Source: Flavobacteriales bacterium UBA1494
GTDB taxonomy: Bacteria > Bacteroidota > Bacteroidia > Flavobacteriales_E > Vicingaceae
DNA: 64,000 bases
Reading direction: 5' to 3'
NCBI GenBank assembly: GCA_905182175.1
Contig: CAJJAT010000004.1
Coordinates: forward strand, 1 to 64,000
Below are positions 1 to 64,000 of the stretch, piece by piece. Position numbers and translations under genes: made by a program. How positions within the stretch are numbered: position 1 is the first letter of the stretch; each line of letters begins with the position of its first letter. The notes below the pieces were generated by a model, which was not told the origin of the DNA, made no database searches, and worked only from the letters and a program-made list of their open reading frames with translations.

Positions 1-38
1 TATATTGCTTCTAGCATCATTTATGTATTTGTGATCCA

Positions 39-320
39 TTATTTTGTTGTCAAACGCATGCGATCTATCGCCTTAAAGTACAAATTAGGATAAGTTTCAA
101 AGTATGCCTCAAAAATTGCTCGAGCCTCTGTGTTACCTTTTGCATTATTTTGTTCCTTGTCGTAATCTTTCATTTCAATGTCTTTATAGCAATAGGACCT
201 GCAGGCAAGAACAGCAATAGAATTATATGCTTTTAAACTTAATACCATCCACAGGTTTTACCTTTTGAGCATTGACCAGCACGGTTAAAAATATAAAAAG
301 GACAGTGATATTCGTATCAA
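39..320 (-). pseudogene. possible remnant of a small secreted protein
   Basis: On the minus strand a signal-peptide-like stretch (LFIFLTVLVNAQKVKPVDG) is open in one frame and stops at 223-225. A second frame is open from 248 down to 39 (69 codons, containing AYFETYPNLYFKAIDRMR). Joining the two by one frameshift near 240 would give a short exported protein of roughly 90 residues. No family was recognised and no ATG start was found for the signal-peptide frame. This could equally be chance coding in an intergenic stretch. Confidence 0.3.
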
Positions 321-426
321 CTTATCGTTCTGCAAGTTACTTTTTATTAATCTCAAAAGTTATAGTAAATCTTATTCCAAATTTGCTGTTCCTCATTTAA
401 TGCATTCAATTACATTTGTAATAAAA

Positions 427-804
427 ATGAATTTTCACACCAGAAAGTGGGTAAAGCCAGAAGATTTAAATCCAAATAATAATTTATTTGGAGGCCGTCT
501 TTTGCAATGGATTGATGAAGAAGCTGCTCTTTATACAATGATTCAGTTCAATAACAGAAAAATAGCAACTAAATTTATGTCTGAAGTTAATTTTGTAAGC
601 TCTGCTGTTCAAGGAGATATAGTTGAATTAGGGATTCAAGTTGAAAAATTTGGAACCACTTCAATTACCTTGAGTTGTATTGCACGAAACAAAATGACAC
701 ACAAACCAATTGTTACCATCGACAACATCACCATGGTGAATTTAGGAGAAGATGGAAAACCAACGCCTCACGGAAGAACAGAAGTATCGTATTCAAGAAG
801 ATAA
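427..804 (+). CDS. acyl-CoA thioesterase, hotdog fold (YciA/BACH type)
   Basis: A 125-residue single-hotdog protein expected to hydrolyse acyl-CoA thioesters in the cytosol. The conserved opening LNPNNNLFGGRLLQWIDEEAA holds the catalytic-region Asn and Asp of the YciA/acyl-CoA hydrolase family, followed by the family's typical FVSSAVQGDIVELG and SITLSCIARN strands. I place the start at the ATG at 427 because homologous proteins begin near NFHTRKWVKP; an in-frame ATG at 400 would add nine unconserved residues. The stop at 802-804 lies two bases before the start of the nuclease gene, so the two are probably co-transcribed. Which acyl chain it prefers cannot be read from the sequence. Confidence 0.85.
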   Translation: MNFHTRKWVKPEDLNPNNNLFGGRLLQWIDEEAALYTMIQFNNRKIATKFMSEVNFVSSAVQGDIVELGIQVEKFGTTSITLSCIARNKMTHKPIVTIDNITMVNLGEDGKPTPHGRTEVSYSRR

Positions 805-806
805 AG

Positions 807-1577
807 ATGATGAAAAATATTATAGGAGTAGCAATCGCGTTGTGCATGAGTATAACAGCTTTCGGATGGGGGCAAACGGGCCATCGAGCGATTGGAAAAA
901 TTGCGGAAAACCACCTTACCAAAAAAGCAAAGCAGGCATTAAAAGAAATCATGGGGCATGAATCTTTGGCGGAATCCTCTACTTGGATGGATGAAGTTAG
1001 AAGCGATAACGCGTACAACTTTGCGAAAACATGGCACTACGTTACTGTTCCAAAAGGAATGGATTACCATTCTGCTGAGCATGAAGAGAAAGGCGATGCA
1101 TACGAAGCGATTGGAAGAATGAAGAACATTCTAAAAAACGTAGAATCAACAAAAATAGAGAAAATGGAAGCTATTCGAATGCTTGCTCACCTAGTTGGCG
1201 ATATACACCAGCCACTGCACGTTGGCACAGGAGAAGATCGGGGAGGAAATAATGTGAAAATTAAATGGTTTTACGAGGACTCAAATCTTCATAGAATTTG
1301 GGATTCAGGAATGATTGAAGAAAAGAAAATGAGTTTCTCTGAAATAGCTGAGCTGGTAGATCACCCAAGTGACGGAATTAGCCAAGAGATTGCTAGCTCA
1401 ACAGATCTAGATGTCTGGGTTAAAGAAGCTGTAGAGTTAAGACCGCAAGTATATGATATTGGAGATCGCGATTATTTGTCTTACGAGTATATGTATAAAA
1501 ATTGGAGCACTGTTAAAACACAACTGTACAAAAGTGGGGTTCGTTTGGCGCAAATTTTAAATAACATTTATGAATAA
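807..1577 (+). CDS. secreted S1/P1-type zinc-dependent nuclease
   Basis: An exported single-strand nuclease of the S1/P1 family (256 residues). A hydrophobic leader ends at FG|WGQTGH, so cleavage exposes the N-terminal Trp that binds zinc in P1 nuclease. The other metal ligands are visible in order: His in WGQTGH, Asp in WMDEVRSD, His in TWHYV, the HLVGDIHQPLHVG block and the NLHRIWDSG motif. All three zinc sites therefore look intact. The double ATG at 807/810 follows the thioesterase stop by two bases; a longer upstream reading would overlap that gene and bury the leader. The 3' end overlaps the DUF3817 gene by eight bases. Likely role: nucleic-acid scavenging in the periplasm or outside the cell. 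Confidence 0.9.
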   Translation: MMKNIIGVAIALCMSITAFGWGQTGHRAIGKIAENHLTKKAKQALKEIMGHESLAESSTWMDEVRSDNAYNFAKTWHYVTVPKGMDYHSAEHEEKGDAYEAIGRMKNILKNVESTKIEKMEAIRMLAHLVGDIHQPLHVGTGEDRGGNNVKIKWFYEDSNLHRIWDSGMIEEKKMSFSEIAELVDHPSDGISQEIASSTDLDVWVKEAVELRPQVYDIGDRDYLSYEYMYKNWSTVKTQLYKSGVRLAQILNNIYE

Positions 1578-1881
1578 GGAACAGCATAAAAAACAGCTAG
1601 GTATTTTCGCAAAAATTAGTTTTTTCGAAGGTATTTCGTTTGTTGTACTTTTACTAATTGCAATGCCTCTAAAATATATGTTTAATATGCCACTAGGCGT
1701 TAAATATGTTGGATGGGCTCATGGAGCTTTGTTTATTGCATATGGGTTCCAACTGCTTTATGTAGGAATAACTTTTAAGTGGAAAATAATTAGGATCTTA
1801 CTTTACGGAATATGCTCACTCTTACCTTTTGCACCTTTTTGGGTTGAAAGAGAGGTGAAAAAAGAAATAGCATCAGCTTAA
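1570..1881 (+). CDS. DUF3817 family integral membrane protein
   Basis: A small membrane protein of 103 residues. After a short charged N-terminus it has about three hydrophobic segments (around residues 16-34, 47-68 and 73-92) with the DUF3817 pattern of FFEGISF near the first helix and GWAHGALFIAYGFQ in the second. It ends in a basic-acidic tail (EREVKKEIASA). It overlaps the preceding nuclease gene by eight bases, which suggests translational coupling, although no functional link between the two families is known to me. The function of DUF3817 proteins is not established. Confidence 0.8.
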   Translation: MNKEQHKKQLGIFAKISFFEGISFVVLLLIAMPLKYMFNMPLGVKYVGWAHGALFIAYGFQLLYVGITFKWKIIRILLYGICSLLPFAPFWVEREVKKEIASA

Positions 1882-1931
1882 CTGAGTATTTATTTCTTAG
1901 CTTTCTGATGAAATGTTAACTTAGCCAAACT

Positions 1932-3086
1932 ATGAATAAAATGGATTTTGAAGATATAAGACCTTATCACGATGGAGAGGTAAAGGAAAAGATAGCGAAC
2001 TTATTAGGCGAAGAGCAATTTTGTCAAATTATACAGCAGGTTATGCCTGAAATTCCATTTCCAATTTTTGAAAAACAAATGCGGAGCATCGATACCATTT
2101 ATGATTTCCAAACGAAGGTGGTCGTTCCGTTGTTAGATAAATTACTTTCTCAATCTACTGACGGCTTAACTTATTCGGGAATTGGTAATTTAGATAAAGA
2201 GAAAAGCTACCTCTTCGTTTCTACGCACAGAGATATTGTCTTAGATTCTGCTTTAATGGATTATGCTCTTTTAAAAGAAGGATTTGCGACAGCGGAAATA
2301 GCGATTGGAGATAACTTAATGAAGATTCCCTGGATTGTTGATTTGGTAAAACTGAACAAATCATTTTTAGTGAAGCGTTCCTTATCTAAGGAGCAAAAGT
2401 TGGATGGTTCAGTGCAACTTTCAAAGTACATTAACTACACGGTTAAAGATAAAGGAGAGCACATTTGGATCGCCCATAAAGCGGGTAGAAGCAAAGACGG
2501 CAATGATAAAACCAATCCGAACATACTAAAAATGTTTAATTCTGGTGGTACATCGGAAAGTGCGCTTGACAATATTAAGAGTCTTAACATTTGCCCTGTT
2601 TCTATTTCTTATGAATACAATCCTTGCGATGCATTGACATTGCCAGAATTAATGATGGCTACTAAAGGCGAAAAGTACGAGAAGCAGCCCATGGAAGATT
2701 TAATTCACATAGGTGAGGGCTTGCAAGGAAGAAAAGGAAAGGTCGAGGTAAGTTTTGGAAAACCACTGAATTTGTTAATTGAAGGGAAGGAAATACCCAA
2801 TTTAAAATCAGAATTCTTTCAGTTTTTAGCTAAAACTCTAGATAGAGAAATTCATAATTCTTACAAACTAATGCCAACCAACTATATGGCGTTTGATTTA
2901 TTGAATAATTCAACTGCTCACAATACGAATTACTCGGTTGAAGAAAAAGCCGATTTTCAAGAATATATTGCAAAACAATTGAATGGAATTGAAGGAGAGG
3001 AAGAATTTAAAAGAAAGACGTTTCTTAAAATGTATGCCTATCCAGTTATGAATAAGGAATCCTACCTTGCCACAGTGAAAAATTAA
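1932..3086 (+). CDS. 1-acyl-glycerol-3-phosphate acyltransferase-like protein (PlsC/PlsB superfamily)
   Basis: A 384-residue acyltransferase expected to act in phospholipid synthesis at the inner membrane. Four superfamily blocks can be seen: the catalytic-type block VSTHRDIVLDSALMDYAL (about residues 97-114), the FLVKRSL substrate-binding block, WIAHKAGRSKDG in the position of the EGTRS block, and ICPVSISYEY as block IV. The catalytic block is unusual: the canonical spacing is HX4D, whereas here the Asp residues follow the His at HRD and HRDIVLD. The C-terminal 100 residues are helical and charged. No signal or strong membrane segment is evident. It could be a GPAT or a lysophospholipid acyltransferase; the sequence alone does not decide. 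Confidence 0.75.
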   Translation: MNKMDFEDIRPYHDGEVKEKIANLLGEEQFCQIIQQVMPEIPFPIFEKQMRSIDTIYDFQTKVVVPLLDKLLSQSTDGLTYSGIGNLDKEKSYLFVSTHRDIVLDSALMDYALLKEGFATAEIAIGDNLMKIPWIVDLVKLNKSFLVKRSLSKEQKLDGSVQLSKYINYTVKDKGEHIWIAHKAGRSKDGNDKTNPNILKMFNSGGTSESALDNIKSLNICPVSISYEYNPCDALTLPELMMATKGEKYEKQPMEDLIHIGEGLQGRKGKVEVSFGKPLNLLIEGKEIPNLKSEFFQFLAKTLDREIHNSYKLMPTNYMAFDLLNNSTAHNTNYSVEEKADFQEYIAKQLNGIEGEEEFKRKTFLKMYAYPVMNKESYLATVKN

Positions 3087-3105
3087 ACAGGTTTTAACCT
3101 GTTTA
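3084..3105. terminator. inverted repeat just after the acyltransferase gene
   Basis: TAAACAGGTT and AACCTGTTTA form ten-base perfect arms around a two-base centre, starting inside the stop codon and followed by an A-rich stretch. It could serve as a terminator for the upstream gene, but the tight loop and lack of a T tract make this uncertain. Confidence 0.35.
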
Positions 3106-3176
3106 AAATAAATCAGGTACACGGCATACCAGGTTTCTACTGCAAGCACATATGGTCGCTTTACCGCCTTACGGTT

Positions 3177-3413
3177 TCAGTCTATTTTAAAATGCTGCAA
3201 GTAACTATCAATAATTTCGTCTCTATTAACAACCTCGATCCATTGAATTAAATTTATTCCCATGGGTTTCCAACATTCAACGTAGTATCCGTGAAAATCG
3301 AAAAGAGAACATTGAAAACTTCCGTGATGACGATTTGCAAGGTGTTTTCCGTCTTTCCTCAGAGCCTCATACTTCTTTTTTAGTCTTAACTTACGGAATT
3401 CCTCTTTAATCAC
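3177..3413 (-). CDS. small conserved hypothetical protein
   Basis: A 78-residue protein that begins with a basic helix (MIKEEFRKLRLKKKYEALRK) and continues with GKHLANRHHGSFQCSLFDF, then several Trp-rich hydrophobic stretches. The composition is protein-like, with aromatic residues spaced as in a folded domain, and it lies head-to-head with the TIGR02757 gene (16 bases between the starts), so the two probably share a divergent promoter region. I do not recognise the family and assign no function. Confidence 0.6.
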   Translation of the reverse strand: MIKEEFRKLRLKKKYEALRKDGKHLANRHHGSFQCSLFDFHGYYVECWKPMGINLIQWIEVVNRDEIIDSYLQHFKID

Positions 3414-3429
3414 CTGTATCTCTATTTAT

Positions 3430-4206
3430 ATGAAAATTAAACAATCTGATGAGCTTTTTGATTTACTTGAGGCAAAATATTATTTGTACAATCAAAGTAG
3501 TTTTGTGGAGTTCGACCCTATATCAATACCACACCAATTTACAACAAAAGAGGACATCGAAATTTCAGGTTTTTTAGCGGCAACAATCGCTTGGGGACAG
3601 AGAGTTACCATTATAAATAATGCTAATAAATTAATGCAATTAATGGATTACGCTCCACATGACTTTATTTTAAATCACACCAAAGGAGATTTAGAAAAAG
3701 CGGAAGGATTTGTACATAGAACATTCAATTCTATTGATTTAAGATTCTTTTTTACCTCATTGCAAAATATCTATAAAAATTATGGTGGGCTAGAAGCAGC
3801 CTTTTTACAAAAAGAGGGGAGTGACAATTCTATTTCTAATTTCAAAAAGCTGTTCTTTTCTATCGATCATGAAAAGCGGACACAAAAGCACATTGCTGAT
3901 CCCTTAAAAAAATCAACAGCCAAGAGAATTAACATGTATTTACGTTGGATGGTTCGCAGCGATAAGAATAGTGTGGATTTTGGAATATGGAAAACACACC
4001 AAGCAAAAAACTTAATGATTCCGCTAGATGTGCACACCGGAAATGTTGGCAGAAGCCTGGGTCTATTGTCCCGAAAACAAAACGATTGGCAGGCAGTAGT
4101 AGAATTAACTGACTCCTTGAGAAGGTATGATTCCATTGATCCTGTAAAGTATGATTTTGCTTTGTTCGGAATGGGAGTAAACGGAGATGTGGATTTAGAA
4201 GTTTAA
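3430..4206 (+). CDS. TIGR02757 / DUF2400 family protein
   Basis: A 258-residue cytosolic protein matching the Bacteroidota-wide TIGR02757 family. The diagnostic features are EISGFLAATIAWGQR near residues 44-58, KRINMYLRWMVRSDK, the DFGIW motif, LMIPLDVHTGNVGRSLGL, and the C-terminal DPVKYDFALFGMGV. The last two blocks resemble the helix-hairpin-helix base-excision glycosylase fold, where an Asp in the second block would be catalytic, but an enzymatic activity for this family is not established to my knowledge. The gene is monocistronic as far as can be seen and is followed three bases later by the convergent end of the outer-membrane gene. Confidence 0.85.
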   Translation: MKIKQSDELFDLLEAKYYLYNQSSFVEFDPISIPHQFTTKEDIEISGFLAATIAWGQRVTIINNANKLMQLMDYAPHDFILNHTKGDLEKAEGFVHRTFNSIDLRFFFTSLQNIYKNYGGLEAAFLQKEGSDNSISNFKKLFFSIDHEKRTQKHIADPLKKSTAKRINMYLRWMVRSDKNSVDFGIWKTHQAKNLMIPLDVHTGNVGRSLGLLSRKQNDWQAVVELTDSLRRYDSIDPVKYDFALFGMGVNGDVDLEV

Positions 4207-4209
4207 CTC

Positions 4210-5424
4210 TTAAAAATTATATCCTAGGTTAACCGTAAGGGGAATTTTGACACCGTCATTTTCAGTGAATAAATTTCCGTTTGAATAATGTCCAATTTTA
4301 ACTTCTGTATTTAGTTTTCTCTCTTTGCCCATAAATAATCCAACACCAATGTTGTCCTGAAAAGTAAAATGTGGGCCTGTATTTCGGTCGTCAATTTTTA
4401 ATCCTGAAATAAAAGTGGGACCCGCAAGAGAATAATTTAAGTAAAAGTCAAACGATTTAGTGCGAAACAGTGGAAAAACTGAAATTGTCATAAACTTTTG
4501 GTGGTCTTTTTCAGACCTCCAAAAGCCCAAAGTTGTTCCCCAGTCAAAAGAAAAGTATTTTTTACCGTGAAAAATATTTCGTTGATATTGAACAGAAAAA
4601 CCAGTCTCAACGTGTGCTCTACTAACCAAAAAAACAGGAACTGTTCCGTCGGATAAAAAATCATTGATACCATATCCGAAAAAGTTAGTCGCAAAACCAA
4701 CTTGAATTAAGTTTCGAGGAAAAATAAATTTAGACTCCTCTTTTTTCGCTATTATATCTTTAGAAAGTTGCCGCATAGTGTAAGCAAACCCAACTGCATA
4801 CTGCGCAGTAAAAGGTTGTCCTATTTTTGGGTTTGGAGGGGAATATACTCCACTTAACTTTAGTGCCCAATTGTCGCTAAAGTTATAATTAATACCTGCT
4901 CCAAAGAGAGTAGAGGCATAGGACTCATTTGTTACCACCTCTAACTTATCATACCGAATGGCTTCAACTTCTCGAAACCCATCGCGAGTTGCTACAGCCA
5001 AGCCCACTTTTCCGTAAAACGAAAATTTAGTACCAATGGGTAAAGTACCTTTAAAAGTTAATCCTGCCATGTTCATAATTACAGAATGGCCCGTAGTGTC
5101 TGCATAGTTATTTGTTCCTCCAATAGCGGTATATTCTGCCCAATGTAAGGGTCGAGTATAGGTTACTTGAGCCGCTAAGTATTTATTGAAGTTGTGGCCA
5201 TAAAGAACAATCCGCAAGGAGTTACGAGGAATGCTAATTTTTTCGACAGTATAACCGGGTTGCAGCGAAGCTGCTGTAAAAGGATAGTAGATGTAGCCAA
5301 AGTTTACTTCAAAATAAGAGTTTGTCAATGCCGAAGGAAATTACACCCTTTTGTCTTGAGCAAATGTTGAAAAAGTTAGAAGAATCAGGAAATAAGGAAG
5401 CGAGTGGTAAAGCTTTATTTTCAT
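4210..5424 (-). pseudogene. outer-membrane beta-barrel protein with C-terminal PagL-like acyloxyacyl hydrolase domain, interrupted by an in-frame stop
   Basis: Reading from ATG at 5424, the gene encodes a good signal peptide (PYFLILLTFSTFAQDKRV) and then meets TAA at codon 28; the same frame continues at once as FPSALTNSYFEVNFGYIYY for 372 more codons. The body alternates hydrophobic and polar residues like a beta-barrel, with an OmpA-like N-terminal half. A C-terminal part carries GHYSNGN and EVKIGHY and ends NLGYNF; this resembles lipid A 3-O-deacylase PagL, whose catalytic His and Ser lie in an HYSN motif. Without readthrough the mature part could only start internally (TTG at 5328) and would lack a signal peptide. 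It is either a fresh nonsense mutation (a CAA codon would restore it) or a base error. Confidence 0.75.
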
Positions 5425-5553
5425 GAAGGAAGTACAAGTTAAACAATGATTGAGTATTTCAAAATGAGTAGTTTGGCAACGAAAGGAGGTAATTTAATTT
5501 ATTTGAATTTTCCCAACCGTCTATTTTTAAATGAAAAATTATTGCAAATAATA

Positions 5554-5892
5554 TTACGAGCCAACCCTTTTTGTTTGAAAGCCTTTTTTATTCAAAAATT
5601 CCATAACTTTCTCTCTCTTATCTCCTTGTACAATGATCTCTCCATCTTTGGCGCTTCCTCCAACACCGCAAGCAGCTTTCAACATCTTTCCTAAATCTTT
5701 TAAATCGTCTTCTGTTCCAACGTAATTTTTAACCACTACAGCAACTTTTCCGCCCCTGTGTTTTTTGTCCAAATGAACTTCCAGGAGTTGTTTACTTGGG
5801 GCCAATGTTTCCTGCTCATCAGAATCGGTATCTGCTTCAAAATCTGGATTGGTTGAGTATACAATACGGTTGTTTTTAGACTTTCCTCCCAT
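5554..5892 (-). CDS. SUI1/eIF1-like translation factor (YciH family)
   Basis: A 112-residue protein with a variable acidic N-terminal 45 residues and a SUI1 domain at the C-terminus: LEVHLDKKHRGGKVAVVV, then LKDLGKMLKAACGVGGSAKDG and EIIVQGDKREKVMEFLNKKGF. These are the signature elements of the eIF1/YciH family, which in archaea and eukaryotes monitors start-codon selection; the bacterial role is less clear. The gene runs divergently from the cobalamin-regulated operon, with the starts of the two units about 400 bases apart. Long open frames on the opposite strand here are shadows of this gene. Confidence 0.9.
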   Translation of the reverse strand: MGGKSKNNRIVYSTNPDFEADTDSDEQETLAPSKQLLEVHLDKKHRGGKVAVVVKNYVGTEDDLKDLGKMLKAACGVGGSAKDGEIIVQGDKREKVMEFLNKKGFQTKRVGS

Positions 5893-5930
5893 ATTGTAAA
5901 GATATAAAAAGCTTTTATTTTTCTAATCGT

Positions 5931-5962
5931 TTGCAATAGGATTAAAAATTAGGCTACTTTTA
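5931..5962 (+). promoter_or_regulatory. promoter of the B12 operon
   Basis: TTG at 5931-5933 and TACTTTTA at 5955-5962 are separated by 21 bases. This fits the Bacteroidota promoter pattern TTG-N19-23-TAnnTTTG, with A instead of the last G. Transcription would begin near 5969, just ahead of the riboswitch. Confidence 0.55.
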
Positions 5963-5979
5963 CAGTCCAGTTAAAACTG

Positions 5980-6160
5980 GGCTTAAAGGTTCGCAATTTC
6001 GATTGTGATTAAAAGGGAATTCGATGAGATTTCGAGACTGTTCCCGCAGCTGTAAGCTCCATTAACCGATGGTCAATCTATGTCACTTATCGTTATCCAA
6101 CGATTGGGAAGGCGGCCAAAGGGGAGTAAGTCAGAAGACCTGCCTTTAAGCAACATACTT
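5980..6160 (+). promoter_or_regulatory. cobalamin (adenosylcobalamin/B12) riboswitch
   Basis: The core elements of the cobalamin aptamer appear in order: AAAGGTTCG at the 5' side, GATTAAAAGGGAA, CTGTTCCCGCAGCTGTAA, TTGGGAAGGCGGCC, and the B12 box AGTCAGAAGACCTGCC near 6129-6144. About 130 bases of leader separate the aptamer from the first gene start at 6295, enough for an expression platform. Established biology predicts that bound cobalamin shuts down the downstream uptake genes. This element is the main reason for assigning the next ten genes to B12 acquisition. Confidence 0.93.
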
Positions 6161-6294
6161 TCGGGATAAAAGTGAAGTGCGAGTTTAGCCTATTTTGGGC
6201 TACTTACCCTTTATGATTTTCTCGGTTTAATTTATTTATTAATAGATGTTTAGCTTTCAAACTAACTTAGTTAAACGTCATAAAAAAACCGAAA

Positions 6295-7575
6295 ATGAAA
6301 AAAATTACTTTTTCAATTGCTCTCTCAGTATTAACCTTTGCTAGTTTTGCGCAAAAAACCGTTCTAGCGAATGGTGGTAGATTTGGCAACCAAACTGAAA
6401 ATGTTTCAGTTAGTGTTTATGATACCCAAACAGGTATTTCCATAACGATCGATAGTATCGGAACTCAGTCCGTACAAGACGTGTTGGTAGATGGCAACAT
6501 TGCGTTTGTAGCTGCACAAGATTCTATTGTAAGATATGACCTAGTTTCTAACACAAGAACAGCAGCCGTGAAATTTGCAGGAGCAAGTACCAAGGCTATG
6601 ATTTTAGCACCTAACAACGAACTAATTGTTTCAAATTGGTATGGGCGTTCTTCTAATAATGTTTACATCTACAATCAGACTACATTGAACCTGGTGGATT
6701 CAATAGATTTTGCTGGAGGTGTAACTACTATGTTAGTAGATGCTGCAAATGATGTTCTTATTGTAACCCAAAATCAATCAAGTGGTGCACCAAACTACTC
6801 TGACACGTTGGGAAGTATCGTTGCAGCTTCAATTTCAACTAGATCTATAATTGCCCCTTTAACTGTTACCGGGTATACAAGTGGAATTGGTGAATTAATT
6901 GCAAAGCCAAATGGAACTGGAGCTTACGCTTTTAACTCAGGTACAAATACAATCATCGATGTTGATGTAACAAACTTTCCTGCGATAACAACGACACTAA
7001 ATACATCAAATCAAAACTTAAAAGTTGGTAGCAGTTCTCACTACGAAGTGAATGGTGATACACTATTTCTTAGAATGAACCAAGGAATTGGTTCTATGAA
7101 CTTGAATAATTTGGCTGTTATTGATTCGAATTTAATCGATACTGTAGTTACAGCATTTGCTTACGACAATGTGAATCACAAATTCTATGTTACAGCAACT
7201 GATTTTTTCAGCTTTACTTCTGGGAAAATATACGATAGAAGCGGCAATTACTTGAATACATTCGCTGTAGCCTCTTCACCTGAAGCTATTTCTATGTCGT
7301 ACAATCAATCTACAGGGTTGTTAAGTTTCTCAAATAAAGAAACTAAAGGATTTTCAATTTTCCCAAACCCTGCAACAACTCAATTTTCAATTGATGCAGA
7401 CGTAACTGCCGAAACGAGTGTTCAAATACTAAATTATAACGGTCAATTGGTGAAAGAGATTAATCAATTAAATTCTTCAAATCAAATTGATGTTAGTGAT
7501 CTTAGCTCAGGAGTTTATTTTGTAAATATTCTGATTAACGGTTCATTTTCAACAGAGAAATTAATTGTTAGATAA
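6295..7575 (+). CDS. T9SS-secreted beta-propeller protein, BtuG-like, first gene of the B12 operon
   Basis: A 426-residue exported protein. It has a signal peptide (MKKITFSIALSVLTFASFA|Q), then about 320 residues of repeated beta-strand units of the YncE/DUF5074 kind (for example VQDVLVDGNIAFVAAQDSI and TTMLVDAANDVLIVTQN), and a C-terminal T9SS type A sorting domain beginning near FSIFPNPATTQFSID and ending FSTEKLIVR. Surface beta-propellers encoded beside BtuB in Bacteroides (BtuG) bind cobalamin with very high affinity. By position directly behind the riboswitch and by fold, I infer a similar capture role, but delivered through T9SS rather than as a lipoprotein. The ligand contacts cannot be verified from sequence. 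Confidence 0.75.
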   Translation: MKKITFSIALSVLTFASFAQKTVLANGGRFGNQTENVSVSVYDTQTGISITIDSIGTQSVQDVLVDGNIAFVAAQDSIVRYDLVSNTRTAAVKFAGASTKAMILAPNNELIVSNWYGRSSNNVYIYNQTTLNLVDSIDFAGGVTTMLVDAANDVLIVTQNQSSGAPNYSDTLGSIVAASISTRSIIAPLTVTGYTSGIGELIAKPNGTGAYAFNSGTNTIIDVDVTNFPAITTTLNTSNQNLKVGSSSHYEVNGDTLFLRMNQGIGSMNLNNLAVIDSNLIDTVVTAFAYDNVNHKFYVTATDFFSFTSGKIYDRSGNYLNTFAVASSPEAISMSYNQSTGLLSFSNKETKGFSIFPNPATTQFSIDADVTAETSVQILNYNGQLVKEINQLNSSNQIDVSDLSSGVYFVNILINGSFSTEKLIVR

Positions 7576-7576
7576 A

Positions 7577-8548
7577 GTGAAATTTGTTTTGCTCCTATCT
7601 TTTGTAATTGTGTCCTTGAGCAGTCTTGCTCAAGGACCTTTTGCATCTCAAGCCGGGACAATTAGGACCTCTGCCATTTACAAAGATTCCAGTGTTTTTG
7701 TAGCATGGGCAAATAAGATAGAAGTACAACGAGGAAAACAAAATATTGCAACCTCTTCGTCAGATACCACGACTGTTGGTACATGGAGGCAAGGAATTGG
7801 AAAAGCAAGAGGAACAGTAATTAGTTTAGGCGATTCAGGAGTTGCAACTTTGCAGTTCAACGGACTTATTTATAACGGAGCTGGTCCTGATTTTGCTGTA
7901 TTTGAAAATTCGTTTAACCATACTTTTTTGGAGTTAGCTTTTGTTGAAGTGAGTTCAAATGGAATTGATTTTTATCGCTTTCCTTCAGAATCGTTAACAG
8001 ATACAACTACAGCGGTAGGTTCTTTTGGAATAGTGGATCCTACTAACATTCATAATTTAGCTGGTAAATACACTGTGAATTACGGGACTCCATTCGATTT
8101 GGATGATTTAGACTCTATACCTCAATTGGATATCGATGCGGTCAGTCATGTGAGAGTAGTGGATGTGATTGGGAGTTTAGATTCTGCATTTGCGCAAAGA
8201 GACAGTAAAAATAGAAAAGTGAACGATCAATACCCAACACCTTTCCAATCAGGTGGTTTTGACCTAGATGCTGTAGGTGTGATATATATGAAAGGTGTTG
8301 GCTTAACCGAAACTGGCATCGAATTAAATACAACCGTATATCCGAATCCATCCAACGGTTTGTTTTTTGTAGATTACGATAAAGATGAATCACTGAACTA
8401 TCAATTATTCAGCATTGAAGGTAAAAAAATTCGAGAAGGTGAATTAACCAAAGATCAATTAGATTTTAGAGAAGTTAATTCTGGGTATTATTTTTTGCAC
8501 CTTTTCGGAGAACAAGTATCCTCCACGATAACACTTGTAATTCAATGA
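7577..8548 (+). CDS. T9SS-secreted beta-sandwich surface protein of the B12 operon
   Basis: A 323-residue exported protein. I choose GTG at 7577 because it lies one base after the previous stop and opens a clean signal peptide (KFVLLLSFVIVSLSSLAQ); a TTG at 7565 would overlap. The core holds GAGPDFAVFENSF, LELAFVEVSSNGIDFYRFP and QSGGFDLDAVGVIY, a pattern typical of surface proteins found next to BtuB genes in Bacteroidota. A T9SS sorting domain follows (VYPNPSNGLFFVDY to the end). Its place in the riboswitch operon suggests a second surface capture or accessory factor, comparable in role to the BtuH-type proteins of Bacteroides, although I cannot confirm homology to BtuH. It overlaps the start of btuB by four bases. 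Confidence 0.7.
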   Translation: MKFVLLLSFVIVSLSSLAQGPFASQAGTIRTSAIYKDSSVFVAWANKIEVQRGKQNIATSSSDTTTVGTWRQGIGKARGTVISLGDSGVATLQFNGLIYNGAGPDFAVFENSFNHTFLELAFVEVSSNGIDFYRFPSESLTDTTTAVGSFGIVDPTNIHNLAGKYTVNYGTPFDLDDLDSIPQLDIDAVSHVRVVDVIGSLDSAFAQRDSKNRKVNDQYPTPFQSGGFDLDAVGVIYMKGVGLTETGIELNTTVYPNPSNGLFFVDYDKDESLNYQLFSIEGKKIREGELTKDQLDFREVNSGYYFLHLFGEQVSSTITLVIQ

Positions 8549-10437
8549 AAAAATTAGGAACCATCTTACTTTGTTTGATGGCTTTTAGTTTGGCTGGGCA
8601 AACCACATTTTCAGATACGGTTAAACTTAAGTCGGTTTTAATTCAAGGTAACAAACATCAACACCATCAAGAGCAATTAGATTCTGCAGTACTAAGTGAC
8701 CCACAACACCTAAATTTAGGTGATTTATTGTCAAAGAAATCTCACTTATTTATAAAATCTTATGGGATTGGAAGTTTGGCTACTATCTCGCTAAGAGGTA
8801 GCGGAAGTTCACACACACAACTAAACTGGAACGGTATATCATTAAACTCTAGCATGAATGGATCTAGCGATTTAGCCTTATTTCCATTGTTTTTTATGGA
8901 TGAAGTTACATTGAATTATGGGTTGAATAGTTCTGCAGATGGAACAGGAGGAATTGGTGGAGCTGTAAATATTTCAACCGTGCCAAGGTTTAAAAAACAA
9001 CTTAATTTATATGTGTCTGCTAACTACGGTAGCTATGGACAGCGTCAATATAACGCCCGAATAAAAGCAGGTAATAAGAAATTTCAATCCATCACTAAAA
9101 TAATACGGAATACAGCTGACAATAATTTCAATTATAAAGACTTAACGCAAGAAGGTTTTCCTCAACGAACAGTAAAAAATGCCAGTTTTACACAAAAAGG
9201 AATGATGCAAAATTTCTTTTTTAAGTTAAAAAAGAACCAATTGCTTGAAGCAAATTTGTGGTGGTTTGAATCGGAACGAAATTTACCGCCATTAATTACA
9301 TTGAGAGACAATACAGAGCTCCAAAAAGACATAGCATTAAAGTCTCTAGTGAAATATTCTAAGTATTTTAACAATGGTACCCTAAAAATAACAACGGCAT
9401 ATATTGACGATGCTCTTGACTATGTAAATGAAAGGGCTAATATTCAATCCAACTCTCACAGTAAAAGTCTGCGGACTAGAGCGGATTATGAATTTAACTG
9501 GAAGAAAATTAAATTTCACTCTCAAGTGAAATACAATAACAACAGAGCAGTGGCCGATGGTCTTACCGATAATGTATCACAAAATAGAATAGAAGCATAC
9601 ACTAAAGTGAAACGAAAAATTTCAGAAAATTTTAGTATCAATGTATCTACGAGGTATTTAAATGTATTAAAGGACGGTAGTTATTTTTTGCCACAACTTC
9701 GTGTAGAGTACCAAAACAAAAAACAGAATTCTAGACTATTTGCTGTTGTTGGAAGAAATGTTAAATATCCCAATTTAAACGATTTATATTTTCACCCTTC
9801 AGGAAATGTAAACTTGAAAGCAGAGGAAAGTGAAAGTGTTGAAATTGGAGGCTCTCTTGGAAAGTCATTGTTTCGTAAAAAGTTGGATGTAAATGGCAGT
9901 GCCGCTGTATTTTACAACAACATTCAAAATTACATTCAATGGGAACCAACCGCATTTGGTTTTTGGAAACCTTCCAATTTAAGTAGTGTTGAAACCATGG
10001 GTTTTGAACTATTTGCTGAACTACGCCAACAGAAAGGGACGATTAAGAAACACTTTAGTTCCACGTATTCCTTCACTTCATCCAAAAACTTTGAAAAGCA
10101 ACATGAATTCGACGAGTCTAAGGGAAAACAATTAATTTACATTCCTGAACACAAAGGAAACGTTAGTTTAGAATTAGAATTTAAGGGGATAGTTTTTAGC
10201 ACAAATTATCAAGTCATAGGCATTCGATACATTAGCTCTGATAACGTGGAATTTCTTCCGACATATTCTTTATTGGATTTTGGGATGAGCCGAAGATTTA
10301 GTTTAAAGCAAAAAAACAGTATTGAAATTTCTGTTGGAATTAAAAATACGCTTGATACAGAGTACCAATCAATAGAATGGAGACCAATGCCAAATCGCAA
10401 TTATTTTATTAAAATAGGCTATCAATTTAAAACATGA
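8545..10437 (+). CDS. btuB: TonB-dependent outer-membrane cobalamin receptor (BtuB-like)
   Basis: A 630-residue TonB-dependent receptor. After the signal peptide (ending LAGQTTF) comes a plug domain with ATISLRGSGSSHTQLNWNG and GTGGIGGAVNIST, the usual plug signatures, then a 22-strand-type barrel region from about residue 150, ending in the aromatic residue pattern YFIKIGYQFKT. It lacks the long N-terminal carboxypeptidase-like domain of SusC-type proteins, which fits the BtuB/vitamin receptor branch. The riboswitch upstream and BtuFCD downstream support cobalamin or cobinamide as substrate. ATGA overlaps couple it to the genes on both sides. Confidence 0.88.
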   Translation: MKKLGTILLCLMAFSLAGQTTFSDTVKLKSVLIQGNKHQHHQEQLDSAVLSDPQHLNLGDLLSKKSHLFIKSYGIGSLATISLRGSGSSHTQLNWNGISLNSSMNGSSDLALFPLFFMDEVTLNYGLNSSADGTGGIGGAVNISTVPRFKKQLNLYVSANYGSYGQRQYNARIKAGNKKFQSITKIIRNTADNNFNYKDLTQEGFPQRTVKNASFTQKGMMQNFFFKLKKNQLLEANLWWFESERNLPPLITLRDNTELQKDIALKSLVKYSKYFNNGTLKITTAYIDDALDYVNERANIQSNSHSKSLRTRADYEFNWKKIKFHSQVKYNNNRAVADGLTDNVSQNRIEAYTKVKRKISENFSINVSTRYLNVLKDGSYFLPQLRVEYQNKKQNSRLFAVVGRNVKYPNLNDLYFHPSGNVNLKAEESESVEIGGSLGKSLFRKKLDVNGSAAVFYNNIQNYIQWEPTAFGFWKPSNLSSVETMGFELFAELRQQKGTIKKHFSSTYSFTSSKNFEKQHEFDESKGKQLIYIPEHKGNVSLELEFKGIVFSTNYQVIGIRYISSDNVEFLPTYSLLDFGMSRRFSLKQKNSIEISVGIKNTLDTEYQSIEWRPMPNRNYFIKIGYQFKT

Positions 10438-11459
10438 AACAGTTAATTTATGTGTTGATTTTAGTTGTTGTTTTTTCATGTAGAAAAGATGACAATGCGG
10501 ATGGTCCGGTGGAAATTGACAATGCTAATGTGTTAATCTTGAACGAAGGAAACTTTAACTTTGGAAATGCTAGCTTATCGCTGTACAACGATAGGGACAA
10601 CAGTGTCGACAATAAAATTTTTCAGTCGAACAACAACGGTCGTCCCATTGGAGATGTCGTGCAATCAGCTACTCAAATTGGAGATGAGCTATTTGTTGTC
10701 GTAAATAATTCAAGTAAAATTGAAGTATTGAATGCAAGTACGCTGCAATCAAAAACTTCCATTCAGCAGTTGAACTCTCCACGATACATAGAAGTTGCCA
10801 CAACTCAAAAGGCCTATGTTAGTGATTTATATGAAGACAAATTGTACATAATAGATCCAACGAACCATAGTGTTACAAAAACTATTGAAACCAAAGGTTG
10901 GATTGAAGAAATGGCTATAGCGAATGGGAAATTGTACCTTACTCATGTCGACAGTAATCAGGTTTGGGTGTTAGATAGCACAACTGACTCTTTGCTCTAT
11001 AAAATTGATGTTCATATTCAGCCTCAATTTATTGAAGTTGACGCAGATGATAACGTTTGGGTAAGCTGCAGCGGGGGCTTTAATGGAGGGAAGTCTGCTT
11101 TATATCACATTCAAACATCAAATGATTCTATTGTTTCTATTCTGGAAGGAATTGCGGTTGAGGATAAAATTGGAGAGATAGAGATGAACTCAACAAAAGA
11201 TGAGCTGTATTATATCGGGAAAAATGGGTTGTATAAAATGAGTATAAACGACCTTCAACTTCCTGAGAATTCATTTATCGATCAGAACTTAAGGCTGTTC
11301 TATGGGTTTTCTATACACCCTATAAATAATCAAATTTACATAGCGGATGCAATTGATTATCAGCAAAGGGGAGTTGTATACCGGTACAACAAATCTGGAG
11401 TGCAAATAGATGCATTCAAGGTCGGGATTATTCCTGGAGACATTATATTTTTAAACTAA
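10434..11459 (+). CDS. BtuG-like YncE/DUF5074 beta-propeller lipoprotein
   Basis: A 341-residue lipoprotein: the leader MKQLIYVLILVVVFSC ends in a lipobox Cys at residue 16, followed by charged RKDDNAD, which suits surface export in Bacteroidota. The rest is a chain of YncE-type blades, e.g. VLILNEGNFNFGNASLSLYN, SPRYIEVATTQKAYVSDLY, GWIEEMAIANGKLYLTHVD and IYIADAIDYQQRGVVYRYN. The opening ILNEGNF is typical of the DUF5074 propellers that accompany BtuB in Bacteroidota, of which Bacteroides BtuG is the characterised example. It is translationally coupled to btuB (four-base overlap). I infer that it caps the receptor and hands over corrinoid; binding has not been shown for this protein. Confidence 0.82.
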   Translation: MKQLIYVLILVVVFSCRKDDNADGPVEIDNANVLILNEGNFNFGNASLSLYNDRDNSVDNKIFQSNNNGRPIGDVVQSATQIGDELFVVVNNSSKIEVLNASTLQSKTSIQQLNSPRYIEVATTQKAYVSDLYEDKLYIIDPTNHSVTKTIETKGWIEEMAIANGKLYLTHVDSNQVWVLDSTTDSLLYKIDVHIQPQFIEVDADDNVWVSCSGGFNGGKSALYHIQTSNDSIVSILEGIAVEDKIGEIEMNSTKDELYYIGKNGLYKMSINDLQLPENSFIDQNLRLFYGFSIHPINNQIYIADAIDYQQRGVVYRYNKSGVQIDAFKVGIIPGDIIFLN

Positions 11460-12263
11460 ATGGATTATTACCCACAACGAATTGTTTGTTTAACAGAGGA
11501 AACTACGGAATTACTCTATTTAATTGGAGAGCAAGATCGAATTGTCGGAATTTCTGGTTTTACAGTTCGTCCAAAGCGAGCAAGAAAAGAGAAGCCAAAA
11601 GTTTCTGCTTTTATTGATGCTAATATCGACGAAATCCTAGAATTAAAGCCTGATTTGGTGATTGGATTTTCTGATATCCAGGCAGATATTGCAAAGGAAT
11701 TAATTAAAAAGGGTGTTACTGTTTGGGTAAACAATCACAGGAGTGTAGAAGAGATTCTTAAAATGATAGTTCAGTTAGGGGCATTAGTTGGTAGAACACA
11801 AACGTGTTTGGATTTGGTGAATCATTATCAAAAACGAATTACCGAAATAGAATCGATAACTGCTAAGTGGAAAGCTAAACCAAAGGTTTACTTTGAAGAG
11901 TGGTATGACCCTTTAATCAGTGGAATAAAGTGGGTAAGCGAGTTGGTTGAAATTGCTGGAGGGATTGATTTGTATGTTAACAATGGCAATGAAAGTCTGG
12001 CTAAAAATAGGATAATTGAACACCACAAGGAAGTTTTAGATAAGGATCCAGATATTATTTTAGTCTCATGGTGTGGTAAGAAATTTAAGCCTAAGCGAAT
12101 GTTTGACCGAGAGGGTTGGAAAGAAACAAAAGCGTATCAGAAAAAAGATTTTTTTGAAATTGATTCGGGCATAATACTTCAACCAGGGCCAGCAAGTATT
12201 TCAGAAGGATTAGAAATTATGCACACTATTTTTTCAAATTGGGTAGAAAAGCATGAAAGATAA
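11460..12263 (+). CDS. BtuF-like cobalamin-binding-fold protein without signal peptide
   Basis: A 267-residue member of the periplasmic-binding family of BtuF (COG0614): QRIVCLTEETTELLYLIG near the N-terminus, DEILELKPDLVIGFSDIQ, WVSELVEIAGGIDLYV and PDIILVSWCGKKF. The start codon at 11460 directly abuts the preceding stop and leaves no room for a leader, and the N-terminus (MDYYPQRIVC) is not hydrophobic. It should therefore stay in the cytosol, unlike the lipoprotein BtuF encoded at 19781. Signal-less relatives are common in this phylum; a role as an intracellular corrinoid-binding protein is an inference. It overlaps the next gene by eleven bases. Confidence 0.8.
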   Translation: MDYYPQRIVCLTEETTELLYLIGEQDRIVGISGFTVRPKRARKEKPKVSAFIDANIDEILELKPDLVIGFSDIQADIAKELIKKGVTVWVNNHRSVEEILKMIVQLGALVGRTQTCLDLVNHYQKRITEIESITAKWKAKPKVYFEEWYDPLISGIKWVSELVEIAGGIDLYVNNGNESLAKNRIIEHHKEVLDKDPDIILVSWCGKKFKPKRMFDREGWKETKAYQKKDFFEIDSGIILQPGPASISEGLEIMHTIFSNWVEKHER

Positions 12264-12954
12264 AAAGCCCAAATTATATTTTAACTGGAGCAGTGGTAAA
12301 GATTCCTCTTTTGCTTTATATCAATTAATAAAGCAGGATAAATTTGAAATTTCAATTTTACTAACTACGGTTGGAGCAGAAACCAAAAGGATTGGAATGC
12401 ATGGTTTGAGGGAAAGTTTATTGAAACGTCAGGTGGACTGCATTGGCATTCCGTTAAAGATTATTTACTTATCGAGTTCAACTTCACACGAAGCGTATAA
12501 TGAGTTGATGAATAATGCCATGCAGGAGATGAAAAGCCGTGGTATTAATGAAACTGCTTTCGGTGATATTTTTTTAGAAGACCTCAGGGCGTATCGGGAA
12601 AATCAGTTAGTAAAAGTTGGAATCAAAGCACAATTTCCATTGTGGAAAAGAAACACTAGAGAGCTAATTTTTGAATTTATTGACCTTGGTTTTAAAACAA
12701 AAATTGTTGCAGCAAATGCAACGTACTTTGATGAAAGTTTTGTCGGTAAAGACCTGACTGAAGAGTTGATAAACAATTTGCCTGAGGGGGTAGATCCCTG
12801 TGGCGAAAACGGTGAATTTCATACTTTCTGCTATGATGGACCAATTTTCAAAAAACGGGTAGAATTCAATTTGGGTAAAAAAGTGAAGAAAAGTTATCCA
12901 AATCCAAGTAATGCTGAGGATAAAATCGACTTTTGGTTCTGTGATTTAATCTAA
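12253..12954 (+). CDS. Dph6/diphthine-ammonia-ligase-like PP-loop ATPase
   Basis: A 233-residue cytosolic ATP pyrophosphatase of the COG2102 family. The PP-loop FNWSSGKDSSFALYQL binds ATP; further family blocks are GMHGLRESLLKRQ, FGDIFLEDLRAYRE, FPLWKRNT and the C-terminal GVDPCGENGEFHTFCYDGP, which contains the conserved GENGE motif. In eukaryotes Dph6 amidates diphthine on EF2, a target bacteria lack, so the bacterial enzymes must act on something else. Being locked into a riboswitch-controlled B12 operon suggests a corrinoid-related amidation or ligation, such as processing of incomplete corrinoids. That is an inference from context only. Confidence 0.82.
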   Translation: MKDKKPKLYFNWSSGKDSSFALYQLIKQDKFEISILLTTVGAETKRIGMHGLRESLLKRQVDCIGIPLKIIYLSSSTSHEAYNELMNNAMQEMKSRGINETAFGDIFLEDLRAYRENQLVKVGIKAQFPLWKRNTRELIFEFIDLGFKTKIVAANATYFDESFVGKDLTEELINNLPEGVDPCGENGEFHTFCYDGPIFKKRVEFNLGKKVKKSYPNPSNAEDKIDFWFCDLI

Positions 12955-13002
12955 CTAAAACCGCAAATTATAGCAATTTATGTTCTGCTTTTACGATATT
13001 TG

Positions 13003-13015
13003 TTAGTCGGACTAA
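13003..13015. promoter_or_regulatory. short palindrome upstream of the giant repeat gene
   Basis: TTAGTC-G-GACTAA is a perfect six-base inverted repeat in the 71-base gap that is the only sizeable space inside the B12 operon. It might be an operator or part of an internal promoter for the giant gene; no clear TAnnTTTG box accompanies it. Confidence 0.3.
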
Positions 13016-13025
13016 AACCTAAGAT

Positions 13026-16000
13026 TTGAAAGGATTTATTAAATATTTCTTTGCACTACTGTTGATGTTTTTATTTCAGCAAGTTAACGCACAGTTTCGG
13101 TTGATTATGGAGATTGCTGTTACCGAAGAAGGAAGGAGGATGCCAGGTGCATCTATCAAAGTATTCAAGGATGGATCTTTCGTGGAGAGTGTGTCTACTG
13201 ACTCGAAAGGATTAGCCGATATTGCATGTGAGCCGAATGCTGTTTATACTATTGAAATTGGTGGAAACAAAGGTATGGTTGCTAAAAAACTAGAGATTAA
13301 CACCAACAGTGTAACCCCTGAAACGGCTAAAGGCGACGTTTTTTTTCCTGTTACAGTCGGGCTTTTCGAAAAGATTGATGGACTGAACCTAGCTATTTTA
13401 GACAAACCGATTGGTAAGATTAAGTTTGATCCGGAGTATGGTGATTTTGACAGTGATGCTTCGTACACAAAAACTATTCAAAAACAACTGGAGAATTTAG
13501 AAAAAGAGTTTCTGGCAAAACAAGACGAGAAAGCAGCTGAAAAAGCTGGAGCAATGAAAGAATATGCTGCAGCAATAAAAATTGCTGATAAAGCACTAGC
13601 CTCTGAGGAATGGGAGCAAGCGGCAGAGCAGTATCGAATTGCAGAAAAAGTTAACCCTGATCCTTTGGAAACGTATCCGAGTTTCCAGTTAGCTGAGTTA
13701 AAGACCAAATTGATGAAAATTGAATCGGATAATGAGCGGTACGACGAAGCGATAACAAAAGCTGAAACAGCGCTATCTTCTAAAAATTATGAAATTGCTA
13801 TTGCAGAATTTCAAAGGGCTTCAGGTTATAAGCCAAAAGAAGAATACCCGGAAACTAAAATAAAAGAAGTTCAAGGTATTTTAGCAAATTCAGTAAAAAT
13901 AGAGCAGTCTTATTTAGCTGCCATAGAAAAAGGGGATAATGCATTAAAGATAAATGATATGACAATAGCTAAGGCTGCTTTTCAAGAGGCAGTTAGCTTA
14001 AAGTCTGACGAAACATATCCCAAAAATAAAATTTCTGAAATTGATGATATTTTAGCCAAGCAAGATGCAAGAAAAGCGGAGTATGACACTGCGATAAAAG
14101 ACGCAGATGAAGCTCTTGCTGTAAAAGACTATCCGGTTGCAAAAGCATCTTACACGAAAGCCTCAACATTAAAGCCAACCGAACAATACCCAAAAGATCA
14201 AATAGGAAAGGTAGAAGCCTTAATGGTAGGAGCCGCAAAATTAGAGCAAAATTATCTTACTGCTGTCGAGAAAGGAGACATTGCTTTGAAGTTGAATAAT
14301 TTTGTTGAGGCAAAAACTTCTTTTCAGTCGGCAAGCACTTTAAAACCTGAGGAGGCTTACCCCAAAAATAAGGTTAAGGAAATTGATGATTTTATTGCAG
14401 CAAATGAAGCGAAAGACAAGCAATATTTGGACAAAATTGCAGAGGCAGATAAAGCATTAGAAAGTAAAGAGTACGAAAATGCAAAAACTGCCTACACTGC
14501 CGCAGTTAACATTAAGCCTGCAGAAGCTTATCCTGCAACAAAAATTTCTGAGATTGATGGAGTTCTGGCAAGCCTAGCAAAAGCAGAGGAGAATTATAAG
14601 GCTGCAATTACAAAAGGAGATGCTGCAATTGTTTCTGTTGACTATGTAACCGCAAAAGCTGCCTTTAATGAAGCATTAACATACAAACCTGATGAAAAAT
14701 ACCCCAAGGACAAGCTTGCAGAAATTGGAACCATTGTATTAAAAAATCAAGAATCAGAAGAGGAATACAAAGCTGCAATTATAGACGGTGATGATGCTTT
14801 AACGGACAAGAACTACGACAAAGCCAAAGAGTTTTATGCAGTAGCAACTGGGTTAAAGCCATCGGAGGCTTACCCCAAAACTAAAATTTCTGAAATAGAA
14901 AAGACGGTCAGTGAAGCGGCCGAAAAAGAGAAATTTTATAATGACGCGTTAGCGAGTGCAGATGATGCTATGAATTCCAATGAATTAGAAAAGGCGAAAG
15001 GAAATTATGAAGTAGCTAGTGGATTAAAACCTGAAGAGAGTTACCCAAAGGAGCAGATTGCTAAAATTGTAACTCAGATTTTAGAGAGTCAAGAACTTAA
15101 TTTAAATTATACTGCTGCGATTAATGAGGGCGATGGAGCTCTGACCGCTAAAGATTATGAAAAAGCAAAAACAGCTTTTGATAAAGCAAGTATTTTAAAA
15201 GAGAATGAGGAATATCCGAAAACAAAAATTTCGGAAATAAATGGAATTTTAACTGAATTAAAAGGCAAAGAAGAAACATACAACGCAGCAATAGCGAAAG
15301 GAGATGCAGCTTTAAGTAGTGAAAAATACGAAGGAGCTAGGGCTGCTTTTGAAGAGGCTGTGGCGATTAAAGATGAAAAATACCCTAAGGATAAAATTGT
15401 TGAAATCGATGCTAAAATAAAGGCTCTTGCTGAAGCTGCAGCAACGAGTGAAAGGCTTGACGCAGAGTACCAAGCTGCAATTGCTAAAGCAGATAAATTT
15501 GGTAGTGAAAAGAAATACGACGAAGCCATTTCAGAGTACACCAAAGCAGGTGAACTAAAGCCCGAAGAATCTTACCCAAAAGAAAAAATCACTGAATTAA
15601 GCTTGGCGAAAAAAAATGAAGCAAAAGCTGCTGCATTAGCCGAAGTTCAGAAGAAATATGAGGAACAGATAAAGACTGCGGACGCAGCATTTCAAGCTGG
15701 AGATTTGGAGGTTGCAAGAACGGCTTATGAAACAGCTTTAGCTACAAAGGAAGACGAAACGTATCCGGTAGAAAAAATAGCAAGTATCACTGAAACACTT
15801 GTAAATGATGCGCAAAACGATAGCAAATATAAAGATGCCATTTCTGCGGCCGATAAACTAATGGTGGAGGAGAAGTTGGAGGAAGCTAAAACAGAATATC
15901 AAAAAGCCGCCAAATTTAAACCCGACCAAGAATTTCCAAAGGAAAAAATAGTCGAAATAGATGAACGATTAACTCAAATAGCGGCTAAACAAGAAGAAAT

Positions 16001-19000
16001 TAGACTTCAGGGTAAAAAACAAGCAGAGGTTGACGCAAACTATACAGTTATAATTGCGGATGCTGATAATTTGTTCAATTTAGGAAAGTTTGAAGAGGCA
16101 AAACCCAAGTATGAGGCTGCATTGACAATAAAAGAAGAGCAATATCCAAAGGATAAAATTGCTGAGATAGCTGCGAAACTAGTAAAATTATCAGATGCAA
16201 GTGATGCAGCAGAAGCTCAAGCAAAAATTGATGCAGAGTACGACGCAATCATTGTTAAAGCTGATGCATTATTTAATTCAGAAGAATATACAACTGCAAA
16301 AAGCAAGTATGAAGCTGCTGTTGCGGTAAAAGAGGAGCAATACCCAAAAGACAAGATTGCTGAGATAGCTGCCAAACTAGTAGAATTAGCGGATGCCGCT
16401 GCGGCAAATTCAGCAGCAGAAGCTCAAGCAAAAATTGATGCAGCTTACGATGCAATCCTTGTTGAAGCTAATGCATTGTTTGATTCAGAAGAGTATGCAA
16501 CTGCAAAAAGCAAGTATGAAGCTGCTGTTGCTGTAAAAGAGGAGAAATACCCAAAGGACAAGATTACTGAGATAGCTGCTAAACTAGTAGAATTAGCGGA
16601 TGCCGATGCGGCAAATTCAGCAGCAGAAGCTCAAGCAAAAATTGATGCAGCATACAATGCAATCCTTGTTGAAGCTGATGCATTATTTAGTTCAGAAGAA
16701 TATACAACTGCAAAAAGCAAGTATGAAGCTGCTGTTGCGGTAAAAGAGGAGCAATACCCAAAAGACAAGATTGTTGAGATAGCTGCCAAACTAGTAGAAT
16801 TAGCGGATGCCGATGCGGCAAATTCAGCAGCAGAAGCTCAAGCAAAAATTGATGCAGCATACGGTGCAATCCTTGTTGAAGCTAATGCATTGTTTGATTC
16901 AGAAGAGTATGCGACTGCAAAGAGTAAATACGAAGCTGCTTTTGCGGTAAAAGAGGAGCAATACCCAAAAGATAAAATTGCTGAGATTGAGGCGAAATTA
17001 ATAAAATTGGCAAGTGCTGAGGCTGCAAATGTAGCTGCAACGGCCAAAGCAAAGGTTGATAAGGAGTATAAAGATTTAATAGCTGAAGCGGATGCATTAT
17101 TTGAAATAAAGGAATTTAAGTCCGCTAAAATTAGCTATGAAACTGCATTAAGATTAAAAGATGAACTATATCCCAAGGACCAAATTGCTAAAATTACTTC
17201 TGCTATAAATGCTTTGTCTAACGTTGAAGCTGCAGAAGTGCAGGAAGCAAAAATAGAGCTTGAGTATTTAGCAGCAATTGAAAAAGGAGATAATTTGCTT
17301 ACTTCTGATGACTTGGGAAATGCTTTAAAGGCATTTAAAAAGGCTGCATCTTTAAAACCAGCTGAAAGTTATCCAGCTCAGAAAATTGCAGAAATTGACA
17401 GTTTAATTACAGCACGAAATGGAATAGATGCCGCAAAGCAGGAGGAATTAAAAAAGTTGTACGACAACTACATTCAAGAGGGAATAAGTGCAATGGATGA
17501 TGAAAATTGGTCGCTTGCTGTTTCGAGTTTTCAAGAAGCTCAAAATACACTTCCCGAGGAGGCGTTACCGCCAATAAAACTGAAGGAAGTTAAAGACTTG
17601 AAAACCAAACAGGTTTCTGAAGAAGAAGAAATTCGATTGAGAAAAGAGCAGTCTGCTGCAAACGATGCATCTTACCAAGTAGCCATTGCTAACGGAGATA
17701 AATATTTCAGAGACAAGAATTACAATGAAGCTGAAAATGAATACCGCTTAGCTTTAGGGTTAAAGTCAAAAGAAATATACCCTCAAGATCAATTGGATAA
17801 GATTATCGCTATTGAAGCTGCACAAAATGCAGCAAAGCAAGCTGAATTGAATGCAAAAAGTACCGGAGAAAAGAAGGAACAGCAATACAAAAATTTAATT
17901 GCCCTTGGCGACCGAGAATTTCAAGCAGAGTCCTATGAAAAAGCAAAAGATAATTTTGAAACTGCATTGAAAATTAAATCAGATGAAGCTTATCCGAAAG
18001 CTCAAATTGTTTTATTAAATAATTTGCTAGAAAAAGAGAAGTTAGCTGAAGCGCAAAGAGGGAAGGATTTCGATAAACCAATCCAAATTCAAAAAGGCCC
18101 TAAAGCAACCATAACTGATGATGCAGAAGCTGAGATAGAAAGGATTTATAGAGAACTTTGGGCTAAGCAAAACAGTGATAAAAATGCAAAATTGGAAGAA
18201 ATACAAGCGGATTTAGGAAAAATTCGTGAAGAAAACATCGAGTTGGAACAGTCTAGAAGGCTAAATGCTATTGAGCAATTAGAGGATATAAGAATCAGTA
18301 TGAAAGATCAATTTGAAGTTAGTTCTGAATTGAATTTTCAAAACTATGAAACAATTAAACAGCAAGAGGAAGATTTTACTGTCAGCGGACAGAGTTACAT
18401 GAAAACAGCGGAAAGAAGAAGAGAGACCAAAGCAATGGATAAGGAATTGTTAGTAGAAAGTATTTCGTTATTCAACAAAAAAAGAGCAGTCGAAATTCTT
18501 GAAGGTAAAAAAGAGATGATAGAAAATGAATTCAACGAAGTGTCTCAGTCTAATCTAAATAAAACAAAAATACAATATGATTACATTACAGACTTTCGAA
18601 GTAAGTTAGAAGATTTGAAGTCTAGACTCCAGAAGTTTCATGAAGGTAAGTCAACAGAGTTTTACCCTGAGAACTACAAACGCATTTTAAATGAGAAAGA
18701 GGAATTAGCGGGGACAACAGAGAAAAACACGAAAGAATCTGAAGATAGAAGACTTGAATTTTTAGACAATGTAAATCAAACTTCTGCAGAAATAGAAGAA
18801 TATACAAGAGAAAATATTGAGAACTATAAACGTATTTTAAAAGAGGAAGAGGAATCAGGAAAGACAACAGAGAAAAACACGAAAGAATCTGAAGATCGAA
18901 GACTTAAATATTTAGATAAGGTAAATCAAACTTCGACAGAAATAGGACAATACACAGGAAAAAATATTGAGAACTACAAACGTATTTTAAAAGAGGAAGA

Positions 19001-19769
19001 GGACGTTGCAGAGATAACAGAAAAGAATACGAAAGAATCTAAAGGTCGAATAATTAAATACCAAGAGAATGCAAATCAAACTTCGACGGAAATAGGACAA
19101 TATACAGGAGCTAATGCTGAGAACTACAAACGTGTTTTAAAAGAGGAAGAGAGGCTTGCAGAGATAACAGAGAAAGACACAAAAGAATCTGAAGATCGGA
19201 GACTTAAATACCAAGAAAAGGCAAATCAAACTTCGACGGAAATAGGACAATATACAGGAGCTAATGCTGAGAACTACAAACGTGTTTTAAAAGAGGAAGA
19301 AGTGTTTGCAGAGGCAACAGATAAAAATGCCAAAGAATCCGGAGATCGAAGACTTGAATACCAAGAAAATGCAAATCAAACTTCAACGGAAATGCGACAA
19401 TTTGCAGGAGAAAATGATGAAACTTTTAAAAATAACCAACTTGCGATTGAAGAGTTAGAAAAAGACTTAAAAAAAGAAAACGAAGAGTTTGTTGATGCGT
19501 CTGAAAAGAGAAGAAAGAAGAACTCCGAAGAGGACTATTATTTAGGTGAGAAAAAGATAAGGCAAGACAAATCTTCTGCTGATTACCCTCAAGGAATAAC
19601 AGAAAAAATTATTGAAAGCCAGAACAACAGCACAACTATTAGAAGAATTGTTGTGGAAAGTACGAGAACCGATATTTATGAAAAAACACTTTACAAGTGG
19701 GGAGGTATTTTCTACACCAAAAATGGAAGAAATATCACAAAAGATATGTGGGATAGTGAAAGTAAATAA
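13026..19769 (+). CDS. giant exported repeat protein (2247 residues), TPR-like and coiled-coil, inside the B12 operon
   Basis: The start is TTG at 13026 (a stop sits two codons upstream) and opens a signal peptide cleaved near VNAQ|F. Residues about 26-115 form a CNA-B/carboxypeptidase-regulatory-like beta-domain (GASIKVFKDGSFVESVSTDS). From about 178 to 1680 run 24 units of roughly 65-75 residues. Each has the form Y-x2-AI-x-KGD-AL, then a Y-x2-AK-x2-Y/F pair, then LKP-x-E-x-YPK-x-KI-x-EI, a TPR-like helical hairpin with an extra helix. Next comes a charged coiled-coil (about 1690-1880), five 50-residue repeats starting NYKRILKEEE, and a conserved-looking tail (VESTRTDIYEKTLYKWGGIF). No enzyme motif, sorting domain or membrane span is visible. 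The gene lies 71 bases after the PP-loop gene and 11 bases before btuF. A periplasm-spanning or scaffold role is possible but unproven. Confidence 0.85.
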   Translation: MKGFIKYFFALLLMFLFQQVNAQFRLIMEIAVTEEGRRMPGASIKVFKDGSFVESVSTDSKGLADIACEPNAVYTIEIGGNKGMVAKKLEINTNSVTPETAKGDVFFPVTVGLFEKIDGLNLAILDKPIGKIKFDPEYGDFDSDASYTKTIQKQLENLEKEFLAKQDEKAAEKAGAMKEYAAAIKIADKALASEEWEQAAEQYRIAEKVNPDPLETYPSFQLAELKTKLMKIESDNERYDEAITKAETALSSKNYEIAIAEFQRASGYKPKEEYPETKIKEVQGILANSVKIEQSYLAAIEKGDNALKINDMTIAKAAFQEAVSLKSDETYPKNKISEIDDILAKQDARKAEYDTAIKDADEALAVKDYPVAKASYTKASTLKPTEQYPKDQIGKVEALMVGAAKLEQNYLTAVEKGDIALKLNNFVEAKTSFQSASTLKPEEAYPKNKVKEIDDFIAANEAKDKQYLDKIAEADKALESKEYENAKTAYTAAVNIKPAEAYPATKISEIDGVLASLAKAEENYKAAITKGDAAIVSVDYVTAKAAFNEALTYKPDEKYPKDKLAEIGTIVLKNQESEEEYKAAIIDGDDALTDKNYDKAKEFYAVATGLKPSEAYPKTKISEIEKTVSEAAEKEKFYNDALASADDAMNSNELEKAKGNYEVASGLKPEESYPKEQIAKIVTQILESQELNLNYTAAINEGDGALTAKDYEKAKTAFDKASILKENEEYPKTKISEINGILTELKGKEETYNAAIAKGDAALSSEKYEGARAAFEEAVAIKDEKYPKDKIVEIDAKIKALAEAAATSERLDAEYQAAIAKADKFGSEKKYDEAISEYTKAGELKPEESYPKEKITELSLAKKNEAKAAALAEVQKKYEEQIKTADAAFQAGDLEVARTAYETALATKEDETYPVEKIASITETLVNDAQNDSKYKDAISAADKLMVEEKLEEAKTEYQKAAKFKPDQEFPKEKIVEIDERLTQIAAKQEEIRLQGKKQAEVDANYTVIIADADNLFNLGKFEEAKPKYEAALTIKEEQYPKDKIAEIAAKLVKLSDASDAAEAQAKIDAEYDAIIVKADALFNSEEYTTAKSKYEAAVAVKEEQYPKDKIAEIAAKLVELADAAAANSAAEAQAKIDAAYDAILVEANALFDSEEYATAKSKYEAAVAVKEEKYPKDKITEIAAKLVELADADAANSAAEAQAKIDAAYNAILVEADALFSSEEYTTAKSKYEAAVAVKEEQYPKDKIVEIAAKLVELADADAANSAAEAQAKIDAAYGAILVEANALFDSEEYATAKSKYEAAFAVKEEQYPKDKIAEIEAKLIKLASAEAANVAATAKAKVDKEYKDLIAEADALFEIKEFKSAKISYETALRLKDELYPKDQIAKITSAINALSNVEAAEVQEAKIELEYLAAIEKGDNLLTSDDLGNALKAFKKAASLKPAESYPAQKIAEIDSLITARNGIDAAKQEELKKLYDNYIQEGISAMDDENWSLAVSSFQEAQNTLPEEALPPIKLKEVKDLKTKQVSEEEEIRLRKEQSAANDASYQVAIANGDKYFRDKNYNEAENEYRLALGLKSKEIYPQDQLDKIIAIEAAQNAAKQAELNAKSTGEKKEQQYKNLIALGDREFQAESYEKAKDNFETALKIKSDEAYPKAQIVLLNNLLEKEKLAEAQRGKDFDKPIQIQKGPKATITDDAEAEIERIYRELWAKQNSDKNAKLEEIQADLGKIREENIELEQSRRLNAIEQLEDIRISMKDQFEVSSELNFQNYETIKQQEEDFTVSGQSYMKTAERRRETKAMDKELLVESISLFNKKRAVEILEGKKEMIENEFNEVSQSNLNKTKIQYDYITDFRSKLEDLKSRLQKFHEGKSTEFYPENYKRILNEKEELAGTTEKNTKESEDRRLEFLDNVNQTSAEIEEYTRENIENYKRILKEEEESGKTTEKNTKESEDRRLKYLDKVNQTSTEIGQYTGKNIENYKRILKEEEDVAEITEKNTKESKGRIIKYQENANQTSTEIGQYTGANAENYKRVLKEEERLAEITEKDTKESEDRRLKYQEKANQTSTEIGQYTGANAENYKRVLKEEEVFAEATDKNAKESGDRRLEYQENANQTSTEMRQFAGENDETFKNNQLAIEELEKDLKKENEEFVDASEKRRKKNSEEDYYLGEKKIRQDKSSADYPQGITEKIIESQNNSTTIRRIVVESTRTDIYEKTLYKWGGIFYTKNGRNITKDMWDSESK
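13558..18040 (+). repeat. 24 degenerate TPR-like repeat units in the giant protein
   Basis: Each unit ends in a variant of YPK-x-KI-x-EI. Counting these ends (ETYPSFQ, EEYPETK, ETYPKNK and so on to EAYPKAQ) gives 24. Protein similarity is clear throughout while most units differ strongly at the DNA level, so the array is old except for its centre. Confidence 0.85.
16209..17010 (+). repeat. near-identical 207-base tandem repeats
   Basis: The marker GCAGAAGCTCAAGCAAAAAT recurs at 16209, 16416, 16623 and 16830, exactly 207 bases (69 codons) apart, and the sequence between is almost the same in each unit. This is a recent expansion by unequal recombination inside the older repeat array and is likely to vary in copy number. 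Confidence 0.9.
18669..19418 (+). repeat. five 150-base repeats encoding a charged coiled-coil
   Basis: GAGAACTA(C/T)AAACG recurs near 18669, 18819, 18969, 19119 and 19269, a 150-base (50-codon) period. The encoded unit runs from NYKRILKEEE through ESEDRRLKY to NQTSTEIGQYTG, which should form a long helix. It is separate from the 207-base array in both sequence and period. Confidence 0.88.
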
Positions 19770-19780
19770 CAGTTATATAT

Positions 19781-20914
19781 ATGAATAGGCTTTTCATCTC
19801 GTTTCTTTTGGTCTTTGTAATGGCCTGCTCATCCTCTACAAAAGAAAGCACTCTAACCAGTACCTCTCAACAAGAAGAATACGCTAGCTTTTCTATTAAG
19901 GATTCATCGGGGTTTAAAATAATTGAGATAAAGCAGCCATTTTTAGGTGCTTTGCAACCCGAAAGGTATGTTCTATACCTTAAACAAGATGGCCAACCTG
20001 AAGGAATTAGTGCAAGTGTATTTGTTGGTTTACCTGTTGAGCGAATTGGTATTAATTCGACTACGCATTTGGGATTTTTAAATGCAATTGAACAGTCAGG
20101 AAAGATTGTAGCAGCAACCAATAATCATCTCTTTTATGATGGGATAATGAATCAAAGAATTGATTCTGGAAAAGTTACTAGCTTAGGCAATAGAGTATTA
20201 AATACAGAAAAAACAATAAAAAGTGAGTTAGATGTACTTTTTAGCTTTGCTATTGACGCAGCCTCTTACGAGGAAGTAAAAAAGCTGAGGAAATTGGGAC
20301 AACCGGTTATAGTTATTTCTGAATTTTTAGAAGCTGACCCCATTAGAAAAGCGAGATGGCTTGATGTATTTGCTGCCTTTTTTGATACTCAAACTCAAGA
20401 GAAATCCAAACAATTTTTAGAAGAGGTAGAGCTTTGTTATGACTCTATTCGAAATAAAGCATCTCTATTTTCATTTTCTCCTTCCGTTTCAATTGGTTTG
20501 CCATGGAAAGGAACGTGGTATGTTAGCGGAGCAGAATCATATCAAGCTCAATTAATAAAAGATGCAGGGGGACTCTATACGTGGAAGAAGTATAAACAAG
20601 CAGGAAGCGTTCCATTAGATATTGAAACTGCCATTAGTCAGGGACTTCAATCTGACATTTGGATTAACCCGGGAATGGTTAGGGGTTCAAAAGAATTATT
20701 GGGAAAAAATGAAATATTTGAACAATTCAAATCATATAAAAATCGCACTATTTACACGAACTACAAACTGTCTAATAGCAACGGAGCGAATGATTATTGG
20801 GAAAAAGGAGCTGTACGACCAGATTTAATATTGGCTGATTTGGTTGCTGTTTTTCATCCTTTGGATTCATCTTCGGTTGGAGAGGCAACATTTTACAAAA
20901 GTATTTTTAAATGA
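19781..20914 (+). CDS. btuF: ABC-transporter substrate-binding lipoprotein, BtuF-type
   Basis: A 377-residue lipoprotein (leader MNRLFISFLLVFVMAC, lipid-modified Cys16, then SSSTKES). It carries the COG0614 fold: GLPVERIGINSTTHLGFLNA, LDVLFSFAIDAASYEEVKKL, QPVIVISEFLEADPIRKARW, WYVSGAESYQAQLIKDAGG and a C-terminal SDIWINPGM block. It should sit on the periplasmic face, bind corrinoid and deliver it to the permease encoded next, with which it overlaps by four bases. Proteins of this group also serve ferric siderophores, so the cobalamin assignment rests on the upstream riboswitch. It starts eleven bases after the giant repeat gene. Confidence 0.83.
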   Translation: MNRLFISFLLVFVMACSSSTKESTLTSTSQQEEYASFSIKDSSGFKIIEIKQPFLGALQPERYVLYLKQDGQPEGISASVFVGLPVERIGINSTTHLGFLNAIEQSGKIVAATNNHLFYDGIMNQRIDSGKVTSLGNRVLNTEKTIKSELDVLFSFAIDAASYEEVKKLRKLGQPVIVISEFLEADPIRKARWLDVFAAFFDTQTQEKSKQFLEEVELCYDSIRNKASLFSFSPSVSIGLPWKGTWYVSGAESYQAQLIKDAGGLYTWKKYKQAGSVPLDIETAISQGLQSDIWINPGMVRGSKELLGKNEIFEQFKSYKNRTIYTNYKLSNSNGANDYWEKGAVRPDLILADLVAVFHPLDSSSVGEATFYKSIFK

Positions 20915-21921
20915 AAAGTTCCTTCATTTTTACTCTTTTGATTATAGCGCTTATCCTTCTTGCTGTTGCTGATGTTTTAATTGGCAGTGTTTCAATTCCA
21001 CTAGAAGATTTCATGAATTTGTTAAAAGGAGAAGAAAATTCTGAAGTTTTTAACTTCATCGTTCTTCAATCACGTATTCCAAAAGCGTTAACTGCCGTTC
21101 TTTGTGGTGCCTCCCTTTCCCTGGCTGGTTTATTAATGCAAACATTATTTAGAAATCCTTTGGCTGGTCCCTATTTGTTGGGAATTAGTTCTGGAGCAGG
21201 TTTAGGAGTTGCTCTTTTGGTTATGGGGGCCGGAGTTATAGGAATCTCTCTTTCTTCTCAACTATCTTTTAATGCTGCAGCAATAGGTGGTTCATTAGCG
21301 ATGATGACTATTTTATTCGTTGTTTCTTTTAAAGTTAAAGATATAATGACACTGCTTATTTTTGGTGTAATGATGGGTTCCATAGCTACTGCTATTATAG
21401 GACTAATTCAATTTTTCACAAGTGCCTTTCAGCTTAAGTCGTTTATTGTATGGACTTTGGGGAGCTTGTCAGCTGTTTCATATGGCGAGTTGGCTTTTCT
21501 ATCTGTTGTATTGGTAAGTTCAAGTTTGTTTATGATTGCTCAATACAAAGGATTAAACGCAATTTTGATTGGAGAGGATTTCGCGAAAATGTTGGGGATT
21601 AAAATCTTGAGTATCCGCTTAAGTATAATTATTGTAACTGGAATACTAGCGGGTCTAATAACTGCTTTCTGCGGGCCAATTGGATTTGTAGGTATTATAA
21701 TTCCGCACTTGGCAAGGCTAGTTCTAAAATCAAACGATCATTTACTATTGATTCCTGTCTGTTTGCTTCTTGGGGCAAATGTGCTGTTGCTAAGTGATAT
21801 TTTAGCTCATTTGCCAGCGGATGGCACTAGCTTACCAATTAATTCAATCACTTCAATTATTGGTATCCCTATAATTTTATGGATCATATTTGGTAACAAA
21901 AATCTAAGTCAAACATTTTGA
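20911..21921 (+). CDS. btuC: FecCD/BtuC-family ABC transporter permease
   Basis: A 336-residue inner-membrane permease with about ten hydrophobic helices. Family landmarks are LQSRIPKALTAVLCGASLSL, GLLMQTLFRNPLAGPYLLGI with the following SSGAGLGV, the ATP-binding-protein contact region around GEDFAKMLGIKI, and FCGPIGFVGIIIPHLARLV near the C-terminus. It forms the translocation path for the substrate bound by the neighbouring lipoprotein. Overlaps of four bases with the genes on both sides make a compact btuFCD unit at the end of the riboswitch operon. Confidence 0.88.
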   Translation: MKSSFIFTLLIIALILLAVADVLIGSVSIPLEDFMNLLKGEENSEVFNFIVLQSRIPKALTAVLCGASLSLAGLLMQTLFRNPLAGPYLLGISSGAGLGVALLVMGAGVIGISLSSQLSFNAAAIGGSLAMMTILFVVSFKVKDIMTLLIFGVMMGSIATAIIGLIQFFTSAFQLKSFIVWTLGSLSAVSYGELAFLSVVLVSSSLFMIAQYKGLNAILIGEDFAKMLGIKILSIRLSIIIVTGILAGLITAFCGPIGFVGIIIPHLARLVLKSNDHLLLIPVCLLLGANVLLLSDILAHLPADGTSLPINSITSIIGIPIILWIIFGNKNLSQTF

Positions 21922-22643
21922 GTCATCCACTATTGCACATAAGAGATTTGTCTGTTTCATACTCAACTAAGTTCGAAATACTTTCGAACTTGAATTTGAG
22001 GTTAAATTCAAATGAATTAATCGCTATAATTGGCGAAAATGGAGCGGGAAAATCTACATTGTTAAAATCTATTTGTGGCTTAACAGCATACCATAAAGGA
22101 CAAATTTTATTATTTAACAAGGAGCTTAAAAAGTGGAATAGGGCCGAGCTTGCTAAAAAAGTAGCATATGTTAGTTCAAACGATCGAGTAAAGTCGTCTA
22201 TGACAGTTGAGCGTTTTGTTGGTTTTGGAAGATATCCTTATTCGGGTTGGATGGTGGGACAAACTGAGCAAGATAAAGAACAAATAAAAAGTGCTTTAGA
22301 GGTTTGTAAAATAGCGTATCTAAAATCTAAACATATGTCGCAGCTAAGTGACGGAGAGAGGCAAAAGGTCTATTTAGCGAAAGCAATAGCTCAAAATACG
22401 GAGCTCATAATTATGGACGAACCAACGACACATTTAGATATTAAAAGTTCTACTTCTATTTTTAAATTAATTGAGAGTCAAAAAGTAGCGGGTAGAACAG
22501 TTTTATTTTCTTCTCACCAAGTAGATAGAGCATTAAGCATAGCAGATAAGGTATGGCTCGTTGATTGTGGTAGAGTTATTGAAACTACTCCAGACCAATT
22601 TTTTGAAAGTCCTGAGTTGAAGAAAAAAATTTACGGAGAATAG
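21918..22643 (+). CDS. btuD: ABC transporter ATP-binding protein, BtuD-type
   Basis: A 241-residue ATPase energising the uptake of corrinoid. Walker A is GENGAGKST (about residues 39-47), the signature motif is LSDGERQK, Walker B is LIIMDEPTTHLD, and the switch His lies in FSSHQVD. Translation probably starts at TTG 21918, which overlaps the TGA of the permease gene (TTGA). The gene's 3' end runs 13 bases into the convergent small lipoprotein gene. Nothing in the sequence separates a B12 from a siderophore transporter; the operon context does. Confidence 0.88.
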   Translation: MSHPLLHIRDLSVSYSTKFEILSNLNLRLNSNELIAIIGENGAGKSTLLKSICGLTAYHKGQILLFNKELKKWNRAELAKKVAYVSSNDRVKSSMTVERFVGFGRYPYSGWMVGQTEQDKEQIKSALEVCKIAYLKSKHMSQLSDGERQKVYLAKAIAQNTELIIMDEPTTHLDIKSSTSIFKLIESQKVAGRTVLFSSHQVDRALSIADKVWLVDCGRVIETTPDQFFESPELKKKIYGE

Positions 22644-22879
22644 GTTGGCTTCTTTTTCTTTGTGGTGCCCATTATTCGTTTAGCACGTTTTTTCATCACT
22701 TTGTCGAATTGCTTTTTTTGACGCTTTTCAATTTTTGTTTTACCTTTTCGCAGCCCCTTGCTCGGGGAACCTCCAATAACTTTACCGTTTCTACCATTTA
22801 CGCCTTCTACACCCTTAAAAACATTGCAAGCGCTTAATGTAACTAATACCAATAAAACAAAACTGAATTTCTTAATCAT
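22631..22879 (-). CDS. small basic lipoprotein of unknown function
   Basis: An 82-residue lipoprotein: the leader MIKKFSFVLLVLVTLSAC ends in a lipobox (LSAC), and the mature part is short, Gly-rich and then strongly basic (KKQFDKVMKKRAKRIMG, ending TKKKKPTYSP). It follows the SCO1-family gene with an eight-base overlap and probably shares its transcript. I do not recognise a family. The basic tail could bind anionic lipids or peptidoglycan-linked polymers, but this is speculative. Confidence 0.65.
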   Translation of the reverse strand: MIKKFSFVLLVLVTLSACNVFKGVEGVNGRNGKVIGGSPSKGLRKGKTKIEKRQKKQFDKVMKKRAKRIMGTTKKKKPTYSP

Positions 22880-23528
22880 ATTCTTGACTTAGGATCTCTA
22901 TGTCAACTATTAACTTATCTACTGATTCAGGCGAGGTACCATCGTAAAATCCTCTAATGCGTTTCTCTTTGTCCACTAGAACAAAATTTTCTGTGTGAAT
23001 AAAATCATCGGGACCACCATCTCCTTCTGTAACAGCAGCAAAATAACTCTTTCGAGCTAAATTGTAGATTATCTTTTTATCTCCTGTAGCCAGAATCCAT
23101 TTTGTTGGGTCTGCTTCATATAATTCTGCATATTTCTTTAATACAGGAACTGAATCGACTTCAGGTTGAACAGTGTGAGATAATATTTTAAAATCTTCGT
23201 CATCAGAAAACTCTGCTTGAATTCTTTGCATTTCTGCACTCATGCTCGGACATATGGTAGGGCAGGTGGTGAAGAAAAAATCAGCTACATAATAATAACC
23301 ATCAAAATCTTTGTTGGTTAACTCTTCTCCATCTTGATTCGTAAGCACAAAATCACCGATTCTGTGACCTTTAGTAACATCTTGCTTCGATTTATCAACC
23401 AGTTCAGGATTTATCATCGCAGGAGAATAGATAGGTAAAACCCTATCGTTCTTAATCATTTCGTAGGCAATTCCAATACCGATGCAAAGTAGTATCGCCG
23501 GTGCAATAATTGCGAGTTTATTTTTCAT
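22872..23528 (-). CDS. SCO1/SenC/PrrC family copper-binding thioredoxin-fold protein
   Basis: A 218-residue membrane-anchored protein. The ATG at 23528 gives MKNKLAIIAPAILLCIGIGIAY, a single N-terminal transmembrane segment or uncleaved signal, with the domain facing the periplasm. The SCO1 features are present: FFFTTCPTICPSMSAEM (the CxxxC copper site) and the distal ligand His in DFIHTENFVLVDKE. The family delivers copper to the CuA site of cytochrome c oxidase or acts as a thiol-disulfide factor. Its start overlaps the end of the TlpA-like gene upstream, so two periplasmic redox proteins are made together. No oxidase genes are nearby. Confidence 0.9.
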   Translation of the reverse strand: MKNKLAIIAPAILLCIGIGIAYEMIKNDRVLPIYSPAMINPELVDKSKQDVTKGHRIGDFVLTNQDGEELTNKDFDGYYYVADFFFTTCPTICPSMSAEMQRIQAEFSDDEDFKILSHTVQPEVDSVPVLKKYAELYEADPTKWILATGDKKIIYNLARKSYFAAVTEGDGGPDDFIHTENFVLVDKEKRIRGFYDGTSPESVDKLIVDIEILSQEYD

Positions 23529-24936
23529 TTTCTTTCTCCTCAATATAATATTCTAATATCTGCTCTAAAGATTCAATGCTCATTTTCTTTGATAAGATAT
23601 TTTTGTCCTTATCCAATAAATAAGTTTGAGGTGTACTAAAAACATCGTAAGAATTTCTAAAATTACTTTGCATTGTTTCTCCATCAGAACCATTTAAAAA
23701 ATTCAATTCATGTTTTATAATGAACTCTTTCCATTCTTCATTTTCATATTCACTTCCTACGGCAAAAACTTCAACGCCTTTGTCTTTCACTTTATCGTAC
23801 AATGTTTTTAATTTTGGGGTAGAGGTCTTACAATGGCCGCAAGTTGGAGACCATATATAAACAACTGTAAAATCAGCTTCAACAGCGTACAATTCTAAAA
23901 ACTTCTTTTGGGCCGTATCTTTTACAACTATATTTGGAGCTTTTTTTCCGATTAACAAAGGGTCTAGAGCGATTACTCTTTCACTTAACTTTTCAAGTTG
24001 TTTGTCTGTAAACCATTCTTTAGCAAATCCTTTCATAAAATAGTTTTTGCCTAAATGCACAAAAACACCGTCCATTCCCATGTTTTCTGAACGCTCAAAA
24101 AAGGAGGTAAAATGGGTGAGTGTGTACTTAAATAAAACAGGGCTTTTCCGGGTTTTCTCCAATAAGTAATCCATAGCAACAATTAAGGAGTCAGGATCCG
24201 GTACAGTTAACTTATTTACATAATATGTTATTTTATCGTGAAAAGTAGTTGTTCGTAATAATCTCTCATCTGAGAAGTCGTAATTGTCAAAATAGTGGGC
24301 TTTAAAGTATTTAAATGCAAAAGTGCTATCTATTGAGCCATCTTCCTTTTTAGGAGCCTCAGGAACAGTAGGGTATTCTATGGCATATATAAAGTTACTT
24401 GTAAAAGATGCACTGTGTTTTTTATGAAAATTTGCGATGTACAACTTAACTTCATTGTCCAAACTTAACAAAGCCTCTCCTGCCGCTTTTTGCTCTGTAG
24501 CTGTTCCGTTCTTTTTCTTTTCGTTCAATTTTTTAGCAGTGCCTTGTCTTTCGTTCAAGAACAATAGATATTCATAAAATATTTTAGTCTCATTGCTCCC
24601 TTTTACTTTCATATTTAGGATGGTGAAAGCAGTGTCAGTTTGCATTGAAAAAACTTGATTATCTACCATAAAATCAAATAGTCTGCGGTCATCAACAATT
24701 AGGGAGTACATGCCATGAATTAAAGAATCTTTTCCTTCAAACACTAATTTTCCATTTTTGTCAATTTGTGTTGTGTCCCTGTAATATTGACCTTTTCCGT
24801 AGTAATACGCCAGATACGCCGTAGAGTCTGAAAGACCTGCTACTTCAATGTTAATTTTATATTCTTTTTGCGCATAGCTCGTTGTCGTTATGCACAATGC
24901 AATAAGCGTGTAAAATATGAGAGGAATTTTTGTCAT
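23518..24936 (-). CDS. TlpA-like thiol-disulfide oxidoreductase with DUF4369 and DUF5106 domains
   Basis: I start at ATG 24936, which opens the signal peptide MTKIPLIFYTLIALCITTTS; the upstream in-frame codon would prepend nine non-hydrophobic residues. The N-terminal 110 residues resemble DUF4369 (GLSDSTAYLAYYYGKGQYYRDTTQID), a helical middle part resembles DUF5106, and the C-terminal 140 residues form a thioredoxin domain with the active site WSPTCGHCKTSTPK and the cis-Pro loop FSTPQTYLLDK. Such Bacteroidota proteins reduce or shuffle disulfides in the periplasm, often supporting cytochrome or metallo-protein maturation. It overlaps the SCO1-family gene by about ten bases. Confidence 0.88.
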   Translation of the reverse strand: MTKIPLIFYTLIALCITTTSYAQKEYKINIEVAGLSDSTAYLAYYYGKGQYYRDTTQIDKNGKLVFEGKDSLIHGMYSLIVDDRRLFDFMVDNQVFSMQTDTAFTILNMKVKGSNETKIFYEYLLFLNERQGTAKKLNEKKKNGTATEQKAAGEALLSLDNEVKLYIANFHKKHSASFTSNFIYAIEYPTVPEAPKKEDGSIDSTFAFKYFKAHYFDNYDFSDERLLRTTTFHDKITYYVNKLTVPDPDSLIVAMDYLLEKTRKSPVLFKYTLTHFTSFFERSENMGMDGVFVHLGKNYFMKGFAKEWFTDKQLEKLSERVIALDPLLIGKKAPNIVVKDTAQKKFLELYAVEADFTVVYIWSPTCGHCKTSTPKLKTLYDKVKDKGVEVFAVGSEYENEEWKEFIIKHELNFLNGSDGETMQSNFRNSYDVFSTPQTYLLDKDKNILSKKMSIESLEQILEYYIEEKENEK

Positions 24937-25081
24937 AAAATATGGTTTGGAACAAAAATACAAATGAAGCCTCTAATAGCGCTGTTAACGCTTGTTAATT
25001 GCCATTTAGTTTTAAAGATTTTATTGTCAAATATGTTAGCAAAAAAGTAGTTTCGTTCTTTTTCAATCGTATATTTCCTTT

Positions 25082-25885
25082 GTGGAAACACTCGTTTGGA
25101 CCTTTCTAATATTAATTGTGCTCGCAGGACTCTTTGCAGGAGTTTTGTTAACGTTTTATTTGTTGCAAGAAAAAATCATCTTTTCACCTATTAAATTGAC
25201 AAAAAATTATCTCTACCCATTTGAAGGTGAGTTTGAGGAGCGGTTTTATGAAGTAGATATCAACGTATCCTTAAACTGCTTGTTATTTAAGGCAAAAAAC
25301 TCTAAAGGTCTTATTTTTTACATTCATGGGAATGCTGATAATTTAAGATATTGGGGCGATTTTGCACCATTTTTTGTAAATCTTGGATACGATGTTTTCA
25401 TGTACGACTTTAGAGGCTTTGGTAAAAGTGACGGCAGAATAAAAGGTGAACGAATGCTCCTACGTGATGCGAAGCGCATCTATGAAATTATGCTGAAGGA
25501 GTACGATGCTTTAAAAATTCACATTTATGGCTTCTCTCTTGGAACAGGTATTGCAGCTAGATTAGCCCATAATCAGCCCTTTGCAAACTTATTTTTGGAA
25601 GCGCCTTACTATAATTTTTTGAAACTTATTAATTATCACAAAGCCTATTTGCCGGCAAGTTGGATTACAAAATATCACTTTAGGACAAATAAATATTTAA
25701 AAGACATAGAGCAACCTATTCATATCTTTCATGGAACTGAAGATCGAAAAGTTCCCTTTTACTTGGGTAAAGAACTAAAAGACCTACATCCTAAAATTAA
25801 CTTTTATAAAGTCGACGGTGCTACTCATAACGAAATGCAAGAAATGGAACTTTTTCAATTGAAAATGGCTGATATTTTAGCGTAA
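25082..25885 (+). CDS. membrane-anchored alpha/beta hydrolase
   Basis: A 267-residue serine hydrolase, GTG start at 25082. Residues 5-27 form a transmembrane anchor ([17 protein letters not shown]). The alpha/beta fold follows: oxyanion region [29 protein letters not shown], nucleophile elbow [11 protein letters not shown] (Ser in GFSLG), acid in [10 protein letters not shown], and the catalytic His in GATHNEM. It belongs to the BEM46/ABHD-like group, whose natural substrates are generally unknown. The last nine bases overlap the convergent end of prfC. Confidence 0.85.
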
Positions 25886-27478
25886 TGCATTTTGTGACTT
25901 AAACTCTGAGGTAAAGTGAAATTCGACATCAGGATAGTTTTGTTTGGTAATGTGCAAGATACCAGATGTTTGTGCAAGAAATACTAGATTCTGATCTTTA
26001 TCGTTCACGATGTAATTGGATTTCAGTCGAATGAATTCTTCTAGCTGTTCTTTATTCTTAGAAGTAAACCAACATGCTTTATAAAAATTCATAGGAGAAA
26101 AAGTACATGATGCACCATATTCATGCTGCAAACGATACTGAATTACTTCAAATTGCAGCTCGCCAACTGTACCTATGTACTTTTTATTACCCATTCTTGC
26201 AGTAAACAACTGGGCAACACCTTCCTCTGTTAATTGGTGTATACCTTTCTCCAATTGCTTGGATTTCATGGGGTCATTATTGATTACCTCTTTGAAAATT
26301 TCAGGAGAAAAACTAGGGATTCCTTTAAAAGTATACTTTTCACCTTCAGTTAGTGTATCTCCAATTTTAAAATTACCGGTATCGTATAAGCCAATAACAT
26401 CGCCTGGGTATGCATCGTCAATAACACTTTTGTCTTTTGCCATGAAGGAGGTAGGATTGCTGAACCGTAAATTTTTATCTAACCTGACATGATGAAAGAA
26501 TTTGTTTCGCTCAAACTTACCGCTACAAACCCTTAAAAATGCAATTCTATCTCTGTGTTTTGGATCTAAATTGGCGTGAATTTTAAATACAAAACCGCTA
26601 AATTTTTCTTTATCGGGCTTTATTTCTCCCTCATTTGTTTCACGAGCTCGAGGGGTAGGGGCAATTTCAACAAATTGATCTAGCATTTCTTGGATGCCAA
26701 AATTATTTACTGCTGAACCAAAAAATACAGGAGCAATTTCTCCATTTAAATAGGCTGTCTCATCTAATTCTTCATAAACCCCTTCTATTAATTCAACATC
26801 TTCTCGTAATTGATCTCCTTGCTTAGAACCTATGATCTCGTCTAACTTGGCATCTTGCAAGCTTTTAATTTTGGTTACATCTTTTGCAATTTTTGTTTTT
26901 GAAGATTCGAATAAATTCAAACTTGAATCGCCTAAATTATAAACCCCTTTAAATTTTGCACCAATACCAATTGGCCACGTCATAGGACGAACCTTTATGC
27001 TTAGTTTTTCTTCTAATTCATCTAACAACTCGAAAGCGTCTCTACCCTCCAAATCCATCTTATTGATGAAGACAATTACAGGTGTGTCTCGCATTCTACA
27101 CACCTCCATTAAACGCTCAGTTTGTGCTTCTACACCTTTTACACAATCAATTACTAATATAACAGAATCAACAGCAGTAAGTGTTCTGTAGGTGTCTTCA
27201 GCAAAATCCCTGTGCCCAGGTGTATCTAACAAATTAATTAACTTGTCCTTGTACTTGAAACCCATAACAGAGGTAGCAACAGAAATTCCTCTTTGCTTCT
27301 CTATTTCCATAAAATCGGAGGTAGCTGATTTTTTAATTTTGTTATTCTTTACTGCTCCAGCAGTTTGAATGGCACCACCAAACAATAGGAACTTCTCAGT
27401 AAGTGTCGTTTTTCCCGCATCTGGATGACTAATGATGGCAAATGTCTTACGTTTTGAAATTTCCTCTTTTAACTTCAT
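25877..27478 (-). CDS. prfC: peptide chain release factor 3
   Basis: A 533-residue translational GTPase, full length compared with about 529 in Escherichia coli. The G1 motif is [14 protein letters not shown]3 is [15 protein letters not shown], and G4 is [11 protein letters not shown]; domain II and the RF3-type C-terminal domain follow ([17 protein letters not shown]). RF3 recycles RF1 and RF2 from the ribosome after peptide release and influences fidelity. It stands alone, with the divergent region upstream and a convergent hydrolase gene overlapping its 3' end by nine bases. Confidence 0.95.
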
Positions 27479-27523
27479 TGCTTCCTTAATTTTAACGGCG
27501 GCAAAGGTAATGATTTGAAGAGT

Positions 27524-28838
27524 CTATTGAGCAACCATTAATTTCTTTTGAAAGACATTATTTTCGCCAGATATCTGTAGAATGTATAATCCACTTTTAA
27601 CAATTAGCTCTTGACTCATTCTCCTTTGAGAAGAAGTAAATTGTAAGACGATTTTGCCTTTCATATCAATCAATTGAACAATTTTAATTCCGCTAAGGCT
27701 TGTCTCTAAATCTAGTACATTGTTGGTGATGGGATTTTGGAAATTAAGAATAGTATTTGTAACCCTTTCGGTGAGACCTGTACTGAATTGAATCTGGGCG
27801 GAATCAATACCTTGGCAATTTAACGTGTCGTAAATTAGGATGGTATAAACAGCAGGGCAGAGGCTATCAAACAATCCTGTGGTGTTGCTTTTGCTGTAAA
27901 GAAGAGATTGATTCATTAGGGTTATTCGATAAAAACCACCTCCATTTGATGGATTTACAGTTAAACTACCGTCGCAACTTGTTCGACTAGATGTATGGTG
28001 AAGAACGGAATCATTTGAAGCAATAGCAGGGGGTGCGGTGATTGTATAATTATAAACGACTGACCTATTCAATGAATCGGTAACCGTTATTTTATACTGG
28101 CCGGGAGCTGCTCCTTGCCACTGCCATACATTCATTGAATCGATTACCCAAGCATTTCCATTAAATATTTCAGTTAAGTATAATAAAGGTTGTATCAAGC
28201 TGTCTGATTGCCAATCAGGGTTAAAACAGCCTGAACTGTTAAAACCAGAATTCGCGCACTGAGGTTGAATGACTTGTCCAGGCAAGCAATGTGGGCCATA
28301 ACCGGGCTGAATCCACTTTAACTCATCCATAGTAAATCCATACTCGCAAGCCCATGTAATTATCTGTTGTTGGGGCATATCTTCAAGGTAAAAATAATTA
28401 TATTCTTCAGAAATTGATTCTGCCAGCTTTTCATTTCCACTCTTTTTAATTAGTTGACCCACTGCACAGGCAGTATTAAAATCATCTATAAAGTAAGGAG
28501 TTCTTTTACAATGCTGAGCGTTAATTGGGAAAATACCAGACACCCCATATGCTTGAAGTTCATTCAATAAAAAAAACTCGATTTGTGAGTTGTTGACGGG
28601 TTAGATGGCTATTATTTTTCGTCTTTAAGAATTTGACCACTAATTTTAAATGCAATTTTATAAGTTCTTTTTCAGTGGTAGGAACTTCAATTACTTCACA
28701 CGGGATTGAGTTATCACTCCAATATTTATTAAGTTCAGTTAACGCTTCTAATGTTGAAATTTTTACTGTAAGGGAAGCAGCAGCGTAAAGAGTGCAGCTT
28801 AGACCAATGATCAAAAGAGTTAGACTAATTTTTTTCAT
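27524..28838 (-). pseudogene. T9SS sorting-domain protein split by a frameshift in a T8 run
   Basis: From ATG 28838 a signal peptide (MKKISLTLLIIGLSCTLYAA) and about 80 further residues are open until TGA at 28560-28562. The rest, NELQAYGVSGIFPINAQHCK onward, continues in another frame to 27524. The switch falls in a run of eight T on the coding strand (A at 28569-28576). With seven T the frames join as NRVFLLNELQAYG, which matches the architecture of related Bacteroidota proteins where PYFIDDFNTACAVG follows the N-terminal helix region. The C-terminus carries a T9SS-like sorting domain (ISGENNVFQKKLMVAQ). It may be a broken gene, a phase-variable or slippage-rescued gene, or a homopolymer error. 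Confidence 0.8.
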
Positions 28839-28932
28839 AATACAGCATTTTACAGCTAAGTTAATGCAAATCAATGAGGAAAAAAAAATAAAAAAATAAG
28901 GTATTCAGCTTAGTAGAACCTTAGTTTTCTCA

Positions 28933-28940
28933 TACTTTTG
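28933..28940 (+). promoter_or_regulatory. -7 box of the SF2 helicase gene
   Basis: TACTTTTG matches the Bacteroidota -7 consensus TAnnTTTG exactly and ends only nine bases before the ATG at 28950. Transcription would start within a few bases of the start codon, so the message could be nearly leaderless. Confidence 0.5.
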
Positions 28941-28949
28941 TAATCCCCT

Positions 28950-30488
28950 ATGAGTGAAACTGGAACAATAGACCTAAGCGAGATAGAAGACAGTGAAGAA
29001 GGAAAGAGTCTATACCCCTTTCAAGAAGCTTCTATACAACAAATTTCAGATAAACTCAACGAGTTAGAAGACGGTCAAAATGTTCTTTTCCAGTTGCCAA
29101 CAGGTGGTGGAAAAACAGTAATCTTTTCTGAAATTACTAGAAGATACATTAAGTCTACCGGTAAAAAGGTGTTAATTTTAACTCATCGAATTGAATTGTG
29201 CAAGCAAACTTCTAGAATGCTTTCTGAATTTAAGGTGAACAATATGATCATCGATAGCAAAGTGAAATCTATTTCTGATGGGAACGATTTTGTTGCTTTT
29301 GTGGCCATGGTAGAAACGTTAAACAACCGGTTACAAGAAGAAAAAATTACTTTAAATAATGTAGGTTTAGTTATTGTAGATGAAGCACATTACAATAGTT
29401 TTAGAAAATTATTTAAATATTTTGAAAATGTAAATATTTTAGGGGTAACAGCAACGCCTCTTAGTTCAAGCATTAAGTTGCCAATGAATGAAAACTACGA
29501 GGAATTGGTGATTGGAGAATCAATTAGCAGCCTCGTTCTTAAAGGATATTTATCAAGAGCCACTACCTATAGCTACAACGTTAGCTTAGATACTTTAAAA
29601 GTTGGTATTAACGGCGATTACACGGTTAAGTCCTCCGAGCAATTGTATGGAAATTATATGATGCAAGAGAAGCTTGTTCGTGCGTATGAAGAGAAATCGA
29701 AAAATAAGAAGACCTTAATTTTTAACAATGGTATTGCAACTTCTTACGGTGTTTATGACACTTTTAAAGCTGCAGGATACGAAATTCAACACTTGGATCA
29801 CCATGCCGGTGAGCAAGAGCGAAGAGAAATTTTACAGTGGTTCAAGGAAACTCCTGATGCTATTTTAACTTCAGTTGGAATTTTGACAACAGGATTTGAT
29901 GAACCAACAGTTGATACCATTATTTTAAACAGAGCAACAAGGTCTTTGGCACTTTATCATCAGATGATTGGAAGAGGATCTAGAGTTACTAAAACAAAAA
30001 AGAATTTTTCTGTTATTGATTTAGGCAACAACTTACACCGTTTTGGTTTATGGGACTCTCCTGTTGACTGGTATCATATATTTCAAGCCCCACATCAGTA
30101 CTACGACGATTTAAAGTCGGACGAAGTTATTGAAAGACAGTTTGTTTATGAAATGCCAGATGAACTGAAGGCGAAGTTCATAAAGTCTGTGGACATTAAA
30201 CTCCACATCAAACGAGAATACGAAAAGGCAATGACATTTGGCCAACACTCTAAGGTTGTTATTCAAAAATCAATTGACCAACACGTGGTAATGTGTGTTG
30301 AAAATGCTGACGATTTATGGGATGGATTAGATTTGGCAAAAGATTTAAAAGATGACATTCAGGATAGAATAAAGCATTACTCTTATTGTACGATTAAAAC
30401 CACTAAAAATTACCTAGTTTGGTTGGAAGAGGACTACTACAGAAGACTAAATTCAAAGATTCGACAGGAATTTGCTAAAATAGATTAA
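28950..30488 (+). CDS. DEAD/DEAH superfamily 2 helicase, UvrB/SSL2-like
   Basis: A 512-residue ATP-dependent helicase. Motif I is LPTGGGKTVIFSEI, motif Ia LILTHRIELCKQT, motif II VDEAHYNSF, motif III GVTATPLSS; the second RecA domain has NNGIATSYGVYDTFKAAG, motif V TTGFDEPTVDTIIL and motif VI YHQMIGRGSR. A C-terminal region of about 130 residues has no obvious domain. The family includes type III restriction ResA-like and RadD/YejH-like enzymes; with no nuclease or methylase partner next to it, a DNA-repair type role (RadD-like) is the more likely reading, but this is inference. Confidence 0.88.
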   Translation: MSETGTIDLSEIEDSEEGKSLYPFQEASIQQISDKLNELEDGQNVLFQLPTGGGKTVIFSEITRRYIKSTGKKVLILTHRIELCKQTSRMLSEFKVNNMIIDSKVKSISDGNDFVAFVAMVETLNNRLQEEKITLNNVGLVIVDEAHYNSFRKLFKYFENVNILGVTATPLSSSIKLPMNENYEELVIGESISSLVLKGYLSRATTYSYNVSLDTLKVGINGDYTVKSSEQLYGNYMMQEKLVRAYEEKSKNKKTLIFNNGIATSYGVYDTFKAAGYEIQHLDHHAGEQERREILQWFKETPDAILTSVGILTTGFDEPTVDTIILNRATRSLALYHQMIGRGSRVTKTKKNFSVIDLGNNLHRFGLWDSPVDWYHIFQAPHQYYDDLKSDEVIERQFVYEMPDELKAKFIKSVDIKLHIKREYEKAMTFGQHSKVVIQKSIDQHVVMCVENADDLWDGLDLAKDLKDDIQDRIKHYSYCTIKTTKNYLVWLEEDYYRRLNSKIRQEFAKID

Positions 30489-30491
30489 TTT

Positions 30492-31155
30492 TTATTTAAG
30501 AGGTATTAATAAGGTTTGCCTAACGCGCAAAAAGAACGATGTCTGTTGTTTTATAGCCTTTATTTTATGTAATAATTTATACCTGTTCTCCTCAACAGTT
30601 ATTTTGCTACCACTCATTAAATCTGCTATTTCTTGAGTAGTTTTATGATAGCACCAATTACGCAGCACCTCAAATTCACGGACTGTTAATTTATCAACAT
30701 CACTGCGCTATTTTTGATTTGAACCATTCGTGCTAGCGTCTTTTAAAGCTTCTTTTGCTGCTCCATTAAAATAGAACTACTGTTAAAACTGACTTAATTG
30801 CTGTTTCTACCTCTTCCAATTCCGCATTTTTATCGAGAAATGCATTTGTTCTTTTTTTATTCAAAAAAAATGTGTTGATAATAATATTATTGCACTATTA
30901 TTTTTTAGACTAAAGGAAACTTTATTGAGTTACTAACTCAATTGTTTTAATGCCATCTATAAACGGCGTATTTAAATCAAGAATTTTACTGTAAGAAATG
31001 TCTTCATTAAAGACACCAATTTCATTGTATTTGTCTAATAATTCTTGACTATTTTCCGCTTCTTCAACTACTTTTATTCTACTGAATGAATTTAAGAAAC
31101 CAACTATTCCTATTCTGAAAAGAGCTTGATCTTCTGCTATCCCTAATCTAATCAT
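30492..31155 (-). pseudogene. decayed NarL/LuxR-type response regulator
   Basis: On the minus strand the receiver domain begins MIRLGIAEDQALFRIG, keeps the acidic pocket (AED) and a phospho-acceptor region ILDLNTPFIDGIKT, then breaks. A displaced piece, AFLDKNAELEEVETAIKSVL, corresponds to receiver helix 5 (near 30780-30850). A LuxR-type HTH follows in yet another reading (LTVREFEVLRNWCYHKTTQE, IADLMSGSKITVEENRYKLL) ending at 30492. Stops and frameshifts separate the parts, so no functional protein is possible. It lies directly after the remains of its sensor kinase in the usual kinase-regulator order. Confidence 0.85.
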
Positions 31156-32151
31156 TGAATTTTTTAATTCTAATTGGTAAACCACTTTTACTATTTGCCG
31201 CAGAATAAAATTGGTGATTTCCTTGAATCATTTCAACTCTGGTAATAATATTTTTAAAACCTAGACCTGCTGAATCCTGTCTACTAAAACCAATACTATT
31301 GTCGTACTATTTAAATTAAATAACATCGTTAAACGCTTAAATTTCAATATTCACCATGGTTGATTTTGCATATTTCAAAGTATTGCCAATCATTTCTTGT
31401 GCTATTCTAAACAGCACCAATTCAACTTCTTTTTGCCAAACAATAGCGGTGTCCGCTATAATTTTTATTTAAAACTCTTGGTTCGATTCGTTCTTTGCTA
31501 TTCCATTCAAAAGGTTAACAAGTCCTAACCTTTTCAAAGAAGGTGGAAGTAGGTTATGAGATATTTGCTGTGTGGTTTCTGAAGTGGTTTGAACGATTTA
31601 TTTGCATTATTTTAAAATGTCTGTCTCCTCTTTATTCGTTGCGTTTATTTGGTGTAGCATCCTCCTGTCAGCAGCCAAAGAGGCACCAGCATTATCATGT
31701 AAGTCTTCAGCAATCCGTCCCATTTCATGCGTATCAATAAAACTGCAGAGTATTTCTTTTTGAATCTTTGTTTCCAGGTCTTGTTTTTTTCTTGAGATTT
31801 AATTACTTTTTTATAATATGGAATAATAAAAGCCAAGTCTACAAAAAGAAAGTTAAAAACCTCAAGGTGCCCATTACAATAATTTGGACTAAATTTTCCG
31901 CAATTTCTTCTTCCAATTCCAATTCCAATGAAAAGATAATAAACAATCCTAACACTAATTGCAGCATATCGCAAAACATGCTTGATTTCTACTAAATATT
32001 TACAAACATAATTTTGCAGTAATTGAATAAACAGTGAAGTTCCGAAATAGGGAAAAATCGCAACGGCGACAATAAATCCTGCCGACTGAAATAAATTCAA
32101 TACGTCATCTTTTTTTAACACGTCTATGAAACAAACAAAACGCCGCACCAT
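31150..32151 (-). pseudogene. decayed NarX/DesK-type sensor histidine kinase
   Basis: Recognisable pieces occur in order on the minus strand in different frames: a hydrophobic N-terminal part (SAGFIVAVAIFPYFGTSLF), the dimerisation/phospho-acceptor box GRIAEDLHDNAGASLAAD near 31660-31720, then ELVLFRIAQEMIGNTLKYA (N box) near 31350-31420, and the ATP-lid end GLGFKNIITRVEMIQGNHQF near 31200-31270. Several frameshifts and stops intervene. The 168-codon open frame at the N-terminal end is a read-through into the wrong frame, not a separate membrane protein. Together with the adjacent regulator this is a dead two-component system. Confidence 0.82.
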
Positions 32152-32414
32152 TAGAGCATAATCAAGAATGGTACTAGTTCAGATATGAGAATAAGGAATA
32201 TCTACAATTTAAAGTGGGTGTATAATTAGGAGTAGCAGTAAAATAATTACGTTGATTTAATCTAACCCGTTTGAAATAAGGCAGGTATAAAGGATCTGTC
32301 GAAACTTTCTCGCAGGGATAAACATGTAAGACTAAAATATAATGAGACGGTGCTTTAGCACGAAGCGTGTTAATTATTTTGATTTATAATTTATTTCGCT
32401 AAAGCATTACAAAG

Positions 32415-32444
32415 ACCCTTGTTTCTTACTTTTGAAACAAGGGT
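32415..32444 (+). promoter_or_regulatory. 11-bp hairpin overlapping a promoter box, directly before the DUF6155 gene
   Basis: ACCCTTGTTTC (32415-32425) and GAAACAAGGGT (32434-32444) pair perfectly around an eight-base loop and end six bases before the ATG at 32451. The loop and first arm base also spell TACTTTTG (32427-32434), a perfect TAnnTTTG box. The palindrome could be an operator over the promoter, a hairpin masking the start, or a terminator for upstream transcription. Confidence 0.5.
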
Positions 32445-32450
32445 TTTAAG

Positions 32451-32969
32451 ATGAGTAAAAGTAGATTAACAAAGTTTTTAAAAGAGTGCAATAAAAGTGA
32501 ATTAGAAGATCAACTTCTTGATTTGTACCTTAGATTTAAGCCTGTAAAGGAGTTTTATGATTTTTCCTTTAGCCCAAATGAAGATAAATTTTTTGACGCA
32601 GCTCGACTTAAAATATCAAAAGAGTATTTTCCAGAAGGGAAGAGGCGAGCGAAAAAAAGACGCTCTGTTGCTCAAAAAGAAATTGAGCACTTAAGGAAAT
32701 TAGAAGTTGATGCCATGAGGCTTATTGATCTTATGTTGTTCAACATAGAAATAGCACAAACGTATAACGCTGAAAAACCTATTGTACAAGAGGCTTTTTA
32801 TAAAAGCATGCTGTCCTCCTTTAGGAAGTTGCTGGTATTTATTAAACAACAATTTGCAGTAGTGGAATTTACTCCGCGAATAATAGAAATAAAAAAAACA
32901 GCGTTCACCCAAAAATGGATCAACGCCGAAGGGTTTAACTTGGCTATAGCAGAATTATTAGAAGACTAA
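32451..32969 (+). CDS. DUF6155 family protein
   Basis: A 172-residue mostly helical cytosolic protein. The N-terminal pattern LEDQLLDLYLRFKPVKEFYD with FSFSPNEDKFFDAARLKISK and the basic PEGKRRAKKRRSVAQKEIEH is that of DUF6155, a family of unknown function seen in Bacteroidota. The second half has regular amphipathic helices (MRLIDLMLFNIEIAQTYN). It is intact although flanked by a pseudogene cluster. Its 3' end overlaps the convergent T9SS gene by twelve bases. The unusual hairpin at its start is described separately. Confidence 0.8.
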   Translation: MSKSRLTKFLKECNKSELEDQLLDLYLRFKPVKEFYDFSFSPNEDKFFDAARLKISKEYFPEGKRRAKKRRSVAQKEIEHLRKLEVDAMRLIDLMLFNIEIAQTYNAEKPIVQEAFYKSMLSSFRKLLVFIKQQFAVVEFTPRIIEIKKTAFTQKWINAEGFNLAIAELLED

Positions 32970-33683
32970 CTTCTTTGATTTAAGTCCTTTTGGACTACTA
33001 AATTGCAAAATATAAATGCTTTTATCAAAGTGAGATACATCGATTTTTTCATTGCTTTGAGACAAGTTCTTTTGAAATACAAGTTGCCCCTTTGCACTGT
33101 ATATTTTTAATGCATGAATAGAGCGTGGAAGGTCTTTGAGAGTGACTAGCCCGCTGTAATTAAAAACTTGAGCGTCCAACAGAATGTTTTTATTAAGTCC
33201 AACGATAGATTGAGCAATTGCGGCATTTCTAGCCAATGTGCTGCTTGTCCCTTGATATGCGATACTAGAATCAATGGCCGAGTAAACATAATATTTTGGA
33301 GTGCTTGCTTGAAACCATAATCGATTGGAATCTGGGAAGGTGAATATATTCGCCCAACCGTATGTAACTTCCCAAGTATCCGTGAGGATGCACATAGACG
33401 CCGGTGGAAAAGCTGCAGGATTATACAAATAGGTAATTGCTCCCCACACTGCTACATTGTTTGTATTCGCTGCTGCCCAAGTCTGCCATCCTGGTGCCGA
33501 ATTCCTGCAAATGGAGCAATCTACCCCCTTGCTTAAAACGATTACAGACTTGCCCGTTCCAAGTGTGTTGTAAATATTTTCTGAATGTCCCCCACAGTCG
33601 TAAACGGTTATATTGGATGGTACTTGAGCAAAAAATGTAGTGAAGAAGAAAACTGAAAGAAGCGAAAGCAGTATTTTTTTCAT
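32958..33683 (-). CDS. T9SS-secreted protein with thioredoxin-like domain
   Basis: A 241-residue exported protein. The signal peptide is MKKILLSLLSVFFFTTFFAQ. The next 135 residues look like a thioredoxin-fold domain: IVLSKGVDCSICRNSAPGWQ places a CxxC (CSIC) after the first beta-alpha element, as in redoxins. The C-terminal 75 residues form a T9SS sorting domain, HALKIYSAKGQLVFQKNL and then VSHFDKSIYILQF, ending KGLKSKKLVF. It should be delivered to or beyond the outer membrane. The CxxC suggests redox activity outside the cell, which is uncommon and not proven here. Confidence 0.78.
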   Translation of the reverse strand: MKKILLSLLSVFFFTTFFAQVPSNITVYDCGGHSENIYNTLGTGKSVIVLSKGVDCSICRNSAPGWQTWAAANTNNVAVWGAITYLYNPAAFPPASMCILTDTWEVTYGWANIFTFPDSNRLWFQASTPKYYVYSAIDSSIAYQGTSSTLARNAAIAQSIVGLNKNILLDAQVFNYSGLVTLKDLPRSIHALKIYSAKGQLVFQKNLSQSNEKIDVSHFDKSIYILQFSSPKGLKSKKLVF

Positions 33684-33833
33684 GGTGTTTTGTTTAAATA
33701 TGTAAATAAGTTGATTCTAACAGTTAGCCAAGCGCAAGACGCTAGAACTAATTGCAAGGGCTTCGGTTTAAATAAAAGTAATCCACAAGGTATTACCTTT
33801 TTTTTACATTACTTTTATTCATTTTAACACACT

Positions 33834-34670
33834 ATGAAAAAAACGCTACTTTCCATTTTTACACTTTCGATTATTGCAATTGGAACCCAACTAACATTAA
33901 CATCAAGCTCTAACGGCCGTGCGTTTGCTGCAAATTCTGGAAACACCGGAGCGCCAGGTGAATCTACAACTTGTCGCAGTTGCCACGGTACAGGTCTCGG
34001 AACAACGGTTAGCATTGTTTTGAAAGATACCCTTGGCAACGCGGTTACCTCGTATATTCCGGGTGCAATTTACAGGGCAGAATTTACTGTAAATGCAGTA
34101 GGAGCGAGTAGGTATGGATTTCAAATGGTTAGTTTAAACGCTTCAAACTCTCCGGTAAACGGATTTTCAATTCCTTCAGCAAACACTCGTTTGGTGACCT
34201 TGGGTATTGGAAGGCAATATGCTGAGCACGCAGGGAAAAGTGTATCAAATTCTTTTAACACTCAATGGACAGCTCCTGCTTCGGGAACTGGACCAATTAC
34301 TTTTTATGGGGCTGGAGCTGCTGTGAACAATAACGGAAATACAGGTGGTGATGGAGGAAACATTGCAACGCTTGTAATGTTTGAAAATACCTCCGTTGGA
34401 ATAGTTGAACCTACATTAAGAAATCAAGTATTGGTTTATCCGAACCCAACAAGTAACGTTATTAAAATAAAAAACACAAAGACAGATATGAACGAGGCTA
34501 TTGCTGAATTATATTCTGTTTCAGGACAATTGGTGTTATCAGAAAACATTAGCTTAAAAAAAGATAATCCACAAATATTAAACGTTTCCAATCTAGATAA
34601 TGGATACTACATCCTGATCATTAGAAATGGTGACGAAAGCTTAGAAGAAAAAGTATTGATTCAAAATTAG
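33834..34670 (+). CDS. T9SS-secreted protein with choice-of-anchor V (reelin-like) domain
   Basis: A 278-residue exported protein with the signal peptide MKKTLLSIFTLSIIAIGTQL. The N-terminal domain carries GNTGAPGESTTCRSCHGTG, the opening of the choice-of-anchor V domain; its CxxCH could bind haem c but in this family it may only be structural. The reelin-like beta-sandwich continues through YRAEFTVNAVGASRYGFQMV and TGPITFYGAGAAVN. The C-terminus is a T9SS sorting domain (VLVYPNPTSNVIKIKNT to EEKVLIQN). Expected on the cell surface or released; the partner is unknown. Confidence 0.83.
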   Translation: MKKTLLSIFTLSIIAIGTQLTLTSSSNGRAFAANSGNTGAPGESTTCRSCHGTGLGTTVSIVLKDTLGNAVTSYIPGAIYRAEFTVNAVGASRYGFQMVSLNASNSPVNGFSIPSANTRLVTLGIGRQYAEHAGKSVSNSFNTQWTAPASGTGPITFYGAGAAVNNNGNTGGDGGNIATLVMFENTSVGIVEPTLRNQVLVYPNPTSNVIKIKNTKTDMNEAIAELYSVSGQLVLSENISLKKDNPQILNVSNLDNGYYILIIRNGDESLEEKVLIQN

Positions 34671-34677
34671 TGTAAAA

Positions 34678-35802
34678 TTGGCTGAAAGATGTTGTCATAA
34701 TTGTTGTCAATCTCTGAAGAAAAGAGATGTATACTGCAAAAATTGTGGATAAAAGGTAGATGAAAACAACTTAAGTATAAAAGCTATATTTCACGAATTT
34801 ATTGAGAATTACCTGTCGTTTGATACAAAAATGGGAAGGACTATGTATCCTTTTCTGTTTCGTCCAGGTCATCTTGTTGCTGAATTTATAAAGGGTCATC
34901 GTGCCAGTTAAGTCAATCCATTTCGTTTCTATCTGTTTATTAGCATCTTTTTCTTTTTTGTTCTAGGGGTGTTTGTTGACCATTCTGTAATCGATCCTCG
35001 ATCTAAGAGTTTTTCAAATGAAGCGACAACAGAGCAAGACGGCAAAAAAGAAGCTTCAGGACTTGTTACTAATCTAGAAAATTTTGCAATGTTACTTGAT
35101 TCGTTGAAGAATGCTGATAGTCTTTTTGTTCAGAATAATATGGATTCACTTATTGCGGCGCATCAATTGAACGAATCGATAACGTTTAGTATCGATACTA
35201 CCGCTCGTAGCAAGGATACTGGTAGAAGTTTTGTTAAAATAAATTCTTCTGGTTTAGGATACAATATAAATACCACCCGATTAGCACCCTTAAAAGAATA
35301 TAGATACGATCGAGCATATTCGGATAAAGCGTTATTAGATAGCGTTCAATCTAGCGGTCTGGGAAAGTCTGAAGTATTCATAGCGCTTCAAGCCATTAAG
35401 TTATACCGTTCAGATGCTAGAGTAATTACACGATTTACGTTGGGTAATTTCTCTTTGAGTATGGTAATACTCATTCCTGGATTAGCCTTTTTCTTTTTCC
35501 TTTTTTACTATAAACAACGAAAGCCATTTGTTGCCCACCTTATCCATTCGATTTATTTTCAAACCTTTAGTCTGTTTATTTATGCCTTAGCTATTTTGGT
35601 TGTGTTTTACTTTGACAGCACTGGAGTTGTGTTTTTTGCATTTTTAATAAGTGCGGTTCATCTGTTCTTTTCTTTAAAAAGGGTGTATCCGAAATCAAGA
35701 TTTTCAACATTATGGCGATTCATTAGTATTGGCATCCTCTATTATTTTTATTGGACATTTACAACAGTATTGGGTTTCATTCTTTCGTTTTTACTCTTTT
35801 AG
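34678..35802 (+). pseudogene. DUF3667 family membrane protein with two in-frame stops
   Basis: One frame from TTG 34678 to 35802 holds a zinc-ribbon start (CCHNCCQSLKKRDVYCKNCG), then TAA exactly where the family normally has Gln (CGQK). It goes on with IFHEFIENYLSFDTKMGRTM and LFRPGHLVAEFIKGHRAS, a second TAA where Tyr is expected, and VNPFRFYLFISIFFFFVLG. The 277 codons after the second stop remain open and include four C-terminal membrane helices. Both stops are single-base changes from the expected codons and the frame is otherwise kept, so inactivation is recent or reflects base errors. The remaining long frame lacks the zinc ribbon and probably a proper start. Confidence 0.82.
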
Positions 35803-35854
35803 TCCTTCTTTATTAGAATATTAGCACAAAACACTCCATGTTAAATGCTTTAGG

Positions 35855-35862
35855 TACTTTTG
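35855..35862 (+). promoter_or_regulatory. -7 box of the DEAD-box helicase gene
   Basis: TACTTTTG matches TAnnTTTG and lies 23 bases before the TTG start at 35885, giving a leader of roughly 16 bases. Confidence 0.5.
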
Positions 35863-35884
35863 CAGTTCATTAAATTACGATTAT

Positions 35885-37732
35885 TTGAATACATTTGAAA
35901 GCCTAGGACTCTCAACAAATCTGTTGAAGGTAATAGAAGAGATGGGGTTTACAACCCCGACGCCTATCCAAGAAAAATCAATTCCATTATTATTAAAAGG
36001 AGGAAGAACTGACTTTATCGGTCTTGCTCAAACAGGTACTGGTAAAACTGCGGCATTTGGTTTGCCCCTAATTGATTTAGTAGATAGCGACAATAAGGCG
36101 ACACAAGCACTTATTATGGCTCCAACAAGGGAGTTAGGACAGCAGACAGCTAAACAATTGGTTGATTTTTCTTCAAACTACAAGCAACTTAACGTTGAAG
36201 TAGTATATGGCGGAGCTGCGATTATGAATCAGATAAAAGCATTGAAACGCCCAACGCAAATTGTGGTAGCGACTCCAGGTCGTCTGCTAGATTTAATTCG
36301 CAGAAAGGCTATTCGATTGGAGGACGTAAAATACGTTGTACTTGATGAAGCTGACGAAATGTTGAACATGGGCTTCAAAGAAGACATTGACGAGATTTTA
36401 AGCTACGTTAGAGAAGATCGTTCTACGTGGTTGTTTTCTGCAACTATGCCTGCAGACATCAGAAGAATTACTAAGAAGTACATGACCGATCCTGTGGAGG
36501 TGGCTGTGAATACAGAGTCGAAAACCAACACAGACATTACGCATCAGTACATTATTACTAGAAACGACGACAAGGAAACTGCGTTGAAAAGGTTCTTAGA
36601 CATTGCTCCTGAAATGAAAGGTATTTTGTTCTGTAGAACAAAAAGAGAAACGCAAGAGATTACAGATAACTTAGGCCAACTAGGTTATGAAGTTGAAGCT
36701 TTACACGGAGATTTATCTCAAGCTCAGCGTGACGCTGCGATGAGAAGGTTTAAGGCCCGAAACATGCAATTGCTAATTGCTACAGATGTTGCAGCAAGAG
36801 GAATTGATGTAAATGACTTAACACATGTACTACATCATAAAATTCCAGATCAATTAGAGGCGTATACTCACAGAAGTGGACGAACTGGTAGAGCCGGAAA
36901 TAAGGGAATTTCTATTGTTTTTATTAACAACCGAGAAGGAAGAAAAATCTCTGATATTGAGCGTAAGAACAACATTACGTTTCAAAAAATTGAGGTGCCT
37001 AAGGCGAGCGAACTTAAAAAAGTTAGACTAGAAAATTGGGTAAAAAGTACCCTTGCAATGGCAATTGACGATGAAGCTGATGATAATTTAGCAGCATTGT
37101 TGCCACATTTTGAGGCATTAACGAAAGAAGATTTGCTAAAGCGAATGATTTCTATAGAGCTAAAGCAATTAAAAACGAGCGCCAAAAGTGACTTAAACAT
37201 GTCGTCTGACTCAAGAGGAAGTAGAGACAACGACAGAGGAGATAGAAATGATAGAGGAGAAAGAAGACAATTTGACGAAAACAGAAACCGTTATTTTATC
37301 AACATTGGTAAAAACGACGGAATAAGTAAGGTTGATTTACTTGATTTTGTGAGTGAAGTATCAGGCGCTAAGAAGTCTGATATTAATGACATAGCTGTTC
37401 AAGACAAACGTTCATTCTTTAACTTGGAAGAAAGTCAAGTCAAAGGATTTGAAGATAAATTCCAAGGATTAGAATTAGAAAGTGGCCACGCAATTAGAGT
37501 AAACAAAGAAACCGGTGGTGGTGGATCTGGCGGTGGCGGCGGAAGAAGCTACGGCGGTGGAGGCGATAGAGACAAATCCAGAAGCGGCAGGGGAAACTTT
37601 GGTGGTAGCGGCGGAAGCGGCAGAAGGCCAAGTGGGGCCGGCGGCGGTCGAAGAAGCAGCGGTGGTTCTGGTGGTTCTAGTTCATCGGGACCAAGGAGCT
37701 CTGGCGGCGGCGCAAGAGGTAGAAGAAGATAA
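35885..37732 (+). CDS. DEAD-box RNA helicase with DbpA-type RNA-binding domain and RGG-like tail
   Basis: A 615-residue helicase (TTG start). Q motif TPTPIQEKSIPLL, motif I AQTGTGKTAAF, motif II VLDEADEML, motif III FSATMP, and motif VI HRSGRTGRAG are all intact. Residues about 465-540 form a DbpA-like RNA-binding domain (NRYFINIGKNDGISKVDLLD, then GHAIRVNKETG). The last 75 residues are almost wholly Gly, Ser and Arg (GGGGGRSYGGGGDRDKSRSG), an RGG-like disordered RNA-binding tail. This fits the DeaD/CsdA type that unwinds structured RNA in ribosome assembly and cold adaptation. A cold-shock protein and a second DEAD-box helicase follow on the same strand. Confidence 0.92.
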   Translation: MNTFESLGLSTNLLKVIEEMGFTTPTPIQEKSIPLLLKGGRTDFIGLAQTGTGKTAAFGLPLIDLVDSDNKATQALIMAPTRELGQQTAKQLVDFSSNYKQLNVEVVYGGAAIMNQIKALKRPTQIVVATPGRLLDLIRRKAIRLEDVKYVVLDEADEMLNMGFKEDIDEILSYVREDRSTWLFSATMPADIRRITKKYMTDPVEVAVNTESKTNTDITHQYIITRNDDKETALKRFLDIAPEMKGILFCRTKRETQEITDNLGQLGYEVEALHGDLSQAQRDAAMRRFKARNMQLLIATDVAARGIDVNDLTHVLHHKIPDQLEAYTHRSGRTGRAGNKGISIVFINNREGRKISDIERKNNITFQKIEVPKASELKKVRLENWVKSTLAMAIDDEADDNLAALLPHFEALTKEDLLKRMISIELKQLKTSAKSDLNMSSDSRGSRDNDRGDRNDRGERRQFDENRNRYFINIGKNDGISKVDLLDFVSEVSGAKKSDINDIAVQDKRSFFNLEESQVKGFEDKFQGLELESGHAIRVNKETGGGGSGGGGGRSYGGGGDRDKSRSGRGNFGGSGGSGRRPSGAGGGRRSSGGSGGSSSSGPRSSGGGARGRRR

Positions 37733-37807
37733 ACTTCTTGAATTTGCTAATAATTCAAAATAAATAAGGAATTTTAGAACTTAATAATAAAAAGCACAAT
37801 TTTATAA

Positions 37808-38260
37808 ATGGGTAGATCACAGGAAACATTCGGAAAAAAGGAAAAAGAAAAGAAAAGGCAGAAGAAGAAAGAGGAGAAGGAAAAGAAAAGACTGGAACGG
37901 AAAGAAAATTCTCCTGGTGGAGATTTGTCAAATATGATGGCTTATGTAGATGAGTACGGAAATATAACGGACACTCCGCCGGATCCAGAAGCAAAGAAGA
38001 AAGTAATTAAAGCTGAAGATATTGTTTTAGGGATCCCTCAAAAAGGGGAAGAAGATCCTGCAGACCTTATCAGAGAGGGAAAAGTTACATTTTTTAATGA
38101 TTCCAAAGGGTATGGCTTTATCAGAGATTTAAAAGACAATGAAAGTTATTTTGTTCACGTTAACGGCTTGAAAGAAGAAGTAGGCGAAGGAGATAAGGTA
38201 AGTTTTGAATTAGAAAAAGGACAAAAAGGTTTGATGGCTGTTAGAGTTGGAAAAATCTAG
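37808..38260 (+). CDS. cold-shock domain protein with long charged N-terminus
   Basis: A 150-residue protein. The first 45 residues are almost continuous Lys/Glu (KKEKEKKRQKKKEEKEKKRL) and should form a charged helix; a linker follows, and residues 92-150 make a cold-shock domain with RNP1-like SKGYGFIRDL and RNP2-like SYFVHVNGL. It is expected to bind single-stranded RNA. At twice the usual CspA length it matches the Bacteroidota CSD group with N-terminal extensions. It sits between two DEAD-box helicase genes, suggesting joint work on RNA structure, and is followed by a strong terminator. Confidence 0.9.
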   Translation: MGRSQETFGKKEKEKKRQKKKEEKEKKRLERKENSPGGDLSNMMAYVDEYGNITDTPPDPEAKKKVIKAEDIVLGIPQKGEEDPADLIREGKVTFFNDSKGYGFIRDLKDNESYFVHVNGLKEEVGEGDKVSFELEKGQKGLMAVRVGKI

Positions 38261-38287
38261 AACTTTTTTTAAAATAAATTATAGTGA

Positions 38288-38322
38288 ATGCCTAAAATGT
38301 AATGTTTTAGGCATTTATTTTT
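38288..38322 (+). terminator. intrinsic terminator after the cold-shock gene
   Basis: ATGCCTAAAA (38288-38297) pairs perfectly with TTTTAGGCAT (38305-38314) over a seven-base loop, followed by TTATTTTT. The T tract also forms TATTTTTG (38316-38323), a good -7 box for the helicase gene starting at 38342, so terminator and next promoter overlap. Confidence 0.8.
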
Positions 38323-38341
38323 GTAGTAAAATTAGCGAACT

Positions 38342-39598
38342 ATGAAGTTTGAAGAGTATCCTATTTCTGACGGAATAAAAAAAAGTATTAGCAAGCAAGG
38401 TTTTAAAAAACCTACTGATATTCAGTACAAAGCAATTCCAAATATTTTGCGCGGCGAAGATGTTTTGGCGATTGCTCAAACTGGTACAGGTAAAACTGCG
38501 GCTTTTGTAATTCCAATTCTACACTTGCTGCACATTAAAAAGACCGTTCGAAAAAGCAAAGGAATTAAATGCTTAGTCATGGCGCCAACCCATGAATTAG
38601 CGTTGCAAATACATGAGGTGTTTATTTCCTTAGCAAAGCACACAAAAGTTAGCAGCTCATGCATTCACGGAGGTGTAGACCAAGATCCTCAAAAGGAAAA
38701 ATTAGCAGAAGGAGTAGATGTTTTGATTGCAACGCCAGGTAGGTTATTCGATTTAGTAAGCCAAGGAGATGTAAAATTGGATAAATTGGAAATATTGGTT
38801 CTAGATGAAGCAGATCACATGTTGGATTTAGGGTTCATTAAAGACATACAAGATTTGATGCGACACATTCCACCGCACAGGCAAACCTTGTTTTTTTCTG
38901 CTACGATTACGGAAAAGATTAAAAAGTTAGCCTATTCTTTGGTTACCAACCCTATTCGAATACAAATATCGCCGAAAGACCCCGTTGCAAAAAACATTGA
39001 GCATGCCTTGGCATTTATCGAAATGGAAGACAAACGCTACTTTTTAGGGAATATGTTGCAAGAGCACCCAGAGCGAAAGACATTGGTGTTTGTTCGAACT
39101 AAGGTAAGGGCAGAACGTCTAAAAAGCGCTTTAGACAGGCAAGGAGTCGAAGCAATTACAATTCACGGTGACAAAGAGCAAAAGCAGAGAGAGGAGTCGA
39201 TGCAGGCCTTTAGAAAGGGAGACCAGAAAACATTAATTGCAACTGATATTAGCGCACGAGGAATTGACGTACCTAACGTTGACTTTGTAGTGAATTATGA
39301 TTTACCTGATAGTGCAGAGCAATATGTTCACCGAGTTGGGCGAACAGGCAGAGGAAGAGAGAAGGGTCAGGCACTTTCATTTTGTGCAACGGAAGAACTA
39401 GAATTACTTGAAGAAATTGATACCAATTTGGGCAAACCAATTGCTAGAATGGAGATTTCTAAGAAAGATTATCAAATGACTAAGAATTCTATTGTTGAAA
39501 AAAATGAAGACAACTGGCAGAAGTTACTAGATGCTGCTGCAATAGAGCAGAAGGCATATGAAAAGATGAAGAGCAAACGCAGAAAAGGTAAAAAGTAA
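38342..39598 (+). CDS. DEAD-box RNA helicase, RhlE-like
   Basis: A 418-residue helicase with the full motif set: Q motif KKPTDIQYKAIP, motif I AQTGTGKTAAF, Ia PTHELA, II VLDEADHMLDLG, III FSATI, V ATDISARGIDVPN and VI HRVGRTGRGRE. The C-terminus is short and basic (KMKSKRRKGKK) without an added RNA-binding domain, as in RhlE. It has its own promoter box in the preceding terminator. It is a different subgroup from the helicase at 35885, so the pair is not a recent duplication. Confidence 0.9.
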   Translation: MKFEEYPISDGIKKSISKQGFKKPTDIQYKAIPNILRGEDVLAIAQTGTGKTAAFVIPILHLLHIKKTVRKSKGIKCLVMAPTHELALQIHEVFISLAKHTKVSSSCIHGGVDQDPQKEKLAEGVDVLIATPGRLFDLVSQGDVKLDKLEILVLDEADHMLDLGFIKDIQDLMRHIPPHRQTLFFSATITEKIKKLAYSLVTNPIRIQISPKDPVAKNIEHALAFIEMEDKRYFLGNMLQEHPERKTLVFVRTKVRAERLKSALDRQGVEAITIHGDKEQKQREESMQAFRKGDQKTLIATDISARGIDVPNVDFVVNYDLPDSAEQYVHRVGRTGRGREKGQALSFCATEELELLEEIDTNLGKPIARMEISKKDYQMTKNSIVEKNEDNWQKLLDAAAIEQKAYEKMKSKRRKGKK

Positions 39599-39653
39599 TG
39601 CTTTTGCTAAACAGAAGACCTCTTGATTCGTTTAGGAATTAAAACAAAGCTTA

Positions 39654-40892
39654 ATGTCGAAAAAAGACTTTAAAATAAACATAGTAGGCGCAGGAATAAG
39701 TGGATTAGTAGCTGCTATTGTGTTAGAGGAAAATGGATATCGACCACATATTTTTGAAAAGTCTGATCGAGTAGGTGGCAGAGTGAAAACTGATGTGGAG
39801 AATGGAATAGTATTAGATCGTGGTTTTCAGGTGCTGCTAGAAGCGTACCCTATGGCTCAAAAGTATTTAGATTATAGCAAATTAGAGTTACAGCAATTTT
39901 TACCGGGTTCTATCATTTTTGATAAAAATAAAGTGAAGAAATTTGGCGATCCGCTTCGAAACCCTAGCTTTTTGTTTCCTACCGCATTTAGCAGTTTAGC
40001 AACTTTGGGAGACAAGCTTAAAGTTTTTCAATTAAACAAGGAGTTAAAACAGAAAAAAATAGCTGACATATTCAACGAAAAGGAGATGGCTACATTGGAG
40101 TACTTGCAAAATAGAGGCTTTTCTGAAAAGGTAATCGTTCAGTTTTTTCAACCCTTTTTTAGCGGAATTTTCTTAGAGACAAAATTGGAAACATCGAGTA
40201 GAATGTTTGAATTTATCTTCAAGATGTTTGCAGAAGGACAGGCCAGTGTACCTAAATCAGGAATTGAAGCGATACCAAAACAGTTAAAATCAAAGCTTAA
40301 AAAATCAATTTTTCATTTTAATGTAAACGTTGATAAAGTAGACAACTTTGGCTTACACATTGATGGGTTACCCACAGTTGCAAGCGACTTTACCATTATT
40401 GCAACTGAGGCAGACCACATGATTAATAACCTGAGGAATCAGGCCATGAAATGGAAATCGTGCCAATGCTTTTATTTTGAAACTGAAAACAAGGTGATTA
40501 ATGATACGCTAATTGGATTAATTCCGGGAAACCATTTAGTTAATAATCTACATTATGTTAGTACGTTAACAAACACTTCGAAACATATTTTATCTGTTAC
40601 GGTGGTTGATAACCGAAGTTTAAAAGAGGAACGGCTAGTAGAAAAAGTTACGAATGAATTGCAGCGCTTGTGTGGTATTAAAGTAAAAGCTCATTTAAAA
40701 ACGGTAACCATTCCCAAAGCACTGCCAAGTTTGGCAGGAGTGGAGTACGACATTCCGGCGTCGCAGACACAATTGTTAGACAACGTATTTTTAGCTGGTG
40801 ATGTTACCCTTAATGGTTCTCTTAACGCCGCAATGCAGGCAGGTGAGAGAGCTGCTGAAGGAGTACTGTCCAAAATTAAACCAATTATTTAA
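39654..40892 (+). CDS. FAD-dependent amine-oxidase-family oxidoreductase
   Basis: A 412-residue flavoprotein. The N-terminal dinucleotide-binding motif is IVGAGISGLVAAIVLEENGY, followed by FEKSDRVGGRVKTD (the second FAD-contact block), and the C-terminal FAD block DNVFLAGDVTLNGSLNAAMQ with AGERAAE. This is the architecture of the monoamine oxidase, phytoene desaturase and protoporphyrinogen oxidase superfamily. No carotenoid or haem genes are adjacent, so the substrate is open. The stop overlaps by four bases the convergent stop of a decayed gene. Confidence 0.85.
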   Translation: MSKKDFKINIVGAGISGLVAAIVLEENGYRPHIFEKSDRVGGRVKTDVENGIVLDRGFQVLLEAYPMAQKYLDYSKLELQQFLPGSIIFDKNKVKKFGDPLRNPSFLFPTAFSSLATLGDKLKVFQLNKELKQKKIADIFNEKEMATLEYLQNRGFSEKVIVQFFQPFFSGIFLETKLETSSRMFEFIFKMFAEGQASVPKSGIEAIPKQLKSKLKKSIFHFNVNVDKVDNFGLHIDGLPTVASDFTIIATEADHMINNLRNQAMKWKSCQCFYFETENKVINDTLIGLIPGNHLVNNLHYVSTLTNTSKHILSVTVVDNRSLKEERLVEKVTNELQRLCGIKVKAHLKTVTIPKALPSLAGVEYDIPASQTQLLDNVFLAGDVTLNGSLNAAMQAGERAAEGVLSKIKPII

Positions 40893-41850
40893 TCCTTTAT
40901 CATTTCCAATGTTGTTGCGTAAATCGGCTGCTTTGCCATTTTTACTTTTAACCAACGCCAATGGATAAGGTATCTTAACTCAAACAGACGTTCGTAAATG
41001 CAGGCTGCAAGTGCCATTTTAATCTTCTTTTCTTTTAGGAAGTTGAGACTAAATTGAAATTCTTCCTTTCTGAAATAAATATTGGAAATAAGGTAAAGTA
41101 GCTTAATGAGATAGGGCAATTGCTCCGTCTTAACATGACCTTCCACTTCTAATTCTCGCATTCTATGAATAAAGAACACATTTACTTCTGCATGTCTCTT
41201 AGTGTAACATGCATGGGCATCTGCTAGGACGGCAATTTCTAATACATCTTTAAAATAGAAATTGGATGGTTGCGATTCTTCAAGAGTGCTTCTATATTTC
41301 TCATATTCCTGCTTTACAGACACAAAATTTACATCCTGCTCTGCTTCTTTAAACGCTCTTTTTACCCTTGTAATTGCAATACGTTGCCCTGCACTGCTAA
41401 CATGTTGCTGCAATCCGATCGTATGAGCATTTACCATCTGAATTTGATCTATTTGCTGCAATTCAACGAAACACTCTAACTCGCCGCGGTTAATTTCTAC
41501 GTAAATGGAAGAAAGTTGAGCGCACCCGGCGTTAACTTGAGCTTTACACAAGGATGGAGTAGGCAGCTTCGAAGTTTTATAGCGAATTAATTTTCGAGTA
41601 AGAAGCAACTGTTTAATTAAATATACTTCATCGAAGGCGTCTTTTTTATAATCTGCTCTACCATAAAGTCCCTCTAGTTGTCTGCCAGACTTTTCTTTAC
41701 AACCTCATATCTGTAATCGCCCCATTCTTGTTTTTCCACTTCCTCTTACAACTGCTTTAAAAAGTTAAAATCCGATATCAAAGCCATTTTTTTTACAACC
41801 TGCTAAGTACTTCAAAAAGTCATTTTCTTCCGCACTCGATAAGGTTGATC
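40889..41850 (-). pseudogene. decayed gene of unknown family
   Basis: The minus strand is open from 41608 to 40889 and reads like a real, helical, Lys/Glu-rich protein (for instance LAACIYERLFELRYLIHWRW and FRKEEFQFSLNFLKEKK), but it starts in mid-domain. Upstream the same protein continues as QLEGLYGRADYKKDAFDEVY in this frame, then, after a frameshift near 41690, as EEVEKQEWGDYRYEVVKKSL and, beyond an in-frame TAA, FNFLKQL. At least one stop and one or two frameshifts thus separate it from any start. I do not recognise the family. Confidence 0.6.
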
Positions 41851-41869
41851 AAAGCTGTTGGATTAGATA

Positions 41870-42547
41870 TGCCGAACTATTTAACGCTACCAAAGTGTCC
41901 AATTATACTGCATTAATTTATAATTGCACTTTAAACAGCGTAAGTATATGGATAAATATACTTTTTTTCTTTGGCGGATTTGTCCCCTCATTTTAAAACA
42001 AAAAAGTGTGAATCAGGATGTATTTATGACAGATGAGCAAAACAATGCTGTTGTAGCTGAAAAGAAAGTAAAGAAAATAAAGCCGAAGAAAAATCTGAAA
42101 CACTTTGGACTGAAACTAACAAGTGTAATTGGCGCGGCTTGGGTAGAGCTTTAGGGATAAGAGTTATATTGTTTTGTGCAGGCCAATGGAACCCTGAATT
42201 AATGTTGAGGGAGAAAGGGTTTTACGTTATTACTGTTTGGACTGTTTGGACTGTTTTGATTATTCTTGTCAAAATATGTTAGAGATGGGGCTGAAGGTAT
42301 TGAGGTGGCTAATATTTATTAAGGGATAAGTTGGTGTACAATATGCTCCATTGTATTGCTGCGAATTGGTTTGAAAATGTTGACCTGTGGTTAAGTGAAA
42401 AAGGATTTTTGAGAATGTGCTTTTTGATGAGTGTGTTTGATGCAGTACCTGTACAAAAAAAAAGAAGATATATATATCTGAGATGATTTAGGTTAATGGT
42501 TATAAAGATATTATATTTAGAGTCTATTAACTTAATTTTAAAAAAAC
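41870..42547 (+). other. gene-poor stretch with a possible decayed short gene
   Basis: A 76-codon frame at 41924-42154 ends in a basic segment (EKKVKKIKPKKNLKHFGLKL) and may be a relic; a neighbouring frame carries on as AGQWNPELMLREKGFYVITV to about 42280. The nine-base unit ACTGTTTGG is repeated almost three times at 42232-42258. Nothing here can be assigned a product with confidence. Confidence 0.3.
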
Positions 42548-43021
42548 ATGAAAAATCTAAATTACATTGCTATTTCAATTTCAGCCGTTTGCATTATGGC
42601 TGTTATTTACTCGTTTACTTTAGTAGAAAAAGGATATATATTCAAAACTGTAACAGTCATCGAGTCTATTGTTCCAAATGGAATAGGTAGGTCAAGGATC
42701 ATAAATTCTATGGAAGATAGAGATTACAAAGAGTTTAGTAAAATAATGACTGAAGATGATAACAGTAGAAATAAATCTAAAAGAGATGAATTGAGAGTAA
42801 AGGAATATGAGGAAACCAAGTTGTTGAACTTTTACAACATTGGAGGAATTCGTTTTCAAAACATTGCTGCGAACGATGCTGTGATTGACTCAAGAATTAA
42901 TGCATTTTTAGATGAAGGATGGGAAATAATAAGTATTAACTCAGCAGTTGAGGCATATGGTGGTAAAGACGATTCTAACGGATTATTCTTAACTAGATTT
43001 TATTTCAAGAAGAAAAAGTAA
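42548..43021 (+). CDS. conserved hypothetical protein with N-terminal membrane anchor
   Basis: A 157-residue protein. Residues 5-27 form a signal anchor (YIAISISAVCIMAVIYSFTL). The middle is charged and the C-terminal half looks like a compact alpha/beta domain: NIGGIRFQNIAANDAVIDSR, INAFLDEGWEIISINSAVEA, then NGLFLTRFYFKKKK. The phrase with GW-x-I and SAVEAYG recurs in Bacteroidota small proteins of unknown role. It is a single gene closed by a strong terminator. Confidence 0.7.
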   Translation: MKNLNYIAISISAVCIMAVIYSFTLVEKGYIFKTVTVIESIVPNGIGRSRIINSMEDRDYKEFSKIMTEDDNSRNKSKRDELRVKEYEETKLLNFYNIGGIRFQNIAANDAVIDSRINAFLDEGWEIISINSAVEAYGGKDDSNGLFLTRFYFKKKK

Positions 43022-43040
43022 AATGACAAAAGTACGAAGA

Positions 43041-43069
43041 AGCCGATACAATTGTATCGGCTTTTTTTA
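43041..43069 (+). terminator. intrinsic terminator
   Basis: AGCCGATACAA and TTGTATCGGCT form a perfect 22-base palindrome (43041-43062) followed by TTTTTT. It ends transcription of the preceding hypothetical gene. Confidence 0.85.
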
Positions 43070-43089
43070 TGTCAAAACAATTCTATTCT

Positions 43090-43097
43090 TACATTTG
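43090..43097 (+). promoter_or_regulatory. -7 box of the gene at 43114
   Basis: TACATTTG matches TAnnTTTG exactly, lies just after the upstream terminator, and sits 16 bases before the ATG, giving a leader of about ten bases. Confidence 0.5.
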
Positions 43098-43113
43098 ACA
43101 AAAGCATACAACT

Positions 43114-43530
43114 ATGGCAAAAGGAAAGAAAACGCGAATTCGATTAGAAAGTCAAATACAGCAGTTGTTGCAGAAAGACAATGGTGTAACCGCCCATTTT
43201 GATTACAAGATTAACATGAATTCTAAGAAGCGTACCATTGAATTAAACCTGTTAACGTTTAATCCTGTTTACGATGATTACATGCTGCTAAGAAAAGAGA
43301 ATGGAAGCTCTGCAATTGAATGCCTGGACCAAATGCGCCGTTACCTTATAAAAAAGGAAATACAGAAAAATGAGAATTCATACACCATTACTTGGCAGCA
43401 AAAAGGATTAGATGAGAGTCACAAGTCTTACTTTAGAGGGACTTCTGAAAAAGAAGTAATGAATAAGTTTTTACATGAAAAGAAGGCCGATGATTACGAG
43501 TTTTCCATCAAACTAAATCCAATTACCTAA
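43114..43530 (+). CDS. conserved hypothetical protein
   Basis: A 138-residue soluble protein with a very basic start (MAKGKKTRIRLESQIQQLLQ) and a mixed alpha/beta body (AHFDYKINMNSKKRTIELNL; DESHKSYFRGTSEKEVMNKF). It has its own promoter box and follows a terminator, so it is a separate unit. The residues near SYTITWQQKG suggest a beta-sheet ending. I do not recognise a named family and give no function. Confidence 0.65.
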   Translation: MAKGKKTRIRLESQIQQLLQKDNGVTAHFDYKINMNSKKRTIELNLLTFNPVYDDYMLLRKENGSSAIECLDQMRRYLIKKEIQKNENSYTITWQQKGLDESHKSYFRGTSEKEVMNKFLHEKKADDYEFSIKLNPIT

Positions 43531-45039
43531 CTCTTATCATAGCGTCCAAGGCCGTTCAATTTTTATTTAACCTACGGTTGGGTGAACTGGCTTGTATATT
43601 ATTCGAGAAGAATACGAAAAGGGTCATTTTACATCGCAGTGTTGCGCAAATCCTTTTTTGTCTTTGTATTTAAATCGAAATTGTTGGCTTGAGCCGTTGA
43701 GAAACCAACACGCAGGCGAAACTCTATTTTAGATCATTTTGTTGTAAAAAGTTGGCCTATAATCAAATGTAAGAGAAGGGTAGTTGCATTTCATTTTGGC
43801 GAATACTTGATCCCATCCCTTAGTTAATTGTACTATACTTTGGATAACTGCTAAAAGTAGGAACATCCAAATTGCTGCTAATTTAGTTTTACTTCAAGGT
43901 AACTCTGAATTTTATTTCGAAGGAAGCAACCCCCACCTAAGCAAGAATAAACAGGGAAGGGGTGGGAACGGATAGCTGTTCAACTTACCTTAGTTTTTAG
44001 AAAAATAAAGGCTTCTTTGTGCTCAATATTCATCAAATTTAGCCGTTGTTTTCTATCATTTGTTTTCATTTAAATGGAGTAAAACTATCCCTCATTGTTA
44101 AAACTTCTCTAGTCTAGGTTGATTCCACCTGTTAAAAGAAATAGAGCAGTCTGCATTTTATCGAGACGGCAACTGCTGTATCTGTAGTTCTATTTTTCAC
44201 GCCAAGTGCCATTGACGCTTTCTCACTGTTCAAATTTAAGTAGAATATAAAAAGAGGTTTGTTTCTCTTAAACGGTTGTCTATCTACTCCTTTTATCCCT
44301 CAATGGGTGGGGTAGGATGGTGAGAAGCGAAAATATTATTGTTTTCGATGACTAAGTTATGGCAGAATTAAAATATTTTCACTATCATCGTACTTGAGTA
44401 CTGTTAAAAAAAACACGTGAAAGAAGACAATTGGATCCATTACGGATAATCAGTAGTTCAGCTTGCTGATTCTAACCAAACCAATTGGAAGCCTCGAATC
44501 ATTATTCGAGGCTTTTTTATGCCTTACCGGAATTAACGAAAAACAAAAAAAAATCGAAATAAAGGGAGAGTAGGAGCATCACTAAAGAAGTTGTGCTTCA
44601 GATGGATTAATTTCTTCAGAGAGTCCTTCATGGTGTAAAAGTTGCATAAACTAACCGTGTATTTTTCTACTTAATTCTTCCATTTTATCGCCACTACTGG
44701 CTTGTAATTCGATTCGTGAAACGCAGAAATATTTTTATCTATCAGTTCGCTTGATAGAAATCTTCCCAAGTCGATACTCTAAATCTATTGATTGAACGGC
44801 TTATTGATTAAAATAGGATTGTTTTGCCAGTTCTTAAAAAGGGATTTATATTCTCGGTTTTATTAGATTATAGATCTGTTTTCGAATAGTTTACAATAAT
44901 ACATAAAGTAAGCAGTTGAACCTAAGTTCTTGAGAAATGGATAAATAATGCTTGTAATATTTGGTGCACCGAACTTTTTGTTCCATATTAGTACTGTATT
45001 ATAACAGCTGCTCTTAATTATTCACATAAAACATAACTT
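43531..45039. other. 1.5 kb gene-poor region
   Basis: No frame of useful length or recognisable domain fragment was found on either strand. The only defined structure is the terminator hairpin near 44491, which has no obvious gene in front of it. The region may be eroded former coding sequence or may hold an untranslated RNA ending at that terminator. Confidence 0.4.
44490..44518 (+). terminator. orphan intrinsic terminator
   Basis: GCCTCGAAT (44491-44499) pairs with ATTCGAGGC (44504-44512) around a four-base loop, followed by TTTTTT. No coding gene ends upstream within 950 bases. Confidence 0.75.
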
Positions 45040-45582
45040 ATGGAATGTCCAATTTGCAAGCATAGCGAAGTTGAAAAAAATTCGCAGAGCTGCCCCAAGT
45101 GCCACTCAAATCTTCAAGCCTTTCAGGTACTTGAATCGATAGAAAAAAAACTAAAACATAGGAAGTATTTTATTTATTTCTTGAGTGCTTTTGTATTGAT
45201 TTTGATGGCGGCGTGGTCTTTTACCGATACAACCGCAGGGGATAAGCTATTGCTTGACCAAACTAGGCAGCTGTATAAAGATTCTCTGACTGAACAACAA
45301 AACAGGGTGGAGGAGCTAACCGTTGAATTTGAAGAAATGGAACTATCCAATGTTATTTTAGGCGAAAAGCTAAAAACCTTCGAATTTATTCAAAGTTCTG
45401 TCGGTGGCGAATTACCAGATGAAGACTATCATGTGCACGTCGTAAAAAAAGGGGAGTCTTTGTGGAGCATCGCTGAAGAGTACCATTCAGACGGCAATAG
45501 ACACAAAGAAATTGCAGGTCATAATGAGTTAAACGATCCACATTTTATTACTGTGGGTGATACGGTTATCATAAAAAAATAG
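45040..45582 (+). CDS. zinc-ribbon, membrane-anchored LysM protein
   Basis: A 180-residue protein with four parts. Residues 1-23 are a zinc ribbon (CPICKHSEVEKNSQSCPKC). Residues about 40-59 form a transmembrane helix (YFIYFLSAFVLILMAAWSF). A coiled-coil follows (LTEQQNRVEELTVEFEEMEL), and residues 131-180 are a LysM domain (VVKKGESLWSIAEEYHSDGN and ITVGDTVIIKK). The LysM part should face the periplasm and bind peptidoglycan, with the zinc ribbon in the cytosol. The next gene, five bases on, encodes a pure coiled-coil protein, so the two probably work together on the cell wall. Confidence 0.82.
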   Translation: MECPICKHSEVEKNSQSCPKCHSNLQAFQVLESIEKKLKHRKYFIYFLSAFVLILMAAWSFTDTTAGDKLLLDQTRQLYKDSLTEQQNRVEELTVEFEEMELSNVILGEKLKTFEFIQSSVGGELPDEDYHVHVVKKGESLWSIAEEYHSDGNRHKEIAGHNELNDPHFITVGDTVIIKK

Positions 45583-45587
45583 AAAAC

Positions 45588-45902
45588 ATGGACAAGGATT
45601 ACATAGAAAATGTAAGGAGCAATCATTTGACTGTTTTAAAAGAAAGTGTTCAGTTAAAAAGTACCTTAAAACAAAAAGACGGTAAAATTTCCGATCTAGA
45701 AACGAAGCTTCGTAAGGCAGTAATTGAATTAAAAAGCAAAAGCGATCAATTAGAAATTATAGAAGATAAAATACCAACATTGGAAACGGAGCTTTCCATA
45801 TCGCAGCAAGAACTCAGCGATTCAAAGGAGAAATTAAAGTTGGCCAATAAGGACATAGCCGCTTTAAAATTAACAATTGAACAAACAAGCAATCCTTCTT
45901 AA
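45588..45902 (+). CDS. small coiled-coil protein
   Basis: A 104-residue protein that is a coiled-coil over most of its length, with heptad-like leucines in LKQKDGKISDLETKLRKAVI and LETELSISQQELSDSKEKL. No signal peptide or membrane segment. It starts five bases after the LysM gene and ends before a strong terminator, so the two form a two-gene operon. The coiled-coil of the LysM protein is a plausible partner, an inference from adjacency. Confidence 0.65.
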   Translation: MDKDYIENVRSNHLTVLKESVQLKSTLKQKDGKISDLETKLRKAVIELKSKSDQLEIIEDKIPTLETELSISQQELSDSKEKLKLANKDIAALKLTIEQTSNPS

Positions 45903-45965
45903 ATCCTTTTTTTTGAGAAGCATAGCATTGTAATCACTTTATCTGAAAGAAAATATAGATCCTAT

Positions 45966-46002
45966 AAAAAGCCCTTTTGTTACTTTGACAAAGGGGCTTT
46001 TT
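45966..46002 (+). terminator. intrinsic terminator of the LysM operon
   Basis: AAAAAGCCCTTTTGT (45966-45980) pairs with ACAAAGGGGCTTTTT (45988-46002) over a seven-base loop with a single G-T pair. The A/T flanks make it usable in both directions. Confidence 0.85.
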
Positions 46003-46109
46003 AGCATTGTCCTGTTAGCTGGAACTCATAAATAGTAAGGTTGGAATTAAAAAATCTTAAGATTTTACTTTTATAAGGAATAAGTTTTTTCTACAGATTT
46101 TTTTTAAGT

Positions 46110-46492
46110 CAAAAATGACCTTTTAAGGTTACAACTATTTCTAACAACATTGTTTTAAGCCTGACTAGCAGCTTAGCGACAGAAAATGTTGCTATAAAAG
46201 TTGTGCCAAGGGACAACGATACGATGAGTTTTACGGTACAGATGACCGCAGTAAATAAAGATATGGTTTTACCAAGTTTTATCGTTTATCAAAATCCTGT
46301 CAAAAATTTTTTAATCTTTCTGATGTGTACAAACAAATTGAAAAGACGTTAATAGTTTTTACTGTAAACGGTTCTGTAGTTATTGAATACAATCATCCAT
46401 CAGAAAGTATGGATAGTTCTAGATTTGCGCCATGTGTCTATTATGGTTACCCGAATTACAGCTCAGTATTAATTTATGAGAAGTTTAGATAG
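46110..46492 (+). pseudogene. remnant of an unrecognised gene with a frameshift
   Basis: The plus strand reads NIVLSLTSSLATENVAIKVV and DTMSFTVQMTAVNKDMVLPS, then shifts frame near an ATTTTTT run (about 46303-46310) and continues as NLSDVYKQIEKTLIVFTVNG, VVIEYNHPSESMDS and PNYSSVLIYEKFR before TAG at 46490. The composition is protein-like across the break. No start codon was found for the first part. Family unknown. Confidence 0.55.
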
Positions 46493-46769
46493 GAATGTAG
46501 GTTGTTTAGTTGGTATAATTTGAAGAATGATGTAGGGTTTTTAAAAAGATTATTTAACATAATATTAATTATAGGACAAATAAAGGGATTTCTGTAATAT
46601 GAGCCTTAGCGAGTATTTACAGATAATAACAGTTCTCGGACTCGGTTCCTGATATTATCTAAGGATCAGTACGATAACGATAATTAATAAGCTTGTAATT
46701 TCTCTTTTAGAATTTCTTTTAATTCTGGGTTGCCAAATTCATAATGATCCTGAATTCCTAAAACCTTGA

Positions 46770-47462
46770 TTAGTTTGCTGTAATTTGATTGATTTTTTCT
46801 TCTACAATTGGCATTCTTTCAGCTATTATTAGCGGATGAATGTGTGCGATTAACACTTCACTTAACATTCCTTTTTTACTAATACTGTTTAATTGTTCTC
46901 TTAGGAAGTCTTGAATTCTAGGATCATCTTGCTTTATTTCTTCTACAATGTTTATTCTATTGTCTAGCACATAAATAATGTCTTCTATGTCGTGGCTTGT
47001 CCTTAAATCTGTTCCTCTTCCATTAAAAGCCTCAAAATTAGTGGCCAAATAACAGGGTGCCGAAAGTATTTTAATTTCTTGATCTTTTACTTTTACAGTT
47101 TGCAAATTCTCAAAACCTATTTTATACCAACTATTAGAAGGACCCATTGGCCCATCTTCAGCTGCCATAATATCTACTGGTATGTCTTTATATAAATAAC
47201 TGCAAATTGCTTTTCCAAACGGATTTGAATGAAAACCGAGTTGTCTCAATTGTGTTTGAATTTTCTCCCAATGATCCAAATTAATGATGTTTAAGGTCAT
47301 ATCAACATCTTGCGTTGGCTTAATTTCATCCGCTGCAGGATCGTCAGTGTACAAACTAATAATGGCGCCTCCTACAAAAACAATCTCTTCTTTTAGTTCT
47401 TGTAAGGCTTTTGCCACTTCTGCAACGACACTAATATTGATTATTTTATTCTCCAAAACCAA
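46770..47462 (-). CDS. AbiEii/AbiGii-like nucleotidyltransferase
   Basis: A 230-residue nucleotidyltransferase. IVFVGGAIISLYTDD and TQDVDMTLNI give the GG...DxD pattern of the Pol-beta type fold used by AbiEii toxins and MNT-like proteins; VDIMAAEDGPMGPSNSWYKI holds the third acidic position. The C-terminal part is helical (GRGTDLRTSHDIEDIIYVLD). It overlaps the upstream winged-helix gene by 17 bases, forming a toxin-antitoxin-like pair. AbiEii family enzymes modify RNA or nucleotides in phage defence. A truncated, diverged second copy lies at 50457. Which partner neutralises which is not established here. Confidence 0.75.
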   Translation of the reverse strand: MVLENKIINISVVAEVAKALQELKEEIVFVGGAIISLYTDDPAADEIKPTQDVDMTLNIINLDHWEKIQTQLRQLGFHSNPFGKAICSYLYKDIPVDIMAAEDGPMGPSNSWYKIGFENLQTVKVKDQEIKILSAPCYLATNFEAFNGRGTDLRTSHDIEDIIYVLDNRINIVEEIKQDDPRIQDFLREQLNSISKKGMLSEVLIAHIHPLIIAERMPIVEEKINQITAN

Positions 47463-47970
47463 AACGTTTTTTAAGTTCTACCACTGCAAGCTCTCTTTCT
47501 CTCGCTCTTCCCACCCGTAAGGCATCTACCAAAGCCAAAAGCTCATGTAATTTAGGATCGTTCAATGCTGCTTCTGGTGCAGATGGGTAAAGTGGTAATA
47601 TGCTATGACCTCTTACTTTTCCTTTTCCATAAGGCCAAACATATTCTTCTGTACTTTGAATTTGATCTTTCAATGGAGCAGCGGAATGAGAAGTAGGTAC
47701 TCCCCGAACTACAGGACCTGGCTGTTGTGGAAAAACATACCGTAAACCAAATTGCAAGAACTCTAGAAAGGAAAGTTTCATTACCGATTTCCCTTTCGGA
47801 TCTAACAACCCTGAGAATTTTGCTCGAGCTACAGCTTCGCTTACTTCAGATTGACTTAAGCCAATGGCTTCGGCTATTGGTTTTTGATTCCAACTTGACT
47901 TTTCTAGGCTTATTATCTTCAATAAAAGAAGTACGTCTTGTGGTTTTAATTGAAGTTGTTGTATTTTCAT
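47446..47970 (-). CDS. winged-helix DNA-binding partner of the nucleotidyltransferase
   Basis: A 174-residue protein whose first 65 residues form a MarR-like winged helix: VLLLLKIISLEKSSWNQKPI, then AEAIGLSQSEVSEAVARAKF as the recognition helix region. The second half is Pro-rich with RGVPTSHSAAP and VWPYGKGKVRGHSILPLYPS, then a helix (ELLALVDALRVGRARE). Its start faces two near-identical palindromes at 47978 and 48045, a strong hint of autorepression. With the overlapping nucleotidyltransferase it resembles AbiEi/AbiEii, though it is not the classical AbiEi layout. Confidence 0.72.
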   Translation of the reverse strand: MKIQQLQLKPQDVLLLLKIISLEKSSWNQKPIAEAIGLSQSEVSEAVARAKFSGLLDPKGKSVMKLSFLEFLQFGLRYVFPQQPGPVVRGVPTSHSAAPLKDQIQSTEEYVWPYGKGKVRGHSILPLYPSAPEAALNDPKLHELLALVDALRVGRARERELAVVELKKRFGFGE

Positions 47971-47977
47971 AGATTAG

Positions 47978-48003
47978 ATATTGCGTATCGCGATATGCAA
48001 TAT
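47978..48003. promoter_or_regulatory. operator palindrome 1 (TATCGCGATA core)
   Basis: A 26-base palindrome with one mismatched pair, centred between 47990 and 47991. Its arms are ATATTGCGTATCG and CGATATGCAATAT. It lies seven bases upstream of the winged-helix start. Confidence 0.7.
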
Positions 48004-48044
48004 TACTAAATAATAGTTATGTATCGAGTGAATTGATTAATTTT

Positions 48045-48069
48045 ATTGCATATCGCGATATACGATAAT
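48045..48069. promoter_or_regulatory. operator palindrome 2 (TATCGCGATA core)
   Basis: ATTGCATATCG meets CGATATACGATAAT with the centre between 48055 and 48056, 65 bases from the first site. The core GCATATCGCGATATAC differs from site 1 at only two positions, so both sites should bind the same dimer. Confidence 0.65.
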
Positions 48070-48082
48070 TGGCGCTATTTTA

Positions 48083-48520
48083 ATGTTATTTCCAAGCAAA
48101 ATTTTAAGTAAAACGTTCAAGGCCTCTAGTGACTGTAAATCGGTATCTCCTTTTTCCTGCCATAAAAGATATAGTCGACGGGTGTATACTTTTGATAATA
48201 CAATTCAAATTGTTCCAACATCATTGGGCTTAAAGGAACGTAACGGTCTTTATTCCCCTTTCCGCTAACTATTCTTATTAGCATGCGTTCTAAATTGATA
48301 TCTTGCCTTTTTTATTTTGACACACTCCCCCACTCTAATTCCTGTAGAATACAGCAATTGAATGATAATTACATCTCTAAACTCTGTTAATGACTTTATA
48401 AATTGAAATACTCGTTGTGATGCTAAAACGAATGGAACTCTGCTTGGAATTCTTGCACTTCTGAGTTGTTTTACCTTTTCAGGTGTTCTAACAATGTTGT
48501 AAGAATAGTAAGTAAAAATA
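48083..48520 (-). pseudogene. decayed tyrosine recombinase (integrase)
   Basis: Minus-strand pieces match the catalytic domain of Xer/phage-type integrases: EKVKQLRSARIPSRVPFVLA, FRDVIIIQLLYSTGIRVGEC (the catalytic Arg box), then after a frameshift near 48280 DINLERMLIRIVSGKGNKDR and YVPLSPMMLEQF (the Lys beta-hairpin), ending TPVDYIFYGRKKEIPIYS. The C-terminal HxxR and Tyr boxes are missing, so it cannot be active. It marks this stretch as a former mobile element. Confidence 0.8.
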
Positions 48521-49147
48521 GCGATTTAAAGGTTTAGATGATTAGGTCCAAATTGCTTTATTTTAGATAGATAATAAATATAATCTTCAATTTGTATTAC
48601 AGTGATTATTTTAAAGCGACATTGACAATCCCCTACTCTAATTTAGACTCAACCAATTATTTATTGTCTTTTTTCCTTTGTCGCTTCGACTATCGCTTAG
48701 CATAAATTCAAAGAACAAAAAAAATCATGAATTCCAAACTAAATTAGTGATTGAAAATTTACTTTGGAATTCATGAACTTCCGTAAAAATAAAATGGTGT
48801 GAACTCAAAAACAAAGCTGCGGAGCCTGCAGTGAGCTTGTCGAAGTACTTTTATCGCAGTACCGTTCTGCTATCGATAAACGAAACCAATCCAGGGACGA
48901 TTGCTGTTCGTTTTAGCCACAAATGACTCTCTTCATGATAACTTTTAGTTGTATTCGTGAACTCCTTTCAGTCGTTTCAAGCATTTGGGAAGTCAGGTCA
49001 CTGAGCATACTTCGATAAACTCAGCACAAGTGTAGAAGTGCTAGGCTGACGCTTTTGGCTTTTCGTTATGTAACATGCTATTGTTGTTTATTACAAATAA
49101 GAAGCCGTACCTAAAAGGTTAATGTTTAACTTTAAATATTCGTTCGT
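48520..49147. other. non-coding stretch with REP-like repeat fragments
   Basis: No gene was found. TGCAGTGAGCTTGTCGAAGT near 48828 and CACTGAGCATACTTCGATAA near 48997 resemble, in opposite orientations, the short intergenic repeat with a GAGC...TCGAAG core common in Flavobacteria. ATAAACTCAGCA next to the second one recurs in inverted orientation near 50830-50850, on the other side of the MerTP genes. Confidence 0.4.
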
Positions 49148-49747
49148 ATGAAAACAACCTATATAAGTACAGGTCTTATAACCGCCATTGCCTCTTCCCT
49201 ATGCTGCATTGCTCCTTTAATCGCCATTTTTGGAGGTGTTGCAGGGACTGCCTATGCTTTTTCTTGGATTGAACCTGCAAGACCTTTTTTAATTGGAGCT
49301 TCAATTATCGCATTGGCATTGGCTTTTTATCAAGCATATAAGACAAAACCTGCGGATGACTGTACTTGTGAAGTTCCTGAAAAGAAAAACTTTCTCAATT
49401 CTAAAGGTTTTTTATGGTCAATTACCATCCTTTCTATGTTGATGTTTTCATTTCCTTATTATTCCAATAATTTCTATTCTCAAACTGCAATTGTACAAAC
49501 AGAATCAGATCGCACAAAAACTGTTCAATGTACAATCGGTATTGAAGGAATGACCTGTGCTGGATGCGAAAATCATGTACAATCTGCCTTATTGCCTATG
49601 AATGGAGTCTCAGAAGCAAAAGCTTCTTACAAAGAAGGAAATGCAATTATTCAAGTCGACACTTCTAAAATATCTATTAGCGTATTGAAAATGAAGTTAG
49701 CAGAGAAAACAGGTTATAAAGTATTGGAGCATAAAATTGGCAAATAA
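49148..49747 (+). CDS. MerTP-type mercuric ion transporter with fused HMA domain
   Basis: A 199-residue membrane protein. MerT part: helix with vicinal cysteines SSLCCIAPLIAIFGGVAGTA, second helix FLIGASIIALALAFYQAY, cytosolic loop DDCTCEVPEKK, third helix WSITILSMLMFSFPYYS. The last 70 residues form an HMA metal-binding domain (EGMTCAGCENHVQSALLPMN), corresponding to MerP. Fusions of this kind are typical for Bacteroidota and import Hg(II) for reduction, but no MerA reductase or MerR/ArsR regulator is present here. It overlaps the next gene by one base. Confidence 0.88.
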   Translation: MKTTYISTGLITAIASSLCCIAPLIAIFGGVAGTAYAFSWIEPARPFLIGASIIALALAFYQAYKTKPADDCTCEVPEKKNFLNSKGFLWSITILSMLMFSFPYYSNNFYSQTAIVQTESDRTKTVQCTIGIEGMTCAGCENHVQSALLPMNGVSEAKASYKEGNAIIQVDTSKISISVLKMKLAEKTGYKVLEHKIGK

Positions 49748-49971
49748 TGGAGAATACAATTGAATTAAAATCAACCATTACTTGTCCTAAATGTGGTCAT
49801 CAAAAAGAAAAAGTTATGCCAACAGATGCGTGTCAATACTTTTACGATTGTGAAAACTGCAAAGAGGTTTTGAAACCAAGTAATAACGACTGTTGTGTGT
49901 ATTGTTCATACGGAACTGTCCCATGCCCACCAATTCAAGAAAATGGAAGTTGTGGAAGTGATTGTTGTTAG
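49747..49971 (+). CDS. GDCCVxC domain protein
   Basis: A 74-residue cysteine-rich protein with 12 Cys: ITCPKCGHQKEKVMPTDACQ, YFYDCENCKEVLKPSN, then NDCCVYCSYGTVPCPP, the domain's hallmark, and a C-terminal SCGSDCC. Such proteins accompany MerTP in Bacteroidota and are thought to bind metal. The one-base overlap (ATAATGG) with merTP shows tight coupling. The function is unproven; metal storage or delivery is the likely theme. Confidence 0.85.
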   Translation: MENTIELKSTITCPKCGHQKEKVMPTDACQYFYDCENCKEVLKPSNNDCCVYCSYGTVPCPPIQENGSCGSDCC

Positions 49972-50456
49972 CTATTTCTTTCTGTCATGAGTTTTAGTTT
50001 TATATAACATACTTCTAATAGTGGCATTAATCTTTCACCCCGGTTAATTGTTTCGTAGTTTATTGCTTCTTCCATACATTCTAAATACGTGCTACATCGA
50101 TCATCATTTGCTTTCTTTGGTTCTCATGAGTTTTGAAACCATTTCTAATATTCTAAGGAAACTCAGAAGTAAGATTATTGGATATCTTTTTAATAACAGC
50201 AGCACCCCAACCTAACTTTTATTTTTGTTGATTTATAAATTTGCCTATTTCCCAATATAAAAAAGCATGCGAGTGTTTACAGAAAGAACAGCTTGTTGTT
50301 GAGACCAGCGAACATGCACCTTTAGAGATTTAATAAGATCCTTATGTTCTTTATCTATTATAGTTGTTTGTTTCTTAGTAGTATAGAAATAGTGATGCTA
50401 ATAACAATTAGAATTGATTTTAAATATAAAAAATGATTTATGTCGCTATAATTTGA
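49972..50456 (-). other. non-coding stretch with a short decayed frame
   Basis: On the minus strand about 45 codons ending at 49968 (including EEAINYETINRGERLMPLLE) overlap the end of the GDCCVxC gene and look like the C-terminus of a helical protein, but no start or upstream part could be assembled. The rest shows nothing recognisable. Confidence 0.3.
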
Positions 50457-50815
50457 TTAATTTTTTTCTTCTACAATTGGCATTCTTTCAGCTAACATAA
50501 GCGGATGAATGTGCGCTAACAATACTTCACTCAACATCTCTTCTTTAATAATCCTGTTCAACTGCTCTGTAAAAAATTCTTGAACCCCTTTATTATCTTT
50601 CTTTACTTCTGCCACAATATTTATTCTATTGTCTAGAACATAAATAATGTCTTCTATATCGTGGCTTGTCCTTAGATCCGTTCCTCTTCCATTAAAGGCC
50701 TCAAAATAAGTGGCCAAATAACAGGGCGCCGAAAGTATTTTAATTTCTTGCTCCTTTGCTTTTACAGTTTGCAAATTCTCAAAACCTATTTTATACCAAC
50801 CATTAGAAGGTCCGC
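50457..50815 (-). pseudogene. truncated second copy of the AbiEii-like nucleotidyltransferase
   Basis: From NGWYKIGFENL near 50813 down to 50457 the minus strand matches the C-terminal half of the gene at 46770 at protein level (LSAPCYLATYFEAFNGRGTD, LRTSHDIEDIIYVLDNRINI, LAHIHPLMLAERMPIVEE), with scattered differences and clear DNA similarity. The N-terminal half with the GG and DxD active-site motifs is missing: homology stops abruptly at about 50812 within GPSN. It cannot be active and marks a recombination or insertion junction. Confidence 0.85.
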
Positions 50816-50949
50816 GTAGGACATATTTCGACTACCGTTTATGCTGAGTTTATGAAAGTGCGCAATGTGACATTTAAGTTTTGTACTTCAGCCTTTAAGC
50901 TATTTATGACAACTAGTTAGGTTTTGCTTTAATTTGCAAGAAATAAAAT

Positions 50950-51990
50950 ATGAAAAACATTGTTTTATTCCTTTTCGTCTTAACCCTTGCAAATGATTCT
51001 AAAGCACAAGTTTTAGAATTTGATAATGAAGCAATTACTGCAGAGTTTGTAAATAATTTATCAATTTATGCAGATGCGTTTATTGCTCCATTATTAGGAA
51101 CGTATAGCCCTGCTATGGTTGCTTCTAATCATATAACAGCAAAAACGTTAAAGCCGTTTGCTTTTGGAATTGGAATAAGCGCTTCTGGCACAATCATGAA
51201 AGCAGACCAATTGAAGTATAACTTTAATGGAATGGGCTTTTCAAATAAAATGAGTTTAGCGAATCCTGATAAACCTACAATTCCAAGTATTTTAGGTGGT
51301 AATACAACCGCTGTATTTCTATATGAAGTGGAAGATAATTCTGGAGTTTATGCGTATCAACAAAGTATTGAAGTCCTAGATGGTTTCACTTCTATAAACA
51401 ATTCTGTTCCTTCAGTAGCTATAAGTTTAAGTGTTGGTCTTCCAATGAATACAGAAGTTTTTCTTAGGGCTTTGCCTACAATTAAAATTGACGGATTAGA
51501 AAATTATTTAGTTGGTGGTGGAGTAAAACATGTTATATCACAATATTTTCAAGAAGACGATGATCATGAATTTAATGTTGCTTTAGCAGGGTTTGTAGGG
51601 AAGACAAAGTTTACAATTTTTCCTAAAAATTTTTTAGACGGACAAAACCAAGAAGTTGTATTTATTGACAATACATACTCTGGCGAATTAATAGTTTCTT
51701 ACGATAAGAAGTATTTTTCGATTTTTGGTTTAGTAGGATATTATTCAGGTAATTCTGAATTTGCCATCAATGGAACGTATAGATATGAAGTAGAAGAGAA
51801 AGGATTAATTCAAGAAGCGTTCTCAAGCACAAATCCAATTAGTTTAAAAAAGGAAAATTCTGGAATTCAAACCCAAATTGGGGCATCGCTTAATTTTTAT
51901 TCAATAGGTTCGCTTGCTATAAGTTACGCTATGGCTAAAAGTAATTCTATTGCATTTAACCTAAGATTCTTTATTAATAATGGACAATAA
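50950..51990 (+). CDS. DUF6588 family exported protein
   Basis: A 346-residue protein with a signal peptide (NIVLFLFVLTLANDSKAQ). The early segment NNLSIYADAFIAPLLGTYSP followed by TLKPFAFGIGISASGT is the DUF6588 signature; the rest alternates in a beta-barrel manner (VAISLSVGLPMNTEVFLRAL, GELIVSYDKKYFSIFGLVGY) and ends SNSIAFNLRFFINNGQ. An outer-membrane beta-barrel is the probable structure; substrate and role are unknown. It has no obvious operon partner. Confidence 0.8.
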   Translation: MKNIVLFLFVLTLANDSKAQVLEFDNEAITAEFVNNLSIYADAFIAPLLGTYSPAMVASNHITAKTLKPFAFGIGISASGTIMKADQLKYNFNGMGFSNKMSLANPDKPTIPSILGGNTTAVFLYEVEDNSGVYAYQQSIEVLDGFTSINNSVPSVAISLSVGLPMNTEVFLRALPTIKIDGLENYLVGGGVKHVISQYFQEDDDHEFNVALAGFVGKTKFTIFPKNFLDGQNQEVVFIDNTYSGELIVSYDKKYFSIFGLVGYYSGNSEFAINGTYRYEVEEKGLIQEAFSSTNPISLKKENSGIQTQIGASLNFYSIGSLAISYAMAKSNSIAFNLRFFINNGQ

Positions 51991-52420
51991 GTTTAAATCA
52001 TCTTATTTCTCATTAGTACTTGCTTTGATCTATTTGAAAATATATCATCCTTGTTCATTTAATAGAATAGGTTAATACACCTTGCCTACTCAACACTCTT
52101 TCGTTTTCTTGCTAGAAAGAATGAACTAAAGCTGTAATGGTTGGAAAATCGTTGTTTTTCATTCAGGCGACCGCTGTGCTGCGTCAAAAAAGTATTGCAT
52201 GCCACAGCATGATAAAGAGCACTTCGATCCTTCCGCTGTACCCCACATACTCAGTGTAAAAAATAAAACTTCCCGCACTTCTACTACCGTTTATTGCATG
52301 GTGTTCTTTAGCGTATTCCTAGGCTGTGGCAAAACGGTCTTGATGGGCAGAACAAATGAATACTCTTTTTAAAGGATTTGATTCTCATGTTGCATAAAAA
52401 CCTACGCCTGCATCCACTCA
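51991..52420. other. intergenic stretch with degenerate repeat sequence
   Basis: No gene was found. Around 52165-52290 the sequence (for example GAGCACTTCGATCCTTCCGC) again resembles the TCGAAG/CTTCGA intergenic repeats seen near 48830. The 52308-52420 part is open on the minus strand only as a tail of the HsdR remnant. Confidence 0.35.
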
Positions 52421-53575
52421 TAAACACACCTACAAACTCCTTCATTTTTTCTAGTATCCGCTCTCCTATCTCTCTTGCTTTTAAAATGCTTGGGCAGTTA
52501 TCTAAACATTTAAATACATCGTCTCTAATGGGTTCTTGACCGCTATAGATGTATCCATCTATCAATCCTTTAAATTGAGCTTTATCCAAGCTTCTACTTC
52601 GCATAAATTGCCTAGAGCCTATACTTTTTGGTCTTGCCAAAACTGTTTAAATTCATCATCGATGTCGTCTGCATTGGTAATAAATGGCAAGTTTTCTTCA
52701 ATAAACTGTTCTATCAATTCTCGTTTACTACGCAGCATAATATCGCCACCCAATAAATCCATAATTGCCTTTTTCTGAGCTGCAGATTTACTTGGCACTT
52801 TTTCTTCTTTAAAGTCTTTCAGTAGCTTCAAAATATATACTCTATTAATGCGGTCTTTGTGAATCAATTCTAACTCAAAATCAATGTCATCGAGTATATA
52901 AACCAATTCTTTTTTGGCTTCTCGTTTAACCTTTTCATAGAGGTCAAGATACTTGCCTTTGTAATTTTCAAATTCTTGTTCATCTAACGATAAATCACCC
53001 CAATTAAAATCGCTGTAAGATTGTAATACATTCAGGTTTCGCATCAGTTTTCTAAAAGCCTGAAAAAATTCAGCCTCCTCTACTTCACTTTCTAAATCAT
53101 TAACTGATTGGTAGGTTGGTGTAATTTCTCTTAACACATTAAAGGCATCCTCAAATTTCTTTGCTATGTCTTCTTATTTAGGCATAATAACTACCTCTAT
53201 TGCATCTTTATCCGAAAATAAAGTAATGGCATCATCTGTTGTTTTCTTGAGGTTTCTAAAGGCCAAAATATTCCCTTGCGACTTCTGCTCTCCCAATATT
53301 CTATTCGTTCTAGAATAAGCCTGAATTAAGCCATGTTGTTTAAGGTTTTTATCTACATACAAGGTGTTTACTTTTTTTGCATCAAAACCAGTGAACATCA
53401 TATTTACAACAACAACGATATCTAAGCGATCTTTTTCATCGTTAAAGTTCTTTTTCTCTCTTTCTTTTAACCGTTTACTAATGTCTTTAAAGTAACCTTC
53501 AAATAGCTCTCTATCCTTCGTGATGTAACTGGTATTATACATTTGATTATAATCCCCTATAAATACAAGATTTTA
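52420..53575 (-). pseudogene. C-terminal remnant of a type I restriction enzyme R subunit (HsdR)
   Basis: Homology begins abruptly at DYNQMYNTSYITKD near 53560 and follows the HsdR helicase second half: KDRLDIVVVVNMMFTGFDAK, KQHGLIQAYSRTNRILGEQK. A TAA at 53174 interrupts VIMPK/EDIAKKF in an otherwise continuous frame. The C-terminal helical domain follows (SKRELIEQFIEENLPFITNA), then a TAG near 52619 and a frameshift before IYSGQEPIRDDVFKCLDNCP. The N-terminal nuclease, Walker A and DEAD-box parts are absent and no hsdM or hsdS is nearby. It is a dead fragment. Confidence 0.88.
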
Positions 53576-53911
53576 ACATTACAATGATTTAATTCTCACG
53601 TCCACATAAAATTTAGAATTAGCCCGTAAAAAGGAATGGTTTTTTTATTTAAGCTGTTGCTGAATCGAAATAATCTTTTTTCAAAAAGTAGTCAGCTTCT
53701 ATTTTAATAAAATTACAGCGCTACATACATTTGCGATAAGTGACCTATAATAAATAAATTAGACAGATTCATGACATGAGTTTTTTGATTAATTGTTTGC
53801 AGTAGTATTGCTTGAAGGGCAAGAGACGTTATGGTGCAAATTGATTCTTGATTCTAGTAAAAGCAATGGGCTCAAATTGCTATATTGCCAGCGGTAATAA
53901 ATACAGGCACC

Positions 53912-54685
53912 ATGGCAAAAAGCATTTTATCTGAGAGAATTGAATTTAAGTATTCTGAAGATTCTAAGTATTACAATCCAGAAGCATTTACAAAACTAGT
54001 TGCCAACAGGAGAAGTTGCAGGCTGTATACAGACGAAAAAATACCGGAAGATATTATGAACAAATGTTTGGATTTGGCACTGCTTGCCCCCAACTCTTCT
54101 AACATGCAGCCTTGGGAATTTTATTGGGTTCGCTCTAAAGACAAGCGACAAAAATTAATCAGTCTTTGTTTGAATCAAAATACGGTTAAAACAGCAGCTG
54201 AAATGATTGTTGTTGTGGCACGAACAGATACCTGGAAAAGAAACTCCAAGCTGATGTTAAAAGCACTTAATCAGCAAGAAGTGGATCCTCCAAAATCGGC
54301 CCTACACTATTACAGTACAATTACTCCGTTGGCTTATAATCAAGGCTTTTTAGGATGGCGAGGAGTTGTAAAACGGGTGGTACTATCCATCATAGCAATT
54401 GTGAAACCAATGGTTCGACAACCCAAATCCTTTGCAGACATGCGAACTTGGGCGAACAAATCCACTGCACTCGCCTGTCAAAACCTAATGCTTGCTTTTA
54501 GAGCTTATGGATATGATACCTGCCCAGTTGAAGGATTGGATCAACGACGCATTCGACGAATGCTAGAGTTGCCGTATGGGAAAGCGGAGGTTTGCATGGC
54601 AATAAGCGTGGGTAAAAGAGCCCCAAATGGCATTTATGGTCCGAGAATAAGATTCGACAGAAAGCTCTTTGTGAAAGAATTGTAA
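53912..54685 (+). CDS. nitroreductase family flavoprotein
   Basis: A 257-residue protein from ATG 53912 (an upstream in-frame TTG would add nine residues of poor character). The nitroreductase fold is shown by LVANRRSCRLYTDEKIPEDI (FMN phosphate contact Arg), LALLAPNSSNMQPWEFYWVR, ALACQNLMLAFRAYGYDTCP and the C-terminal GKAEVCMAISVGKR. It has a long insertion around 140-180 containing a hydrophobic stretch (VVKRVVLSIIAIVKPMV), which may attach it to the membrane. Substrate unknown; FMN-dependent reduction of nitro or quinone compounds is the family theme. Confidence 0.85.
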   Translation: MAKSILSERIEFKYSEDSKYYNPEAFTKLVANRRSCRLYTDEKIPEDIMNKCLDLALLAPNSSNMQPWEFYWVRSKDKRQKLISLCLNQNTVKTAAEMIVVVARTDTWKRNSKLMLKALNQQEVDPPKSALHYYSTITPLAYNQGFLGWRGVVKRVVLSIIAIVKPMVRQPKSFADMRTWANKSTALACQNLMLAFRAYGYDTCPVEGLDQRRIRRMLELPYGKAEVCMAISVGKRAPNGIYGPRIRFDRKLFVKEL

Positions 54686-54823
54686 AACAAAGGGTTAACT
54701 TTTTTATAAGCCAATAAATTGACTGTTTATGGTGAGACTAATCAAGTTTTTTAACTGACTAAAAGCAATTTTAATGGGACTAACGACATTATGGTTAAGT
54801 TATCCATATAGCTTAATCGTTCT

Positions 54824-55945
54824 ATGCAGCAAAAATCAATAGATTTCTTTTCTAGAAACTTTGCCAATGAGCAAATGAATTTCCTGTACACAGGGAATTT
54901 TAGCGATTTACATACCGATCATTTTATTGAATTAAACAGCCAACAAGTTGAAAACGTTGATGGGTCTAAAATGCTACAAAGAAAAGCAGCTTTTTTAATT
55001 GCAGAATGCTTTCAAAACGTTGTAAGACATAGCGACCTTACGAACAAAGAAGCTTATTTTCACATTAAAAATAATTTTGGAGTCTTCAGCCTTACTTCAG
55101 GCAATACAATACAAAACAACATTGTGTCTGCTCTGAAAGGTCAATTAGAGCAGCTGAATAAACTAACCTCTGAAGAATTAAGGGAAGTATATAGACAAAC
55201 TCTTGAAGATACCTCCTTTTCTAATAAAGGAGGAGCTGGTCTCGGTTTAATCGAAATGGCTCGAAAAACGAAGAACAAACTGAGCTTTAGGTTTTCGAGA
55301 ATAAATGCTATCAAATCTTACTTTTATTTTCAACTGCTGCTGAACTCAACTTCAACAAACCGACACGTTGCAAAGGGTAATTTTGACGCAGACATTTTAC
55401 TAAAGAGTGGACTGGTAAAAGATGATTTATTCTTAGTATACAAAGGAATCATTTCATCGAACGTTACTTCCTCTCTTCTCAGAATAGTGGAACGGACATT
55501 TCAATCGCAAAATCAGAAATTTGGTTTTGTTGAATTGATGGGGTTGATTGAAAACTTTACCAAAGCACTAAACTCAGTAAATAGTGACAGTTCAATGATG
55601 CTTCTAATGGGAAAAAATGAGGTAGGATATAAAATTGAGGCCTCTTGCATGGCTAGTAATCTAACGGCGAAAAAACTCTCAAGGTCTTTAAATTTATACA
55701 AGACATTTAGTCCGGAATGTCTTGAAAATGAACAACTCGATTTATTAAGTAATCCAAATCAAGGTATCCAGAATAACTATAAACTGAACCTCGTAAAATT
55801 AATCAAGAACTGTTCGGATGTAAAGGTTAACTTCGAGGCATATAATGAAACGCACTCTTTTATTGGCATTAGCGCGTATTTTTATCAAAATGAGCAGGAT
55901 ACACTGCTTATATTTAAACAAATAAAAAACCTCACAACTAGTTAA
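54824..55945 (+). CDS. tandem SiaB-like (DUF6272) protein
   Basis: A 373-residue cytosolic protein. The first half matches the SiaB/DUF6272 protein-kinase-like fold related to GHKL ATPases: FLYTGNFSDLHTDHFIELN, LIAECFQNVVRHS (N-box-like) and KGGAGLGLIEMARKTKNKLS (G-box-like). The second half (about 195-365) appears to be a diverged repeat of the same fold: LFLVYKGIISSNVTSSLLRI aligns with the opening and VELMGLIENFTKALNS with the N-box helix, but it has no GGAGLG motif. SiaB-type kinases control anti-anti-sigma partners in biofilm pathways. No SiaA, SiaC or SpoIIE gene lies near. Confidence 0.75.
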   Translation: MQQKSIDFFSRNFANEQMNFLYTGNFSDLHTDHFIELNSQQVENVDGSKMLQRKAAFLIAECFQNVVRHSDLTNKEAYFHIKNNFGVFSLTSGNTIQNNIVSALKGQLEQLNKLTSEELREVYRQTLEDTSFSNKGGAGLGLIEMARKTKNKLSFRFSRINAIKSYFYFQLLLNSTSTNRHVAKGNFDADILLKSGLVKDDLFLVYKGIISSNVTSSLLRIVERTFQSQNQKFGFVELMGLIENFTKALNSVNSDSSMMLLMGKNEVGYKIEASCMASNLTAKKLSRSLNLYKTFSPECLENEQLDLLSNPNQGIQNNYKLNLVKLIKNCSDVKVNFEAYNETHSFIGISAYFYQNEQDTLLIFKQIKNLTTS

Positions 55946-56167
55946 TTTATTCCCACAAAGGCGTTAAATTAATTTTAATTGATACTTTAAAATTAACAGG
56001 CAGAATACTGCAGAATACGTTTATTGCAGATAGTGTGCGTCCGTTGTTTTTTGATGTGTTGCACTTGAAAGAAAAAATGTAAATGCGATCACTCTATCTT
56101 TACAATGACTTTTTGCAAGTCGGTAAAACTTTGCGAAGGAAAAACCGTTACAAACTACAACAACTAA

Positions 56168-56518
56168 ATGAATTTACTTTTAGCCCTTATTCTTTTTGAT
56201 AGCATTGCATTTTTTGCATACGGTCTATCTTGTTTGTTTTCTCAAAAAATGAAAACCGAATTTATTCGGTTTGGATTGGCCTCTGCACAGAGAAAAATAA
56301 CTGGAATTGCTCAAGTACTTGGCGGTTTAGGCTTAATAATAGGGTATTTTTTAGATGTAAGAATATCAATTTTCTCCACACTTGGTCTATGTGTGCTCAT
56401 GCTAGCAGGGTTTATTGTGCGTGTTAAGATTAAGGATACACTAGCTGAGACACTTCCTTCGTTTCTATTTATGTTGCTTAATTTAATCTTAACCTACTTT
56501 CTGATTGGTAAGCTCTAA
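56168..56518 (+). CDS. DoxX-like membrane protein
   Basis: A 116-residue protein with four hydrophobic helices (LLLALILFDSIAFFAYGLSC; ITGIAQVLGGLGLIIGYFL; IFSTLGLCVLMLAGFIVRV; LPSFLFMLLNLILTYFLIG). The KITGIAQVLGGLGLI segment and the conserved RVKIKD between helices three and four are DoxX-family traits. It converges with a second DoxX-like gene and their stop regions overlap by four bases. The function of small DoxX proteins is not well defined. Confidence 0.75.
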   Translation: MNLLLALILFDSIAFFAYGLSCLFSQKMKTEFIRFGLASAQRKITGIAQVLGGLGLIIGYFLDVRISIFSTLGLCVLMLAGFIVRVKIKDTLAETLPSFLFMLLNLILTYFLIGKL

Positions 56519-56880
56519 GAAAGGTACACAATGCCAAGACAAAGAATTAGAAAACTTGCCGCAGGTATTGACTTAAAAAGAGGATCTTTAATCTTCAGGT
56601 GCATCAGCACAGAACCACTTAAGAAAAAGAAGAGTCCAAATGCACCAACTTTTTCAAGAAATTGAAATTGAATTGAGGCAAGTAGTAAAATAGCTAGACC
56701 TACTTTTGCGGTCCCTATGACATAGACCGACCAAGTGGGCAAACCATAAGCTGAAAACTCTTCATGAATTGTTTGAGCGGAACCACCCCTCCACCTAGAT
56801 GGTTTTTTAGAGTTAACTAACCAAACATTTAAAATGCTGAGGCCGACAATTAATTTCAATAAAATTATAAAATATTCCAT
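56515..56880 (-). CDS. DoxX-like membrane protein
   Basis: A 121-residue four-helix membrane protein (MEYFIILLKLIVGLSILNVW; VYVIGTAKVGLAILLLASIQ; FGLFFFLSGSVLMHLKIKD; PAASFLILCLGIVYLS) with a cytosolic or periplasmic loop SKKPSRWRGGSAQTIHEEFS. The LKIKDP motif mirrors RVKIKD of the convergent neighbour at 56168, so the two are distant paralogues arranged tail to tail. No substrate is known. Confidence 0.75.
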   Translation of the reverse strand: MEYFIILLKLIVGLSILNVWLVNSKKPSRWRGGSAQTIHEEFSAYGLPTWSVYVIGTAKVGLAILLLASIQFQFLEKVGAFGLFFFLSGSVLMHLKIKDPLFKSIPAASFLILCLGIVYLS

Positions 56881-57185
56881 ATTGCGTTAAATTTTGAACA
56901 TAGTCCTCTGTACAGATGGGCTCTAAATTAGTCAATCTTTAAAGGATATTGAGTTTAATTGGCAGCAAATTCTCATTCTAATTTTTGCCCGTTTAAGAAA
57001 GAGCCGATAAGCCCTAAAAGAGTGCCGTAAAAAAACAATTTATTTATAACACACAGGAATAACACACTACTTCTATGCTGTAAATCAACAACCTAATAAT
57101 TTAAACGGAATGAGTCACATTTGAAGGTAGTTTTTTCTAATCTTGATAATAGAAATTTAATATGGATCTTTTGCAAATAATTCGA

Positions 57186-58938
57186 TTAGCTTCTAACCTT
57201 TTCCAGTTGACTCAGTACCTCTTTTATTTCCACAAAACTACTTTCTGTGAAATTTAACGTATAGTAACGACTTCCATTTAATTGCATATAGCAAAGCATT
57301 GGTTTGCAAGCTACCACTTTATATACAAAAATATAGGCGTTTTCGTTCTTTGGAATGTTATGGGCTTCAAAGTGATTCTGTTCAACAATAGCGTTACAAG
57401 TAATCATGCTGTTGGTATTTTTAAAAACAATGTGCACCTTCTCATTGATCACATCCTCGGACTTCATTACCACCATTTGACTTTCGGAAGGATCATTTTC
57501 AATAAATTTATCAATGTTAATCCATTTTAAATCATTGGCATTAAAAATATAGTTGGTTAAATATTTTTCTGAGGTTATTCCCATTGCGTCCATACTTTCT
57601 CCCCACTCTTCCACTTTCCTTTTTCTCTCAGCTCTCCACTGCTTCACTTCTAATTCAAAAACAATTTTATGCTTCTCATTTCTCAACAATCTTTTCTTAA
57701 TCACCCTTAAGTAATCAGCAGTTTTAGTAAATTTCTCAGATTTAGCTAAGCGCAATGAATTCCAATGTTCCATTTCTACAACGTAATACTTCATGTCTTC
57801 ATGAAAGGACACCATTGCATTTTCGTAGCTTATTTTTCGTTTTTTATACTTTTCAACTCTTAGTAAATAACGCGTCATTGCCTTTTGATAGCTTTTTGTT
57901 TTGCTTGCTTCGGATTTCACCTTTATTCCACTTGTACCACTGGATCTTTCTTTTATAGCTTTTTAACTTTGGCTCATGAGGGGCACGAACCTTGCTCGGC
58001 ACTTTCGGCTTATCGGGTGGAGCAACTGTATATTTAAATAAAGGAAAGGGGGTTCGGTCAGACTGTAAAACGAGAAATTCTATTGTACTAATATTTTCCA
58101 TTCTGTTTGTGATTGGTCTTCCTGTAGTCGTCCAATTTTCTCCTGAATTTGAAAGAAAGATTTCCATTCCAACTTGCCTATTTTCATTTGGAACTGCCAC
58201 AATTAGTTCTTTGCCTTTCGCTAACCTTAAATTTTCTCCATTTTCTGCCTTCACTGTAATTTTGAACATTCCTCCAGTTTCCAATAACAGCCCATCTGCT
58301 TTAGTTTGCAAGCCTGAAGCCATAAAATGTCTAAAGTCAAGTGATTCGATTAATTCGACAGTTACCTTTTCGAGAATGGTGTCACCGTTAGTATTTACAA
58401 AAATACCTTTGGGAATAGATATTTGAACTCCATTATGACCCTTAACAGCGTTCTTCTTGGTTGGGTCTAAACAAATAACAGTTCGATTATTCCGATTAAG
58501 TTCTTGTTCTAATTCTAAAATACTTTCAAACTGGTATCCTTTTAAGGAAACTTCTACCCTTCGGTTACTTTCCATATTACGTTGGCTAGTATTCGGTAAA
58601 ATAGGTGCTAACTATCCTTTAAAATCAGTTCTAATATTTTTTACCGCGATGCCTTTTGAAATCAGATAGTTTTTTACAGCTTGAGATCGATTGAAGGACA
58701 GCTGCTCATTGTATACATTCATCCCTCTGTTGTCGGTGTGTCCTTCAATAAATAGTTCAAAGTCTGGAAAATTAGCAGTTTCTTCAATTAGTTCATTTAG
58801 CTTACATACAGCTGAGTCAGTTAATTCAAATTCAGCAATATTGAAGTATACTGTTTTCTTATTTTCTGTACTGCTTGATTGTGCAGGAATACTAACTACA
58901 AATAATAATATAACCGCGAGAAGCTTGGATATTTTCAT
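57186..58938 (-). pseudogene. OmpA-family protein gene broken by a stop and a frameshift
   Basis: One ancestral gene is readable in three parts. From ATG 58938: signal peptide (LLAVILLFVVSIPAQSSS) and an OmpA-like peptidoglycan-binding domain (LFIEGHTDNRGMNVYNEQLS). A TAG at 58612 follows FKG where the domain should continue; the same frame resumes and completes it with NMESNRRVEVSLKG. A middle region follows (KGHNGVQISIPKGIFVNTNG). Near 57945-57960, at an AAAAGAAAG stretch, the frame shifts and continues as KSEASKTKSYQKAMTRYLLR to 57186. Three lesion-separated open frames of 108, 240 and 244 codons therefore belong to a single gene of about 580 residues. Confidence 0.85.
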
Positions 58939-59154
58939 AATTGTTCGTTTTTAAGGGTTGGTAAATACCCTATTAGAACCTATGAATTGTTTAATTTATT
59001 GTCTCGAATGATAAAATTGTGTTGGTACTATTTTAGCAACACGCCTTAAATAAATAAAGTAGACCACATGAATAGTGTTAAACCATCCCGTTTTGTGTTT
59101 GTTTGTCTATTTTTAAGAAGTACAACGACTGAAAGCGAAGAATGACATGCCTTT

Positions 59155-60117
59155 TTAATCTAACAGAGATTTTGCAATCTGCTCCATCTTCAAACTATAC
59201 CCATTCACCTTTTGATGAGTCGGCATCCACCCCAATAAAAACCGAGTAAAATCCGCCCAAGCTATAGCATACATGCTTCGCCATTCATGTTCCAACTTTG
59301 GAAAAGCCTCAATTTTTGTTGATCCTCTCAATTCCCTAAAATAGAAATTAAGTAACTCTTCCTCATGTTGTTCGCATTCGTATTCAGTTAAACAGCTGCC
59401 CAACAAGTAAACGACATCTTTCATTCCGCAACCACCGCCTACATATTGAAAATCGACCGCAGCAACAGATTTAATGTCGGGTGCAAAACAAAAGTTAGCC
59501 ACTTTAGCATCACCATGAATTATCGTTTTATACTTACAATTTCTTAGTTTGTCATCAAGCTTTTTTGCATTCTTTTTCAACCAATTAGTGTCCATTGCTG
59601 CCAGTTCGTCTGGCCTCGTTTCTAACTGCCAATACGACCCTTCGTTCCACAATCTATTTGGCTTATCATTCATAAACGTTCCATGGAAGTTAGCCAACCA
59701 TTTTAAACAAAGCTTTGTTTCTTGAACAGTTAATTGCGACCTTCTCACCTCAAAGCCTGCAGCGTCTAAATCTTCTAACACCACTCTACTTTCCTCCCCC
59801 ATTTCACTTGTAAAATGGAATTTCGGAACTTTACAATGGTCGTTCGTTTTATCAGAGTAATGGTGGTACCAGGCCATTTCAACTTCGTATGATTTCACCT
59901 TTCGCACGTGAGAATTTTTAGTATTCCAACCTCTTGGATGATTCGACTCAATGGGAATGGCAATGTGTTTTACAATTACAGTACTAACATTGGAATTTAC
60001 AAGCTGCCATCGGCTAATTGTTCCATAACCGCTCCAAAGCGATTGAATAGTCTCCAACTCCCTTGCATCTGATGCGTTAAAATGATAGATTAATTGTCTT
60101 TTAAATGAACTCTTCAC
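59155..60117 (-). CDS. ecdysteroid-kinase-like phosphotransferase
   Basis: A 320-residue kinase of the choline/aminoglycoside phosphotransferase superfamily, GTG start. VSTVIVKHIAIPIES supplies the ATP-binding Lys, YEVEMAWYHHYSDKT the helix Glu, TIIHGDAKVANFCFAP the catalytic loop (HGD...N), and AAVDFQYVGGGCGMKDVVYL the metal-binding DFQ segment. The DFQY-x-G-x-G pattern and gene length point to the ecdysteroid-kinase-like (DUF1679) branch, which also occurs in bacteria. The phosphorylated substrate is unknown. It stands alone between non-coding stretches. Confidence 0.85.
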   Translation of the reverse strand: MKSSFKRQLIYHFNASDARELETIQSLWSGYGTISRWQLVNSNVSTVIVKHIAIPIESNHPRGWNTKNSHVRKVKSYEVEMAWYHHYSDKTNDHCKVPKFHFTSEMGEESRVVLEDLDAAGFEVRRSQLTVQETKLCLKWLANFHGTFMNDKPNRLWNEGSYWQLETRPDELAAMDTNWLKKNAKKLDDKLRNCKYKTIIHGDAKVANFCFAPDIKSVAAVDFQYVGGGCGMKDVVYLLGSCLTEYECEQHEEELLNFYFRELRGSTKIEAFPKLEHEWRSMYAIAWADFTRFLLGWMPTHQKVNGYSLKMEQIAKSLLD

Positions 60118-60567
60118 AACTTAAAAATATGGATATGAATGAAACAAAAGCGGAAACCAATTTTAATTTTTAAACAGTACTAATGAAACGAAGAAGTTGC
60201 CTACTCCGTCTTCTGATCTTATTAACAGTAAACAAAGTACACCAATGACTGCCGTAGTTCTGTTCTTATTTTATACCAATCAAGTTTTTTATTGCTGCAT
60301 ACTATTGTAAAAACGATTATTTTAACCCGTAGAATTGGTAAATGCCGAATGCTTAGATAACGAGGAACGATGTGCGAGACATTCGATGGATTTATCTGTA
60401 TTACACGATATATTTAGACGTTGACCTACTCGCTATTTAACAGTTTTTATGCGGATTAATGTGCTCTTTGCAGTGCAGGTTCCAATGCACCGTTAACTGC
60501 CTAAGCAACGTCAAAATAATTGCAGAGCGGAAACGGCGATAAGGATGCAGTGAAAAATAAAAATTGA
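60118..60567. other. non-coding stretch
   Basis: No frame of note, terminator or repeat was found on either strand in these 450 bases. Short hydrophilic fragments occur in several frames without forming a recognisable domain. Confidence 0.4.
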
Positions 60568-61197
60568 TTAACCGATTAACTTGTGGTCCATGTAATTTAA
60601 CATGTTGGTATGGTACTCCTCCAATACCTTGGTGTGGAAGTAAGGATAGATAAAACGATCTCTGAATTTAGATTGACTTCTGTAATGAGTTGTGTGTGTA
60701 ATCCGAGTTCTATTGTTCCCGACAGAATCTAATTTAATTCTTTGAAAGCCAATAGACTTGCCACCCTTTATATAGGCAAACTCTAGCACCCTTTCTTCCT
60801 TATTTTTTATAACTATTTCATATGAGACGGCAATTTGAATGATTCCTTTTAAAACACTTAAATTCATAAAATAAACTTGGCCGACTTCCGTTGCAGAAAA
60901 AGTCTCTTCCTTATATAACACATCTAACTCATTTCGTTTTGAAAGCATCAATGCAAAGGAAACGAGACTTCCTGTAAACACTAAATTCAGACCTGTTTTA
61001 TTATACGAATCCCAAACAGTGTCTATGTTGTATTTGGCTTCAAATACCTCTTCGTGCTTCAAAAACTTTTTTGTGCAGTCACCGGGTCTAAAAGAGACCT
61101 GTAGGTCCTTAACGGACCGAACCCGGTTATTGATTTGCTCTTGTATAAAGGCCCTAATTTTCTTATGCGGAATCCGCTCTAATACAATGTGCTCCAT
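60568..61197 (-). CDS. conserved hypothetical protein, possibly SRPBCC-like
   Basis: A 209-residue soluble protein. Beta-rich segments (GQVYFMNLSVLKGIIQIAVS; RTRITHTTHYRSQSKFRDRF) and a C-terminal helix (HTKVLEEYHTNMLNYMDHKL) are consistent with a START/SRPBCC-type lipid-binding cup, but there is no decisive motif. The block ITHTTHYRS with IYPYFHTKV looks conserved. It begins at ATG 61197 and appears to be monocistronic. I give no specific function. Confidence 0.6.
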   Translation of the reverse strand: MEHIVLERIPHKKIRAFIQEQINNRVRSVKDLQVSFRPGDCTKKFLKHEEVFEAKYNIDTVWDSYNKTGLNLVFTGSLVSFALMLSKRNELDVLYKEETFSATEVGQVYFMNLSVLKGIIQIAVSYEIVIKNKEERVLEFAYIKGGKSIGFQRIKLDSVGNNRTRITHTTHYRSQSKFRDRFIYPYFHTKVLEEYHTNMLNYMDHKLIG

Positions 61198-61293
61198 TCA
61201 AGTTATTCGCGCAAATCCCAAATAGATTCTGCTGTTACGGACTGCAAAATAAGCCCTAATATTTAAAAAATTGCAATTCAAGCATTGAAACTA

Positions 61294-61521
61294 TTATTTT
61301 AGTTTTTTCAATCCGTATAAAATGTCATCTAATCCATTTAATTTGATCTCGTAAAGTGTTTCCAATAGCACTCCCAACTTTCCTTTTGGAAAGCCTTTTT
61401 GACGATACCAAACTAAATAATGTTCAGGAATATCTGCTAATATTCGCCCCTTGTACTTGCCATAAGGCATTTTCATGCGAACCAAGTCCATTAAAATTTT
61501 GTGCTGTTCTTCATTTTTCAC
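61294..61521 (-). CDS. DUF3820 family protein
   Basis: A 75-residue protein (GTG start) matching DUF3820: MKMPYGKYKGRILADIPEHY, then LVWYRQKGFPKGKLGVLLET, ending in a Leu/Lys helix. These two blocks are the whole conserved core of the family, so the protein is complete. Family members have been labelled putative quorum-sensing-regulated factors, without firm evidence of activity. No partner gene is adjacent. Confidence 0.85.
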   Translation of the reverse strand: MKNEEQHKILMDLVRMKMPYGKYKGRILADIPEHYLVWYRQKGFPKGKLGVLLETLYEIKLNGLDDILYGLKKLK

Positions 61522-61746
61522 AATTTAAAAATACTCGCATAAGTTGGTTCTTAGTGCCTAAAAAGCTTTATTATATTTACTGCGATAGTATACTAAAAGT
61601 ACTTCACCTAAGTGTTTGATACAGGATATATTATTTTTGAAGGAATCCTTAAAACAACAGATTTAGAGTCATCCATTAATTTAATCTAAGAAAAGAAGCA
61701 ACTAAGCCTCTCCTGTCATTATCTTGCACAATCCAAATGTATCTCC

Positions 61747-62577
61747 ATGAAGACTAAATTATTTTTAAGCCTACTCTGTTGCGCGCTCTCCCTTACTGTT
61801 TGCGCACAAGACGACTACGATTATGATTATGACGAAGAGTATGAAGATACTGTGAAATTCTCTTTCGGAATCAACTTTGGTGCTTATTTTTCGAGCCATG
61901 AGACGGCGGAAATCTATTCTGGAAGACCCTATATAACGCCCTTTAATATTCCTTTTGTTTTTAGCCAGCCGTTCAATGAACAAGTTTTTAGAGATTACTT
62001 TAGGTTTGCCTATCAAATTGAGGAGTACCCCCTTGAAACAAGATACAGAACAGCATCGGAAATTGGTGGACACATTGAGTACAACTTAAATGATGCTGTT
62101 GACTTGTATTTAGATGTAAACATTACACAACTAAAATTTGAACAGTTTTTTACTGTGGCAATTTTCGACCCAAACAATGGTATCAATGGACCTACATTTG
62201 AACAAGTGCCCCTTTTTGGAGAGGAAAATCGGTTTCATCTCAACCTTGGGGCTCAATTTAGTATGTATCACGATGAGTATTCTAATTTCTATTTCTCTGT
62301 TTTTGGGAGTTTAAACAACACTCAAATGAGAAGAAATTACTTCGTAATTAACAACCAAGAGTATGAAATATTTCACGTAGCAGAAGACAGACCTAACCAA
62401 CGATTAGGAGGAATTGGTTACGGCGGAGGAGCAGGTTTAGGGTTTAAATATAAAATAATGGACCACTTGACAACCGATTTCTATTACAACATGTCTTACG
62501 TTCAAATAAATTTAAGTGAGAATTTTCAACCTTTTGGGTTCAATCATGGTCTAGGAATCCGAATTATTTGGCATTAA
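61747..62577 (+). CDS. outer-membrane beta-barrel protein, uncharacterised
   Basis: A 276-residue exported protein. The signal peptide MKTKLFLSLLCCALSLTVCA is followed by an acidic, Tyr-rich stretch (QDDYDYDYDEEYED) at the mature N-terminus that may bind cations. Then come regular amphipathic strands: FSFGINFGAYFSSH, AVDLYLDVNITQLKFEQFF, FHLNLGAQFSMYHDEYS, and FNHGLGIRIIWH at the end, as in porin-like or OmpW-like barrels of eight to twelve strands. No named family was recognised. Confidence 0.65.
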   Translation: MKTKLFLSLLCCALSLTVCAQDDYDYDYDEEYEDTVKFSFGINFGAYFSSHETAEIYSGRPYITPFNIPFVFSQPFNEQVFRDYFRFAYQIEEYPLETRYRTASEIGGHIEYNLNDAVDLYLDVNITQLKFEQFFTVAIFDPNNGINGPTFEQVPLFGEENRFHLNLGAQFSMYHDEYSNFYFSVFGSLNNTQMRRNYFVINNQEYEIFHVAEDRPNQRLGGIGYGGGAGLGFKYKIMDHLTTDFYYNMSYVQINLSENFQPFGFNHGLGIRIIWH

Positions 62578-62600
62578 TTCGTCGATTATTTGCGTGACTG

Positions 62601-62963
62601 CTAATATTCTATTGCATCGCTTACGTCCCAAGCATCCTTTTCAATACCACAAGTAAATTTAAACGTTTCGCTATTGTGAACTAGAGCGTTGGGATCTTTA
62701 TAGTTTGCAGCCTCTGCTTTTTTCAACCACTTCTGTAACTCCCTATATTTTGGATTTCTTAATTTTTTATGACCAATTACAAAGGTTGGAATATTCGCCT
62801 TTCCCGAAGCATACTGTCCTCTTAATTCTAGCTCTTTAGATTTGTTGGCTGTCACGTCGTAAAATAAAAATACAACTCCACTTGTTGTCAGTAATTTTTT
62901 ATAGTACTGCGTTTTGTGGCAATTACCAGCACCGTAAAGTTTTATGTTATTCCTCTTATCCAT
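62601..62963 (-). CDS. glutaredoxin/ArsC-like thioredoxin-fold protein
   Basis: A 120-residue protein. NIKLYGAGNCHKTQYYKKLL places a single Cys at the start of helix 1 (motif CxKT, the glutaredoxin/ArsC position), VVFLFYDVTANKSKELELRG follows, and NIPTFVIGHKKLRNP supplies the cis-Pro loop. Only one Cys of the active-site pair is present there, so a monothiol mechanism or a non-redox binding role is possible. It lies four bases after the end of selO and is probably in the same transcript. Confidence 0.65.
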   Translation of the reverse strand: MDKRNNIKLYGAGNCHKTQYYKKLLTTSGVVFLFYDVTANKSKELELRGQYASGKANIPTFVIGHKKLRNPKYRELQKWLKKAEAANYKDPNALVHNSETFKFTCGIEKDAWDVSDAIEY

Positions 62964-62967
62964 GCGT

Positions 62968-64000
62968 TTAAGAACTACAGGATAGCATCGAACAGCCGAC
63001 CTTATTCATTGCCCATTGGGGCCGCTTTACAAACCATTTTTCCATTTCAGGTTGCGCATCATAAGGTTTTAGTAACAGTTGATATAACTCTTCTACTATA
63101 GTGTTATCTCCTTTCTCTGCGGCATCAATGGCCAATTGCGCCATGTAATTTCGTAAAACGTATTTGGGGTTTACTGCTTTCATTTTTAAACTCCTTTCAG
63201 TTGAGTTACAGTTCTCCTTCTGTATCAATTCCCGATAGTTTTCAAACCACATTTCCCAATGCACTTTTTCTGCAGTTAATTCTTCATCACCCAAGTAAGT
63301 TGTTTCAGTCAAAATAGACCAAAAAGACTCAAAATCCAATGCCTTTTCAGAACTTAATTTCCTAAAAAAAAGCGTCATGTCAATCTGTGACTTTTCTAGG
63401 TTATCTTCCAACTGAGTTATGAATTCTTCTTTCACTTCTTCTCTTAGCGTAAGCCCTAGTTTTTGGCACATCATTTTATGAAAGCCCACGGTATACTCTT
63501 TTTTGTATTCTTGCAAGATCTCTTGCAAAGGTTCGACGTCTTCTATTAACGGATACAGGGCATTTGCCAGCTGTGTTAAATTCCACAACGCAACGTTAGG
63601 TTGCCTGCCAAAACGATATCGTTTATTCTCTAAATCAGTTGTATTAGGAGTCCAATTTGGGTCAAAATTCTCCAACCAACCATACGGACCATAATCTATT
63701 GTTTGTCCTAAAATTGAAAGGTTGTCCGTATTCATTACCCCGTGAACAAAACCAACCCTTTGCCAATGAATGATAAGGTCTTTTGTTCTAGACACTACCT
63801 CCTTGAAAAAAGCTAAATAAGTTGGTTTGGAAGGTTCGCCAAGCTCCGAAAAGTGATGCTTGATGGTATAGTCTACCAGCTGTTTCAATTCTTCCTTCTC
63901 CCCTCTAGAGGCCAATATCTCAAAGCTTCCAAAACGGATAAATGATTCAGAAACTCGACAAACAACAGCTCCCAATTCGTCTTTCGGATTGCCATTGTAC
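62968..64000 (-). CDS. selO: SelO (YdiU/UPF0061) protein adenylyltransferase, 5' part beyond the window
   Basis: The C-terminal 344 or so residues of SelO are present; the frame runs off the window at 64000 (YNGNPKDELGAVVCRVSESF). SelO is a pseudokinase-fold enzyme that transfers AMP from ATP to protein Ser, Thr or Tyr. Seen here are IRFGSFEILA, the catalytic-loop region RVGFVHGVMNTDNLSILGQT, and DYGPYGWLENFDP (metal-binding Asp). The C-terminus ends CSMLSCSS, keeping the conserved Cys-Ser-Ser tail that in animal SelO contains selenocysteine. A glutaredoxin-like gene follows after four bases, fitting the proposed redox-linked role of SelO. Confidence 0.92.
   Translation of the reverse strand, partial: YNGNPKDELGAVVCRVSESFIRFGSFEILASRGEKEELKQLVDYTIKHHFSELGEPSKPTYLAFFKEVVSRTKDLIIHWQRVGFVHGVMNTDNLSILGQTIDYGPYGWLENFDPNWTPNTTDLENKRYRFGRQPNVALWNLTQLANALYPLIEDVEPLQEILQEYKKEYTVGFHKMMCQKLGLTLREEVKEEFITQLEDNLEKSQIDMTLFFRKLSSEKALDFESFWSILTETTYLGDEELTAEKVHWEMWFENYRELIQKENCNSTERSLKMKAVNPKYVLRNYMAQLAIDAAEKGDNTIVEELYQLLLKPYDAQPEMEKWFVKRPQWAMNKVGCSMLSCSS

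Follow-up and report, generated by a model that had tools for sequence, protein, structure and literature searches.

What is a gene for an exported protein of 2247 amino acids doing in the middle of a vitamin B12 uptake operon, between the genes for the outer-membrane components and those for the ABC importer? We analyzed this question in a stretch of 64,000 nucleotides from Flavobacteriales bacterium UBA1494 (contig CAJJAT010000004.1; hereafter the window) and in the genomes of its relatives. Downstream of a cobalamin riboswitch the operon has the order T9SSa-T9SSb-BtuB-BtuG-PBP-Dph6-GIANT-BtuF-BtuC-BtuD, with the following features:

5970..6161, plus strand: cobalamin riboswitch at the head of the operon (Rfam RF00174, 109.4 bits, E 1.7e-26)
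6295..7575, plus strand: T9SSa, T9SS-tailed secreted protein (Por_Secre_tail)
7565..8548, plus strand: T9SSb, second T9SS-tailed secreted protein (Por_Secre_tail)
8545..10437, plus strand: BtuB-like TonB-dependent transporter (PF00593, PF07715; TIGR01779 with E 1.4e-30, below the cut-off of that model)
10434..11459, plus strand: BtuG-like beta-propeller (DUF5074; PF16819, E 1.6e-21; beta-propeller repeats)
11460..12263, plus strand: Peripla_BP_2 protein without signal peptide (PF01497, E 4.7e-43; sequence)
12253..12954, plus strand: Dph6-like ATP pyrophosphatase (PF01902, E 1.7e-38)
13026..19769, plus strand: open reading frame of the giant (single uninterrupted frame, TTG start, 2247 aa)
19781..20914, plus strand: BtuF, lipoprotein B12-binding protein of the ABC importer (lipobox C16; profile; context)
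20911..21921, plus strand: BtuC, FecCD-type permease (PF01032, E 1.5e-69; BtuC model, 2.8e-58)
21918..22643, plus strand: BtuD, ABC ATPase (PF00005)

The riboswitch score and the coordinates bear out the original prediction, which had placed the giant inside a cobalamin-riboswitch operon directly ahead of btuF: 11 nt lie between the end of the giant gene (19769) and the btuF start (19781), and the location in a riboswitch operon together with btu genes is kept in relatives. The interval between the Dph6 gene and the giant is 60-104 nt long, and the remaining genes of the operon mostly overlap or abut. As judged from its substrate-binding fold together with the B12 gene context, the gene at 19781-20914 is a BtuF. 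The protein of the window alone stays just under the Pfam cut-off; the profile of its family matches the E. coli BtuF structures (1n2z) at 4.9e-7, and iron-binding proteins score higher. Members of this BtuF family adjoin BtuG/BtuB in L167 and L178, with the order BtuB-BtuG-BtuF-BtuC-BtuD in L167. A second cobalamin riboswitch of the same genome lies away from the giant operon (G000:C12:10522-10706).

A riboswitch-led operon, BtuB, a BtuG-like beta-propeller, a lipoprotein BtuF, BtuC and BtuD are common to the window and the B12 loci of Bacteroides, for which BtuB, BtuG, BtuH, BtuF, BtuC and BtuD have been described (PMC6143338, PMC8941943, PMC10404256, PMC12751083), and accessory genes of unknown function occur in both. 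An internal promoter is reported in one operon of B. thetaiotaomicron. In comparison with the Bacteroides loci, the operon of the window adds two T9SS-tailed proteins, a second binding protein, the Dph6-like enzyme and the 2247-aa rod, and a component resembling the giant has not been described for any B12 system in the open-licence literature that we searched, in agreement with the initial assessment. The pair of Peripla_BP_2 protein and Dph6-like enzyme (11460-12954) is kept in the B12 operon of several genera. T9SSa is probably a secreted BtuG-like beta-propeller, as suggested by an identity of 22% to the BtuG-like protein of the operon over 241 aa (E 0.001, a single comparison), and a B12 binder secreted by the T9SS would be of interest if true. 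Distant homologues of T9SSa, each led by a riboswitch, are found in another family (L200:7103-8371, L109:2060-3496, L117:3305-4591), and for T9SSb no family besides Por_Secre_tail was found.

The giant itself can be divided into four parts behind its signal peptide:

13092..13454, plus strand: N-terminal beta-sandwich, residues 23-143 (CarboxypepD_reg-like; model mean pLDDT 91.8)
13455..18086 (approximate), plus strand: 24 TPR-like two-helix units (motif spacing; model of the first units)
18087..19580 (approximate), plus strand: long helical section (DNA repeats; single helix in the C-terminal model)
19581..19766, plus strand: conserved C-terminal beta-domain of about 62 aa (alignment; structure model)

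By its sequence the giant is a long exported helical rod with a small beta-domain at each end, and the structure models predict the same architecture. Residues 1-23 (MKGFIKYFFALLLMFLFQQVNAQ) read by inspection as a signal peptide, and since the 19-residue windows of highest hydrophobicity fall within this peptide, a second membrane helix is not evident; the protein contains one cysteine. The motif [YF]PxxKI occurs in 23 copies plus one degenerate copy (LPPIKL, around residue 1514), spaced 57 aa apart in the first half of the protein and 64-71 aa apart in most of the second half. In the model of residues 23-420 the beta-sandwich is followed by pairs of helices of about 35 aa and 14 aa. For the final 230 residues the model (mean pLDDT 87) shows a single helix that spans about 150 aa, together with a small domain built from five strands and a terminal helix. 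The exported protein with its own signal peptide, the 24 TPR-like units and the C-terminal helical (coiled-coil) section of the original prediction were all recovered in this way, the last as a helix in the structure model.

At the DNA level, the tandem copies in the giant gene are well beyond chance. Four 300-nt copies with a spacing of 207 nt (16197-17117) are 76-95% identical to the reference, which points to recent expansion inside the gene, and four further tandem copies with a spacing of 150 nt are 78-84% identical, the helical section containing 50-aa tandem repeats at 18668-19417. Tandem paired helices are common to the giant and to TPR proteins (TPR_2, PF07719; designed CTPR), and the summed PF07719 score of 63.8 bits exceeds the cut-off of 27, although no single stretch passes alone. 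In a structure search CTPR proteins were the best matches (E 4e-5), but the TM-scores were low (0.16). Canonical TPRs have two short helices in 34 aa, whereas the giant has a period of 57-71 aa with helices of about 35 and 14 aa, and it is not a canonical 34-residue TPR protein. At the N-terminus, the beta-sandwich is shared with CarboxypepD_reg proteins, and PF13620 and PF13715 matched weakly in 13 of 13 aligned members (best 2.2e-9), but the giant of the window alone, at 16.5 bits, stays below the cut-off of 32.3 and carries an additional conserved stretch, ILDKPIGKI, behind the domain. For the C-terminal beta-domain, Pfam, NCBIfam and PDB yielded no family match, and a fold search with the C-terminal part found nothing below E 0.1. 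Matches of the tail to a fucose lectin (PDB) and DUF3913 (Pfam) were judged to be chance, and VIA-align Z values of about 4.5-5.5 between the beta-domain and SMC heads and others were read as a common arrangement.

To which family does such a protein belong? In a search of 60 relatives the giant was found in nearly all genomes of the family, which lies near Vicingaceae in the Flavobacteriales and includes the cultured Acidiluteibacter ferrifornacis, whose strain S-15 carries the operon; all 16 examined genera of this Vicingaceae-like family carry it intact and with one full copy per genome, and each listed family genome gave a single tail match (contigs C10 and C15 of G002 both contain this region, and G002 was counted once). 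The idea that an unrelated gene has recently landed in the operon does not agree with its presence in all 16 genera, and a recent insertion or an annotation artefact is ruled out by the long open frames and recurrent contexts kept in relatives. Across the class, 128 of 247 genomes encode the C-terminal domain, often more than once. The giant belongs to an old, undescribed family of the Bacteroidia, the genes of which are usually located elsewhere in the genome than the B12 genes.

Within the family, the giant is followed by btuF, either immediately or after one or two intervening genes, in 12 of the 16 genera, often with 0-14 nt in between, and this adjacency is kept despite a turnover of the upstream neighbours. 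In seven genera (g1, g3, g8, g9, g10, g11, g15; the g10 locus is cut by the contig end) the giant lies downstream of the riboswitch within the operon. In g2 and g6 the btu genes adjoin the giant and no riboswitch was seen on that contig. The riboswitch is located elsewhere in g7 and g12, with the order giant, 330-aa protein, (DUF4846), btuF, btuC, btuD, and in g5 and g13, with giant, (330-aa protein), (DUF4846), btuF, while g4, g14 and g16 keep both giant and btuF at separate sites. A cobalamin salvage operon around the giants of g4, g5 and g13, guessed from gene lengths, was ruled out by Pfam, which assigned the genes to DUF1599, an ABC permease and triosephosphate isomerase and left one protein unassigned. 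One btuF gene (G032:C27:2820-3818) has two internal stops, which may reflect gene decay or an error in sequencing. Giants encoded in the full operon, with about 1850-2250 aa, are longer than the remaining giants of the family, which have about 1400-1740 aa. A tree built from the N-terminal 398 aa places all full-operon copies on one side of a branch with support of 81/76, and 14 of 15 are grouped at 100/100; most simply, the riboswitch operon merged once with a giant-btuF segment, in the clade of the window.

Outside the family the neighbourhoods are more diverse. Among 80 tail-bearing genomes of the class a BtuF of this type (E<=1e-30) is present in 21, and in none of the 80 is btuF next to a listed tail gene. 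A divergent FAD oxidoreductase gene lies upstream of giant relatives in 10 loci of 6 families, and several loci have DUF4846, likely an NlpC/P60-like domain (PMC10318531), downstream. In several families the next gene after the giant encodes an exported 330-aa protein (LTLRDGNVITGTT...) without Pfam family (for example L057:12500-13546, L051:8673-9662, L068:12203-13180). B12-related genes are seen near some relatives: riboswitch-BtuB-BtuG-Dph6 beyond the FAD oxidoreductase in G056, Dph6 in G224, and a riboswitch-led T9SSa homologue upstream of the giant in G088, G267 and L117. Furthermore, in the Bacteroidales-like order of G279 a tail gene lies directly upstream in 4 of 30 btuF loci, with gaps of 2-9 nt or an overlap and with no riboswitch seen beside the pair. 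Gaps of 2-9 nt are found in the Bacteroidales-like loci L150, L153, L174 and L202, and a tail-first search added the btuF-adjacent loci L114, L126, L127 and L136 as well as L147, which adjoins btuC. The association of giant and B12 genes exceeds what coincidence would give, and it is positive only in f1, parts of f9 and f21 and some Bacteroidales-like genomes, not across most of the giant family. Homologues were expected never to lie near B12 genes if the link was spurious, and the neighbour table speaks against this. What stands of the proposed B12 link is a conserved resident beside btuF, in this family and in loci of another order; that the giant is a B12-specific part does not follow, as most relatives are far from B12 genes.

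A further piece of evidence is found in the interval ahead of the giant gene:

12991..13005, plus strand: conserved promoter-like element TTACGATATTTGTTA (32 of 36 upstream regions, with any neighbours)

The consensus just ahead of the gene is TT[ACG]CGATATTTG[TC]TA. The core CGATATTTG is located close to the giant start in these 32 of 36 regions, families f19 and f21 included, and although the 36 loci are related by descent and hence not independent, their flanks have diverged and the core has not (1.8-2.0 bits per column in the core; mostly below 0.5 farther out). It precedes the giant in B12 and non-B12 contexts alike, also in L180 and L181, and in G054 and G166, where no B12 gene is located beside it. 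The exact form TTNCGATATTTGT occurs once in the genome of the window, and genome-wide counts of similar patterns resemble those of a reversed-pattern control; therefore, the element appears to be gene-specific, and the idea of a regulon was rejected. GATATTTG differs by one mismatch from the flavobacterial -7 box TAnnTTTG, and if the element is a -7 box, its distance to the start gives a 5' UTR compatible with the published median of 24 nt (PMC9723704). We infer from these sequence features that the element acts as the giant's own promoter. Scans for sigma-70 promoters and terminators gave no signal above shuffles. As the plus strand showed no terminator-like site between the Dph6 gene and the giant, transcription from the riboswitch promoter may also read through into the giant gene. 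An internal promoter that uncouples the giant from B12 had been named as evidence against a B12 role; the promoter-like element, which accompanies the gene in all contexts, goes part of this way, at the level of sequence. Relatives outside the family (L134, L137, L148) have a different, TTTACGTTAAATA-like upstream element, similar to the CGT box known from ECF sigma promoters of flavobacteria (PMC9723704).

How can the position of the giant be explained? A dedicated component of B12 uptake, a periplasmic rod that docks the lipoprotein BtuF by an end domain near BtuB or guides it to BtuCD, is a tentative possibility, for which the adjacency to btuF in 12 of the 16 genera at often minimal distance, the short gaps in Bacteroidales-like loci, the additional btuF- and btuC-adjacent loci, the riboswitch upstream of the operon in several genera and the riboswitch-led genes near the giant in G056, G088, G267 and L117 can be cited. 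Most relatives have no B12 gene beside the giant, however, including G054 and G166 with the same element, giant and btuF are kept apart in three genera of the family, and the giant has its own promoter-like element. That a giant periplasmic rod of Bacteroidota, paired with BtuF, is a dedicated structural part which carries or positions BtuF between BtuB and BtuCD seems doubtful to us. The originally suggested bridging or load-sharing between BtuB/TonB and BtuF would likewise be conjectural. The opposite assumption, an old gene that stays with btuF through shared descent of gene order and a shared transcript and is functionally unrelated to it, is in line with the own upstream element, with the synteny of a downstream thioredoxin-like gene and RF3 that is common to relatives without btuFCD at this site, and with the confinement of the full-operon copies to one side of the tree branch; as btuF also adjoins the giant in a second order, among otherwise different neighbours, we consider it unlikely. 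It is very improbable that the C-terminal domain is an unrecognised signal for secretion or surface anchoring and that the giant is displayed outside the outer membrane. A conserved beta-domain of about 62 aa at the C-terminus of long exported proteins, encoded beside T9SS-tailed proteins, would fit such a signal, but neither a type A nor a type B sorting domain was found in the giant with the Pfam and NCBIfam models TIGR04183, PF18962 and PF13585. Moreover, the N-terminal domain is also present in 108 of 116 tail ORFs uncut at the 5' end, so that the tail belongs to a two-ended protein family and is not a mobile sorting tag on varied cargo.

We put at about an even chance the reading that the giant is a rod of general function in the envelope that has a promoter of its own, and that the B12 operon closed around it so that btuFCD is co-transcribed with it. 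The kept adjacency to btuF, its recurrence in another order and the riboswitch-led genes near giants of other families speak against this reading. In this general role, the family would serve as an envelope scaffold or tether, in which the two conserved end domains hold two parts of the envelope and the helical middle is a spacer of variable length. The riboswitch-BtuB-BtuG-Dph6 genes on one side and btuFCD on the other would have come to flank the giant closely in the clade of the window. The giant would then probably be transcribed from its own promoter and, when B12 is scarce, by read-through, and the same promoter may give btuFCD a basal supply that is independent of the riboswitch. In this reading, the giant would have come into the B12 operon through the history of its gene neighbourhood and not as a B12-specific part of the machinery.

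The analysis defines a widespread, undescribed family of long exported rods in the Bacteroidia, with a C-terminal domain that has no Pfam entry, and part of this family is tied to BtuF across two orders. The giant may bear on the spacing of binding proteins and TonB-dependent transporters across the periplasm. Should its role be general, it would still matter as a scaffold of the envelope whose promoter-like element is unusually well conserved.
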